Positions 1 to 48,802 of a DNA stretch of 48,802 nucleotides are shown one piece after another. The position numbers were made by a program, and so were the translations under genes. The DNA comes from Anaerolinea sp. (lineage in GTDB: Bacteria; Chloroflexota; Anaerolineae; Anaerolineales; Villigracilaceae), in NCBI GenBank assembly GCA_020723805.1, contig DYID01000021.1, positions 17,538-66,339 of the forward strand, given 5' to 3'. Below the pieces are notes generated by a model. That model was not told where the DNA came from. It searched no databases and saw only the letters and a program-made list of their open reading frames with translations. How positions within the stretch are numbered: position 1 is the first letter of the stretch; every line of letters starts with the position of its first letter.

Positions 1-524
1 GGTGTGGCGGTGTCAACGTTTTCGATTTGTACCACGTGAATCACCTCCGGGCTGACGCCGCGTACGCTCAGCCGCAACAACCCGATATAGCGGTCATAGC
101 CTTCGAGCAGGTCCTCCACCCGTGTCTTGTCCACTGCGGCGGATGTGCGCGTGCTGTCGTAGACGAGCTGCACGGCGGCGGTCTTTCCGCTGGAGAAATC
201 TTCACTGTATTCCGGCGGGATAATCAGAACGACGGGGATGTCGCCTGTGCTGACGGCGGCTTTTGGGTCGGGCGGAGCGGGTTCGATGATGATGTTTTGC
301 TGTTCCAGGAAGGAAAGCAGGTTGGGGGCATTTTCCATCCCCGCGACGCGCAGCGTGAAGGGCTTTTCGATTTGTTCACGAAGGTTCGTGCCGAGCAGCA
401 TGGCCATCCCGCCTATCAGGGAAATCACGAAGAGTCCCCAGAGCAGCGTCGTCAATGCAGTGCGATAATCGCGCAGATGGTCGAGTATTTCCTTTTGTGT
501 AACGACAAGGATTTTTCTTATCAT
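1..524 (-). CDS. ABC-2 type transporter permease, NatB-like (partial, C-terminus outside window)
   Basis: Reading leftward from an ATG at 524 there is an open frame to the window edge. The N-terminus (MIRKILVVTQKEILDHLRDY) is typical of ABC-2 permeases: a short cytoplasmic stretch, then one hydrophobic helix (about residues 22-42) and a long extracytoplasmic region rich in Val/Ile. Its ATG overlaps the TGA of the upstream ATPase gene (ATGA), so the two are translationally coupled and probably form one exporter. In the NatAB family the permease exports Na+ or small compounds; the substrate here cannot be told. Only about 174 codons are visible, so the rest of the membrane domain, and any fused protease domain, is not in view. 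Confidence 0.8.
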   Translation of the reverse strand, partial: MIRKILVVTQKEILDHLRDYRTALTTLLWGLFVISLIGGMAMLLGTNLREQIEKPFTLRVAGMENAPNLLSFLEQQNIIIEPAPPDPKAAVSTGDIPVVLIIPPEYSEDFSSGKTAAVQLVYDSTRTSAAVDKTRVEDLLEGYDRYIGLLRLSVRGVSPEVIHVVQIENVDTAT

Positions 525-1252
525 CCCCATTCCTCCTTCATGCCAAGCGCGGCAACGAAAGCATCTTCGAGGTCACTTTGCCCGGTCAATTGTCTCAGTT
601 CGTCGGCGGTGCCGCTGGCGGTTATATTGCCTTGAGAGATAATCACGAGGTGGTCGCACAACGCTGCCACTTCCTGCATGATATGACTGGTGAGCAGGAT
701 GCACTTGCCTTCCTCTTTCAACCGCAGAATCAAACGCCGCATGGCGCGGGTACTGATTACATCCAGCCCGTTGGTCGGTTCGTCCAGGAGGACGTTTTGA
801 GGGTTATGCACCAGCGTGCGTGCAATGGCGACCTTGAGTTTTTCACCGGTTGAAAACCCCGCGGCTTTGCGGTCGGCAATGGATTGCATATCGAGCAGGC
901 GAATCAGCAGGTCAATTTGCTTTTCGAGCGCACCTTTCTCGACGCCGTGCAAGCGCCCGTAGTAGCGGATGTTTTCGCGGGCGGTCAGACGCGGATAGAT
1001 GCCGCGCGCATCCGCCAGCACGCCAATCCGTTTCTTCACTTCCAGAGGAAAGCGGCTGACGTCATAGCCGTCCACCTGGGCTGTTCCCTCATCGGGCTTG
1101 AAGAGGGTATAGAGCATACGCAGGACGGTGCTTTTGCCCGCCCCGTTGGGTCCCAGCAAGCCGGTGATTTGCCCATCGAGAGCGGAAAAGGACACATGGT
1201 TGACGGCTTTGATTTTGCCAAAAGATTTCGATAAATCTTGTACTTGAATCAT
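521..1252 (-). CDS. ABC transporter ATP-binding protein, NatA-like
   Basis: This is the cytoplasmic ATPase of an ABC-2 exporter, 243 aa, a complete single nucleotide-binding domain. Walker A GPNGAGKST lies at residues 34-42. The signature is FSTGEK (133-138), the variant usual in NatA-type ATPases rather than LSGGQ. Walker B is VLLDEP (154-159) with the D-loop NGLD after it, and the switch His is H190. The gene overlaps the permease by 4 nt and is almost certainly its partner. Upstream there is only a 18-nt gap to the hydrolase gene at 1271, so all three may be co-transcribed. I see no strong Shine-Dalgarno before the ATG. The family is certain; the NatA assignment and substrate are inference. 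Confidence 0.88.
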   Translation of the reverse strand: MIQVQDLSKSFGKIKAVNHVSFSALDGQITGLLGPNGAGKSTVLRMLYTLFKPDEGTAQVDGYDVSRFPLEVKKRIGVLADARGIYPRLTARENIRYYGRLHGVEKGALEKQIDLLIRLLDMQSIADRKAAGFSTGEKLKVAIARTLVHNPQNVLLDEPTNGLDVISTRAMRRLILRLKEEGKCILLTSHIMQEVAALCDHLVIISQGNITASGTADELRQLTGQSDLEDAFVAALGMKEEWG

Positions 1253-1270
1253 GGAAATTCCCTTTGGTCT

Positions 1271-2725
1271 TTATGGCAGGGGTCCACTGAAATTCACAAA
1301 GAACGGTGGCGGTTGGACATTTTCGACGCAGGATGTGTCCAGTTCACGGACAGATGCGGTTTGGATGAAGTCTTCGAGTAGTTTTTTGCCGCAGCGGCTG
1401 AAAAGATTGCCGTGTCCCATGCCGGGGAAGACCAGGTGAACGCTGTTGGTCAGGTATTTGGCAACTTCTTCTGCGTGGTGAGGTGGGGTGATGGGGTCTG
1501 CTGAGCCGGAAAGAAGCAGCGCCGGCACATTCGAGACAACCGGCTCACGAAATCCCGGCGAGACTTCACCCTTTTGCCATGCCTCGCAGACCTTTACAAA
1601 ATCTGTCGTCCGGTTGTCAAAGATGTTCTCATTAGCGGATGATGGAATTTCTTCCGCAGAGGGAAGAAAAGGCGCATCTTCGGTGCAAGTTACGGCATAG
1701 TACATGCCGTCATAGACACCGGCGTTCACCAGGAATGCCTGCGAGATCAGCGGCGCGTAATTTTCGTCTGCGTATGCCGTATGAATGGACAGCGGGAGTG
1801 TGGCGACGAGATCCGGCGAATACAGCGTTTGGAAAGTCATGTTGATGATGAGGTCATGAGTTACGGTTAAGTGAAGCGGTTTGTTGGTCCGCGGGTGGCG
1901 GATGTTGACCTCCGCCGATGTATTTTCCAGGCGGGCAAGTAATTCGTCGAATTCGTTCCTCAAATTCGGGAAACTCGTTTTACAGGCGTTATCCGTCTCA
2001 CAGCGGGCGAAGAACGCTTCAAGAGCCGCTTGACCGTCGGCTGCCGTATCCTGGTACATCACGAAACCGGGGTCCACCACTGCGTCGAGCGTGATGGTGC
2101 GCACGCGTTCCGGAAACATGCGCAGGTACGTCAGTGCGGCGCGGGTTCCATAGGAAATGCCGTAGAGGTTGATTTTTTCATAGCCCAATGCGGAACGAAT
2201 CTCGTCCAGGTCTTTCATGGCGATTTCTGTATGGTAGAAGCGCACATCGGCGTCCAATTCCTTTGGACAAGACTGGAGACTTTCAATTGCTTCCTCATCA
2301 TCCGCCCATTCATCTTCCAGCCTGAGACATTGCAGGGGATTCGATTTTCCCGTTCCCCGCTGGTCAACCAGAACGATGTCGCGCTTTTGATGGATGTTGA
2401 ACAGATATGGCAGCGCAGCAGAAAATGTTTCTATGGCTGCTTGACCAGGACCGCCAGCCAGCAGAAAAAGCGGGTCGGGTTCGGGGGCGCGTGTGACGGC
2501 AGGGATAACCGCTATGGATAATTCGATTTGACGTTTATCGGGGTTGGAGCGGTCTTCGGGGACCTGCCACGTGCCGCAGCGTGCATCGAATTGCACGCCG
2601 GGTGGGGATGTCAGGATGCAGTCAGCCAGATCGAGCGGGTCGGGAGGAGGCGGATTTGAATTGTGGGGAGAACAGGATGTCAGGAAAACGAAAGCAGACA
2701 GGATGGCGGCAACAATGTGTTTCAT
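1271..2725 (-). CDS. Secreted alpha/beta hydrolase, tripeptidyl-aminopeptidase (TAP/S33) family lipoprotein
   Basis: The 484-aa protein begins with a lipoprotein signal (lipobox LTSC, Cys18) and a short Pro-rich linker, so it is probably tethered outside the membrane. The alpha/beta hydrolase fold follows: oxyanion segment LAGGPGQ (89-95), a VDQRGTG strand-turn (120-126), nucleophile elbow GISYGTR with Ser191, acidic residue in GSADPITP and His in GMGHGN near the C-terminus. This order matches TAP-like exopeptidases, which release N-terminal tripeptides or proline; the true substrate is unknown. Eight Cys residues suggest disulfides outside the cell. A second family member lies at 14173-16548. 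The start fits the signal peptide, though no clear ribosome site precedes it. Confidence 0.85.
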   Translation of the reverse strand: MKHIVAAILSAFVFLTSCSPHNSNPPPPDPLDLADCILTSPPGVQFDARCGTWQVPEDRSNPDKRQIELSIAVIPAVTRAPEPDPLFLLAGGPGQAAIETFSAALPYLFNIHQKRDIVLVDQRGTGKSNPLQCLRLEDEWADDEEAIESLQSCPKELDADVRFYHTEIAMKDLDEIRSALGYEKINLYGISYGTRAALTYLRMFPERVRTITLDAVVDPGFVMYQDTAADGQAALEAFFARCETDNACKTSFPNLRNEFDELLARLENTSAEVNIRHPRTNKPLHLTVTHDLIINMTFQTLYSPDLVATLPLSIHTAYADENYAPLISQAFLVNAGVYDGMYYAVTCTEDAPFLPSAEEIPSSANENIFDNRTTDFVKVCEAWQKGEVSPGFREPVVSNVPALLLSGSADPITPPHHAEEVAKYLTNSVHLVFPGMGHGNLFSRCGKKLLEDFIQTASVRELDTSCVENVQPPPFFVNFSGPLP

Positions 2726-2773
2726 GATGTTGAGCTTTCTGTTTGTTTTGTTTTAATTACTGATGTTACGCAC

Positions 2774-2827
2774 CGTCCCGAAGGGTTGGCTGGAAAATAG
2801 GCGCAATTTGCGAGAGCCTTCGGGACG
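2774..2827. repeat. Inverted repeat CGTCCCGAAGG / CCTTCGGGACG (copy 1)
   Basis: Perfect 11-bp arms at 2774-2784 and 2817-2827 enclose 32 nt. The same arms recur at 11430-11487 around a different spacer, so this is a dispersed element and not a private terminator. It sits in the 440-nt gap between the hydrolase and sufT, a gap that holds only repeats and a terminator and has no credible gene. Confidence 0.8.
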
Positions 2828-2857
2828 TTTCGCATAATTACTCACCTTACGATGTAG

Positions 2858-2897
2858 GGCGAGATTTATCTCGCTTTTTCCGGCGGCATGAATATCA
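2858..2897. repeat. Palindromic repeat with GCGAGATTTATCTCGC core (copy 1 of 3)
   Basis: A GCGAGATttATCTCGC hairpin is followed by a T-run and a second partial hairpin (GGCGGCATGAAT...). Related copies lie at 21801-21900 and 33178-33261, both with the same order of two stem-loops. The surrounding words (ttactgatgttacg, actcaccttacg) also recur at those sites, which suggests one element family that has been partly rearranged here. Confidence 0.65.
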
Positions 2898-2991
2898 CCT
2901 TACGAGAAAACTGCGTAGCAGTGGTTAATTGTAATAGATATTCGATTCTCCCGTTTCTGGCGGGATTATGCCTCGTGAGTAAGATTCTATG

Positions 2992-3056
2992 CCACGAATT
3001 TACACGGATTTTCACGAATTTTTTAGACAATCCGTGTGAATTCGTGAAATCCGTGG
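2992..3056. repeat. Imperfect inverted repeat built on CCACGAATTTACACGGATT
   Basis: The left part reads CCACGAATTTACACGGATT and the right part ATTCGTGAAATCCGTGG, giving a long imperfect stem. Repeats of this wording are scattered through many bacterial genomes between genes. No protein-coding signal is seen. Confidence 0.6.
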
Positions 3057-3113
3057 CTAAAGATTTTGTGTTCTCCCGTTAAAAACGGTAGAGCCAGATA
3101 TTCTAAAAGATCA

Positions 3114-3143
3114 AAAAAGACCGCCAGCCAGGGCGGTCTTTTT
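3114..3143. terminator. Bidirectional intrinsic terminator downstream of sufT
   Basis: A perfect 12-bp stem (AAAAAGACCGCC / GGCGGTCTTTTT) encloses the loop AGCCAG. Read on the minus strand it lies 21 nt past the sufT stop and ends in a T-run, so it should end the sufR-sufT transcript. The symmetry means it would work in the other direction too. Confidence 0.88.
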
Positions 3144-3164
3144 ATCAAATGGTGTATCGTATCG

Positions 3165-3512
3165 TCACGCGTACAGTCCCCAATCCAGCGCAGACGGGTC
3201 TTCCATCATCGAGAAATCCCACACATCCATGCCCATTTCGATGGTGACGGGCATATTCAAGCCCTCCTGCGCCTTGGCTTTAGTCATCTCGATCATGGCG
3301 GGACCGTAGGGGCAGAACGGCGTGGTGAGAATCATCTTTAGGTGAGCGACGCCGTTTTCGATGGAGATGTCGCGCACCAAACCCAGTTGAATGATGTGCA
3401 TCCCAATCTCAGGGTCAACCACTTCGGAAAGTTTCTCTCGCGCAGGCTTGACCAGTTCGGGGTGAGTCTGATGGATGGTCCATTGAATTTCTTTGACGGT
3501 TTGTTCGGTCAT
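3165..3512 (-). CDS. sufT: SufT/MIP18-family (DUF59) iron-sulfur assembly factor
   Basis: The 115-aa cytoplasmic protein is the size of a stand-alone DUF59 domain. It carries the family landmarks DPEIG (33-37) and the TTPFCPYGP segment with the reactive Cys67. DUF59/MIP18 proteins help mature Fe-S proteins, and SufT homologues are commonly encoded with suf genes. It follows sufR by 15 nt on the minus strand with a purine-rich AGAGGA ribosome site, so the two form an operon ending at the terminator at 3114-3143. The alternative members PaaD and MinD-linked forms are made unlikely by the suf context. Confidence 0.85.
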   Translation of the reverse strand: MTEQTVKEIQWTIHQTHPELVKPAREKLSEVVDPEIGMHIIQLGLVRDISIENGVAHLKMILTTPFCPYGPAMIEMTKAKAQEGLNMPVTIEMGMDVWDFSMMEDPSALDWGLYA

Positions 3513-3527
3513 GGATGTCCTCTTGGG

Positions 3528-4151
3528 CTAATTCTTTGTCGTTGCAGGTTGCACAACGTATGTGCAGTGCGAGCCTCCGCTCAGAATGCACTGTACCTTG
3601 CTGGCTGGCACTGCGAGCATCTTCGAGATCAGGGTCTGATCCATGGTACAGACTTCGGGGTGTGACACGCCAATCTGGTAGTAGGGGCAGGAGATTTCAT
3701 GAATTTGATACTGCCCGTCTTTCAGTTCCCATTCGACGGTAAAGCCTTCTTGCGCCAGCAGTTCCTTGACAAAATCCAGCCGTTCTTCCATGCTGAGGTC
3801 TTTAATGTCGGCGGCGTACTGGTTGGCGAGGTCTTCAGCGACCTGATTGAAAAGCTGCGTCACCACGGGACCGGGCATGGTCTCTTTCAACTGCGCCAAC
3901 AGACGGGTGGTCAGGCGTAAATATTTCGTGGGGAAGCGCTCCATGCCATCTTCGGTCAGCGAATAGACCAGCCGCGGGCGTCCCACGCCGTGACGTTCCT
4001 CCTCTGCCGCGATGAGCCCTTCCTTTTCGAGGTTCGACAGGTGATGCCGCACCGAAATGGCGTTAATGCCCACAGCCTCCGCAATTTCGTTGATGGTGAT
4101 GCGGGGTTTGCGAAGCAAGGTTTGAAGAATGCGGTCTTTCGTGCTTTTCAT
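3528..4151 (-). CDS. sufR: SufR-type Fe-S-sensing transcriptional repressor of the suf operon
   Basis: The 207-aa protein has an N-terminal winged helix-turn-helix (about residues 5-65, recognition helix near SVRHHLSNLEK) and a C-terminal half with four cysteines, C155, C168, C188 and C196. SufR of cyanobacteria and actinobacteria binds an Fe-S cluster through C-terminal cysteines of this pattern and represses suf genes while cluster supply is adequate. Divergent placement from sufC, with a shared inverted repeat between the promoters, supports autoregulation and control of the suf operon. The ATG at 4151 has no ribosome site; a -10 box ends 8 nt upstream, so the mRNA is probably leaderless. 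Which cysteines bind iron is inferred. Confidence 0.87.
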   Translation of the reverse strand: MKSTKDRILQTLLRKPRITINEIAEAVGINAISVRHHLSNLEKEGLIAAEEERHGVGRPRLVYSLTEDGMERFPTKYLRLTTRLLAQLKETMPGPVVTQLFNQVAEDLANQYAADIKDLSMEERLDFVKELLAQEGFTVEWELKDGQYQIHEISCPYYQIGVSHPEVCTMDQTLISKMLAVPASKVQCILSGGSHCTYVVQPATTKN

Positions 4152-4159
4152 TGGTCGGG

Positions 4160-4188
4160 AGTATACCCGCCCCTGTCGGTATTGTCAA
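4160..4188 (-). promoter_or_regulatory. sufR promoter (TTGACA-17-TATACT), near-leaderless
   Basis: On the minus strand TTGACA (4188-4183) is followed after 17 nt by TATACT (4165-4160). The expected start point falls at about 4153-4151, at or just before the sufR ATG (4151), leaving no room for a leader. Confidence 0.8.
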
Positions 4189-4217
4189 TATACTAGAAAA
4201 ATATCATAAATATTGAC
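4184..4217. promoter_or_regulatory. Probable SufR operator (GTCAATAT-N18-ATATTGAC)
   Basis: Perfect 8-bp inverted repeats at 4184-4191 and 4210-4217 are separated by 18 AT-rich nt. Each arm overlaps the -35 box of one divergent promoter, so a dimer bound here would block both. Its location between sufR and sufC makes SufR the obvious ligand, by inference. Confidence 0.75.
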
Positions 4218-4241
4218 TTTTCCCTGTGAGCCTGCTATAAT
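4213..4241 (+). promoter_or_regulatory. suf operon promoter (TTGACT-17-TGC-TATAAT)
   Basis: TTGACT (4213-4218) and TATAAT (4236-4241) are 17 nt apart and an extended -10 TG lies at 4233-4234. Transcription would start near 4248, leaving a leader of about 105 nt before sufC that contains a small hairpin (CTCGTTAGAGAACGAG at about 4313-4328). Confidence 0.85.
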
Positions 4242-4353
4242 CCCGCCGCACTCATAAAAACGCCAGAAATGGCTGAAAATTTCATGCGTAAGGTGCGTTT
4301 TCCAGCACCATGCTCGTTAGAGAACGAGCCCTACGCAATCAGGAGCATGAGGA

Positions 4354-5133
4354 ATGTCGCAACTCGAAATCAAGAATTTGCACGTCAGCATTGAAGGGAA
4401 AGAGATACTCAAAGGTCTCGATTTGACCGTGGAGCAGGGCAAGGTCCACGCCATCATGGGACCGAACGGGACGGGAAAATCCACGCTTGCCTACACGTTG
4501 ATGGGACATCCCGCCTACACCGTAACCGAGGGTGAGGTCATCTTCAAAGGACAAAACATCCTCGAACTTGAGCCGGACGAACGCTCCCGTTTGGGAATTT
4601 TTCTGGCGTTCCAGTACCCCGTTGCCATCCCCGGTGTGACGGTGGCAAACTTTCTGCGCACCGCCATCAACGCCCGCCGCCGCGCTGAGAACCCCGAAGA
4701 TAAAGGCATCCCGATTCCCGAATTCCGCAAACTGCTCAAAGAGAAAATGGCGATGCTCAAAATGGACCCGAACTTTGCGGGGCGTTACCTCAACGACGGT
4801 TTCTCCGGCGGCGAAAAGAAACGCGCCGAGATTTTGCAGATGGCAACCCTCCAGCCTGAGATTGCCATCCTCGATGAGACCGATTCAGGTCTGGACATTG
4901 ACGCGCTGCGCATCGTCGCGGACGGCGTCAACGCGCTCATGAGCAAGGACCTGGGCGTGCTGGTCATCACACACTACCAGCGCCTGCTCAACTACATCAA
5001 GCCCGATTACGTCCATGTGATGATGGGCGGGCGGATCGTCGAATCGGGCGGTCCCGACCTTGCCCTGCATCTCGAAGAAAAGGGCTACGAGTGGATTCGC
5101 GAGAAGTACGTGGAAGAAGAAGCCGCAGCGTAA
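4354..5133 (+). CDS. sufC: SufC, ATPase of the SufBCD Fe-S scaffold complex
   Basis: The 259-aa ABC-type ATPase has Walker [10 protein letters not shown] (36-44), signature FSGGEKKR, Walker [13 protein letters not shown] and a switch His in ITHYQR. The family-typical run [13 protein letters not shown] and the LAFQYP segment place it in SufC and not in a transporter. SufC binds SufB and SufD and uses ATP to reshape the scaffold on which Fe-S clusters are built in the cytoplasm. It is the first gene after the suf promoter and has a strong AGGAG site. Length is normal. Confidence 0.96.
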
Positions 5134-5139
5134 TGACTT

Positions 5140-5221
5140 AACCACAAAGGACTCTAAAGAACACAAAGGTTTTATACGTTTCAGTCTTAAATCCTTCGTG
5201 AACTTTGTGTCCTTCATGGTT
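5140..5221. repeat. Dispersed inverted repeat between sufC and sufB
   Basis: AACCACAAAGGA at the left and TCCTTCATGGTT at the right, with inner ACACAAAG/CTTTGTGT words, form a long imperfect palindrome filling nearly all of the 102-nt sufC-sufB gap. In mRNA it would fold into a stem and could tune the relative expression of the two genes. Confidence 0.7.
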
Positions 5222-5235
5222 GGAAAGGTTTTGAT

Positions 5236-6645
5236 ATGAGCGAAGATGCAAAAATCTTAGAAGACATCGGCGAATACAAGTACGGTTTTCACGACCGCGA
5301 CGATTATTATGCGTTCAAATCCCGCAAGGGACTCGATCGTGAAGTTGTCGAGCAGATTTCCTACATGAAGGGCGAGCCGAAGTGGATGCTCGAATTCCGC
5401 CTCAAGGCGCTCGACCACTTCCTCAAACGCCCCATGCCCAACTGGGGACCGAGCCTGAAGGAATTGAACCTTGACGACATTTACTACTACGTCAAGCCGA
5501 CCGAAAAACAGGAAAAATCATGGGACGACGTGCCGGAAGACATCAAGCGCACGTTCGACAAACTCGGCGTGCCAGAAGCCGAGCGTAAATTCCTGGCGGG
5601 CTTGGGCGCGCAGTATGAATCGGAGATGGTCTATCACTCCATTCAAAAACATCTCGAAGAGCAGGGCGTGATCTTCCTCTCCATCGAAGACGGCTTGAAG
5701 CAGCACCCCGACCTCTTCCGCGAGTATTTCGGGACGGTCATTCCCATCGAAGACAACAAATTTGCCGCGTTGAACAGCGCCGTCTGGTCGGGCGGGTCGT
5801 TCGTGTACGTCCCGAAAGGCGTCAAGGTTGACCTTCCGCTTCAGGCATACTTCCGCCTGAACACCGCCAACGTTGGTCAGTTCGAGCGCACGCTCATTAT
5901 CGTGGACGAGGGCGCTTCGGTGCATTATGTGGAAGGCTGCACCGCGCCCCAGTACACCACCGACTCCTTCCATTCCGGCGTCATCGAAATCATCGTCAAG
6001 AAGGGCGCACGCTCGCGCTACTCGACCATCCAGAACTGGTCCACGAACGTCTACAACCTCGTCACCCAGCGCGCCAAGGTCTTTGCCGACGCCACCCACG
6101 AATGGGTAGATGCCAACATCGGCTCGAAGGTCACGATGAAGTATCCGTCGTGCTATCTCATGGAGCCGGGCGCGCACGGCGAGATGCTCTCGATGGCGTT
6201 CGCGGGTCCGGGTCAAATTCAGGACGCGGGCTCCAAGATGGTCCACTTTGCCCCGAACACCACCAGCAAAATCACGTCCAAATCCATCAGCAAAGCGGGC
6301 GGACGCGCCTCCTATCGCGGCTTGCTCAAGGTCTATAAGGGCGCGAAAGGCGTCAAGTCCAACGTCGTCTGCGACGCGCTGCTGCTCGACCCGCAATCCC
6401 GCTCCGACACCTATCCCTACATCGAAATTGACGAAGACGATGTCACCATCGGTCATGAAGCCTCCGTCAGCAAGGTGGGCGAGGAACAGCTCTTCTATTT
6501 GATGAGCCGCGGTCTCAGTGAAGAGGAAGCCACCACCATGGTTGTCTCCGGCTTCATCGAACCGCTCGTCAAGGAACTGCCGATGGAATACGCCGTCGAA
6601 ATGAACCGCCTCATCGCGCTCCAAATGGAAGGCTCGATCGGCTAA
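5236..6645 (+). CDS. sufB: SufB, Fe-S cluster scaffold subunit
   Basis: The 469-aa protein has the normal SufB length and start ([20 protein letters not shown]). The C-terminal SufBD beta-helix core occupies about residues 150-450, with segments such as [25 protein letters not shown] and the C-terminal [19 protein letters not shown]. The Cys in VEGCTAP and the later Cys of NVVCDALL are candidates for the residues that accept persulfide and hold the cluster. It works with SufC and SufD. A GGAAAGG site precedes the ATG. Confidence 0.96.
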
Positions 6646-6646
6646 T

Positions 6647-6684
6647 AATTACCAATTACCAATTACCTGAAGTAACTGGTAATT
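6647..6684. repeat. AATTACC short-word repeat with inverted copy
   Basis: AATTACC occurs three times in a row, then GGTAATT closes an inverted repeat. The same word is found at 33155-33175, 33272-33290 and inside murJ (23101-23120). Confidence 0.6.
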
Positions 6685-6699
6685 GCCAAGGAAACGCAC

Positions 6700-8040
6700 A
6701 TGCAGGAAAAACCCAAAGTAGTTGTTTCAAGGACTCGACGACCCGAAACCGCCGTAAAGGACTTCAACTTCACGGAAGCCGACATCCGCGCCGGGAGCGG
6801 ATTCATCGCTTCTTACCGCGCCTCAGCCTGGTCCGCTTTCAAGAAGCTGCCTCTCCCCGACACCACGCTCGAAGCCTGGCGGCGTACCGACATCCACAAC
6901 CTGCCCGTGGACAAGTTCAAGTTCGCGCCTGAGGGCGCGTATAAAGACCTGCCTCCCGTGCGCGAAGACCTGCTTCGCCCCCTCGTGGCAGACCAGCACG
7001 GCGGACAGATCGTCCTCCTGCCCGGCGGCTCGAAAATCGAACTCGATGAAAAACTTGCCAGCAAGGGCGTCATCTTCACCGACTTGCTGACCGCTGAAGA
7101 AAAATACCCCGACCTGCTCGCCAAAATGATGGGCAAGACCGTCAACGTGGAGGAGGGGAAGTTCTCGGCGCTGGCAGGCGCATTTGCCCAGAACGGCGTC
7201 GTGCTGTACGTGCCGAAAGGCGTGACCGTGGAAGAACCCCTGCACTCCGTCCTGTGGGGTCCCGGTCCCGACATTGCCCACATCTCGCACATCCTCGTCC
7301 TCGTGGATGAGGGCGCCTCGGTGACGTACGTCCACGAGGCGGCGTCGCCCGACCTCAAGGGCGCCAACTCCATGCACGCGGGCATCGTCGAGATTCAGGT
7401 CATGCAGGATGCCTCGCTGCGCTTCGTCGAACTGCAATCGTGGGGACGCCACGTCTGGAACTTCAGCCACGAGCGCGTCCGCGTCGAACGCGGCGGAAAC
7501 GTGGACTGGATCTTCGGCGCCATCGGCTCGCGCCTTACCAAGAACTTCTCCGAACTCGACCTCGCGGGCGAAGGCGCAACCGGACGCATGTCGGGCTTTT
7601 ACTTCACCGACGGCGACCAGCACCTCGACCACGACACCCAGCAAAACCACCTCGCCCCGCACACCACCAGCGACCTGCTCTTCAAGGGCGCGCTCAAAGG
7701 CAGGAGCCGCTCCGTGTGGCAGGGCATGATCTACGTCGCCCCCGGCGCGCAAAAGACGGATGGCTATCAGGCAAACCGCAATCTCGTTTTGAGCGAAGGC
7801 GCGCGCGCCGATTCCATCCCCGGCTTGGAAATTCTCGCCGATGATGTGCGCTGTACACACGGCGCTACCGTTGGTAAACTGGAACAGGAACCGCTCTTCT
7901 ACTTGAAATCTCGCGGCATCCCTCAAGCGGAAGCGGAAAAGCTCGTGGTGGAAGGCTTCTTCGACCCGATCTTCCAGCGTATCCCGTTCGAAGGCGTGCG
8001 CGAACGCTTCCAGCAATACATTGCTGATAAAATGTCCTAA
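6700..8040 (+). CDS. sufD: SufD, SufBCD scaffold complex subunit
   Basis: The 446-aa protein shares the SufBD beta-helix core (about residues 150-430) with SufB but has a shorter, different N-terminal helical part (FIASYRASAWSAFKKLPLPD) with the TLEAWRRTDI motif typical of SufD. The C-terminus QAEAEKLVVEGFFDPIFQRIP matches the family. SufD pairs with SufB and is needed for iron entry into the nascent cluster. It is third in the suf operon with a 54-nt gap after sufB that holds a short repeat. SufD is the usual Chloroflexota partner; I see nothing odd. Confidence 0.94.
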   Translation: MQEKPKVVVSRTRRPETAVKDFNFTEADIRAGSGFIASYRASAWSAFKKLPLPDTTLEAWRRTDIHNLPVDKFKFAPEGAYKDLPPVREDLLRPLVADQHGGQIVLLPGGSKIELDEKLASKGVIFTDLLTAEEKYPDLLAKMMGKTVNVEEGKFSALAGAFAQNGVVLYVPKGVTVEEPLHSVLWGPGPDIAHISHILVLVDEGASVTYVHEAASPDLKGANSMHAGIVEIQVMQDASLRFVELQSWGRHVWNFSHERVRVERGGNVDWIFGAIGSRLTKNFSELDLAGEGATGRMSGFYFTDGDQHLDHDTQQNHLAPHTTSDLLFKGALKGRSRSVWQGMIYVAPGAQKTDGYQANRNLVLSEGARADSIPGLEILADDVRCTHGATVGKLEQEPLFYLKSRGIPQAEAEKLVVEGFFDPIFQRIPFEGVRERFQQYIADKMS

Positions 8041-8055
8041 GAGTTAGCGCTTAGC

Positions 8056-8112
8056 GCGTAGGCGACGTTAGAGAACGTCGCCTACGGATGCGCAAGAGAG
8101 CGCATCCTACGC
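8056..8112. repeat. Double-hairpin palindromic repeat (copy A)
   Basis: Hairpin 1 has 13-bp arms (CGTAGGCGACGTT/AACGTCGCCTACG, 8057-8086), hairpin 2 has GATGCGC/GCGCATC arms (8087-8106), and GCGTAG/CTACGC at the outer ends encloses both. A reverse-oriented copy lies at 38832-38890. The element supplies the ATG at 8088 of a longer but unlikely start for the next gene. Confidence 0.8.
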
Positions 8113-8171
8113 AAATGACACAAAATAAAGGACTTATAAAACACTCTCTAAACCGGAAGTCGAGATCACCC

Positions 8172-8693
8172 ATGGCTGAAAAAAAGACTGGTTCCAAACG
8201 TGCGGCAGCAAAACCAAAAACATCGAACCGTGGAAAGGTAAAACCAATGGAAAAAGACAGTGGGAAGAAAAAGGTTGTCTCGAAAGCGGCCGCCCGTCCC
8301 AAGGTCCAGGAAGAACCGGTGCGCGTCGTCAATAAAATTGCTCCTCCCCGCATCTCCAACAACGAAGAGCGCAAGCCGGTTCGCATCGGGCGGGCAGCCA
8401 ATCAATACAATTACATGAAAGCCCCGGGCGCCATGTACGACTTTCAGGTAGGCGACAAGGTGGAGGTCTTCTGCGACCACGAAAAGGGACGCGAACGCAT
8501 CCGCGGCTGGATTGCGGGCATCGTCGTTCAGGTGGATAACAAAATGGTCGCCGTTCAGTTCCGCTCCAACGTCTATCTGACCGATGGCTGGATGGTGCCC
8601 GACCGCATCCTGTGGTATCCGCTCAACTCCGAGCATATCCGCCCGGTTGCCAAAAAGTCTGCCAAAAAGGAAAAGGCTATTCCTGATTATTAG
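8172..8693 (+). CDS. Unknown basic protein with a small SH3/Tudor-like C-terminal domain, in the suf operon
   Basis: I do not recognise this family. From ATG 8172 it is 173 aa. Residues 1-75 are Lys/Ala/Pro-rich and likely disordered. Residues 85-150 (YDFQVGDKVEVFCDHEKGRERIRGWIAGIV and onward, shown here only in part) look like a small beta-barrel of SH3/KOW/Tudor type, with alternating hydrophobic strands and three Trp. The C-terminus is again Lys-rich. The composition suggests nucleic-acid or protein binding. It sits between sufD and sufS in the same direction and is probably co-transcribed. An upstream in-frame ATG at 8088 lies inside a repeat hairpin and was rejected; ATG 8115 is also possible. 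Confidence 0.7.
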   Translation: MAEKKTGSKRAAAKPKTSNRGKVKPMEKDSGKKKVVSKAAARPKVQEEPVRVVNKIAPPRISNNEERKPVRIGRAANQYNYMKAPGAMYDFQVGDKVEVFCDHEKGRERIRGWIAGIVVQVDNKMVAVQFRSNVYLTDGWMVPDRILWYPLNSEHIRPVAKKSAKKEKAIPDY

Positions 8694-8707
8694 CGGATCG
8701 TACACCA

Positions 8708-8758
8708 GTAAACAGGTACACAACGAACCATCGCCTGTTTACATGTGTGCCTGTTTAC
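8708..8758. repeat. GTAAACAGG / CCTGTTTAC repeat before sufS
   Basis: GTAAACAGG (8708-8716) is followed by two inverted copies CCTGTTTAC (8734-8742 and 8750-8758). Two alternative hairpins are possible just upstream of the sufS start, and I see no clear ribosome site there. Confidence 0.7.
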
Positions 8759-8768
8759 CTGCCCACTT

Positions 8769-9995
8769 ATGTCACTCAATGTAATCGAACTCCGCAAAGA
8801 TTTTCCCATCCTCCAGCGCGAAACCTCGAACGGGGTTCGACTGGTGTATCTGGATTCCACCGCCACCTCGCAAAAGCCTTTGCCGGTCATCGAGGCGATG
8901 AACGCCTACTACCGCCGCTCGAACGCCAACATTCACCGCGGCGTGCATACCCTTGCCGAGGAAGCCACCGCCCTGTATGAAGCCGCGCGCGAGAAGATTG
9001 CCCGCTTCATCAACGCGCCCTCCGCCCGGCAGGTCATCTACACACGCAACACCACAGAAGCCATTAACCTGGTTGCCTACGCCTGGGCGCGCGCCAACCT
9101 CAAGACGGGCGACCTCGTCATCCTGACCGAGATGGAGCATCACTCCAACCTCGTCCCCTGGCAGATGCTTCAGGCGGAACGCGGCATCGAACTGGACTTC
9201 ATCCCCGTAACCGAGACGGGCTTGCTCGATTTGGATGCCTATCAAGCGCTTCTCGCCCGGACCCCGAAACTGGTCGCCTTTACGCACATGTCCAACGTCC
9301 TCGGCACCATCAACCCCGCCGCAGAGATCATCCGCCTGGCGCACGCCGCCGGCGCTGTGACACTGGTGGACGCGGCGCAGTCCGTCCCGCACCTCAAAGT
9401 GGATGTGCAGGCGCTGGACGCCGACTTCCTCGCCTTTTCGGCGCATAAAATGTGCGGACCGACCGGCATCGGCGCGCTCTACGGCAAGGCGGAGTTGCTC
9501 GAAGCCATGCCGCCCTTCCTCGGCGGCGGCGACATGATCAAGGAAGTGAAACTCCGCTCCTTCCGCGCCAACTCGCTCCCGCACAAGTTCGAAGCGGGGA
9601 CACCCGCCATCGCAGAGGCGGTCGGCTTTGGCGCGGCAGTGGAGTATCTCACCTCGATTGGCATGGATGCCATTGCCGCACACGAACACGAAATCACCGC
9701 ATACGCCCTCGAACGGCTGGAGGAGATTCCCGGCGTGAGGGTGTTCGGTCCCGATGCGGCACACAAGGGCGGCGTGGCGGCGTTTACGCTCGACGGCATT
9801 CACCCGCACGATGTGGCGCAGATTCTGGATAAGGACGGCATCGCAGTCCGCGCCGGTCACCACTGTGCCCAGCCCCTGCATGAGAAGTTTGGCATCCCCG
9901 CCACCAGCCGTGCTTCGTTTTACCTCTACAACACCAAAGAGGAAGTGGATTTGCTGGTGAATGGGATTTATAAAGTCAAAAGGTTGTTTGGGTAG
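8769..9995 (+). CDS. sufS: SufS-type cysteine desulfurase (group II, PLP enzyme)
   Basis: From ATG 8769 the protein is 408 aa, normal for SufS. The PLP Lys is K227 in SAHKMCGPTGIG and the catalytic Cys is C366 in RAGHHCAQP, a short-loop arrangement typical of group II enzymes. EMEHHSN and the DAAQSVPH segment hold the PLP ring. It converts cysteine to alanine and passes persulfide sulfur to SufU and the SufBCD scaffold. A start at 8745 would add eight residues (MCLFTCPL) lying in the upstream repeat zone and is less likely. sufU follows after 3 nt. Confidence 0.95.
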   Translation: MSLNVIELRKDFPILQRETSNGVRLVYLDSTATSQKPLPVIEAMNAYYRRSNANIHRGVHTLAEEATALYEAAREKIARFINAPSARQVIYTRNTTEAINLVAYAWARANLKTGDLVILTEMEHHSNLVPWQMLQAERGIELDFIPVTETGLLDLDAYQALLARTPKLVAFTHMSNVLGTINPAAEIIRLAHAAGAVTLVDAAQSVPHLKVDVQALDADFLAFSAHKMCGPTGIGALYGKAELLEAMPPFLGGGDMIKEVKLRSFRANSLPHKFEAGTPAIAEAVGFGAAVEYLTSIGMDAIAAHEHEITAYALERLEEIPGVRVFGPDAAHKGGVAAFTLDGIHPHDVAQILDKDGIAVRAGHHCAQPLHEKFGIPATSRASFYLYNTKEEVDLLVNGIYKVKRLFG

Positions 9996-9998
9996 GAT

Positions 9999-10394
9999 AT
10001 GGACGATCTCTATCGCGAAGTCATCATCGAACACTACAAACACCCCGCTTACCGCGGGCATCTCGAACCGCACGACATTCACTTTGCCGATAACAATCCC
10101 CTCTGCGGCGACCACATCGAAATTACCCTGCAAGTCGGTCCCGACGGCGTGGTCAAGGACGCCCGCTTCGACGGTCACGGCTGCGCCATCTCGCAGGCTT
10201 CGGCAGACCTGCTCATCGAATCCATCATCGGCAAGCCGCTCGAAGAAATCAAACAACTCAACAAACAACACATCCTCGACCTGCTCGGCATTGACCTGGG
10301 ACCCGTCCGCCTGAAATGCGCCCTGCTTTCGCTCAAAGTCCTAAAGGCGGGCGTGTACGGTCTTGGCGAAGCGAGCGATGAGTTGGTGGAATAA
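9999..10394 (+). CDS. sufU: SufU/IscU-like scaffold or sulfur-transfer protein
   Basis: The 131-aa cytoplasmic protein has the three conserved cysteines and the Asp of the U-type family: C36 and D38 in PLCGDH, C62 in GHGCAIS and C107 in RLKCALL. In SufU these bind zinc and accept sulfur from SufS. The residue before the last Cys is Lys, as in SufU, rather than the His of IscU. However the C62-C107 spacing of 45 is IscU-like and lacks the roughly 18-20 residue insertion of Bacillus SufU (from memory). It follows sufS by 3 nt, so coupled expression with its partner enzyme is clear. Confidence 0.9.
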   Translation: MDDLYREVIIEHYKHPAYRGHLEPHDIHFADNNPLCGDHIEITLQVGPDGVVKDARFDGHGCAISQASADLLIESIIGKPLEEIKQLNKQHILDLLGIDLGPVRLKCALLSLKVLKAGVYGLGEASDELVE

Positions 10395-10420
10395 TCGCTT
10401 TGGCAGGGGTGAGGGAGTTT

Positions 10421-10765
10421 ATGTTCAATTACACTCAGCAAACCGAAAACATCGAATTCGTGGAAATTGCCCCCGCTTCCGAACTCCCCAGCGGAGAACG
10501 GCTCTTTGTGGAAATCGAGGGCAAATCCATTGTCATCTTCAACATCGCCGGTCAGTTGTTTGCCATTGGCGACATCTGCACCCATGATGATGGTCCGCTC
10601 GGCGATGGCGACCTGGAGGGATACAACATCGTCTGCCCGCGTCACGGCGCAGAGTTCGACGTGCGAACCGGCAAGGTGATGCAAATGCCTGCCGTGGTGG
10701 ACATCCCCGCCTACCCGGTCAAAGTGGTGGATGGGATGATTCAGGTGGGGATGCCAAGAGAATGA
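10421..10765 (+). CDS. Rieske [2Fe-2S] ferredoxin-like protein
   Basis: The 114-aa protein is a single Rieske domain with both cluster motifs: C53-T-H55 and C72-P-R-H75. It has no signal or membrane segment, so it is a soluble electron carrier like the ferredoxin component of dioxygenases or NirD-like proteins. As the last gene of the suf operon (27 nt after sufU) it may be a client of, or electron donor to, cluster assembly. ATG 10421 was chosen because a GAGGGAG site lies just upstream; a TTG at 10400 would add seven residues. No oxygenase subunit is near. Confidence 0.88.
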   Translation: MFNYTQQTENIEFVEIAPASELPSGERLFVEIEGKSIVIFNIAGQLFAIGDICTHDDGPLGDGDLEGYNIVCPRHGAEFDVRTGKVMQMPAVVDIPAYPVKVVDGMIQVGMPRE

Positions 10766-10783
10766 ACGTGCTCCTGACTGCTA

Positions 10784-10792
10784 TGCTATACT
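10784..10792 (+). promoter_or_regulatory. Extended -10 (TGC-TATACT), leaderless promoter
   Basis: TATACT at 10787-10792 with an upstream TG ends 6 nt before the ATG at 10799, so transcription should begin at the start codon. No good -35 is seen. Confidence 0.65.
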
Positions 10793-10798
10793 AGCCGC

Positions 10799-11008
10799 AT
10801 GGAAGAAATGCAATTTCCCAAGTTGAATAAGAAAACAATCTCCATCTTCTCATCCTTTGAGGAAGCCGAAAAGGATGATGAGAAATATTGGCTTTCCAAA
10901 ACACCCTACGAGCGCCTTGAATACATGGAACTCCTGCGGAGAATCAATTATGGATCTGCGGCTACCGCCCGACTTCAAAGAGTTCTTGAAATTGTTGAAA
11001 GAGTATGA
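10799..11008 (+). CDS. Small acidic/basic helical protein, possible antitoxin partner of the next gene
   Basis: The 69-aa protein has no domain I can name with certainty. It reads as two helical segments: SSFEEAEKDDEKYWLSKTP and a C-terminal stretch ending in ATARLQRVLEIVERV. Small proteins with a SFEEAEK...YW...TP..RL pattern are, as I recall, often encoded directly before nucleotidyltransferase-fold proteins in Chloroflexota and cyanobacteria. It overlaps the next gene by 59 nt, so production of the two is coupled. Starts at ATG 10799, right behind a -10 box. The antitoxin role is inference. Confidence 0.7.
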   Translation: MEEMQFPKLNKKTISIFSSFEEAEKDDEKYWLSKTPYERLEYMELLRRINYGSAATARLQRVLEIVERV

Positions 11009-11396
11009 TGTTCGTTATTTGCTGATTGGGGGATATGCTGTTGGGTATCATGGATACCCCCGCACAACAGACGACCTCGATATTTGGATCGCGGTTCATC
11101 CGGACAATGCGAACAGGCTTGTGGCTGTCATGAAATCCTTTGGGTTGGAAGACCCCAACCTCACACCGGATTTGTTCCTGCAAAAACCAAAAATCATCCG
11201 CATGGGATTCCCACCCATGAGGCTTGATATCGCCACAGAAATTTCCGGTGTTGACTTTGAGGATTGTTATCAGGCTCGGATTGTCGATCAGGTGGATGGA
11301 GTGGAAGTCAATTTGATCGATCTGGATAACCTGAAGAAGAACAAACGAGCCAGCGGCAGGACAAAAGATATTGCCGACTTGGAAAAACTGCCCTAA
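10950..11396 (+). CDS. Nucleotidyltransferase-fold protein (AbiEii/DUF6036-like), possible toxin
   Basis: From ATG 10950 (GGAGA site 8 nt upstream) the protein is 148 aa. It shows the minimal nucleotidyltransferase signature: a GGYAV turn followed by TDDLDIWI with the paired acidic residues, and a later acidic strand (RLDIATE). This matches the compact AbiEii-like or DUF6036 group. Such proteins are toxins of some two-gene systems, adding nucleotides to target RNA, while others are of unknown role. It is expressed with the 69-aa ORF before it. A longer frame back to 10857 exists but runs through the first gene in another frame and is not needed. Confidence 0.8.
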   Translation: MDLRLPPDFKEFLKLLKEYDVRYLLIGGYAVGYHGYPRTTDDLDIWIAVHPDNANRLVAVMKSFGLEDPNLTPDLFLQKPKIIRMGFPPMRLDIATEISGVDFEDCYQARIVDQVDGVEVNLIDLDNLKKNKRASGRTKDIADLEKLP

Positions 11397-11429
11397 ATCC
11401 CCCCAAATCAATAGACATTATCTGAAATA

Positions 11430-11487
11430 ACCGTCCCGAAGGTTTCTTTGGGCAAATCAAAGGGCAAATATCAGCCTTCGGGACGGT
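11430..11487. repeat. Inverted repeat ACCGTCCCGAAGG / CCTTCGGGACGGT (copy 2)
   Basis: Perfect 13-bp arms at 11430-11442 and 11475-11487 flank 32 nt. It belongs to the same family as 2774-2827. A MITE-like element has inserted at its right edge (target duplication 11484-11491). Confidence 0.8.
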
Positions 11488-11491
11488 TTTC

Positions 11492-11673
11492 GTAACTGCT
11501 CAGCCATATCGTTCTGTGCCCTGTTTCGGCGGACTAAAGTCCTGCCTCAGCGCATAAAAGTCGGTTGAAACCGACGCGTTGCGCCAGTCCGAAGGACTTC
11601 CATAAACTGAGCAGGTGGCTTTCGCAGCACCCTTTAGGGCGGCCCCGCTCACCCAGTCGGTCTGAGTAGTTAC
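11492..11673. mobile_element. MITE-like element, copy 1 (182 bp)
   Basis: It begins GTAACTGCTCAG and ends CTGAGTAGTTAC, a 12-bp terminal inverted repeat with one mismatch. It is flanked by CGGTTTTC (11484-11491) and CGTTTTTC (11674-11681), an 8-bp target duplication with one mismatch. It carries no gene and contains several inner palindromes (for example GTCGGTTGAAACCGAC). A copy in the same orientation with only a few differences lies at 40924-41107. Confidence 0.85.
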
Positions 11674-11706
11674 CGTTTTTCCGTAATTACGGATAAAGTC
11701 TAATTC

Positions 11707-12213
11707 TTACAACAGATCCTTCAAAACCGAGAAGGGGGAATCATCCTCGCCCTGGCTGTGACCGCAATCCATCACGTTCAGGTCCTGCCCGCATTCGATG
11801 CACAACCCCTTGCAATCGGGCTTGCACAGCGCCTTGATGGGCACTTCCAAGAGGGCGTACTCGCGCAGGACGGGCGCAAAGTCAATGTGACCGTCCTCCG
11901 GCATGAGCAAGCCAGACTCGCTGACTGACTTTTTTGTGAAGGCGTACAATTCCGTCCATTCGCCGTGCAAAGCCTGACGGAACTCCTTCAGGCAGCGCAC
12001 ACACTCCAAGGTCGTCTCGCCGGAAAACTCACCCTGCACGAGCAGTCCCTGCTGGGTGCGGTCAATCACAATCAGGCAGGTGAACTCATCCAGTGTGAGA
12101 TCGTCTCCCAGCACGGCGTGCGGGAAGTCCAGCGGAAACCTGTGGCTGTATCCGACTTCCTCATGCACGATGAAGCCGACGTTGAGACGAAACGGTTTAC
12201 GGGGATTGGTCAT
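11707..12213 (-). CDS. YceD/DUF177-family protein (large rRNA accumulation)
   Basis: The 168-aa protein has the DUF177 layout: a beta-rich N-terminal half, the central TLECVRCLKEF segment, an acidic stretch and a C-terminal cysteine cluster (ALCKPDCKGLCIECG) that probably binds zinc. YceD proteins are linked to accumulation of 23S rRNA and usually stand next to rpmF, which encodes ribosomal protein L32. Here rpmF is absent and the upstream neighbour is a polyprenyl synthase 26 nt away. The start has a GGAGA ribosome site. The family is clear; the exact molecular action is not known. Confidence 0.85.
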   Translation of the reverse strand: MTNPRKPFRLNVGFIVHEEVGYSHRFPLDFPHAVLGDDLTLDEFTCLIVIDRTQQGLLVQGEFSGETTLECVRCLKEFRQALHGEWTELYAFTKKSVSESGLLMPEDGHIDFAPVLREYALLEVPIKALCKPDCKGLCIECGQDLNVMDCGHSQGEDDSPFSVLKDLL

Positions 12214-12239
12214 GGGAATCTCCAGACGAGCGCGTCTGG

Positions 12240-13208
12240 CTAGATATTTCGATCCACGATGAATTTTGCCAGGTCAGCCAGCGCTTCACGCTCAGGGACG
12301 GCTGGCGCATCTTCCAATGCGCTCAGTGCCCGGCGGACGGCTTGACGCGCCTCCTCCATCGCTTTTTCGATTGCGGCATTCCTGCGGATGTTATCCACAA
12401 TGCGCTGGACGCGGTCGGTGTCCTTCCAGCCGCCGTCGGGCAGCGACAGGATGTCCTCATCGTCCGGATGTTCCTCGGCGTAGTAAATGGCTGGCAGAGT
12501 CACCAGCCCGTTCAGCAGGTCGGAGCCGATGGGTTTGCCCACGGTCACCTGACTGCCGGTGAAATCCAGAATATCATCCACAATTTGGAACGCCATGCCT
12601 ACCTCGTAGCCGAAGGTTCGCATTGCGGCGCGGATGGATTCGTTTTCGGTGGCGAGCATTGCCGCTGCCAGCGCCGACATCTCGAACAGGGAGGCGGTCT
12701 TGGCGTAGATGCGGTCATAGTAGTTGGCGCGCTCAATCACACCGCGCGCCGAGAACATCTGCGTCAGTTCGCCGTTGACGATGATTGCCAGCGTCTCGGC
12801 GAACATTTTCATAATCGGAAGGGAGTCGGTTTCGGCGGCGAGTTTGGCGGCGCGCGCGAAAAGGAAATCGCCGGTCAAGACGGTGGCGGCAGGCGACCAG
12901 CGTGCGTTCAACGTGGGCATGCCGCGCCGCAAGAGCGCGCCGTCAATCAGGTCATCGTGGACGAGCGTGGCGGTGTGAAGCAGTTCCACCGAGGCGCCGA
13001 GGGTGACGATCTTTTCCTCGGGAGCGCCCAGCATGTTTCCGACGAGCAGGCTCAGGGTCGGGCGGATGCGTTTTCCTCCCGCCGAAAGAAGATGCTCCAA
13101 GGCAGAACGCAGGTCGGGATGATGTTCCTCGCCTGCCTGTTCCCGAATCCGTTGTTCGACGAATTTCAGTTGATCCTGTACGGATGTAAAAAAAGTAACC
13201 GTGCTCAA
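12240..13208 (-). CDS. Polyprenyl (hepta/octaprenyl) diphosphate synthase
   Basis: The 322-aa protein is a trans-isoprenyl diphosphate synthase. The first Asp-rich motif DDLID is in LVHDDLIDGALLRRG and the second, DDILD, in FQIVDDILDFTGS; these bind Mg and the diphosphates. Length and the bulky-free positions before DDLID suggest a long-chain product used for quinone tails, but chain length cannot be read with certainty. The start is a TTG at 13208 with a strong GGGGAGG site, and lies 3 nt after the tatD stop, so the two are coupled. Another reading could be geranylgeranyl synthase. Confidence 0.88.
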   Translation of the reverse strand: MSTVTFFTSVQDQLKFVEQRIREQAGEEHHPDLRSALEHLLSAGGKRIRPTLSLLVGNMLGAPEEKIVTLGASVELLHTATLVHDDLIDGALLRRGMPTLNARWSPAATVLTGDFLFARAAKLAAETDSLPIMKMFAETLAIIVNGELTQMFSARGVIERANYYDRIYAKTASLFEMSALAAAMLATENESIRAAMRTFGYEVGMAFQIVDDILDFTGSQVTVGKPIGSDLLNGLVTLPAIYYAEEHPDDEDILSLPDGGWKDTDRVQRIVDNIRRNAAIEKAMEEARQAVRRALSALEDAPAVPEREALADLAKFIVDRNI

Positions 13209-13211
13209 ACG

Positions 13212-14069
13212 TCAGCCTCCCCAACCGAACAGGCGATTGGCATTGGCAGTAGTGATTTCAGCCACCTGTTCGCGGGTTGTCATGTGAATTTTCGCAATTG
13301 TATCAGCAATGTGCGCCACGAAGGCAGGTTCGTTGCGTTTGCCCCGATGCGGGACAGGGGTAAGAAAGGGCGCGTCGGTTTCGATGAGAAGCCGCTCCAG
13401 CGGCAGTTGGCGGATGATTTGACGCTTCTCTTCGGCGTTTTTATACGTGACGGGACCCGTAACGCCGATGTAGAAATGATGCTCGATTGCCTTTTGGGCG
13501 ATTTCGAGATTGCCGTTGAACGAGTGAAGCACGCCGGGTTTTTCCGCCAGCGGATGACCCTCCGCCGCCAGCCCGCTCTGCCACTCGGTCAGGATTTCGA
13601 GCAGGTCCACAGACGCCTGCCCGAACCAGGCATCGCCCGCCTCACGCATGTGAATGACGACCGGCAGACCCACTTCGCGCGCCAACTGGAGCTGCTCCTT
13701 CAACACCTGCCTTTGCCTCGCCTGTTTTTCGGGCTCCTTCACCCAGTAGTAGTCGAGCCCAATTTCGCCGATGGCGGCGATTTTATCCCCTCTCCCGCTG
13801 GGAGAGGGGTGGGGGTGAGGGTGGATTAGTTCACGCAGATGTTCGATGGAGTTTTCGTTCCAGCCGTCCAGGTCGGTGGGGTGGAAGCCGACGGCGGCGA
13901 AGAGAATGGGGTGCGAATTTGCCAGCCGAATGACCGCCTTGCTCGATTCGAGTTCCAGCGCGGGGATGAGAATCCGCTCCACGCCCGCCTCGAGGGCGCG
14001 TTGAAGCACCGCGTCGCGGTCATCGTCGAATTTGTTGAAGTCGAGGTGGCAGTGGGTGTCGGTGAGCAT
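13212..14069 (-). CDS. tatD: TatD-family metal-dependent DNase
   Basis: From ATG 14069 the protein is 285 aa, a metal-dependent hydrolase barrel. Metal ligands are visible in DTHCHLD (residues 4-10), GEIGLDYYW (101-109), the VVIHMREAG and VLHSFNG His residues, and IETDAPFL near the C-terminus. TatD enzymes degrade DNA 3'-5' and are linked to repair. An odd His/Pro-rich run (residues 82-95, HPHPHPSPSGRG) sits where homologues have a short loop, and is encoded by a CCCCTCTCCC palindrome of intergenic type. The barrel motifs on both sides are intact. A longer start at 14120 was rejected because the promoter -10 lies there. Confidence 0.92.
   Translation of the reverse strand: MLTDTHCHLDFNKFDDDRDAVLQRALEAGVERILIPALELESSKAVIRLANSHPILFAAVGFHPTDLDGWNENSIEHLRELIHPHPHPSPSGRGDKIAAIGEIGLDYYWVKEPEKQARQRQVLKEQLQLAREVGLPVVIHMREAGDAWFGQASVDLLEILTEWQSGLAAEGHPLAEKPGVLHSFNGNLEIAQKAIEHHFYIGVTGPVTYKNAEEKRQIIRQLPLERLLIETDAPFLTPVPHRGKRNEPAFVAHIADTIAKIHMTTREQVAEITTANANRLFGWGG
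13787..13809. repeat. Palindromic repeat inside tatD (CCCCTCTCCC-GCT-GGGAGAGGGG)
   Basis: Perfect 10-bp arms with a 3-nt loop, followed by a GGGTGAGGG tail. This wording is a common intergenic repeat in bacteria. Here it is read in frame and codes for part of the run PHPSPSGRG. Confidence 0.85.
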
Positions 14070-14090
14070 TTTCGGACAAAGATTGTGAAA

Positions 14091-14120
14091 ATTATAACGT
14101 ATAAACCCTTGCGGGTGCAA
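14091..14120 (-). promoter_or_regulatory. Promoter of the tatD-polyprenyl synthase-yceD operon
   Basis: TTGCAC (14120-14115) and TATAAT (14096-14091) are 18 nt apart on the minus strand. Transcription would start near 14084, giving a leader of about 15 nt with no ribosome site before ATG 14069. Confidence 0.7.
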
Positions 14121-14172
14121 AATTGGGGCGGCGCTTTGGTCTTAAGGTGGACATCGTGAGCAAAGTGTTGTT

Positions 14173-16548
14173 CTACTTGGCGGGGATGGTCGCATCCACA
14201 ACAGGCAGAAACACCGCATTATAAAGAGCGTCGCGTTCGTCTTGATAGCACAACATCAACACCATCACTGTCTCTCTTCCTGATTTTGCAAAACCAATTT
14301 CAACTGGATTCCCGTGGGATGTTGTTCTGTAAAGCGACCAGGTCAAGCCGTTTGCTGAATGTTCGCCATATTTGATGGCAGGCTGGTCGAAGCCTCTGTC
14401 TCCTTGAAAGTTGGTGTACAGCCAATTGACCCAATCCGCCTCCGCTACAGCCGCGCTCTGGATGCCGATTTGCGTCATGTCGCCGAAGGAGCGGTAGCGG
14501 TTGTAAAAGCCGAATTTGGCAGCCTGCCATCCAGTGGGAATTCGAGTTGCGACTTGATATTGTTCGATGACAACAGGCTCGAAAGAAATTGGGGTGTTTG
14601 AATCAAAAGGAGTAACAAAACTGATGGTATGACTTTCATTGATGCAAGACGTATCGAGCGGAGCGAGAGGGTTCTGTAAAAACGAGGCTATCAGCCGGCG
14701 AGGGCAATCGGATATTCCGCTGGCGCTCGGGGCATGTCCCTGGTCTGGAAATACAATCGCCTTTCCCTGCGTGAGATGACTGGCGAGTTGGCTGGCAAAG
14801 GATACGGGGGTGACCGGGTCGTACCGGCCGGCGAGAATCAGGGTCGGAATATCCGAAACGAGCGGGTCGTTTTCGCCGGGCAGGGGCGGTTGGGCATCCC
14901 AGACGCGGCATAGATTGCGGATGGTCTCGTCCAATTCGTCCATGGACATGACATATACTTGGTCGCGGCAGGTGACCGATATATAAACTCCAATGGAAAT
15001 CGAATCGAAGGCATAGACCGGAAAGGCGACTGAAAGATTGAGCATGAACCGCTCGCCGTCGCGGGTGCGGTAGATGAATTGCGGAATGACGCCTATTGTC
15101 CTCGGGTCCCTCAGCATCCAAAGAATGATGTTGCGGAAGGCGGCGCCATCCACAAAGCGGACGACGGTCATGTCTGTATCTATGGGTGTTTCCACACGGA
15201 TAGGCTGAGAGTCAAGTTGGGCGGTGACTGCCTGGTATACCGCTTCGAGGTCAGGGTATGCGGCGGAACAGGCTGGGTCCGCCTTGCAGTCCTCGAACAA
15301 TGCCTGAAGGGTCTGTTCAAAGGCGCTGTTGTCTGTATTCAGGATTTGGGCTTCAATCGGCACGACCGAGTCAAGGATTGCGCTGCGAACCACCTGCGGA
15401 TGATTGCGCATGAGGAGTTGAGCGATCCGCGAGCCGTAGGAAATTCCATAAAGATTTGCCTGTTGATAACCGAGGGCGATGATGACGTCTTTTGCATCTG
15501 CCGCCATTTGTGTGGAGGTATATGTCGAAAGGTTGACGCCCATTGCGTTTAACTCGTTTTTGCAGGTCAACAAGGCGCCTTCGTAATAGGACACTCTCTG
15601 GTCTGCCGGAAACTTGCCCTGAATGTCGCTCAGGTAGGTGCGCTTGACCGCCTCGCATTCGAGCAAAGGTCTGGAATACCCCACACCCCGCGGGTCAATG
15701 ACGACAAAATCCCGCTCAGCGATGAGCGGCGCAATCACTTCATCGTACACTTCACTGCTCCAGGAGAGCGCCTCGTCTCCGGGACCGCCCTGCAAATACA
15801 GAATCGGATCCGGCTGGGGGGAAGCGCTGAGGCTGTGATAGACGGCGACGGCGATCTTAATCGTGTCGGTGACATTGCCATACCGATCCTCTGGCAGGAT
15901 GATGTTGCCACAGGTCACGTTGGCTTGGGGCGGCACGACAAACTCGCATTGCCCCTGTTCAAAGACCGGCGTGTAGGCGGGCGCCGGCAGCGCCGTGGCG
16001 GTGACCGTCGCAGGCGGCATACTCGTTGGAAGGGACGCCGCATTTCTTGCGGGAATTATTCTGGTGAGAAGGTAGATGCCGAAAACGCCCAGGCAGACAG
16101 CCAGCGCCGCGCCGCCCGCCAGCAGGGCAAGCGGCAGGGTGGTCTGCTTTCGTTTTTTGCTTCCCACAGCGCGGGCGTTGTTTTGACCTTTACCCGATTT
16201 TTGCTGAGCAGGGATGTGCCGCTCGACCGGAGGGGGCGGCGGCTGAAACTTGTCGGTTTTGTTGTCCCGCGCGGGGACGGCGGGTTTTGTTTCCGGCAGG
16301 GTATTCCTCTCTGTGTGGAGCAATTCAAGCCGGCGCCTGGCTTCCCGGTTTTGTGGATTGATGGCAAGGACGCGGTGAAAACAATACTCCTTTTGTTTCG
16401 CCTCGGTTCGGCACAACCCCAGCCATAACCAGCCCAACTCCGAATTCGGGTTGGTTTGAACTACCTCTATCAAATATTGGGATGCTTTTTCCACATCACC
16501 TGCCCTGGCAGACGCAATGCCGGCTTGCAAAAGGTCTTCAGTGTTCAT
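14173..16548 (-). CDS. Membrane-anchored TAP-family hydrolase with N-terminal TPR region
   Basis: The 791-aa protein is a multi-part fusion. Residues 1-80 are helical TPR-like (NPNSELGWLWLGLCRTEA, then HRVLAINPQNREARRRLELL). A Pro/Lys-rich linker leads to one membrane helix (138-162). Beyond a Thr/Pro linker comes a TAP-type alpha/beta hydrolase (about 200-650): LQGGPGDE, DPRGVGYS, nucleophile Ser370 in GISYGSR, Asp in AGRYDPVTP and His in DQGHAPS. A final domain of about 110 residues is unrecognised. Topology would put the TPR inside and the enzyme outside the cell. It is a paralogue of 1271-2725. The substrate is unknown; secreted peptides are likely from the family. Confidence 0.85.
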   Translation of the reverse strand: MNTEDLLQAGIASARAGDVEKASQYLIEVVQTNPNSELGWLWLGLCRTEAKQKEYCFHRVLAINPQNREARRRLELLHTERNTLPETKPAVPARDNKTDKFQPPPPPVERHIPAQQKSGKGQNNARAVGSKKRKQTTLPLALLAGGAALAVCLGVFGIYLLTRIIPARNAASLPTSMPPATVTATALPAPAYTPVFEQGQCEFVVPPQANVTCGNIILPEDRYGNVTDTIKIAVAVYHSLSASPQPDPILYLQGGPGDEALSWSSEVYDEVIAPLIAERDFVVIDPRGVGYSRPLLECEAVKRTYLSDIQGKFPADQRVSYYEGALLTCKNELNAMGVNLSTYTSTQMAADAKDVIIALGYQQANLYGISYGSRIAQLLMRNHPQVVRSAILDSVVPIEAQILNTDNSAFEQTLQALFEDCKADPACSAAYPDLEAVYQAVTAQLDSQPIRVETPIDTDMTVVRFVDGAAFRNIILWMLRDPRTIGVIPQFIYRTRDGERFMLNLSVAFPVYAFDSISIGVYISVTCRDQVYVMSMDELDETIRNLCRVWDAQPPLPGENDPLVSDIPTLILAGRYDPVTPVSFASQLASHLTQGKAIVFPDQGHAPSASGISDCPRRLIASFLQNPLAPLDTSCINESHTISFVTPFDSNTPISFEPVVIEQYQVATRIPTGWQAAKFGFYNRYRSFGDMTQIGIQSAAVAEADWVNWLYTNFQGDRGFDQPAIKYGEHSANGLTWSLYRTTSHGNPVEIGFAKSGRETVMVLMLCYQDERDALYNAVFLPVVDATIPAK

Positions 16549-16848
16549 TGTTTATCCCTGCTTTTTTTGGTTTGCGGCTCTTATATTCCATCTTAGCGGG
16601 ACGTCCAAGTGTCTTTTGGCACTTTTTGGGAAAATATGGCTACTACTTGATTATTGTGCCAGATAGAACGGGGTTGAACCCCTGCTCACCTGTGCCTGCG
16701 GTAAGGTGCAGGCAATGCATGGAAATTGTCGCCACGGCGACGCCTGCGGACTGCCGCGCCGAGTCGGTTTCAACCGACTTTCAAGAACTGAGGCGGGGAT
16801 TCATCCCCCGCCGAATCTTTATGGTAAAGATTCATCGTTGACAAGCCA
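16549..16848. other. Intergenic 300 nt, no gene; palindromic repeats near its right end
   Basis: No coding frame of quality is seen. It holds AGTCGGTTTCAACCGACT (16762-16779) and GGCGGGGATTCATCCCCCGCC (16792-16812), perfect or nearly perfect palindromes. The first shares its core with a palindrome inside the MITE-like element at 11492-11673. The left half holds nothing recognisable. Confidence 0.6.
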
Positions 16849-17520
16849 CTACGCCAAATGCTTCATCGCCTCACGGCGGCTGAGCGGATGTAACTCCTTT
16901 GTCTCTTTGATAAACTTCTTCACAGCCTTCGGGTCTGTGCGGGCATATTGGCGAAGCGCCCAGCCGATGGCTTTATTGATGAAAAATTCCTTCGAGCCAA
17001 GATTCTCGCGGATGATTTCACGCAACAATTCGAAATCTGTTTCGTCCTTGTAATTCAACTGGAAAAGAAGGCAGGCGCGCCTCAGCCAAAAGTTCTCCGA
17101 TGTGCGCCATTTGGCGAGATACTTTTCCTTGATTTGGGGAAACCTCCGAAAATGGACGCCCAGCGTGCCGGCTGAGATGGTATCCACCGTGTCCCACCAA
17201 GGTTTGGTGACGAGCATGTACTCCATGGACTTGATGATGCCTGCCGGGAGTCTTTTTTCGAGCCTGCCAAGCAGGCTGGTTGCGGCATATTGAAATTCAC
17301 GCTCAGGGAGCGCCCACAATTCACGCAGGATCGTATCCAGCTCGTCGAGGGGAGGCAGTCCATGCGCGGCGATGAATTCCCTCATCAGTTCTTTGAACTT
17401 TGGCGACTTGATGCCCAGATATTCGAACTGGTCACGCATGTACTTCTTCATGCCGGTCGCCTGTGCAGGATTCGCGTTTTGCTTGAACAGGAACTGCAAC
17501 TCTTCAACGTAGGTGTGCAT
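16849..17520 (-). CDS. AlkD-like DNA alkylation repair protein
   Basis: The 223-aa all-helical HEAT-like repeat protein matches AlkD in size. The key active-site signature is WWDTVD (Trp and Asp that cradle and cleave the damaged base) followed further on by WLRRACLLFQL with the conserved Arg. AlkD glycosylases remove N3- and N7-alkylated purines. It stands 10 nt before the DUF3048 gene on the same strand; they may share a transcript by chance, as the functions are not obviously linked. A GGCGGAGG run stands right at the start codon. Confidence 0.9.
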   Translation of the reverse strand: MHTYVEELQFLFKQNANPAQATGMKKYMRDQFEYLGIKSPKFKELMREFIAAHGLPPLDELDTILRELWALPEREFQYAATSLLGRLEKRLPAGIIKSMEYMLVTKPWWDTVDTISAGTLGVHFRRFPQIKEKYLAKWRTSENFWLRRACLLFQLNYKDETDFELLREIIRENLGSKEFFINKAIGWALRQYARTDPKAVKKFIKETKELHPLSRREAMKHLA

Positions 17521-17530
17521 GCCTCCGCCT

Positions 17531-19078
17531 TTACTTTGCGCCCGGCGGCTGGCTGAAGCGCAAATACCACTCGCCGGGTCGCCTTTCGGTGACCGTCGTT
17601 TCAGGGGTGACCACCGTCACCCAGGTGTGACCGGGTTTGAGCGGGAAGGGGTGATTATCCTTGTACTGAAATTTGATGGGACCGGCGTCTTCGGTGTTCC
17701 ACTCGATGGTGTACATCTGCCCGTCGCGGAAGAGCAGGGCTTTGCCGGAGAGTCCGCGCTCGAGGTGGATGTCGAGGTTGGTGGGCGAGATGACGTCATG
17801 TTCGGTGAACAGGATGATGACGTTTTCGAATTGTAATTGCCGCCCGGTCAGCCGCTCGACCTCCGGGTGCAGAATGCCCGCCGTCGCTTCGCCGCCGTCG
17901 TCCACATAGCGCCAGTAGGACTGTGAGAGCGGGTCATAGACCCAGCCGCTCTGGTTCAGCCAGGCGATGAACACGTCCAGCCGTGCGGCGGGAGCGCCTC
18001 CTTGGGGCGGTTCGGCGGAAAAGAGGTTGTTCGCGTACTTCGCCGCCGTCTGCGGGTCGCGGCGTGCCTCGGCGAGTTCGCGCATTCGGGAAATGTCGAG
18101 CATGTAACCGCCGCCCTGAATGTTGTGATCCACGAACGAACATTTCGGCAGTTCCACCAGCACCTCGGCGGAAGCATAGGCGTAGATGAGACACGAACCT
18201 GCGAAGAATTCGGCGATGTCGGCATAGACCAATCTTCCGGAACGAACCGGTCCCACGCGGGCGGGGGGAAGGTCGGAGGCGGGGGGAGGCTGCTCGTGCA
18301 GAATCAGACCGAGGTCCAGATCGAGAAGCGGGGCGGAAACGTCCAGCGCATCGCTCCAGCCGGAGGCTGAGTCCACATCACCGTCCTTTGACTCATCCCC
18401 GGCATCCTTCTGCACAAATTCCATCCCCGCCGGTTTTTCGAACGCGACGAAATATGTGCCGGGGTTGACGTTGAATCCGTACCAGCCGTTGCTGTCGGTG
18501 GAGGTTTGCTGGAGCAGGTTGTGCTGGGCGTCGTAGAGGTTGACGCACACGCCGCCGACGCCGCGCTCCCAATCATCCTGGAGATTGTTTTGATTTGAGT
18601 CCAGCCAGACGCGATTGCCAAGGATGAGCCCGTTTTGGATGAACGGTTCGCGCCGCACAGAGCAGGAGCCGGTGAGGGGGACTTCGGGTGCGGGGAATTC
18701 GCCGTAGAACGCCGTGAGGTAGCGGGTGGTTCCCTCGGTGATGTAGATTTCGAAGACGAACGGCGCAAAGGATGGTCCCGCCTGCGGGCGGGCGGTAACG
18801 GGAAAGGTGGAGATGGAAACCAGCACGGCGGGCAGTTCGAGCAGGGACGGGTCGGCGACGTTGAGCCCGGTGAGGGGATTGAGGGTTGGAGGAAGAGAAG
18901 TGGGAGTGACAGGCGGGAAGGTTGATTCAGCGGCAAGCGCGGGGGAGGTTCCGTTGATGTCAGGCAGCGCCGTGAGGGACGGCATGGTTTCAGTCTGATG
19001 GGTTTGCCCGCAGCTTGTGATCAGTATCCATGCCAGAAAGAGCCAGAGGAAGCGCTTACCTGAGTTTTTGGAATTCAT
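17531..19078 (-). CDS. DUF3048 (YerB-like) lipoprotein interrupted by an inserted SdrD/Cna-B-type domain
   Basis: From ATG 19078 the protein is 515 aa with a lipobox ITSC (Cys23) and a Thr/Pro-rich linker. DUF3048 begins at about 68 (LTGLNVADPS, ARPQAGPS, EGTTRYLTAFYGE) and breaks off near 129. Residues 151-260 read as an SdrD B/Cna-B beta sandwich (GNRVWLDSNQNNLQDD, STDSNGWYGF, PGTYFVAFE). DUF3048 then resumes at 272 (RVGPVRSGR) to the C-terminus (GHTWVTVVTPE). In the usual protein the two halves are joined directly. Role unknown; surface or cell-wall related is likely. The first 23 nt overlap the 3' end of the HIT gene. A longer start at 19198 lies inside that gene and was rejected. Confidence 0.85.
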   Translation of the reverse strand: MNSKNSGKRFLWLFLAWILITSCGQTHQTETMPSLTALPDINGTSPALAAESTFPPVTPTSLPPTLNPLTGLNVADPSLLELPAVLVSISTFPVTARPQAGPSFAPFVFEIYITEGTTRYLTAFYGEFPAPEVPLTGSCSVRREPFIQNGLILGNRVWLDSNQNNLQDDWERGVGGVCVNLYDAQHNLLQQTSTDSNGWYGFNVNPGTYFVAFEKPAGMEFVQKDAGDESKDGDVDSASGWSDALDVSAPLLDLDLGLILHEQPPPASDLPPARVGPVRSGRLVYADIAEFFAGSCLIYAYASAEVLVELPKCSFVDHNIQGGGYMLDISRMRELAEARRDPQTAAKYANNLFSAEPPQGGAPAARLDVFIAWLNQSGWVYDPLSQSYWRYVDDGGEATAGILHPEVERLTGRQLQFENVIILFTEHDVISPTNLDIHLERGLSGKALLFRDGQMYTIEWNTEDAGPIKFQYKDNHPFPLKPGHTWVTVVTPETTVTERRPGEWYLRFSQPPGAK

Positions 19079-19544
19079 TCCTGACACGTTCGAAGGTGAC
19101 CTCCAGCGCTTCGGGCAGGACGCGCGTCCCGCCGACGGTGGACATGAAGTTGGTGTCGCCTTTCCAGCGCGGGACGATGTGGATGTGGACATGTCCAAGC
19201 ACGCCGGCGCCCGCCGCCTCGCCCATGTTGACGCCCACGTTGAAGCCTTGCGGTTTGTAGATGTTCTTCAGCACGGTCGTGCATTGGGAGGTGAGTTCCA
19301 TCATCTCGGCGCGGGTCGCTGCGTCGAGTTCCTCCAGCGTGGCGACATGCACGAAGGGGTTGACCATCAGATGTCCGCTTGTGTAGGGGTAGCGGTTGAG
19401 GATGACGTAGGCGCGTTCGCCGCGGTAGGCGATGAGGTTTTCCGCGCCGTCGGGCATGGCTTGTGCGTTGCAGAACACGCAGCCGGCTTCTTTGTCGCTG
19501 TTTTCGATATATTCCATACGCCAGGGTGACCAGAGGTGATTCAT
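19056..19544 (-). CDS. HIT-family nucleotide hydrolase/phosphorylase (Ap4A type)
   Basis: The 162-aa protein has the histidine triad HVHIHIVPRW and an N-terminal Cys pair (C22, C25, GCVFC) that binds zinc in Ap4A-phosphorylase-like members. The N-terminal LWSPWRMEYIE is typical of this branch. It cleaves dinucleoside polyphosphates such as Ap4A or AMP-adducts in the cytoplasm. A TGC-TAAAAT -10 ends 10 nt before the ATG, so the leader would be only a few nt. It is upstream of and overlaps the DUF3048 gene. Confidence 0.92.
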   Translation of the reverse strand: MNHLWSPWRMEYIENSDKEAGCVFCNAQAMPDGAENLIAYRGERAYVILNRYPYTSGHLMVNPFVHVATLEELDAATRAEMMELTSQCTTVLKNIYKPQGFNVGVNMGEAAGAGVLGHVHIHIVPRWKGDTNFMSTVGGTRVLPEALEVTFERVRNEFQKLR

Positions 19545-19633
19545 AGGTGGGTAAATTTTAGCAGAGAAATCCGCGAGGTTCGTCGGTAATTTTTGCTGGA
19601 GAGTGTCTAAAAGAATGGGCTAAAGATTTTTCT

Positions 19634-19692
19634 GCCACAGAGATCACAGAGATCTCTGAGAAAAATCTCAAAATCTCTGCGCTCTCTGTGGC
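19634..19692. repeat. Inverted repeat GCCACAGAGA / TCTCTGTGGC
   Basis: Perfect 10-bp outer arms with further CAGAGAT/ATCTCTG words inside make a long imperfect hairpin between the divergent HIT and xseA genes. The type is a dispersed intergenic repeat. Confidence 0.7.
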
Positions 19693-19732
19693 TAAGCCCA
19701 CGGCATTGGGCACTCCCTTTTGATGGGATATG

Positions 19733-19761
19733 TTGACATCCTCCCATAAGCCGATTATCCT
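19733..19761 (+). promoter_or_regulatory. xseA promoter (TTGACA-17-TATCCT), leaderless
   Basis: TTGACA at 19733-19738 and TATCCT at 19756-19761 are 17 nt apart. The start point falls at the ATG (19769), and the ORF extension to 19730 would place the promoter inside the gene. Confidence 0.65.
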
Positions 19762-19768
19762 TCCATCA

Positions 19769-20992
19769 ATGCAGCCATCCCTTTTCCCTGCCCCGGTTCC
19801 GCAAACCTTCACCGTCTCCAAACTGACGTTCCTCATCCGTAAACTGCTCGAAGAGAACGAAACGCTTCAGGATGTGTGGGTGCAGGGTGAGATTTCGAAT
19901 CTCTCGCGCCCCGCTTCGGGGCATGTCTATTTCACGCTCAAGGACGCGAACGCCTCCCTGCGCTGTGTGATGTGGAAGACGAGCGCGGTGCGGTTGAACC
20001 TCTCTCTGCGCGACGGCATGGCAGTGGAAGTGCATGGACGGGTCGGCGTGTATGAGCCGCAGGGGCAGTATCAACTTTATGCCGACCAAATCCGCCCGGT
20101 GGGCGAGGGGGCGCTCTTTCAGGAATTTCTGCGGCTCAAGGCAATGCTCGAAGCGGAGGGATTGTTCGACCCCGAACGCAAGCGTCCCATCCCGGAATTC
20201 CCAAAGCGCATCGGCATCGTCACCTCTGCAACGGGAGCGGCATTGCGCGACATGCTCAACACGCTGCGCCGCCGCCTGCCGCTGGTGGAAGTGCTTCTCG
20301 CCCCCTCGCCCGTGCAGGGAACGGAAGCGCCCGCGGCGCTGGTCAAAGCCATTCAATGGCTCAATTCCCAATCGCCCGATGTCATCATCATTGCACGCGG
20401 CGGCGGTTCCATCGAAGACCTGTGGGCGTTCAACGACGAACAGGTGGTTCGCGCGGTTGCCGCCTCGCGGGCGCCGGTCATTTCGGGCGTGGGGCACGAA
20501 ACGGATTTCACCCTGTGCGATTTCGCCGCCGACCTGCGCGCCCCGACTCCCACCGCCGCCGCGGAACTGGCGACCCAGACCACACTCGACGATTTGCAAT
20601 TTCAACTTTCCGCCCTCCGCTCCCGCCTCATCTCCTCGACCTTGGACCTGATCGCCGAACAAAAGGCGGCTGTTGCCTCCCTCCTCTCGCAACTTCGTTA
20701 TTTTTCACCTGAGCGCCGCATCCTCTCCGAAACCCAGCGCCTGGATGAACTCTCCCGCCGCATGGTTTCATCCCTGATTCACCGAATCGAATTACAATCC
20801 TCGCACGTCAAAGGATTGACGCGGCGGCTCGAAGCGTTGAGTCCGCTGGCGGTGCTGGCGCGCGGGTACGCCGTGGTGACGCGGAAAGAGGATGGCAAAG
20901 TTGTGTCGCAGGTGGGGCAGGTGAAAGCCGGCGCGCCCATTCAAGTCCGCGTGGCGGATGGCGCGTTCGACGCGGAAGTAAAAGGCGGTTAA
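19769..20992 (+). CDS. xseA: Exodeoxyribonuclease VII large subunit
   Basis: From ATG 19769 the protein is 407 aa. The N-terminal OB fold carries VWVQGEISNLSRPASGHVYF (about 33-52) and the catalytic core includes RGGGSIEDLWAFND and SGVGHETDFTLCDFAAD, both diagnostic. A long coiled-coil region follows (about 260-370). With XseB it degrades single-stranded DNA into short oligonucleotides. xseB follows after 106 nt. A longer in-frame start at 19730 was rejected because a -35 box overlaps it. Confidence 0.95.
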   Translation: MQPSLFPAPVPQTFTVSKLTFLIRKLLEENETLQDVWVQGEISNLSRPASGHVYFTLKDANASLRCVMWKTSAVRLNLSLRDGMAVEVHGRVGVYEPQGQYQLYADQIRPVGEGALFQEFLRLKAMLEAEGLFDPERKRPIPEFPKRIGIVTSATGAALRDMLNTLRRRLPLVEVLLAPSPVQGTEAPAALVKAIQWLNSQSPDVIIIARGGGSIEDLWAFNDEQVVRAVAASRAPVISGVGHETDFTLCDFAADLRAPTPTAAAELATQTTLDDLQFQLSALRSRLISSTLDLIAEQKAAVASLLSQLRYFSPERRILSETQRLDELSRRMVSSLIHRIELQSSHVKGLTRRLEALSPLAVLARGYAVVTRKEDGKVVSQVGQVKAGAPIQVRVADGAFDAEVKGG

Positions 20993-21035
20993 CCTGCCTG
21001 TCGCATCAAATTCGCAACCTTTACAATCCACACTA

Positions 21036-21085
21036 CAATCGTCAATCATCAATCGTAAATCGTCAATCGCAAATCGTAAATCGCA
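21036..21085. repeat. AATCGTAAATCG short tandem-word tract between xseA and xseB
   Basis: The word (A)AATCGT/AATCGC/AATCAT occurs eight times in about 50 nt. It separates two genes that are usually tightly spaced. Nothing else is seen in the gap. Confidence 0.75.
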
Positions 21086-21098
21086 ATGTGGAGCATTC

Positions 21099-21347
21099 AT
21101 GCCAAAGTCATCATCCAAAAAAGAGAAACCCGTCGAAGAATTGAATTATGAGGAGGCGCTTGCCGAACTGGAGGAGATCGTCGCCAGCCTGGAGGAGGGG
21201 CAGGGTCAACTGGAAGAGGCGATACGGCTGTTCGAGCGGGGACAGGCTCTGGCGGCGCGCTGCAGCGCACTTCTCGATGCGGCAGAACTCAAAGTGAAGC
21301 AGGTCGCCGGCGGGGAGGTTGCCGATTTCGAGGAAGAGTCCGAATGA
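21099..21347 (+). CDS. xseB: Exodeoxyribonuclease VII small subunit
   Basis: The 82-aa protein has the hallmark segment NYEEALAELEEIVASLEEG and the following helix LEEAIRLFERGQALAARC, an antiparallel helical hairpin that binds the coiled coil of XseA. The N-terminus is Lys/Ser-rich. Its TGA overlaps the ATG of the next gene (ATGA), so the two are translationally coupled. Confidence 0.94.
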   Translation: MPKSSSKKEKPVEELNYEEALAELEEIVASLEEGQGQLEEAIRLFERGQALAARCSALLDAAELKVKQVAGGEVADFEEESE

Positions 21348-21796
21348 ACCTGACGGCATTGTTCGAAAACAAGGCGCTGGTTGCCGGCTTGATTGCTTGG
21401 ATTCTGGCGCAGGTCGTCAAAATCCCGCTGGATTACCTGCGCACGCGCCGCTGGAACTGGGCATTGCTCCTGACAACGGGCGGTATGCCGAGTTCCCATT
21501 CGGCGTTGATGACCGGCACCGTTTTTGCCATCGGCTTGTATTACGGCTTCGATAACCCCCTCTTTGCGCTGGGCGTTGCCATCACCATGATTGTCACATA
21601 CGACGCGGCAGGCGTGCGGCGGCAGGCGGGCATCCATGCCCAGCGCATCAACGTGCTGTTCGACGAACTCCTGCACGGACACATCTTCAGCGAGAAGGAC
21701 CTGCGCGAAGTGCTGGGTCACACACCGCTGGAGGTAGCGGGGGGCATTCTGCTTGGTTTAATCGTCGCCACTGCACAGTGGCTGGCGTGGAAGTAA
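21344..21796 (+). CDS. Divergent PAP2 (DUF212, YuiD-like) integral membrane protein
   Basis: The 150-aa protein has four or five hydrophobic helices and the family sequence GGMPSSHSAL (about 46-55), YDAAGVRRQAG (about 85-95) and LGHTPLEVAGG. These resemble the acid phosphatase/haloperoxidase motifs in divergent form, so a lipid phosphatase role is plausible but unproven. The ATG overlaps the xseB stop by 4 nt. Similar proteins are near xseB in other Chloroflexota as far as I recall. Confidence 0.88.
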   Translation: MNLTALFENKALVAGLIAWILAQVVKIPLDYLRTRRWNWALLLTTGGMPSSHSALMTGTVFAIGLYYGFDNPLFALGVAITMIVTYDAAGVRRQAGIHAQRINVLFDELLHGHIFSEKDLREVLGHTPLEVAGGILLGLIVATAQWLAWK

Positions 21797-21800
21797 CATC

Positions 21801-21900
21801 ACTGATGTTACGTGGTAGTGCGAGATTCTTGCCCTGAGCCTGCCGAAGGGTATCTCGCATTTTCAGGCGACATGAATGTCGCGCTACGAAGTAACTGAGT
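21801..21900. repeat. Palindromic repeat with GTCGC/GCGAGAT stems (copy 2 of 3)
   Basis: It starts CTGATGTTACG and contains GCGAGAT...ATCTCGC, then GCGACATGAATGTCGC, in the order seen at 33178-33261. A CCTGAGCCTGCCGAAGGG word, itself part of a widespread repeat, is nested in the first loop. Confidence 0.7.
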
Positions 21901-21930
21901 AAGGTGAACATCATTCAAAGGAGAACTACA

Positions 21931-22152
21931 ATGAACGAACTCGTCACCCTCATCGTCAAGAAAACAGGGCTGCCCAAGGAAACAGCCGAACAGGTGGTCA
22001 AGATTGTCATTCAATTTCTGAAAGACAAACTTCCCGACACCTTCGATGCGCTCGTGGATAAAGTCCTCGTGGCAGGCAGTGACGGCAAGCTCGATGTTGC
22101 CGACGCGATGAACCTGCTCGGCGGCTTCTTTGCCGCGTCGCAAAAGAAATAA
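21931..22152 (+). CDS. Small helical protein of unknown function
   Basis: From ATG 21931 (AGGAGA site 7-8 nt upstream) the protein is 73 aa. It consists of two or three amphipathic helices (TLIVKKTGLPKETAEQVVK, then QFLKDKLPDTFDALVDKVL) and a Gly/Phe-rich end. The LP-ETAEQVV wording is reminiscent of DUF2267-like helical proteins, but that is weak. It is soluble, without signal or cysteine. It faces murJ convergently. I cannot assign a function. Confidence 0.75.
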   Translation: MNELVTLIVKKTGLPKETAEQVVKIVIQFLKDKLPDTFDALVDKVLVAGSDGKLDVADAMNLLGGFFAASQKK

Positions 22153-22166
22153 ACGTCAAACTTTCA

Positions 22167-23777
22167 TCAGGAGGAGGGCGCCCGGCGGGGCAGTCTCCTC
22201 CTGATGGCTTGAATCACTGTTTTGATTTCGGGGATTTGAAGTATCACGACGCCCATGCCGTAGAGGACCGCTCCCAACGCGACACCTCCCAGCGCAACCA
22301 GCCAGCGGTTCAAACTACCCGTAACCTGAATCCACACCCCCAAGCCAATCGCCATCCCCAGCGTGGACAGCCCCACGCGCCACGCGCCGTCTGCGATGGA
22401 TTTGCCCTCGATGCCTCCCAGCCGCCGGCGCATGAAGAGGAAGAGCGCCGCCGCCTCGAGCGCGGTGGCAAGCGAATTTGCCAGCGCCAGTCCGCCCAGC
22501 GGATACCAGCCAATTTGAGCGAACAGCCGCGAGAACCAGATGCTGAAGACAACGTTCAACCCCATAGCAATCGTGCCGATGACGACGGGAGTTTTGGTGT
22601 CCTGTTGGGCGTAGAAGGCGCGGGTCAACACTTCCATGATGGAGTGACCGACAAGTCCCGCCGCATACCAGAGCAGCGCCCAAGCCACCATTTCCACCGC
22701 CCGCTGGTCGAACTCGCCGCGCTGGTAGAGGAGTGAAATCAGCGGTTGGCGCAAAATCATCAAGCCGGCGCTGGCGGGAAACGCCAGGAGCAAAACTCCC
22801 CGCAACGAAGCCGCCAGCGAGGAGCGCATTTCGTCCGTCTTGCCGAGGGCATGTTGGGCGGAAAAAGTGGGCATGGCGGCAATTGCCACCGACTGGGCAA
22901 TAGCGGCTTGCGCCATGAGCATCAGCGAGAAGCCATACGTCAGGCTGGCGACGCTGCCCGCCTCCATGCGCGAGGCGAGGTTGGTGTTGACCCAGAAGTT
23001 GAGTTGAACCACCGCCACGCCCAGCAGGCGGGGGAGCATGAGGGTAAGCACCTGACGGACATGGGGGTCTTTCAAATTCAATGACCAAAAATGAGCCGTT
23101 GGTAATTGGTGATTGGTAATGAGTTGGGTCAGGGAGGGGAGTTGAATGAGCAGGTAGAGGGCGGCGCCGATGACCACGCCCCAAGCCAGCCCGTAAATTC
23201 CCATGAAGGGCGCAAGAATGAGGGCGCCAAAGATGATTCCCACCTGGTACATGGCGGGCGTCAGCGCAGGGATGAGGAAGACCTGATGCGCATTGAGGAC
23301 GCCAACAATCAACCCGCCGAGACCAAACAGCACCGCCGAGATGAGTTGGATGCGGAGCAGGGAAACCGTGAGGGCGAACGTTGCCGGGTCGGCGGAAAAG
23401 CCGGGGGCGAGCGCGTAGCGGACCACTTGCGGGGCGAACCAGGCAATGAGCGCGGCGAGCAGGCTGAGGGTCAGTGTGACCGCATGGGCGAGGGAGAAGG
23501 CGAGTCTCCAGGCGGAGTCTTGGTCGTCTTTGGCAAGCAGTCCAGTAAAGGTGGGGATGAACGCAGAGCCGAGCGCGCCGCCCGCCACCAGCAGGAAGAG
23601 CGTCTCGCTGACGCGGTTGGCGGCGTAGAAAGCATCCAGCATGATGGATGCGCCGAACGCATTGGCGACGATGATGCCGCGCGCCAGTCCTGCCAGTTGA
23701 CCGAGGACAATGGCAAACATCACCGTTCCGGCGGCGCGGGCGATTTGACGATTGGCTGTAGAAGGGGGATGGGTCAC
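22167..23777 (-). CDS. murJ: MurJ-type lipid II flippase
   Basis: The 536-aa protein has about 14 membrane helices and the MOP-family MurJ landmarks: ARGIIVANAFGAS near residue 30-45, AFIPTFTGLLA, and ALLWYAAGLVGHSIMEVLTRAFYAQQDTKTP. It flips lipid II across the membrane for peptidoglycan synthesis. The start is GTG 23777, 8 nt after a TATAAT, with no ribosome site. A short run near residues 217-226 (LITNHQLPT) is encoded by GGTAATTGG repeats of intergenic type, placed in the loop between two helices where homologues vary. Confidence 0.93.
   Translation of the reverse strand: MTHPPSTANRQIARAAGTVMFAIVLGQLAGLARGIIVANAFGASIMLDAFYAANRVSETLFLLVAGGALGSAFIPTFTGLLAKDDQDSAWRLAFSLAHAVTLTLSLLAALIAWFAPQVVRYALAPGFSADPATFALTVSLLRIQLISAVLFGLGGLIVGVLNAHQVFLIPALTPAMYQVGIIFGALILAPFMGIYGLAWGVVIGAALYLLIQLPSLTQLITNHQLPTAHFWSLNLKDPHVRQVLTLMLPRLLGVAVVQLNFWVNTNLASRMEAGSVASLTYGFSLMLMAQAAIAQSVAIAAMPTFSAQHALGKTDEMRSSLAASLRGVLLLAFPASAGLMILRQPLISLLYQRGEFDQRAVEMVAWALLWYAAGLVGHSIMEVLTRAFYAQQDTKTPVVIGTIAMGLNVVFSIWFSRLFAQIGWYPLGGLALANSLATALEAAALFLFMRRRLGGIEGKSIADGAWRVGLSTLGMAIGLGVWIQVTGSLNRWLVALGGVALGAVLYGMGVVILQIPEIKTVIQAIRRRLPRRAPSS
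23101..23120. repeat. GGTAATTGGTGATTGGTAAT repeat inside murJ
   Basis: This short direct repeat uses the same words as the intergenic tracts at 6647-6684 and 33155-33175. It codes in frame for ITNHQLP. Confidence 0.6.
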
Positions 23778-23785
23778 GGGGGAGG

Positions 23786-23793
23786 ATTATAAT
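23786..23793. promoter_or_regulatory. Symmetrical -10 (ATTATAAT) shared by murJ and the divergent lipoprotein gene
   Basis: Read leftward, TATAAT is 23791-23786 and leads to murJ GTG 23777. Read rightward, TATAAT is 23788-23793 and leads to the gene at 23823. The two hexamers overlap on opposite strands; neither has a clear -35. Confidence 0.65.
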
Positions 23794-23822
23794 CCGTGAA
23801 ATCTCTTTTGACCGTGGAGCCT

Positions 23823-24932
23823 ATGAACTGGAAACGACTTGGAACTGCGTTGATGCTTGGGCTGTTATTGCTCACCGCCTGCGGGGAAGCCGCGCCGACG
23901 GTGACGCCGGGCGATGAACCGCCTTCACCCCCGGCGGACGAACTCACCCCGATTGATTTGCAGGCGGGCTATGGCGTGCGCGGTCCGTGGTTTGAATTGT
24001 ATGTGACCAACCCAGACAGCCCGCTTTCTCCACAAGGGACGGGCGGCATTGACGGTCCGCTGGTGGACGCCATCAACGCAGCGCGTTTGAGTGTGGATGT
24101 GGCGGCGTACAGCATCACGTTGAACAGCGTCCGCAATGCTTTGATTAACGCGCACCGCCGCGGTGTGAATGTCCGCATCGTGATGGAGTCGGACAACATG
24201 GATACATCTGATGTTCAGAGGTTGTTGGAAGCGGGCGTTCCCATCGTGGGCGACAATCAGGAAGGGTTGATGCACAACAAGTTCATGGTCATTGACCGCT
24301 CCGAGGTCTGGCTTGGCTCGATGAACTTCACCGATTCGGGGACGTATGACGATAATAACAATTTAATCCGCATTCGTTCGACTAAAATCGCCGAGAACTA
24401 TTCCACCGAATTTGCCGAGATGTTCGAGGGCGGCAGTTTCGGATCCGACATTATCCCCCAAACTCCCAATCCGACGGTTACGCTCGACGGCACGCGAGTG
24501 GACACCTATTTTTCGCCGGACGACGGCGTGTTGAATGCCATCTACCCTTTGCTGGAAAATGCTCAGGAGAGCATATATTTTCTTGCTTTTTCGTTTACGT
24601 CCAATGAACTGGGCGCGGTCGTGCGTCAAAAGGCGGAGGATGGGTTGACGGTGCGGGGGGTGATGGAAAAGGAACAGGTTAAGTCGAACACAGGCACCGA
24701 GTTCGATCCGTTTCGTCAGGCAGGGGTGGATGTGCGCGTGGACGGGAACGACGGTCAGATGCACCACAAAATTTTCATCATAGACGGGAGCATCGTCATC
24801 TTGGGGTCTTACAATTTCTCGCGTTCGGCGGAAGAGCGAAACGATGAAAACATTGTCATCCTGTACGACCGCCGGATTGCCGAGTTCTTCATGGGGGAAT
24901 TTCAGCGCATCTATGCAGAGGCGCAGAAATAA
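23823..24932 (+). CDS. Phospholipase D-like lipoprotein with two HKD motifs
   Basis: From ATG 23823 the protein is 369 aa with a lipobox LTAC (Cys20) and a Pro/Thr-rich linker. Two PLD half-sites are complete: MHNKFMVIDRSEVWLGSMNF in the first half and MHHKIFIIDGSIVILGSYNF in the second, each HxKxxxxD with the downstream GS and N. These enzymes cleave phosphodiester bonds in lipids or nucleic acids; the extracytoplasmic anchor makes lipid, or extracellular DNA, possible. No partner gene gives the substrate. An upstream GTG at 23796 was rejected because the signal peptide fits ATG 23823. Confidence 0.9.
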   Translation: MNWKRLGTALMLGLLLLTACGEAAPTVTPGDEPPSPPADELTPIDLQAGYGVRGPWFELYVTNPDSPLSPQGTGGIDGPLVDAINAARLSVDVAAYSITLNSVRNALINAHRRGVNVRIVMESDNMDTSDVQRLLEAGVPIVGDNQEGLMHNKFMVIDRSEVWLGSMNFTDSGTYDDNNNLIRIRSTKIAENYSTEFAEMFEGGSFGSDIIPQTPNPTVTLDGTRVDTYFSPDDGVLNAIYPLLENAQESIYFLAFSFTSNELGAVVRQKAEDGLTVRGVMEKEQVKSNTGTEFDPFRQAGVDVRVDGNDGQMHHKIFIIDGSIVILGSYNFSRSAEERNDENIVILYDRRIAEFFMGEFQRIYAEAQK

Positions 24933-24934
24933 AA

Positions 24935-24960
24935 AAAGACCCCGGCGCACCGGGGTCTTT
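24935..24960. terminator. Convergent bidirectional terminator
   Basis: AAAGACCCCGG / CCGGGGTCTTT form a perfect 11-bp stem with loop CGCA, flanked by A- and T-runs. It lies between the stops of the PLD-like gene and the CpXC gene and serves both. Confidence 0.93.
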
Positions 24961-24964
24961 CTGT

Positions 24965-26323
24965 TTATGCCAGTTTCATCTTCATCGAAAACTTCATCGC
25001 GGCTTTATAGACCTTGCTGAGTTTTTCGCTCAGCGCTTTGGCTTCCGGGTTACCCTGTTCCGCCGCCTGATCCACCTGGGCGACCAGACCAATCAGCGTT
25101 TCCATGAGTTGATCGTTGACCAGGTCTTTGTTGGCGTCGAGTATCTTTTCCAGGGCGGCATCGTCAGGTGCATCCAGCAAGTGTTCGATGAATTCGACCT
25201 CCGGCGGCGTGGATGCTTGGCGCAGGGTTTCGATCATCTTTTGCAGTTTGCCCATGCGCGCGTAATCGTTGCGTTCGGAAGCCTGCCGCAGCATTTGTGT
25301 GGCAATATCCACCACGTCCTGTGTGATGTTGGGTAAATTCTCCTGCACCGCCTTGACCACATCATCCTGCGAAAGGATTTTCTCGACCAGTTCCTGTGCC
25401 TGCTTGTAGCGCGCCTCCAATTGCTTGTCCACCTCGTTGACAAATTCGAGCAGTTTTGTGCGCAGGGATTCCAGTTTCTGCCTCTCTTCGCCGGAAGCCT
25501 TGTCTATCCGCTCGGTGAGCAGTTGGAAGAATTGATAATCCATGCCGCCGCGAATCAGGCTGACGTATGCCCGCAGCCGCGCCTCGTTGGGGGAGGCGAG
25601 GACCAGCTCCAGCAGTTTTTCGCGCGTCAGGCTCTTCCCTGCTTCCTGCAGCGCTTTGGTAGCCGCCTCCAGTTCGCCGACCGATTCCTTCAGTTGACGC
25701 CCAAGTTCGGTCTCTTCGAGAAGCTGTTCCTGCACTTCAAGGAGCGTCTCGGCAATTTGCTTTTGTCCGCTTCCAGCCGCGCTCTGCGCCAGCCGGCTGA
25801 AGAGGGCGAAGAATTGTTCGTCGAACAGGTTCGCGTTTTGCTTGATGATTTCGCTGCGCACGTCTTTGGAACTCGCCTGAAGCAATCGCTCCACCAACTG
25901 CACGCGATCCTGCTGCTCCTTGAGCATCTCCGGTGTGATGCCATCCTTTTCCAAAATCAGTTTGACCATCGAGTCATACGAAAGATTGGCAATCGGCTTG
26001 AGCAGATACCCCTTGCGCTTTTCGGGCGGCAGGCTGTCGGTCACTTTTTTGATGAGCGGACCGAAGGTCTTCTCCTGTTCGTTCAGCGGCACGTTCAATT
26101 CAGGGGGGAAGAACGTCAGCAATAATTCCTTTTCATTATCATGATAGACGATGGGAGTGGCGATCCGCCCCTGAAACCCGCAATGCGGACAGCGCGCCAT
26201 GTTCGAGACGCCCCCAAGCAGTCTCTGTTTGGCTTGCGGGTCCTGAGTCACGTCGAAGAGTTGCTCGATGTTTGCCGTAATCATGCGGCGGCAATTGGGA
26301 CATGCAATTTGAGTCTGTGCCAT
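24965..26323 (-). CDS. CpXC-domain protein with long helical tail
   Basis: The 452-aa protein starts with a CpXC zinc-ribbon-like domain: CPNCRR (9-14) and CPHCGF (45-50) with the strand IVYHDNEKELLLTFFP after it. Residues 110-440 are mostly charged helices, likely coiled coil (many Glu, Lys, Leu). Function of CpXC proteins is not known; zinc binding is likely. The length beyond the domain is unusual, the domain itself being about 130 residues. It is separated from the kinase by 116 nt in which I see nothing. Confidence 0.85.
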   Translation of the reverse strand: MAQTQIACPNCRRMITANIEQLFDVTQDPQAKQRLLGGVSNMARCPHCGFQGRIATPIVYHDNEKELLLTFFPPELNVPLNEQEKTFGPLIKKVTDSLPPEKRKGYLLKPIANLSYDSMVKLILEKDGITPEMLKEQQDRVQLVERLLQASSKDVRSEIIKQNANLFDEQFFALFSRLAQSAAGSGQKQIAETLLEVQEQLLEETELGRQLKESVGELEAATKALQEAGKSLTREKLLELVLASPNEARLRAYVSLIRGGMDYQFFQLLTERIDKASGEERQKLESLRTKLLEFVNEVDKQLEARYKQAQELVEKILSQDDVVKAVQENLPNITQDVVDIATQMLRQASERNDYARMGKLQKMIETLRQASTPPEVEFIEHLLDAPDDAALEKILDANKDLVNDQLMETLIGLVAQVDQAAEQGNPEAKALSEKLSKVYKAAMKFSMKMKLA

Positions 26324-26439
26324 TTGTAATTTCCAATTCGAAGGTTTTGATGGATTTCCGCTTCTGACTTAACGGAGGTCTGATTCTGTTTCGTCGAATT
26401 TTACCACCCCGATACTGTTTCCCCTGACGGGCGGGCAGG

Positions 26440-27972
26440 TCAACGCGGCAGGGAGAAGCAAATCCGGGCGCCGGAATCCGGCTTCGGGTCCGCCCAGATG
26501 CGTCCGCCGTGCGCTTCGACGATGGCGCGTGCCAGGTACAGTCCCAGCCCCGCGCCTTTGGTATTCTTCACGGCTTTGGTCGAGCGGTAGAAACGGTCGA
26601 AGATGTGCGGCAGGTCTTTGGCTTCGATGCCGGGACCTTGATCCGAAACGCACACGATGACCTGCTCCGGGCGCGCCTGTCCGCTGATGCGGATTTCGCC
26701 CGAGGGCGCATATTTGAGGGCGTTGGAAACCAGGTTGGAGATGACTTGTTCGATGCGGGTTTCGTCGGCGAGGATGACCGGGAAGTTTGACGGGAAATCG
26801 GTGACGATAGTGTGCCGGGTGGATTGGGTGGAAAATTTTTGCGCCACGCGGCTGGCGAGGGCGGCGAGCGACACATCCGCACGGTTGAGGCTCAAGCCGC
26901 CGGCTTGCAGGCGCGAGGCGTCGAGCAGGTCGTCAATCATTTTGCTGAGGCGGTCTGCCTCCTCTTCGATGACCGCCAGCGATTCGTTGATGGTGGCTTT
27001 GTCCCATTTGGCGTCGTCGCGCCGCAGGGTGGAGGCATACCCTTTGATGAGCGCCACCGGCGTGCGGAGTTCGTGGCTGACGATGGAGATGAACGTGGAT
27101 TTGATTTCGTCGGCGGTGCGAAAGTGCGTGATGTCGCGCACGCTGACGATGATGTTGCGCAGTTTGCCCTCTGCCGACATGAGCGGGGCATAGGTGATGC
27201 CGACGGGTAAAGGGGTGGGGAATTCGCGCGCCAGGTCGCCTTCCACGTAGAGGGTGGCATTGGGGGTGAGGGGCCAGCCGTTGGCGATGGCTTCCTTCAA
27301 CGTTGATCCCTGCGGTTCGTTCGCCCATTTGATGACGTCGTCATGGGGGAGCCCGGCGAGTTCATCGTGGGTTTTGCCATACATTCGCTCGAAGGCGTCG
27401 TTGACGCGTTCGATGGTCAGGTCGGCGTGGAGGATGAGGATGCCGTCGGCGGCGGAGTCGAGCAGCGCATCCAGTCTCTGTTTTTCGAAGGAGATTTGTC
27501 CGTAGAGGCGGGCGTTGAAGACGGCAATTGCCGCCTGGTCCGCAAAAGATTGAAGCAGGATGCGGTCGTTTTGAGTGAAGAGGTCGGGGTAGTTGCGAAA
27601 GATGAAAATGACGCCGATGACCTGTCCGTGCGCGGCGAGAGGCAGGGCAGTGCCGTTGAGGAGACCCATGCTGGCGGTGTAGGTCAATTCCTTGAGCATG
27701 CGGTTGAGTTCGCGCACGTCCAGTTCACGGACGTTTTCTTCTGCCAGCAGAGGGGAAAGGTAACTCAGGAAGGCGGGGGCAATGCCCTGTGCGGCGGCAA
27801 CCCGCCAGCCATCCTGGTCTTTCAGGGCGATGAGTCCCGCCTGCCCTGCCAGCATCTCGATGGAAATTTTCAAGATGCGCGCCAACAGTTTTTCCAGGTC
27901 CAGTTCCTGGGTGAGGGCGCGGGAAATTTCGAGCAGGTAGTCGCGTTGACGGACGCGGAAGTCGGGCAGCAT
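26440..27972 (-). CDS. Sensor histidine kinase, GAF-PAS-HisKA-HATPase, orphan
   Basis: The 510-aa soluble kinase has a GAF domain (about 20-160), a PAS domain (165-285), the phosphoacceptor H300 in ISIVSHELRTPV, and an ATPase domain with N-box ISNLVSNALKYAP, G1 box DQGPGIEA, F-box IFDRFYR and G2 box GAGLGLYLA. No membrane helix is present, so it senses an internal or diffusible signal. No response regulator is in the window. The ATG follows a TGA-TACAAT -10 by 6 nt. Confidence 0.93.
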   Translation of the reverse strand: MLPDFRVRQRDYLLEISRALTQELDLEKLLARILKISIEMLAGQAGLIALKDQDGWRVAAAQGIAPAFLSYLSPLLAEENVRELDVRELNRMLKELTYTASMGLLNGTALPLAAHGQVIGVIFIFRNYPDLFTQNDRILLQSFADQAAIAVFNARLYGQISFEKQRLDALLDSAADGILILHADLTIERVNDAFERMYGKTHDELAGLPHDDVIKWANEPQGSTLKEAIANGWPLTPNATLYVEGDLAREFPTPLPVGITYAPLMSAEGKLRNIIVSVRDITHFRTADEIKSTFISIVSHELRTPVALIKGYASTLRRDDAKWDKATINESLAVIEEEADRLSKMIDDLLDASRLQAGGLSLNRADVSLAALASRVAQKFSTQSTRHTIVTDFPSNFPVILADETRIEQVISNLVSNALKYAPSGEIRISGQARPEQVIVCVSDQGPGIEAKDLPHIFDRFYRSTKAVKNTKGAGLGLYLARAIVEAHGGRIWADPKPDSGARICFSLPR

Positions 27973-27978
27973 GGCGTG

Positions 27979-27987
27979 ATTGTATCA
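27979..27987 (-). promoter_or_regulatory. Kinase promoter (TGA-TACAAT), leaderless
   Basis: TACAAT at 27984-27979 on the minus strand with an extended -10 TG just upstream ends 6 nt before ATG 27972. Confidence 0.65.
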
Positions 27988-28034
27988 CCGGCATGTATGC
28001 AGTGTGTAAGAAAATGACCAGGAACGGCTATGAA

Positions 28035-28079
28035 ACCATCGGCGGCTGTTCGCGTAAACAGCCGCCGATGGTCATTTTT

Positions 28080-28081
<2 letters not shown>
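28035..28081. terminator. Strong hairpin after the aminotransferase gene
   Basis: Perfect 16-bp arms (ACCATCGGCGGCTGTT / AACAGCCGCCGATGGT) enclose loop CGCGTA. The T-run (28075-28081) lies on the plus-strand side, while the minus-strand side ends TTTCAT, so the best fit is a bidirectional element that ends the aminotransferase transcript. Confidence 0.75.
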
Positions 28082-29408
<1,327 letters not shown>

Positions 29409-29657
29409 GAGAGACTCCTGTTTGGGGAGCCTGCGAATAAATGAATAAAGCAGACTCTCCGTTGATGATTTGGAATAAAAGGAATTATGGAAAAACGTTT
29501 CGCCCTGTCGCAAAGGGGACAAAGCGCGGCTTTCTCAGCCGGAACCTGCTTTTACGAAACCAGCCTTTACCCCGCTCGTTCGGCTGTCCACCATTTGGTT
29601 GCCGCCCATAAGGGAGGCGAGTACAACTTCGACTTGCACATGGTTACCTGCGCTTGC

Positions 29658-30599
29658 TCACTTTTTCCCGTTGAGAGCGAGCCTTGCCAGCGCCAGCGCC
29701 CCCAGCAGACCGGCGTCATCGCCCAGCGCGGCGCGGGTGATGGTCAAATTATCCAGGTAATGCGGGTGGAAGACGTGCTGTCGCAGGCTTTCCTCGAAAG
29801 GCTTGAACAGCAAATCTCCCGTCTGCGACACCCCGCCGCCGAAAATTAAAATGGACGGGTCGAAGATGGCAAGGTAATTGGCGACCGCAATGCCCAGGTA
29901 CTCCCCGGCGCGCGCGTAGGCAGAAATCGCAAGCGCATCCCCTTTCAGCGCCGCGTCGGCAATTTGCGCGGGAGTCAGGTTCGGGTCGGGTTGAAGCGTG
30001 GATTTGTCCCCGGCTGTCAGCCGCTCGTTGACGTAGCGTGCGATGGCAGGTCCCGAGGAAAACGCCTCAACATGTCCGCGATGCCCGCATCCGCACAACG
30101 GACCGTTCGGGTCAATCGTCATGTGACCAAGTTCTGCGCCCATACCATGATAGCCTTGAAGCAAACGGTTGTTGCTAACCACGCCGCCGCCAATGCCGGT
30201 GCTGATGGTAAGGTATACCACGTCGCTGTGACCCTTGCCCGCGCCGAACTGCCATTCTGCAAGACACGCCAGGTTGGCGTCGTTATCGAGGTAGGCGGGC
30301 ACGCCGAAGCGTTCGGTGAGTTTGGATGCAACGGGAAAGTTTGCCCATTCGGGAATATTGGGCGTATCTAGGATGGTGCCGGTATGCGGGTCGAGCGGAC
30401 CCGGCGAGGCAATTCCAATGGCGGCAACCTGTCCCTCCTGCCACACGGCTTGGACGGCTTCGACAAGACGGTCGAATACGCCGGGCGTTCGCGCCAGGGA
30501 GCGGGTCTTATGATGGGCGATAGGGCGGGTGCTTTCGGGGGCGTAAGCGGCAGCGCGGATGTGCGTGCCGCCAATATCTATGGCGACAATCAGGCTCAT
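29658..30599 (-). CDS. ROK-family sugar kinase, glucokinase-like
   Basis: From ATG 30599 the protein is 313 aa. The ATP-binding DIGGTHIRAA is near residue 8, the sugar-binding DNDANLACLAEW follows, and the ROK zinc motif appears as CGCGHRGHVEAFSSGPAI. A second phosphate segment (FGGGVSQTGDL) is close to the end. It most likely phosphorylates glucose or a related hexose, feeding glycolysis; it stands next to yvcK and the gap-pgk-tpi block. TATAAT ends 7 nt before the ATG. Longer frames upstream of 30599 run through the yvcK promoter and were rejected. Confidence 0.9.
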   Translation of the reverse strand: MSLIVAIDIGGTHIRAAAYAPESTRPIAHHKTRSLARTPGVFDRLVEAVQAVWQEGQVAAIGIASPGPLDPHTGTILDTPNIPEWANFPVASKLTERFGVPAYLDNDANLACLAEWQFGAGKGHSDVVYLTISTGIGGGVVSNNRLLQGYHGMGAELGHMTIDPNGPLCGCGHRGHVEAFSSGPAIARYVNERLTAGDKSTLQPDPNLTPAQIADAALKGDALAISAYARAGEYLGIAVANYLAIFDPSILIFGGGVSQTGDLLFKPFEESLRQHVFHPHYLDNLTITRAALGDDAGLLGALALARLALNGKK

Positions 30600-30606
30600 G
30601 GCGGCA

Positions 30607-30612
30607 ATTATA
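30607..30612 (-). promoter_or_regulatory. ROK kinase promoter -10 (TATAAT), leaderless
   Basis: TATAAT at 30612-30607 on the minus strand ends 7 nt before ATG 30599. A suitable -35 is not clear. Confidence 0.65.
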
Positions 30613-30641
30613 ACCGAGACACATCTGGCAAGGCGCTTCGA

Positions 30642-30670
30642 TTGACTTTGCACGCCCTCCCTGCTAGACT
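30642..30670 (+). promoter_or_regulatory. yvcK promoter (TTGACT-17-TGC-TAGACT), leaderless
   Basis: TTGACT (30642-30647) and TAGACT (30665-30670) are 17 nt apart with an extended -10 TG. The ATG at 30679 is 8 nt past the -10. It is divergent from the ROK promoter. Confidence 0.75.
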
Positions 30671-30678
30671 TGCTCACC

Positions 30679-33155
<2,477 letters not shown>

Positions 33156-33177
33156 ATTGGTAATTGGTAGTTGGTAA

Positions 33178-33261
33178 CTGATGTTACGCGGTAGCGCGAG
33201 ATTTATCTCGCGTTTTCAGGCGAGATAAATGTCGCGGCACGAACAAATTGAGTAACATCAG
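33178..33261. mobile_element. Short element with perfect terminal inverted repeats (copy 3 of the GCGAGAT family)
   Basis: CTGATGTTAC (33178-33187) and GTAACATCAG (33252-33261) are perfect 10-bp inverted ends around two stem-loops (GCGAGATTTATCTCGC and GCGAGATAAATGTCGC). At 84 bp with no gene it looks like a miniature element. No target duplication is visible. Relatives are at 2858-2897 and 21801-21900. Confidence 0.7.
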
Positions 33262-33306
33262 ATTGATAAGTCACAATTACCAATTACCACTTCCACAGGT
33301 GGAAAT

Positions 33307-34479
33307 ATGAACAAGAAGACAGTTAGAGACATTGACCTGAAAGGCAAGCGCGTCTTTATGCGCGTGGATTTCAACGTCCCGATGGCGGACGGCAAGGTCA
33401 CCGACGACAAGCGCATCCGCGCCGCCCTGCCGACCATCAAGTACTGCCTCGAGCAGGGCGCTTCGCTTCTGCTTGCCAGCCACCTGGGACGCCCGAAGGG
33501 TGGTCCCGACCCGGAATTCAGCCTGCGCCCGGCAGCCGAGGTCTTATCTTCGCTGTTGGGGATTCCCGTCAAAATGGCGCCCGATTGTGTCGGTCCTGAA
33601 GTGGAAGCGATGGCGAAGGCGCTCCAGCCCGGCGAAGTCCTGATGCTGGAAAACACCCGCTTCCATCCGGGCGAGGAAAAGAACGATCCGGAATTGGCGA
33701 GGCAAATGGCGGCGCTGGCAGACGTTTATGTGAACGATGCGTTCGGGTCGGCGCACCGCGCTCACGCCTCCACGGAGGGGATCGCCCGCTTCCTCCCGGC
33801 GGTTGCCGGCTTCCTGATGGAGCAGGAACTCGAGTATCTTGGTAAAGCCGTCGCCAATCCCGAACATCCCTATATTGCTATTCTGGGCGGGGCAAAAATC
33901 AGCGACAAGATTCTGGTCGTCGAAACCCTGCTCTCGAAATGCGACAAACTCATCATCGGCGGCGGCATGGCGAATACCTTCCTTGCCGCGAAAGGTCTCA
34001 ACATGCAGGACAGCCTGGTCGAAGAGGCTTCGCTTGAAACTGCCAAATCCATCATGACAAAGTCTGGTGACAAACTCATCCTGCCGGTGGATGCGGTTGT
34101 GGCGGATAAGTTCGAAGCCGATGCCAACACCCAAATCGTGGATGTGGACAAAATCCCCGCCGGCTGGCGCATGTTGGATGTGGGACCGAAGACGCTCGAA
34201 TTGTACAAGCAGGCATTGAGCGGCGCCAAACTCATCGTGTGGAACGGACCCGTGGGCGTGTTCGAGATGCCCAAGTTTGCCGAAGGGACGTTTGCCCTCG
34301 CCCGCATGTTGGCGGACTCCGGCGCGGTGACCGTCATCGGCGGCGGCGACTCGGCGAGCGCGGTCAAGAAAGCAGGCGTCGCCAAGCAGATGACCCACGT
34401 CTCCACGGGCGGCGGCGCTTCGCTCGAATTTTTGGAAGGCAAGGAACTGCCCGGCGTGGCGGCGCTGCTGGATAAGTAG
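33307..34479 (+). CDS. pgk: Phosphoglycerate kinase
   Basis: The 390-aa protein has the family start [20 protein letters not shown], substrate-binding RVDFNVP and ASHLGRP, hinge and ATP-binding [14 protein letters not shown], and the nucleotide-binding VGVFE and GGGDSASAV near the C-terminus. It transfers phosphate from 1,3-bisphosphoglycerate to ADP. An AGGTGG ribosome site stands before the ATG. The 151-nt gap to gap holds a miniature element. Confidence 0.97.
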
Positions 34480-34483
34480 TCTC

Positions 34484-34572
34484 GTAGTCGGATAGTCTGA
34501 TAGTTTGATAGTCGGATAGTCTGATAGTTTGATAGTCAGATGGTTGTGGACCGTGGAAAATACACGGTCCAC
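34484..34572. repeat. 24-bp tandem repeat plus a 10-bp hairpin between pgk and tpiA
   Basis: GATAGTCTGATAGTTTGATAGTC-type units occur twice in full (34490-34513 and 34514-34537) with partial copies at both sides. A perfect hairpin GTGGACCGTG/CACGGTCCAC (34546-34572) follows without a T-run. It may attenuate or process the pgk-tpiA message. Confidence 0.75.
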
Positions 34573-34634
34573 AATTTGTATCCGCGATGGACGCGGGTGA
34601 TTACGGCTATAATCGAAAAAAACTTGGAGGAATT

Positions 34635-35393
34635 ATGCGTACCCCCTTCGTTGCCGGAAACTGGAAGATGAACAAAACCGCCGCCGAGGCGCGCGAACTG
34701 GTCTCGCAGTTGCTGGGTCCGTTGATGGACATTGCCGGCGTGGAAAAAGTCCTTTGCCCGCCGTTCACGTCGCTCTTCGCCGTCTCGTCCATGCTGGAGG
34801 GGAGCGGCATCGGTCTCGGCGCGCAGAACATGCACTGGGAGGAAAAAGGCGCTTTCACCGGCGAAGTCGCGCCGGGCATGGTCAAGGAAGTGTGCGGCTA
34901 TGTCATCATTGGTCACTCGGAACGGCGCACCTATTTTGGCGAAACCGACGCGACGGTCAACAAGAAACTACATGCCGCGCTCAAATACGACCTGACGCCC
35001 ATCGTCTGCGTGGGGGAGACGCTGGAAGAGTACGAAGCGGGGCGGACCTCGGAAGTGGTCCTGCGCCAAATCACTTTGGGCTTCGCTGACGTTGCTCCTG
35101 CCAGCGCGGCGCGCATCGTGGTCGCGTATGAGCCGGTCTGGGCAATCGGCACGGGAAAAGCCTCCAGCGGAGAAAATGCCAATTTCGTGCATGGACAGGT
35201 CATTCGTCCAGCCCTGAGCCGTTTGTTCGGCGAGGCAACCGCGCAGGCGATTCGCATCCTGTACGGCGGGTCGGTGACGGCGGCGAACGCATCCGAATTC
35301 TTTCAGCAACCTGAAATTGACGGGGCATTGGTCGGCGGAGCCAGCCTGAAGGCAAATGAGTTTGTCTCCATTACGAAGGCGGCTGTAAAGTAG
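34635..35393 (+). CDS. tpiA: Triose-phosphate isomerase
   Basis: From ATG 34635 (GGAGG site) the protein is 252 aa. AGNWKMNKT carries the catalytic Lys, GHSERR the catalytic His, and AYEPVWAIGTGK the catalytic Glu with the flexible loop 6. YGGSVTAANA binds phosphate. It interconverts dihydroxyacetone and glyceraldehyde phosphates, completing the local glycolytic set. Confidence 0.97.
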   Translation: MRTPFVAGNWKMNKTAAEARELVSQLLGPLMDIAGVEKVLCPPFTSLFAVSSMLEGSGIGLGAQNMHWEEKGAFTGEVAPGMVKEVCGYVIIGHSERRTYFGETDATVNKKLHAALKYDLTPIVCVGETLEEYEAGRTSEVVLRQITLGFADVAPASAARIVVAYEPVWAIGTGKASSGENANFVHGQVIRPALSRLFGEATAQAIRILYGGSVTAANASEFFQQPEIDGALVGGASLKANEFVSITKAAVK

Positions 35394-35422
35394 GCAGGCG
35401 CCGTCCCCTGGTGTTTTCGCCC

Positions 35423-36178
35423 ATGAATCAACTTGCCGGCTTTTTCTGGTTTGCCGCCATGCTCGTGCCGCTGGTGTTTCTCCAGCGGCTTTTGCATCGT
35501 GAGATACAGGCGGTGTTTTTGCTTCTCACCCGCGACGCACGCCTGACCATCGTGTTCTTCCAAATCCTTTTTCTACCCGGCGTTTTTTTGCACGAGTTGA
35601 GCCATTTCCTGACGGCGAAACTCCTGCGCGTGCGGACGGGCGGGTTTTCCGTCATCCCGCGCGCCCTGCCAGACGGACGCCTGCAACTCGGCTATGTGGA
35701 AACCGCCAAATCGGACATCGTGCGCGATTCGCTGATTGGCGCCGCGCCGTTGATTTTCGGGACGCTGTTCGTCGCTTATGTCGCCGTCTATCGTTTGGAA
35801 ATGCGCGTGTTGTGGGATACCCTTCGCAACGGGCAGTTCGATCTATTCTGGCTGGGGCTCCGGCTTCTGCCAACGGTGAAGGATTTTTACTTGTGGTTCT
35901 ACCTGGCGTTTGCCGTGAGTAGTACGATGATGCCCTCTGAGTCAGACCGCCACGCCTGGCTGGAGTTGTTGATTTCGGTGGGGATTCTCTTTGCTTTTGC
36001 CCTGCTGGTCGGCGCGGGTCCGTGGATGCTGGAGAACGTCGCGCCGCGGGTGAGCGGCTTTCTCAGTTCGGTGGCGGTGATTTTGGGGTTGAGCTCGGTC
36101 TTTCATGCCCTCCTGCTCCTGCCAACGCTTCTCGTTCATAAAGCATTGACGCGCCTCACCGGCATGGATGTGGCTTGA
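35423..36178 (+). CDS. Integral membrane protein with HExxH (M50-like) motif
   Basis: From ATG 35423 the protein is about 251 aa with six to seven hydrophobic helices. Early in helix 2 it carries FLHELSHFLTA, an HExxH zinc motif as in site-2 proteases and other membrane metallopeptidases. A second acidic zinc ligand is not obvious, so activity is uncertain. It lies 29 nt after tpiA on the same strand, which may mean shared transcription. The start at 35411 (GTG) is an alternative. Confidence 0.72.
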   Translation: MNQLAGFFWFAAMLVPLVFLQRLLHREIQAVFLLLTRDARLTIVFFQILFLPGVFLHELSHFLTAKLLRVRTGGFSVIPRALPDGRLQLGYVETAKSDIVRDSLIGAAPLIFGTLFVAYVAVYRLEMRVLWDTLRNGQFDLFWLGLRLLPTVKDFYLWFYLAFAVSSTMMPSESDRHAWLELLISVGILFAFALLVGAGPWMLENVAPRVSGFLSSVAVILGLSSVFHALLLLPTLLVHKALTRLTGMDVA

Positions 36179-36186
36179 ATTTCAGC

Positions 36187-36915
36187 CTATCCGCTTTTCC
36201 ACCTTGTAATCAACATCTTCACCCGCACGCGGACGCGGCTGTCGGCGTCGCCCAGCGCCCATGCAGAACGCGCGGCGCGCCGCGTCTCTTCGTCGAGACC
36301 GATGAAGTTTTCCCATTCATCGTCAATCCATTTTTCCATATCGCTGGCGGTATCCCAGACGTAATGCAGAGGGAAGAACGTCTCCTTTTCGCGTGTGAAC
36401 CAGCCGTTGGTTTCCGCTTGTGTCATGGCGCGATTCGCGGCGGCGTCGTCTTCCAAGCCCAGCGGTAGGTCGGTGACGCGCCCCACTTCACGCGTTTCGC
36501 GGGCAGAGAAGACCTCGACGCTCCAACGGTCACTGAGCGGGCGCAGGTCAATGAGAATGCCTTGCAGTGCGAGGACGCGGTAAATTTCACCCAGGGCATG
36601 AACCATGCCCGCATGGGCAATTCATCAGAGCGACCAGGCAAGGATGGCGGTGTCGAAAGTTTCTTTACGAAAAGGGAGGTGTTCGGATTGGGCGTTGACG
36701 AAGTGGACTTTCTTTTCCAGGTGATAGGGGCGGTCAACCCGGGCGACGCGCAAGGCGTTTCGGTCAGGGTCCAGCCCAACGGTCAAGGAGGAGGCGGAAG
36801 CGTAACGCCAGGTCAGGCGTCCCTCGCCGCATCCAATCTCCAGGACGCGCCTGCCGGTAAAGTCGGCGAATTGATGCAGATGCCTGGTCTCGTTGCCTTC
36901 GGGGTCTTTGAGCAT
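36187..36915 (-). CDS. Class I SAM-dependent methyltransferase with two adjacent in-frame TGA codons (candidate selenoprotein)
   Basis: One frame runs from ATG 36915 to the stop at 36187, 242 codons, broken only by TGA TGA at 36627-36622 (residues 97 and 98). Before it: SAM motif VLEIGCGEGRLTWRYA, then VGLDPD and FDTAILAWSL. After it, in the same frame: GMVHALGEIYRVLALQGILIDLRP, shown here only in part, the usual next helix and strand of the fold. Both halves are therefore parts of one normal-length enzyme. Homologues, as I recall, tend to have Cys-Cys after WSL, which TGA-TGA would replace as Sec-Sec. A 7-bp hairpin with loop GUU follows. The gene starts 1 nt after the adh stop with an AGGAGA site. 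Alternative: nonsense pseudogene or two-cistron split. Confidence 0.7.
36594..36610 (-). promoter_or_regulatory. bSECIS-like hairpin after the tandem TGA
   Basis: In the mRNA GGGCAUG and CAUGCCC pair perfectly around loop GUU. The stem starts 11 nt and the loop 18 nt after the second UGA (21 after the first). Bacterial selenocysteine elements have a short stem, a G in the first loop positions and a similar distance. The sequence overlaps a second possible hairpin, CCAUGC/GCAUGG. Function is untested. Confidence 0.4.
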
Positions 36916-36916
36916 T

Positions 36917-37972
36917 TCAATCTCCTATCGTTAAAACCTTTGCTCCACGAATTTTTCCCTGTTTCAATTCCAGCAGCGCGATGTTGGCGTCTTTCAATTC
37001 GTACTCTTGAAACTCCGGCTTGATGCCTGCCTCTGCCGCCAACTGCAAAAACTCACGCACGTCGGCGCGGGTCACGTTTGCCACGCTCTTGATTTCCTTT
37101 TCCATCCACAACTGCGACGGATAATCCAATCTGGATAAAACCTCCTTATCGGACTCTTCCTTGCGGATGGCGTTGACCACCAGCCTGCCGCCGGGACTCA
37201 AGACCTTCAGCGCCTCATTCACTGGACCCCAAACCGGCGTGGTGTCAATGACCGCATCCAACCCCTCGAGCGGACTCTGGTCAATGGCGCCCGCCCATGT
37301 CGCCCCCAGCGAGAGGGCGAACTCGCGCTCGGCGGGATTTCTGCTGAAGACAAAAATTTTCGCGTTCGGAAACTTGTGCCTTGCCATCTTCAAAACAAGA
37401 TGGTTCGACCCGCCGAAGCCCATCAAGCCGAGATTTTGCCCGTCCTGAATGTTGCTCAAACGCAGAGAGCGGTAGCCGATGGCGCCCGCGCACAACAGCG
37501 GCGCGGCTTCCGAGTCGCTGAACGCATCGGGGATGGGGTGGACAAACTCCGCGCGGACCTTCATGTATTCGGCATAGCCGCCGTCCACGTCGCGCCCGGT
37601 GGCTTTGAACTCCGCGCACAGGTTTTCGTTCCCTGCCAGGCAGTGATGACATTTTCCGCAAGCCGAGGCGATCCATGCCACGCCCACGCGCTGACCGGTA
37701 GTAACGACTTTAGTCGGCGTAGTTGTTGTGCGCCGGCTAAAGTCGGCACTACGCTCAATAATCCCCACCACCTGATGCCCAAGTACCACCGGCAGGCGCG
37801 GAGGGGGAGTCCGCCCTTCGATTTCGTCCAATTCCGTGTGACAGACCCCGCAGCGCGTGACGCGAATCAACACTTCACCCTCGTCCAGTTTCGGTTCGGC
37901 AATATCTTCCAGCGAAAGCGGCTTTGGATTGTCTTTGAGAAGTGTAATCTCACGCAGAAGCATGGCTCTCAT
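36917..37972 (-). CDS. Zinc-dependent alcohol dehydrogenase
   Basis: The 351-aa medium-chain dehydrogenase has catalytic zinc ligands C41 (RCGVCHTE) and H66 (LGHQVVG), a four-Cys structural zinc site (C105, C108, C111, C119 in CGKCHHCLAGNENLC) and a Rossmann segment GLMGFGGSNHLV. It oxidises alcohols or reduces aldehydes with NAD(P). Residues 74-92 (SADFSRRTTTTPTKVV) are encoded by a 55-bp palindrome of intergenic type, where homologues have a short VGEGV-like turn. It precedes the methyltransferase by 1 nt. A start three codons later is also possible. Confidence 0.9.
   Translation of the reverse strand: MRAMLLREITLLKDNPKPLSLEDIAEPKLDEGEVLIRVTRCGVCHTELDEIEGRTPPPRLPVVLGHQVVGIIERSADFSRRTTTTPTKVVTTGQRVGVAWIASACGKCHHCLAGNENLCAEFKATGRDVDGGYAEYMKVRAEFVHPIPDAFSDSEAAPLLCAGAIGYRSLRLSNIQDGQNLGLMGFGGSNHLVLKMARHKFPNAKIFVFSRNPAEREFALSLGATWAGAIDQSPLEGLDAVIDTTPVWGPVNEALKVLSPGGRLVVNAIRKEESDKEVLSRLDYPSQLWMEKEIKSVANVTRADVREFLQLAAEAGIKPEFQEYELKDANIALLELKQGKIRGAKVLTIGD
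37698..37752. repeat. 55-bp palindromic repeat inside the alcohol dehydrogenase gene
   Basis: Arms GTAGTAACGACTTTAGTCGG (37698 on, 22 nt) and CGCCGGCTAAAGTCGGCACT (37731 on, 22 nt) pair imperfectly around an 11-nt loop. GACTTTAGTC-type repeats are also seen in intergenic sites here (44362-44404 and in the MITE-like elements). The length and position keep the reading frame open. Confidence 0.85.
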
Positions 37973-37979
37973 ACGAACT

Positions 37980-38065
37980 CACCGTCCATTCACAGTTCAC
38001 TGCTCACTGTCCACTGATCACTGCTCACTGTTTACTGTTCTCTATTCATCACTTACCACTTACCA
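37980..38065. repeat. CACTG-word repeat tract between adh and upp
   Basis: TTCACTG, CTCACTG, TCCACTG, ATCACTG and TTTACTG follow one another, then CTTACCA words. It fills the 95-nt gap between upp (upstream) and adh. No regulator site is evident. Confidence 0.7.
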
Positions 38066-38067
38066 AC

Positions 38068-38694
38068 CTACCCCGTCCCAAACTGCCTGTCGCCTGCGTC
38101 GCCCAGCCCCGGCACGATGTAGGCTTTGTCGTTGAGGTGGCTGTCAATGGCGGCAATGTGAATCGGGATATCGGGATGCTGTTCCTGCATGGCGCGGATG
38201 CCCTCTGGCGCGGCAATCAACCCGACGAACTTGATTTTCTTCACGCCCCAGCGTTTCAAAATCTCTGCGGTTGCGGTTGCCGACCCGCCCGTAGCGAGCA
38301 TGGGATCGAGAATCAGGCAGACCGAAACGCGCGGCTCGGTGGGCAGTTTGTTGTAATACTCCACCGGCTTGAGCGTGTGCTCGTCGCGGTAGAGACCGAT
38401 GTGCCAGACCTCGGCGCTGGGCATCAGACTCCACACGCCCTCCACCATGCCCAGTCCGGCACGCAGGATGGGCACCAAGCCGATTTTCTCCTTGAGTTCG
38501 TAGCCGGTCGTCTTGGCAAGCGGGGTTTCCAGTTCGCGTGGCATGATTGCCAGGTCGGCGGTGGCTTCGTAGGCAAGCAGGGCGGCGATCTCGCGCACCA
38601 GTTCGCGGAATTTCTTCGGCTCTGTGTTCTTATCTCTCAGGCGGGAAAGTTTGTGGGCAACAAGCGGATGTTTCGATGCATAGATGTTGGACAT
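38068..38694 (-). CDS. upp: Uracil phosphoribosyltransferase
   Basis: The 208-aa enzyme salvages uracil with PRPP to UMP. The PRPP loop is [13 protein letters not shown] and the uracil site is near the C-terminal [31 protein letters not shown] is also diagnostic. A GGAGG site lies 5 nt before the ATG and TATAAT (38726-38721) gives a leader of about 20 nt. Confidence 0.97.
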
Positions 38695-38831
38695 GGTCGC
38701 CTCCGAAAAAAGGTTGCCTTATTATAGCCCCTCAAATGGCTTTTAACCCCTCACCTTACGGCGGTGCGCGAGGTTTGTAGAGAATGTCCCTTAGAAAGTG
38801 TCTGAAAAGAGATTTCTATTGCTCCAAAAAT

Positions 38832-38890
38832 GCGTAGGATGCGCTCTCTTGCGCATCCGCAGGCGACGTTAGAGAACGTCGTCTGCGCGC
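38832..38890. repeat. Double-hairpin palindromic repeat (copy B, reverse orientation)
   Basis: GGATGCGCTCTCTTGCGCATCC and then AGGCGACGTTAGAGAACGTC form the two hairpins of copy A (8056-8112) in reverse order, with the loop of the second one flipped. AGAAAGTGT at 38791 and ACACTCTCT at 38908 stand at both sides, and similar words flank copy A. Confidence 0.75.
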
Positions 38891-38973
38891 TAACCGGAAA
38901 ATTTAAAACACTCTCTCATTCCCTGGGTGGAGATGTGGGAAAGACTCTGCGGTGAGAAACACTGATAAAGCAG

Positions 38974-39003
38974 AAACGCCCCGCAAAGCGCGAGGCGTTT
39001 CTT
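38974..39003. terminator. Intrinsic terminator after gltD-like gene
   Basis: AAACGCCCCGC / GCGAGGCGTTT pair with one mismatch around a short loop, with A-rich and T-rich sides. It lies 24 nt past the stop of the minus-strand gene. Confidence 0.85.
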
Positions 39004-39026
39004 TATAGCACCTGCCCTCAGCGGTG

Positions 39027-40466
39027 TTATTTTTTGTTTCGCAGATATTCGTCAATTGCCCAGGCGGCTTTGCGTCCGCCCACCATGGCAGTGACAACGA
39101 GGTCGGGACCGGTAACGCAATCTCCGCCGGAGAAGACACCCTCGCGGGAGGTGGCGCCGGTGCGTTTGTCGGCTTTGATCAGACCCCAGTTGTGAGTTTC
39201 GAGGTTGGGCGTGGTCTTTCCGATGATGGGGTCGGGCCAGTAACCCAGGGCGAGAATGGCGGTGTCGCAGGCGATGCTGAAGTTCGAGCCTTCGACGGGG
39301 ACCGGTTTACGCCTGCCTTTGGCGTCGGGTTCACCCAGTTTCATTTCGATGCATTCGACGGCGGCAAGTCTTCCATCTTCGCCGGCGATGAATTTGACGG
39401 GCTGGGTAAGGAAGCGGTACTTCGCCCCTTCTTCTTTTGCGAGTTTACGGTCTTTTTTGCCGCCGGGCATTTCCTTTTCGGTGCGGCGGTAGAGGCAAGT
39501 CACCTCTTCGGCGCCCAAACGAATGGCAGAGCGCAGACAGTCCGAAGCCGTATCGCCGCCGCCCACCACAACTACGCGCTTGCCGATTTCGAGCGGCTGG
39601 CGTTTATCGGGCGGCAGGAGTCGCGGGTCCACGTTGGCGCGGATGAGGAAATCGGTCGCTTCGTACACGCCGGGCAGGTCGGTGCCGGGGGTGTCTTCCA
39701 TTTTGGCATCCACTTCCGAACCGACGCCGATGAAGACGGCATCGAAGCCCTCGGCGAAGAGGTCGTCAATGGTCTTATCTTTGCCAATGTACGTGTTCGG
39801 GACGAATTTGACGCCGGCGCGTTCGAACTCCTCCCACTTTTCCTGCCAGATTTCCTTCGGCAGTTTGAAGTTGGGGATGCCATAGACGAGCAGACCGCCG
39901 GGCGCAGGTTTGGCGTCGAAGATGGTAACTTCGTGTCCGCGCTGGACGAGTTGATCTGCGCAGCCTAAACCGGCCGGTCCCGCCCCGATAATGGCAACCC
40001 GCTTCCCCGTCGGGGGAGCGACCGGGATGTTATGTCCCTCGTGGCGGCGTTTGTAGTCTACGGTAAACGCTTCCAGTTCGCCGCACAGGACCGGCGTTTG
40101 ATGTTTATTGAGGACGCAGGAGCCCTGGCAGAGTTGTTCGTGCGGGCAGACGCGTCCGCAAATTTCCGGCAGGGAACTGGTTTGGTGGTAGAGGTCGGCG
40201 GCTTCGGAGAAGCGCCCCTGCTCGATCAGCCACATGGCGGAGGGGATGTCGTTGTGGGTGGGGCAGGCGAGCATGCAGGGCGCGGGATCCGGGCAGTGGA
40301 TACAGCGTGACGCCTCCACCATGGCGCGTTCAGGGTCGAACTCGATGACCACGTCGTCGAAATCGCAGACGCGCTCTTCAGGAGAGCGCAGGTCGAGATC
40401 GAAGAACGGCATGTTTGCTCTTGCCTTACGGTCAACGGTGAGGGTTTCACTGGGTATAAACTGCAT
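39027..40466 (-). CDS. GltD-like NAD(P)-dependent oxidoreductase (glutamate synthase small-subunit family)
   Basis: From ATG 40466 (GGAGGAATT site) the flavoprotein is 479 aa. N-terminal cysteines (RCIHCPDPAPC, CGRVCPHEQLCQGSC) bind two 4Fe-4S clusters. The FAD site is IIGAGPAGLG, and the NAD(P)H site VVVGGGDTASD; the C-terminus GVFSGGDCVTGPDLV is typical. In glutamate synthase it supplies electrons to the large subunit, but no gltB is in this window, so it may serve another partner. The terminator follows. Confidence 0.9.
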   Translation of the reverse strand: MQFIPSETLTVDRKARANMPFFDLDLRSPEERVCDFDDVVIEFDPERAMVEASRCIHCPDPAPCMLACPTHNDIPSAMWLIEQGRFSEAADLYHQTSSLPEICGRVCPHEQLCQGSCVLNKHQTPVLCGELEAFTVDYKRRHEGHNIPVAPPTGKRVAIIGAGPAGLGCADQLVQRGHEVTIFDAKPAPGGLLVYGIPNFKLPKEIWQEKWEEFERAGVKFVPNTYIGKDKTIDDLFAEGFDAVFIGVGSEVDAKMEDTPGTDLPGVYEATDFLIRANVDPRLLPPDKRQPLEIGKRVVVVGGGDTASDCLRSAIRLGAEEVTCLYRRTEKEMPGGKKDRKLAKEEGAKYRFLTQPVKFIAGEDGRLAAVECIEMKLGEPDAKGRRKPVPVEGSNFSIACDTAILALGYWPDPIIGKTTPNLETHNWGLIKADKRTGATSREGVFSGGDCVTGPDLVVTAMVGGRKAAWAIDEYLRNKK

Positions 40467-40923
40467 GAATTCCTCCGAAAAGGGGTTCCAGCCAAATAAC
40501 AGTGTAATCATACCCAAACCCCAAACCCGTCCACAGGCTTAAATGTCACCTAACTGGACGACAATCGTCACAATTGTCATGTTGGAGTTTTGTAAAACCT
40601 ACACAATCCGTTCACGCCGAATTTTGGCTTTCAGGGTATAACTCTGGCTGGTTTTTTTCGTATAAAGAAGCAATGCCAGATTCGCGTAGTTGGCGCGCTA
40701 AGCGTCTAATGTCAACGGGCGCGTAAGGGAACACACCCTGCGTATGTTGCGAGGTGATCTTCTTGAGGTTGCTCTGTTGTAAAGATTTTTTCTGGAGCAT
40801 ACTCGGCGGTCTCTACCGCCGCCTTTGGGCTAGTGAGCGCAAAATACACAAGACTCTTTAGATGATTGCAGCAGAGCATCTTGAAGTCCATAATGGCGCG
40901 GCACCAATAAACCGCGCAGCATC
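40467..40923. other. Intergenic 450 nt without a supported gene
   Basis: It contains the gltD-like promoter region (TATGAT at 40512-40507 on the minus strand), an ACAATTGT palindrome (40570-40577) and two short minus-strand frames (40612-40800 and 40712-40939) with no recognisable domain, no ribosome site and Cys-rich composition. These may be decayed gene remains. Confidence 0.5.
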
Positions 40924-41107
40924 GTAACTGCTCAGCCATATCGTTCTGTGCCCTGTTTCGGCGGACTAAAGTCCTGCCTCAGCGCATAAAAGTCGGTTGA
41001 AACCGACTCGTTGCGCCAGTCCGAAGGACTTCCATAAACTGAGCAGGCGGCTTTCGCGAAGCACCCTTTAGGGCAGCCCCGCTCACCCAGTCGGTCTGAG
41101 TAGTTAC
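40924..41107. mobile_element. MITE-like element, copy 2 (184 bp)
   Basis: It has the same ends as copy 1 (GTAACTGCTCAG...CTGAGTAGTTAC) and is flanked by a perfect 8-bp target duplication GCAGCATC (40916-40923 and 41108-41115). It differs from copy 1 at only a few positions including a 2-nt insertion. It ends 53 nt before the MacA-like gene, so it may affect its promoter. Confidence 0.9.
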
Positions 41108-41160
41108 GCAGCATCAGTGAATTAAAGTACGACAAGACTTTTTCTTTGCAGAGGTACAAC

Positions 41161-42450
41161 ATGGGAAAATTTTTGAAGAAAAACTGGGGCTGGCTCCTGC
41201 TCCTGGCTGCGGTTGCGGCAGGGGTGTTTGTTTGGTTCAACCGTAGCAGGGATGCCAGCGCGCAAAACACATTTCAAACTGCCGTCATCGAGCGCGGCAA
41301 ATTGACCGCCACCATCGGCGCCACCGGCACCGTCCGCGCCAAACAGACCGCCGTTCTGGTCTGGCAGACGGCCGGAACGGTGGATACGGTCAACGTGAAG
41401 GTGGGGGATAACGTCCCCGCCGGGTTTGTGATGGCGTATCTGTCCAAGTCGTCTTTGCCGCAGAGCATCATTCTGGCGGAGGCAGACCTGATCAGCGCAC
41501 AGAAGACGCTCGACGACCTGCTCAATTCGGATACGGCGCGCGCCCAAGCCGCCATTGCTTTGCGTGACGCGCAGGCGGCGTATGACCGCGCCCGCAAACA
41601 CCGCGAAAGCCTGAACGGGCTGATTGACATTCAGGAAATTGTCACCAAAACAAAAAACACACCTTTCGGAAAAATCGAGGTCCGCGAGGTCAAGACCTAT
41701 AAGGGATACGCCGACCCGACCACCATTGCCAAAGCCGACGAACAACTGGCGCTTGCCAAGGCAAAACTGGACGATGCCCAGCGCACCTATGACCGCCTGA
41801 TCAGCGGTAACGTGGTGGAGATTACTGCCGCACAGGCGCGCATTGACGCCGCCAAAGCGACCCTGAACCTGGCGCGTGTGACCGCGCCGTTCAACGGCAT
41901 CGTGACCGAGGCGTACCCGCTCCCCGGCGATTTGGTCAATGCCGGCACGGTGGCGTTCCGCCTCGACGACCTCTCCAGCCTGCTGGTGGATGTCAGCGTT
42001 TCGGAAGTGGATATCAACAGCGTGGAAGTAGGTCAGCCGGTCAAACTGACCTTCGACGCCATTCTTGGCAGGGAATACAACGGCGTGGTGGTCGAGGTTG
42101 CCAAGACCGGCACCGTTTCGGCTGGGGTGGTCAGTTTCAAGGTCACGGTCGAGTTGACCGATGCGGATGCACAGGTCAAGCCGGGCATGACGGCGGCGGT
42201 TAACATCACGGTCAAGGAACTGGATGACGTTCTGCTCGTGCCGAATCGCGCCGTCCGTCTCTCGGAAGGGGAGCGGGTGGTGTATGTGCTGGAAAATGAC
42301 CAGCCGGTCAAAAAGGTCATCCGTCTGGGACTGTCCTCCGACACGATGAGCGCCCTGGCGGGCGGCGAGTTGCAGGAGGGCGACTTGGTCATCTTGAACC
42401 CGCCGACCGAGTTCTTCGGTCCGCGGGGCGGCGGTCCGTTTGGGAATTAA
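41161..42450 (+). CDS. MacA/HlyD-family membrane-fusion subunit of an exporter
   Basis: From ATG 41161 the protein is 430 aa with one N-terminal membrane helix (about 8-28). Then come the lipoyl-like half ([22 protein letters not shown], shown only in part), an alpha-helical hairpin with coiled coil (about 105-230), the second lipoyl half ([19 protein letters not shown]) and beta-barrel domains ([19 protein letters not shown]). It links an inner-membrane ABC pump to export. The ATPase and permease follow. No TolC-like gene is near. Confidence 0.92.
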
Positions 42451-42454
42451 GGAT

Positions 42455-43132
42455 ATGACGAACGTCATCGAAACGCGCGACCTGCGCAAGATTTACAAGA
42501 TGGGCGAGGTGGAGGTCCACGCACTGCGCGGTGTGTCTTTCACCATTCGGCGCGGCGAAGTGGTTTCCATCATGGGACCTTCCGGCTCGGGCAAATCCAC
42601 GCTGATGAACACGCTGGGCTGTCTCGACCGTCCCACCTCCGGCGAGTATTGGCTGGATGGGGAAGCGGTTGCCTCGTTGAGCGATGACCAACTGGCGAAC
42701 ATCCGCAACCGCAAGGTGGGCTTCGTCTTTCAAAGTTTTAACCTGCTTTCGCGGCAGACGGCGGTGACAAATGTGGAACTTCCCCTGCGCTATGCCGGCA
42801 TCCGCGAGGGACGACGCGAACGCGCCATGGAGGCGCTGCGGGCGGTGGGATTGGAAGACCGCATGATGCACCGCCCTTACGAACTCTCCGGCGGACAGCA
42901 GCAGCGCGTTGCCATTGCACGCGCCATCGTCAACAACCCTGCCATCATCATGGCAGACGAACCAACGGGCAACCTGGACTCGAAAGTGGGGCAGGAAATC
43001 ATGAACCTTTTGCTCAACCTAAACAAAGACCTGGGAACGACGCTCATCATCGTGACGCACGACCCGAAAATCGCCGAGCAGACGCAAAGGGTGATTCGCC
43101 TGCGCGACGGCTTGCTGGATGGTGAGGCATGA
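42455..43132 (+). CDS. MacB-type ABC transporter ATP-binding protein
   Basis: From ATG 42455 the ATPase is 225 aa. Walker [11 protein letters not shown]-loop [10 protein letters not shown], signature [14 protein letters not shown] and Walker [14 protein letters not shown] are intact; the switch His is in VTHDPK. It belongs to the MacB/LolD branch that powers export of peptides, lipids or antibiotics. It is 4 nt after the MacA-like gene and overlaps the permease by 4 nt (ATGA). Confidence 0.95.
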
Positions 43133-44358
43133 CTCTGGGACAGGCTTTTCTCGAAGCATTGGAAAGTTTGAGCGGCAACAAGCTTAGGTCCGGTTTGACC
43201 GTGCTTGGGATTGTGATCGGCGTGGCGGCAGTCATCGCCATGCTCGCGGTGGGACGCGGCGCGGAAGCCTCCATCACCGGTTCCATCAGCGGCATCGGCA
43301 CGAACCTGCTGTTCGTCTTTCGCGGCGATCCCGCCGATACTATTCGTAATCCCAAGCCGCTTACACTGGGGGATGCCGAAGCACTGCGCGATCAGTTTGC
43401 AGCGCCATCGGTGGAGGCGGTGGCGCCTGCTTTGCGGGGCAGCGGCGTCGTTTCGTTTGGCGGCGAACAGGCTATGCCGGAGATTTTGGGTGTGACGCCG
43501 GAATATTTTCAGGTTCGCAATTACACCATTACAGAAGGCGAGTACATCACCGAGGAGCATATTTTGGGACGCGCTTCGGTTGTCCTGCTTGGTCCCGAAG
43601 TGGCGGAGAAACTCTTCGGTCATGCCGACGGCGTGACCGGTGAAACTGTCCGCATCGAAGGACAGCCCTTCCGCGTGCTGGGCGTGCTGGAATCGAAGGG
43701 CGGCGGCTCGTTTGGGAGTCAGGATAACGTCGCCATCGTCCCATTCACCACTGCGCAGGCGCGCCTGATCCGCCGCAGCACTAGCGACCGCGTGGACATT
43801 ATCTTCGTGCAGGCGGTCAGCGGCGACCAGGTGACCCAAGCCGCTGAGGAAATCGCCGCCATTCTGCGGGCTCGTCACCGCACGCCGGTCGGCGCAGATG
43901 ATTTCACCATCTTCACTCAACAGGATTTGCTCGCCACCTTCCAGACCATCACCGGCATCCTGACGATTTTCCTGGGCGGCATTGCCGGCATTTCCCTGCT
44001 GGTTGGCGGCATCGGCATTATGAACATCATGCTGGTCTCGGTCACGGAGCGCACGCGTGAAATCGGCTTGCGTAAGGCGCTGGGCGCCCGCAAACGCGAC
44101 ATCCTCACGCAGTTCCTGACCGAATCCTCTCTATTGAGTCTCATCGGCGGGCTGATTGGCATTGCCTTTGGCTGGTTGATTTCTTACGTCGTCGGGCGGA
44201 TTGCGGCAGCGAGCGGCACGGCATTCACGCCGGTCGTCGGTATTGACGCCGTTCTGCTTGCCACCATCTTTTCCGCCGCGGTTGGTCTGTTCTTTGGCAT
44301 TTACCCTGCCAGCCGCGCCGCCAATCTCGAGCCGGTGGAAGCGCTGCGATATGAATAA
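43129..44358 (+). CDS. MacB-type ABC transporter permease
   Basis: The 409-aa protein has one N-terminal helix (about 18-40), a large extracytoplasmic domain (about 45-270) and three C-terminal helices with [24 protein letters not shown], the coupling segment, and [11 protein letters not shown]. This is the standard MacB_PCD plus FtsX layout. It forms the exporter with the two preceding genes. The substrate is not determined. Confidence 0.94.
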
Positions 44359-44361
44359 TCA

Positions 44362-44404
44362 GCGTAGCAACGACTTCAGTCGTTCGACTAAAGCAACTTT
44401 AGCC
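44362..44404. repeat. Palindromic repeat ACGACTTCAGTCGT / GACTAAAG
   Basis: CGACTTCAGTCG is a perfect palindrome and CTAAAGCAACTTTAG a second one. The start (GTAGCAACGACTTCAGTCG) matches that of the repeat inside adh (GTAGTAACGACTTTAGTCG) closely. Confidence 0.7.
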
Positions 44405-44448
44405 ACCCACGCGCTGCCATGAACTTCTGAAACCCTGCCTTCATGCGA

Positions 44449-44454
44449 TAAAAT
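44449..44454 (+). promoter_or_regulatory. -10 box TAAAAT, leaderless start for the next gene
   Basis: TAAAAT ends 6 nt before ATG 44461; no ribosome site is present. A -35 is not clear. Confidence 0.55.
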
Positions 44455-44460
44455 AGCCCC

Positions 44461-45402
44461 ATGTCGAATTTCAAAATCCTCCTCACAGACGGACTGGACG
44501 CAGCGGGCCAGTCCATTTTGCGCCAGTCGGCTGAAGTGAACGACCAAAGCGGAATTTCCGCCGACGATCTGCTCAAAATCATCGCGGACTACGACGCCCT
44601 CATCGTTCGCGGGCGGACCAAGGTCACTGCCGCCGTCATGGACGCCGCGCCCCGCCTGAAAGTGATTGGGCGCGCCGGCGTCGGCGTGGACAACATTGAC
44701 CTCGAAGCCGCCAAACGACACGGCGTCATCGTCGTCAACGCGCCGACCTCCACCTCCATCGCCGTCGCCGAACTGACCTTCGGTCTGCTCCTTGCCCTGG
44801 CGCGTGAAATCCCCCGCGCCGACGCCGCCATGAAGCAAGGCAAATGGCTCAAAAAGGAACTCGAAGGCGTGGAACTAAACGGCAAGACGCTCGGCGTCAT
44901 CGGCTTTGGGCGCATTGGTGTGGAAGTGGGCAAGCGCGCCGCCGCCTTCGGCATGAACGTCATTGCCTACGACCCGCTCATCCCGGCAGACGAAATCAAA
45001 CGGCGCGGCGCGGACCCCGCCTCTTTGCAGGACCTCTATGCTTGGTCCGATTTCATCTCGCTGCACATGCCGCTGACGGTGGATACGCGCGACATGATCG
45101 GACGGGCGGCGTTTGCCCAGATGAAGGAAGGCGTGCGTATCGTCTGTGCGGCGCGCGGCGGAATCATTGACGAGGCGGCGCTGGTCGAAGCGTTGAACAG
45201 CGGCAAGGTCGCGGGCGCCGCGCTGGACGTTTTCAGCGTGGAACCGCCCGGTTTGACAGAGGCAGTCTCCCATCCGCGCTTGATCGCCACCCCGCACATC
45301 GGGGCGCAGACGGCTGAGGCGCAGTCCCGCGCTTCGGAAGACATCGCCCATGAGGTCTTGTCTGCCCTGCGGGGTGAGCCCCTGCGCTGGAGGGTTGCGT
45401 AA
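44461..45402 (+). CDS. D-2-hydroxyacid dehydrogenase, phosphoglycerate-dehydrogenase-like (short form)
   Basis: The 313-aa protein has the NAD-binding GVIGFGRIGVEVGKRA and the catalytic triad Arg (AARGGIIDEAAL), Glu (DVFSVEPPG) and His (TPHIGAQTAEAQ). GRAGVGVDNID is typical of phosphoglycerate dehydrogenase. It lacks the C-terminal ACT regulatory domain of long SerA, so it would not be feedback-regulated by serine in that way. No serB or serC is close. 3-phosphoglycerate from the gap-pgk route is a possible substrate. Confidence 0.88.
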   Translation: MSNFKILLTDGLDAAGQSILRQSAEVNDQSGISADDLLKIIADYDALIVRGRTKVTAAVMDAAPRLKVIGRAGVGVDNIDLEAAKRHGVIVVNAPTSTSIAVAELTFGLLLALAREIPRADAAMKQGKWLKKELEGVELNGKTLGVIGFGRIGVEVGKRAAAFGMNVIAYDPLIPADEIKRRGADPASLQDLYAWSDFISLHMPLTVDTRDMIGRAAFAQMKEGVRIVCAARGGIIDEAALVEALNSGKVAGAALDVFSVEPPGLTEAVSHPRLIATPHIGAQTAEAQSRASEDIAHEVLSALRGEPLRWRVA

Positions 45403-45483
45403 TTATTTCCAAGCGGGATGGCGTTACCTTCCTGCAAATCACATTTTTCCTCACCCGGCAGTGGTGAGGCTAGAGGAGAAACC

Positions 45484-46986
45484 ATGAGCGAAAAACTGGA
45501 ACGATTGAAAGCGATTCTCGGTGAAGTGGCAGATTTGGGGCGCGCCAGCGCCGTCCTCGGCTGGGACCAGCAGGTGAACATGCCGCCCGGCGGCGGCGAA
45601 GCGCGCGGGCAGCAGCTCGCCACCCTCGGCAAGATTGCGCAGGAAAAATTCACCAGCGACGAAGTCGGTCGCCTGCTCGAAGACCTCAAAGCAGAGTTTG
45701 CCGGCGCCGACCCCGAATCGGACGAAGCCGCCATGATCCGCGTTGCCGCCCGCAACTACGACAAAGCCAAGCGCGTCCCGCCGGAGTTCGTGGCGGAGCA
45801 GGCGGTCGTTTCGTCGAAGGCGTTCGAAGCGTGGGTGGAGGCAAAAGGCAAATCGGACTTTTCCATCTTCCAACCGCATCTCGAAAAGAACCTGGAACTG
45901 GTCAAGCGTTACATCTCCTTCTTCCCTCCCGCCGACCATCCCTACGACATCCTGCTCGACGACTACGAACCCGGCATGAAGACCGCCGACGTGAAGGCGA
46001 TTTTCGACGCCCTGCGTCCTCAGCAGGTGGCGCTCATCAAAGCCATCGCCGGCAAGAAGCAGGTCAAAGACGACTTCTTGCACAAAAAATACAACGAAAA
46101 GAAGATGATGGACTTCGGCGTGGAAGTCATCACCAAATTCGGTTACGACTGGAAGCGCGGGCGTCAGGACAAAGCCCCGCATCCCTTCCAAACCACCTTC
46201 GGTTGGGGCGACGTGCGCATCACCACCCGCTTCGAGGAAGACAACCCCATGGCGACCCTCTTCAGCACCCTGCACGAATCCGGTCACGCCATGTACGAGC
46301 AGGGACAGAACCCCGCCTACGAACGCACCCCGCTGTTCGGCGGCGCGTCGCTGGCGATTCACGAATCCCAATCGCGCATGTGGGAAAACCTGGTCGGGCG
46401 TTCGCTTCCGTTCTGGGAGCATTTCTTCCCTGCCCTCAAGAAAACCTTCCCCTCTCAACTGGACGGCGTGGGAGTCAAGGCGTTCTACAAAGCCATCAAC
46501 AAGGTCGAGCCGTCCCTCATCCGCGTCAACGCCGACGAAGCCACCTACAACCTGCACATCATGCTCCGCCTCGAACTCGAAATCGCCATGGTCGAGGGTG
46601 CGATTGATATCAAAGACCTGCCCGCCATTTGGAACGAAAAAATGCGCGAGTACCTCGGCATCACGCCGCCCAACGACGCCAAGGGCGTGCTGCAGGATGT
46701 TCACTGGTCGTATGGCGCCATCGGTTACTTCTCCACCTACGCGCTCGGCAACCTTGTCTCGGCGCAATTGTGGGAGCGCATCCGCAAAGACATCAAAGAC
46801 CTCGACGACCAGATTCGCAAGGGCGACTTCAGCGCCCTGCTCGGCTGGCTGCGCGAACACGTCCACAAGCACGGGCAGAAGTACGAGCCGCAGGTCCTCG
46901 TCCAAAAGGTCACCGGCTCGAAGATTACCCCTGAGCCTTACATCCGCTACCTGACGAAGAAATACAGCGAGATTTACGGACTCTAA
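45484..46986 (+). CDS. M32-family carboxypeptidase (Taq type)
   Basis: From ATG 45484 (AGGAGAAACC site) the protein is 500 aa, the usual length. The zinc motif HESGH is in LHESGHAMYEQG, and the downstream Glu ligand is in IHESQSRMWENLVGR. TTFGWGDVRITTRF and RVNADEATYNLHIMLR are family segments. It removes C-terminal residues from peptides in the cytoplasm. No peptide transporter is nearby. Confidence 0.95.
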   Translation: MSEKLERLKAILGEVADLGRASAVLGWDQQVNMPPGGGEARGQQLATLGKIAQEKFTSDEVGRLLEDLKAEFAGADPESDEAAMIRVAARNYDKAKRVPPEFVAEQAVVSSKAFEAWVEAKGKSDFSIFQPHLEKNLELVKRYISFFPPADHPYDILLDDYEPGMKTADVKAIFDALRPQQVALIKAIAGKKQVKDDFLHKKYNEKKMMDFGVEVITKFGYDWKRGRQDKAPHPFQTTFGWGDVRITTRFEEDNPMATLFSTLHESGHAMYEQGQNPAYERTPLFGGASLAIHESQSRMWENLVGRSLPFWEHFFPALKKTFPSQLDGVGVKAFYKAINKVEPSLIRVNADEATYNLHIMLRLELEIAMVEGAIDIKDLPAIWNEKMREYLGITPPNDAKGVLQDVHWSYGAIGYFSTYALGNLVSAQLWERIRKDIKDLDDQIRKGDFSALLGWLREHVHKHGQKYEPQVLVQKVTGSKITPEPYIRYLTKKYSEIYGL

Positions 46987-47013
46987 CGCCTCTGCCATTA
47001 CGAGAAACGAACG

Positions 47014-47050
47014 ACGAAGCAATCTCCCGATGATTTGGAGATTGCTTCGT
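47014..47050. terminator. Perfect 14-bp hairpin after the M32 gene
   Basis: ACGAAGCAATCTCC / GGAGATTGCTTCGT surround a 9-nt loop. It lies 28 nt past the M32 stop; only a weak T-run (CGTTTC) follows, so it may terminate weakly. It contains the upstream ATG at 47030. Confidence 0.75.
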
Positions 47051-47065
47051 TTCATGACCCTCATA

Positions 47066-47986
47066 ATGAAACGGATTCTCCCTCTTTTCGCCTCCCTTCT
47101 TGGACTTTTGGCTGGGTGCGCCTCCCCGGCTTCTGCCGTCCCGACGCCGTATCCGCCCGAATACCTGCCGACGGTTGTCGCCATGACCGCTGAAGCCATT
47201 GCCCGCGCCGCCAGCGACTCAGCGACCGCCACCGCGCTCGCTTCCCTGCCGACCGGCATCCCCACCGAAACCCCCAAACCCACCCTCACCTTCACGCCGG
47301 CGCCCACCTACACGCCAACCTCCATCCCTCTGCATAAGCCCTCCGCCATCGAAATCCAGGCGCCGGGACCCATGTCGAAGGTGCTCTCTCCCATCAGCCT
47401 GCGGATGAACATCCAGGCAGGCGCGAGCCGCCGCGTGCAGATTGACCTGTATGGCGAAGACGGTCGTCTGCTCTCGCGCACGTTGAAGCGCAACGTGCCA
47501 ACCTCCCACCGCGGCATTTTGCAGACGGCAAAAATTTCGTTTGAGATTCCCGGCGCGGCGGAGGTGGGGCGGATTACGGTCAGCACATTCGACAAGGAAG
47601 GACGCATCCAGTCGTTGAATTCGGTGCGTGTGCTGCTGCTTTCTTCCGGTGCGGATGAGATTACGCCGGCGGGGAATCCGTCCGAACCGGTCGGGGTGGT
47701 GGAGCCGGGGGCGGGCGAGACCGTTTCCGGCGGAGTCCTGACCGTACGCGGGGATGTGTGGCCCTTCAATCTTCAGCCGGTCATCTTCGAGCTGGTGGAT
47801 GCGGAGGGGAAGTCCCTCGGTTTGCGAATCCTGTATGTGACGAGCATCCAGCCGCAGTTGTTCGAGACCACCATCCCTTATCAGGTGACCGAGGCAACGC
47901 CCGCCCGTCTGGTCATCCGCCAGGACGATGACCGCATCCCCGGCTTGTTTTACCTGTACAGCCAGGAAGTGACGTTGAATCCGTAA
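47066..47986 (+). CDS. Lipoprotein of unknown function with Thr/Pro linker and beta-sandwich repeats
   Basis: From ATG 47066 the protein is 306 aa. It has a lipobox (LAGC, near residue 18), then a Thr/Ala/Pro-rich linker (about 30-85). Two beta-rich regions follow: IEIQAPGPMSKVLSPI (about 90-200) and GVVEPGAGETVSGGVLTVRG (about 205-306). Both look like surface beta-sandwich domains of bacterial Ig-like type. I cannot assign a function. It is likely anchored on the outer face of the membrane. The ATG at 47030 lies in the hairpin and is unlikely. Confidence 0.78.
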   Translation: MKRILPLFASLLGLLAGCASPASAVPTPYPPEYLPTVVAMTAEAIARAASDSATATALASLPTGIPTETPKPTLTFTPAPTYTPTSIPLHKPSAIEIQAPGPMSKVLSPISLRMNIQAGASRRVQIDLYGEDGRLLSRTLKRNVPTSHRGILQTAKISFEIPGAAEVGRITVSTFDKEGRIQSLNSVRVLLLSSGADEITPAGNPSEPVGVVEPGAGETVSGGVLTVRGDVWPFNLQPVIFELVDAEGKSLGLRILYVTSIQPQLFETTIPYQVTEATPARLVIRQDDDRIPGLFYLYSQEVTLNP

Positions 47987-47987
47987 C

Positions 47988-48015
47988 TTGCCAAAATAAA
48001 CGGGAATGGTATAAT
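47988..48015 (+). promoter_or_regulatory. tRNA-Pro promoter (TTGCCA-16-TATAAT)
   Basis: TTGCCA (47988-47993) and TATAAT (48010-48015) are 16 nt apart, with the tRNA starting 25 nt after the -10. Confidence 0.8.
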
Positions 48016-48039
48016 TCGCACGCTTTCCCCTATGGACAT

Positions 48040-48113
48040 CGGGGTGTGGCTCAGACCGGTAGAGCGCACGGTTCGGGTCCGTGAGGTCCGCGGTTCAAAT
48101 CCGCGCACCCCGA
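48040..48113 (+). tRNA. tRNA-Pro(CGG)
   Basis: The 74-nt cloverleaf is complete: acceptor CGGGGTG/CACCCCG with discriminator A, D-arm GCTC...GAGC, anticodon stem CACGG/CCGTG with loop TTCGGGT (anticodon CGG), T-arm CGCGG/CCGCG with TTCAAAT. The C1-G72 pair is characteristic of bacterial tRNA-Pro. The 3' CCA is not encoded (CAA follows the discriminator). Confidence 0.96.
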
Positions 48114-48175
48114 CAAGTTTACAGAACGCCTTGTACCCACAAATATCCAAGGCTTTCCTCGTGAGGGTTTGTTCT

Positions 48176-48643
48176 ATGGTTCTGCCTACCTTCATCCCTC
48201 TCCCCGAAGCCGCCCGCAAGTACGGGCTGAGTCAAGCGCGTCTGCGGTCGCTTGTTGAGAGTGGTAAAATCAGGGCAGGAGTGATAGAAGGAAAAATGGT
48301 CGTGAGCGAAGAGGAAGTGAGAGAGCAGGCAGTTACTCGGAAAGAAGATTTGCCGGAGTGGAAGAAGTTCGCGCATTTGAAGGGTGTCGAAATCGGCTTG
48401 TCGGAAGCATCAACCAAATACAGTATTCCGCAAGTTACTCTGTTTCGCTGGTACAAAAAAGGCTATATCGCAGAAATCAAGAGAGCGGTGGTGTCTGGCG
48501 GCGAGAAAATTTTTCTCGACGAACAGAACGTTGCCTATTGCGCGGAAATATATCACCAGCGAAGGGGACAAGGCAAATGGTTGTTTGACGACAACGGGTT
48601 GCCTTACAAGCCAAAAACAGCACCGTTGAAAGTTCAAATTTGA
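48176..48643 (+). CDS. Helix-turn-helix DNA-binding protein (excisionase/MerR-like), tandem HTH
   Basis: From ATG 48176 the protein is 155 aa. Two HTH-like segments are visible: IPLPEAARKYGLSQARLRSL near residue 6-25 with the wing KIRAGVIEGKMVVSEEEV, and GLSEASTKYSIPQVTLFRWY near 73-92 with the wing YIAEIKRAVVSGGEKIFLDE. This doubled excisionase-like architecture suggests a small transcription factor. It lies 63 nt after the tRNA, a common landing site for mobile elements, but no integrase or other phage gene is seen. The longer frame from 48032 overlaps the tRNA and was rejected. Confidence 0.8.
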   Translation: MVLPTFIPLPEAARKYGLSQARLRSLVESGKIRAGVIEGKMVVSEEEVREQAVTRKEDLPEWKKFAHLKGVEIGLSEASTKYSIPQVTLFRWYKKGYIAEIKRAVVSGGEKIFLDEQNVAYCAEIYHQRRGQGKWLFDDNGLPYKPKTAPLKVQI

Positions 48644-48644
48644 G

Positions 48645-48668
48645 AGAGCCGGTCGGCTCTTTTTTTTT
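48645..48668 (+). terminator. Intrinsic terminator after HTH gene
   Basis: AGAGCC / GGCTCT with loop GGTC is followed by nine T. It lies immediately after the stop codon. Confidence 0.93.
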
Positions 48669-48679
48669 GCTTATGGTAT

Positions 48680-48716
48680 TACAAGTATTGACAAACTTGT
48701 ATTAGCGTACTATACT
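48680..48716 (+). promoter_or_regulatory. Strong promoter with overlapping operator-like inverted repeat
   Basis: TTGACA (48688-48693) and TATACT (48711-48716) are 17 nt apart. TACAAGT (48680-48686) and ACTTGTA (48695-48701) form an inverted repeat around the -35, fit for repression by a dimer. The gene it drives is beyond the window. Confidence 0.8.
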
Positions 48717-48756
48717 GCTCCCCAGCACCTTTTCAAATCACCCAAGTGCCTCAAAC

Positions 48757-48798
48757 ACAACGCCCCAGCGAGGGCGTTGTGCGCCCAGCCGGGGCGTT
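48757..48798. repeat. Palindromic repeat ACAACGCC / GGCGTTGT with nested GGGGCGTT
   Basis: ACAACGCC (48757-48764) pairs with GGCGTTGT (48773-48780), and AACGCCCC (48759-48766) could pair instead with GGGGCGTT (48791-48798), so two mutually exclusive stems exist. It stands downstream of the strong promoter at 48688. Confidence 0.6.
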
Positions 48799-48802
48799 CC
48801 GT

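What the first reader, a model, noticed from the sequence alone, without database searches (positions are those of the whole stretch)
36187..36915. Methyltransferase with tandem in-frame TGA codons: candidate Sec-Sec selenoprotein
Two adjacent TGA codons (36627-36622) interrupt a frame that otherwise runs 242 codons with methyltransferase motifs on both sides. The frame is the same before and after, so an indel does not explain it. The flanks WSL and GMVHAL fit a continuous fold. A perfect 7-bp hairpin with loop GUU lies at a bSECIS-like distance (36594-36610). As I recall, related enzymes have Cys-Cys here. Two Sec in a row would be very unusual. A double stop in a decaying gene, or a split pair of cistrons restarting at ATG 36606, remain possible.
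Basis: partly seen in the sequence, partly recalled or inferred. Interest (0 to 1): 0.85.

Follow-up and report, generated by a model that had tools for sequence, protein, structure and literature searches.

The report
Bacterial methyltransferases with paired selenocysteines
A gene that looks interrupted by two stop codons in a row is in fact one of a conserved group of bacterial methyltransferase genes in which both codons are almost certainly read as the selenium amino acid selenocysteine, side by side at the active site.

Summary
The frame 36915-36187 (- strand) is a class I SAM-dependent methyltransferase with TGA-TGA at codons 97-98. It is not decay: of 89 family sites read in Chloroflexota genomes (three damaged or cut copies aside), 70 are TGA-TGA (UU), 17 TGA-Cys, 2 Cys-TGA, none Cys-Cys; supported branches force at least 9 label changes. 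One hairpin lies at a fixed distance; 79 of 79 genes tested meet the published bacterial SECIS criteria, and in 76 genes its stem is better paired than any of 2000 synonymous resamplings (6.64 vs 4.23, maximum 4.62). The host genome has tRNA-Sec, selA, selB and a Sec-containing selD. The second Sec aligns with TleD His157, of a His-Tyr pair that in related enzymes lies near the SAM methyl. No NCBIfam row shown reached its cut-off, and the 2026 catalogue's table lists no UU motif; the only published consecutive Sec-Sec I found is algal PDI_e. One in-frame bacterial SECIS serving two successive UGAs would be new. Substrate unknown; a soft metal(loid) or chalcogen acceptor is my guess.

The parts
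36187..36915 (-). Tandem-Sec class I SAM-dependent methyltransferase gene (242 codons including two TGA, then TAG)
   Evidence: 49-member alignment; model pLDDT 96.3
36625..36627 (-). TGA codon 97, read as Sec (first of the pair)
   Evidence: TGA in 87 of 89 read family sites, TGT in the other 2
36622..36624 (-). TGA codon 98, read as Sec (second of the pair); aligns with TleD His157
   Evidence: TGA in 72 of 89 read family sites, TGC or TGT in 17; alignment, numbering
36594..36610 (-). bSECIS hairpin GGGCAUG-GUU-CAUGCCC, 11 nt after the second TGA, inside the coding frame (codes G-M-V-H-A)
   Evidence: published criteria
36917..37972 (-). Zinc-type alcohol dehydrogenase directly upstream on the same strand (probable operon partner in this clade only)
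   Evidence: its sequence cluster occurs in 9 of 55 neighbourhoods

Best explanation
The gene is an intact selenoprotein gene. SelB with Sec-tRNA-Sec reads both UGA codons as selenocysteine, directed by one bacterial SECIS hairpin that lies 11 nt after the second UGA and 14 nt after the first. The product is a class I SAM-dependent methyltransferase in which the residue pair shortly after strand beta-4, His-His or Cys-His type in the ordinary relatives seen, is Sec-Sec. Shown by comparison: the continuous frame, Sec/Cys exchange, hairpin, machinery and placement in the active-site region. Inferred: that both UGAs of one message are decoded by the same hairpin, and that the two selenolates hold or activate a soft acceptor (a metal, metalloid, or sulfur/selenium compound) next to the SAM methyl group so that it is methylated (this function part about 0.4).
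For: Site conserved with TGA as the only stop: 79 read genes give UU 61, UC 16, CU 2 and 10 more give 9 UU and 1 UC; the stops columns show TGA or none. On a tree of 76 members the labels need 13 changes, and starred branches force at least 9 for UU and for UC. Hairpin: 79 of 79 have a G in the first two loop positions, a helix of at least 4 contiguous pairs and MFE <= -7.5 kcal/mol for the 42 nt after the pair, the criteria quoted in PMC13188914. In 76 genes Watson-Crick pairs average 6.64 of 7, against 4.23 (sd 0.118, maximum 4.62) in 2000 synonymous resamplings. Stem pairs differ on both sides: 19/33 is G-C in 56 and A-U in 19 of 76; 22/30 A-U in 72, G-C in 4; 20/32 G-C in 75, C-G in 1. dN/dS is about 0.15 upstream and 0.07-0.19 downstream in the same frame. 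The UC and CU genes are natural single-site controls: the same hairpin serves a UGA at either spacing. Sec machinery. Position: U98 aligns with TleD His157; His157-Tyr21' helps build the TleD active site (PMC8159823, passages), and a His-Tyr dyad lies near the SAM methyl in FPPMT and in a Plasmodium enzyme (PMC7862628, passages).
Against: No protein-level evidence of Sec exists here. One small hairpin serving two consecutive UGAs has no bacterial precedent that I found, so termination at the pair could be frequent. In at least three genes (L034, L039, L116) the minimum-energy fold of the 42 nt is a different hairpin, and the 19-nt element folded alone ranges from a median of -11.1 to -2.3 kcal/mol at the weakest. 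The innermost stem pair forms in 55 of 76. selB was not found over the cut-off in 3 of 46 TGA-bearing genomes (G044, G095, G286, which are 88, 95 and 84% complete). Three further copies are damaged or cut at the site. PMC7862628 says that in TleD the His and Tyr maintain local fold and are not part of the cyclization cascade. No substrate evidence: neighbours are not conserved beyond clades.
Confidence: 0.88

Rival explanations
1. Decaying gene or assembly error: the double TGA is a real stop pair in a pseudogene.
For: Two stops in a row look like decay when seen alone. Single copies elsewhere are damaged: a one-base frameshift just before the pair in G027, a deletion over the site in G775.
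Against: The same codon pair recurs in many independent genomes; purifying selection on both sides; TGA only, no TAA or TAG; covarying hairpin.
Confidence: 0.01
2. Two cistrons: translation stops at the TGAs and restarts at ATG 36606, giving a split methyltransferase.
For: An ATG lies 15 nt after the second TGA and is ATG in 70 of 76 genes.
Against: That ATG is part of the hairpin stem and is replaced by GTC (3), ATC, GCC or ACC (1 each) in 6 of 76 genes, none of them ATG, GTG or TTG. The split would cut the fold just after beta-4. TGA alternates with Cys codons at each position, which makes part or all of the pair a sense codon in relatives.
Confidence: 0.02
3. Sec-Sec is made, but the pair is a redox switch (diselenide/selenylsulfide) that turns an ordinary methyltransferase on and off, and does not bind the acceptor.
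For: Vicinal Sec/Cys pairs can oxidise (general chemistry, recalled). Among columns with at least 10 Cys in 49 members, only C29 of the GCG SAM motif (39 of 49) accompanies the pair, so it could react only with itself or an outside partner. UU, UC and CU interchange.
Against: The pair lies in the acceptor region near the SAM methyl by alignment. CC is not seen although disulfides would also switch.
Confidence: 0.3
4. Only one of the two UGAs is decoded efficiently as Sec in vivo, and the full-length product is a minor or mixed species.
For: One hairpin must serve two successive codons; the published bacterial model describes an element after a Sec-UGA codon and does not treat a pair (PMC13188914 section 5).
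Against: UU is the commonest state (70 of 89) and has persisted across several classes of the phylum, which would be odd if it wasted most translation.
Confidence: 0.2
5. UGA is read as tryptophan or another residue by suppression, not as Sec.
For: None specific.
Against: The alternating residue is only Cys in the 79 genes and the 10; Sec machinery and a bSECIS are present.
Confidence: 0.01

Closest known systems
Algal PDI_e selenoprotein (GUGUU motif; PMC7539508)
   Same: Two consecutive Sec residues; the authors call it the first such selenoprotein (passages read).
   Different: Eukaryotic thioredoxin-fold protein; the authors found no bacterial homologue. Here: bacterial methyltransferase, with the SECIS inside the frame directly after the pair.
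Selenoprotein methyltransferases of NCBIfam and the 2026 catalogue: ArsM (UxxG), MduS (NF045649), methyltransferase/UXPK-star (NF047649), ArsM-AhpD (NF041537) and ArsM-DUF2284 (NF041536) fusions
   Same: SAM-dependent methyltransferase domain with Sec.
   Different: The window protein scores 27, 23.9, 24.5 and 22.7 bits against the four NF models in that order (cut-offs 380, 460, 510, 575); the best of six members, L049, reaches 49.2, 63.1, 65.6 and 52.9. Their listed Sec motifs are CxxU or UxxG, not UU.
Eukaryotic algal/diatom 'SAM-dependent methyltransferase' selenoprotein (PMC2375036, passages; listed in PMC7435645, passages)
   Same: A methyltransferase listed as a selenoprotein.
   Different: No sequence was at hand, so the relation was not tested; the passages mention no Sec-Sec pair.
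Vicinal CU selenoproteins: HgcA, SaoL, SaoC, MbdU, KCU-star (catalogue Table 1)
   Same: Adjacent Cys-Sec pair; several belong to mercury, organometal or metal-binding systems by their catalogue names.
   Different: Other protein families; in the listed motif one of the two adjacent residues is Sec, not both.
TleD, RebM, AtmM and YcgJ methyltransferases (PDB 5gm1, 3bus, 6uv6, 1xxl)
   Same: Class I fold; the Sec pair aligns with C156-H157 of TleD.
   Different: TleD has Cys-His there, and His157 pairs with a tyrosine; different or unknown substrates.

Membership tests
Bacterial selenoprotein gene | In-frame UGA that replaces Cys in homologues | tested here: met
   UU 61, UC 16, CU 2 of 79 read; 9 UU and 1 UC more
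[quoted passage not shown]
   79 of 79 for loop G, stem and MFE of the 42 nt; loop 18 and 21 nt after the two UGAs in the window; in at least three genes the minimum-energy fold is another hairpin; criteria from PMC13188914
Bacterial selenoprotein gene | tRNA-Sec, selA, selB, selD in the genome | tested here: met
   for the own genome; selB in 43 of 46 TGA-bearing genomes
Bacterial selenoprotein gene | Selenium in the protein | not testable with these tools
   needs 75Se labelling or mass spectrometry
Class I SAM-dependent methyltransferase | Fold and SAM motif (GxGxG, acidic residue after beta-2) | tested here: met
   G28, G30, G32 invariant and D49 nearly so; Pfam; Z 18.1 to 1xxl, rmsd 5.5 over 205 residues, and 18.0 to 3dh0, rmsd 2.5 over 171
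Class I SAM-dependent methyltransferase | Methyl transfer activity | not testable with these tools
   no assay
NCBIfam MduS (NF045649) | Score over the curated cut-off of 380 bits | tested here: not met
   27 bits for the window protein; 49.2 at best among six members
Arsenite methyltransferase (NF008823) | Score over the curated cut-off of 263 bits | tested here: not met
   not among the 25 rows shown for the window protein (27 matched); best of six members scanned 61.6 bits
CpaM (NF043040), the best NCBIfam match | Score over the curated cut-off of 180 bits | tested here: not met
   48.3 bits for the window protein; 69.7 at best among six members
PDI_e | Thioredoxin-like fold with GUGUU | tested here: not met
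   methyltransferase fold; SLUUI motif

The most novel reading that the evidence does not exclude
A Sec-dependent family of methyltransferases, never seen with Cys-Cys, in which one in-frame bacterial SECIS directs two successive Sec insertions, and the resulting vicinal selenolate pair holds a soft metal(loid) or chalcogen against the SAM methyl: a methylation chemistry not described before.
Probability: 0.35. Interest if true: 0.93.

Novelty: new variant of a known kind. Interest (0 to 1): 0.86.

Why it matters
It would be a bacterial protein family with two selenocysteines side by side, made with a single small hairpin. This raises a direct question about translation: how SelB bound to one hairpin serves two codons in a row when the ribosome has advanced three bases. 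The family supplies natural single-site controls (Sec-Cys and Cys-Sec) for that test. No Cys-Cys member was found, so search methods that require Cys homologues could miss it; the deep-Sep authors name this limit themselves (PMC12013277, passages). It also puts selenium in the active-site region of a methyltransferase and so hints at unexplored methylation chemistry in a phylum common in anaerobic habitats (habitat recalled).

Tried and rejected
Decay, restart and Trp-suppression ideas: rejected on conservation, covariation and Cys exchange. Search for Cys-Cys homologues: none at E <= 1e-20 with the profile in class searches of 396, 110 and 47 genomes (overlapping sets), nor at 1e-10 with the single protein in 400. 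Only part of the first-look candidates per genome were scored (at most 6, 58), so a divergent Cys-Cys copy could have been missed. Rows dropped from the tally: G027 (UU present, frameshift just before it), G775 (site deleted), G776 (contig end); four more distant enzymes without Cys at the site (L117, L118, L119, L150); and an ordinary methyltransferase beside the family gene in L046/L094. Rfam: no match in 36150-36950 up to E 1. Neighbourhood: recurrent partners lie inside clades only (representatives scanned: Zn-ADH, DUF1801, peptidase C69, Bmp-type, SH3, amidase, class I lysyl-tRNA synthetase, GH57), so no functional context emerged. Viral contigs: exact site pattern 0 hits; 8 weak relatives not pursued. 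Plasmids: 23 weak matches, none covering 80% of the query. Independent-pair sign tests on two covarying stem pairs had too few pairs to reach 0.05 (4 same way, 0 other way, 1 no change; and 2 of 2). One search asked for the wrong RNA family (RNase P) and was not used. The model was not available as coordinates, so the Sec-SAM distance was not measured. Other phyla could not be searched systematically.

Full report
Observation. The - strand frame 36915-36187 is 242 codons plus TAG, with TGA TGA at codons 97-98 (36627-36622) and the same frame on both sides. Pfam methyltransferase models run across the site (Methyltransf_25 residues 24-119, 6.6e-15). The hairpin at 36610-36594 is GGGCAUG-GUU-CAUGCCC, starting 11 nt after the second TGA.

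Relatives. The species-genome collection gave one relative (Anaerolineales UBA5797, 79% identity) with the same SL**IAHEGM. A search of 400 genomes of the phylum gave matches in 48 at E <= 1e-10, 46 of them with one or two in-frame TGA. A profile search of 396 genomes of the class gave 47 at E <= 1e-20, each with TGA. By handle numbers (G000-G737) these two searches cover 738 genomes, of which 74 carry a TGA-bearing member. Reading the site gave 79 genes, UBA5797 included: 61 UU, 16 UC, 2 CU, 0 CC. Two further class searches covered 110 genomes (27 with a match) and 47 genomes (3 with a match, known already). From nine new genomes and the second copy in G207 I read 10 more sites: 9 UU and 1 UC. 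That makes 70 UU, 17 UC and 2 CU in 89. Not counted: a UU copy with a one-base frameshift just before the pair (G027), a copy with the site deleted (G775) and one cut by the contig end (G776). Family-profile matches without TGA were three weak, ordinary methyltransferases with LHH-, LEH- or VHH-type residues and one in G045 with SSLASQ. In the 76 genes tabulated the codons are TGA or TGT first and TGA, TGC or TGT second; the other 13 show TGA first and TGA or TGC second.

Evolution of the pair. On a maximum-likelihood tree of 76 members the UU/UC/CU labels need 13 changes; shuffled labels average 16.6. Well-supported branches force at least 9 changes for UU and for UC. So Sec and Cys have exchanged repeatedly, mostly at the second position, yet every member read keeps at least one Sec. 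dN/dS between the window gene and two near relatives is 0.152 and 0.149 upstream of the pair, and 0.185 and 0.069 downstream.

The hairpin. In a gap-free alignment from the first codon of the pair, the stem is at positions 18-24 / 28-34 and the loop is GTN in 78 of 79. All 79 meet the loop, stem and energy criteria printed for bacterial SECIS in PMC13188914 (section 5 read); the loop is 18 and 21 nt after the two UGAs. In 76 genes the seven pairs average 6.64 Watson-Crick, against 4.23 (sd 0.118, maximum 4.62) when codons are resampled synonymously with the family's own codon usage; all six outer pairs form in 70 of 76, against at most 8 in the resamplings. Sliding the partners by other offsets gives 0.99-2.91 pairs. 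Pairs differ on both sides between members: 19/33 G-C in 56, A-U in 19, A-C in 1 (8 pair changes on the tree); 22/30 A-U 72, G-C 4; 23/29 U-A 73, C-G 2, U-G 1; 20/32 G-C 75, C-G 1. The Gly/Ser codon difference goes with a silent Ala difference (GGC with GCC, AGC with GCT), which protein constraint alone does not explain. Against: the sign tests on independent pairs have too few pairs to reach significance; the innermost pair forms in 55 of 76; in at least three genes the minimum-energy fold of the 42 nt is another hairpin (L034, L039, L116); and the element folded alone is as weak as -2.3 kcal/mol in the worst case (median -11.1). From memory, the E. coli fdhF element also has an 11-nt spacing, a 17-nt minihelix and a GGUC loop; this was not tested here.

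Machinery. The own genome (97.2% complete) has tRNA-Sec (71.5 bits; anticodon TCA), selB, selA and selD over their cut-offs; selD itself carries Sec in GUASK. Of the 46 TGA-bearing genomes, 43 have selB by my reading; G044, G095 and G286 do not. Over all 400 genomes 307 have selB over the cut-off, so selB alone discriminates only weakly.

Fold and position. The model (pLDDT 96.3) is a class I methyltransferase; the pair (97-98) lies in a short turn, three residues after the strand 87-93. Best solved matches are general class I methyltransferases (1xxl Z 18.1, rmsd 5.5, 205 residues; 3dh0 Z 18.0, rmsd 2.5, 171 residues). A profile search aligns SLUUI with TleD SLCHM, C156-H157. His157 hydrogen-bonds Tyr21' of a neighbouring chain at the TleD active site (PMC8159823, passages). 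A His-Tyr dyad lies near the reactive SAM methyl in FPPMT, and a similar one is reported for a Plasmodium enzyme; in TleD the two residues are said to matter for local fold, not for cyclization (PMC7862628, passages). That the FPPMT dyad His is the same alignment position as TleD His157 follows that paper's comparison; I did not align FPPMT. So the Sec pair is very probably at the acceptor site; the distance was not measured. Among columns with at least 10 Cys, the pair is accompanied only by C29 of the GCG motif (39 of 49).

What it does. Committed reading: a methyltransferase for a soft acceptor held or activated by the two selenolates. Support is indirect: placement, absence of Cys-Cys, and the fact that several vicinal CU motifs in the catalogue belong to mercury, organometal or metal-binding selenoproteins by name (HgcA, SaoL, SaoC, MbdU), though others do not (KCU-star, an iron-sulfur protein). 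I put this at about 0.4, with a redox switch at 0.3. Neighbourhoods give no help: in the window a zinc alcohol dehydrogenase precedes the gene with almost no gap, and its cluster occurs in 9 of 55 neighbourhoods.

Novelty. No NCBIfam row shown reaches its cut-off in six members scanned (25 rows shown per protein at most). The catalogue PMC13188914 (section 7 parts 1-2 of 3, which hold Table 1, and section 5 read; otherwise passages) lists no UU motif; neither does Table 1 of PMC9312934 (section read). Literature searches turned up consecutive Sec-Sec in a natural protein only in algal PDI_e (PMC7539508, passages); I read passages, not all listed papers. Haft and Tolstoy 2025 was not held, so a mention there or in subscription papers is possible.

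Noticed in passing
L019 (own genome C26:48744-49676): SelD of the host is itself a selenoprotein, with Sec in GUASK, so Sec insertion does not rest on this gene alone.
   Followed up: yes
L051, L036/L070, L043/L066, L045/L163, L055/L056: Five genomes (G055, G382, G087, G207, G369) carry two copies of the family, in G087 and G382 with different Sec patterns, so paralogues may have separate roles. The two G207 copies both sit at contig ends and may be one locus split or duplicated by assembly.
   Followed up: partly
L153, L151, L152: Damaged or cut copies: a one-base frameshift just before the pair in G027, a deletion across the site in G775, a contig end in G776. They may be assembly faults or real loss.
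   Followed up: partly
L131:5068-5538 and its sequence cluster: A protein of a DUF1801 cluster (one member scanned) lies within about 100 nt upstream of the methyltransferase in 7 of the 8 neighbourhoods where the cluster occurs, a possible partner of unknown role.
   Followed up: partly
L109, L110, L112, L114, L115: In these five neighbourhoods the gene lies between a protein of the cluster whose scanned member has an SH3 domain and one of the cluster whose scanned member is Bmp-type (ABC substrate-binding), both on the same strand.
   Followed up: partly
L060, L062, L056 upstream: In three neighbourhoods the gene follows, on the same strand, genes of the clusters of class I lysyl-tRNA synthetase and GH57 (one member of each scanned).
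   Followed up: no
window 33307-36178: Phosphoglycerate kinase, triosephosphate isomerase and a weak M50-peptidase-like gene lie in a row on the + strand, converging on the methyltransferase.
   Followed up: no
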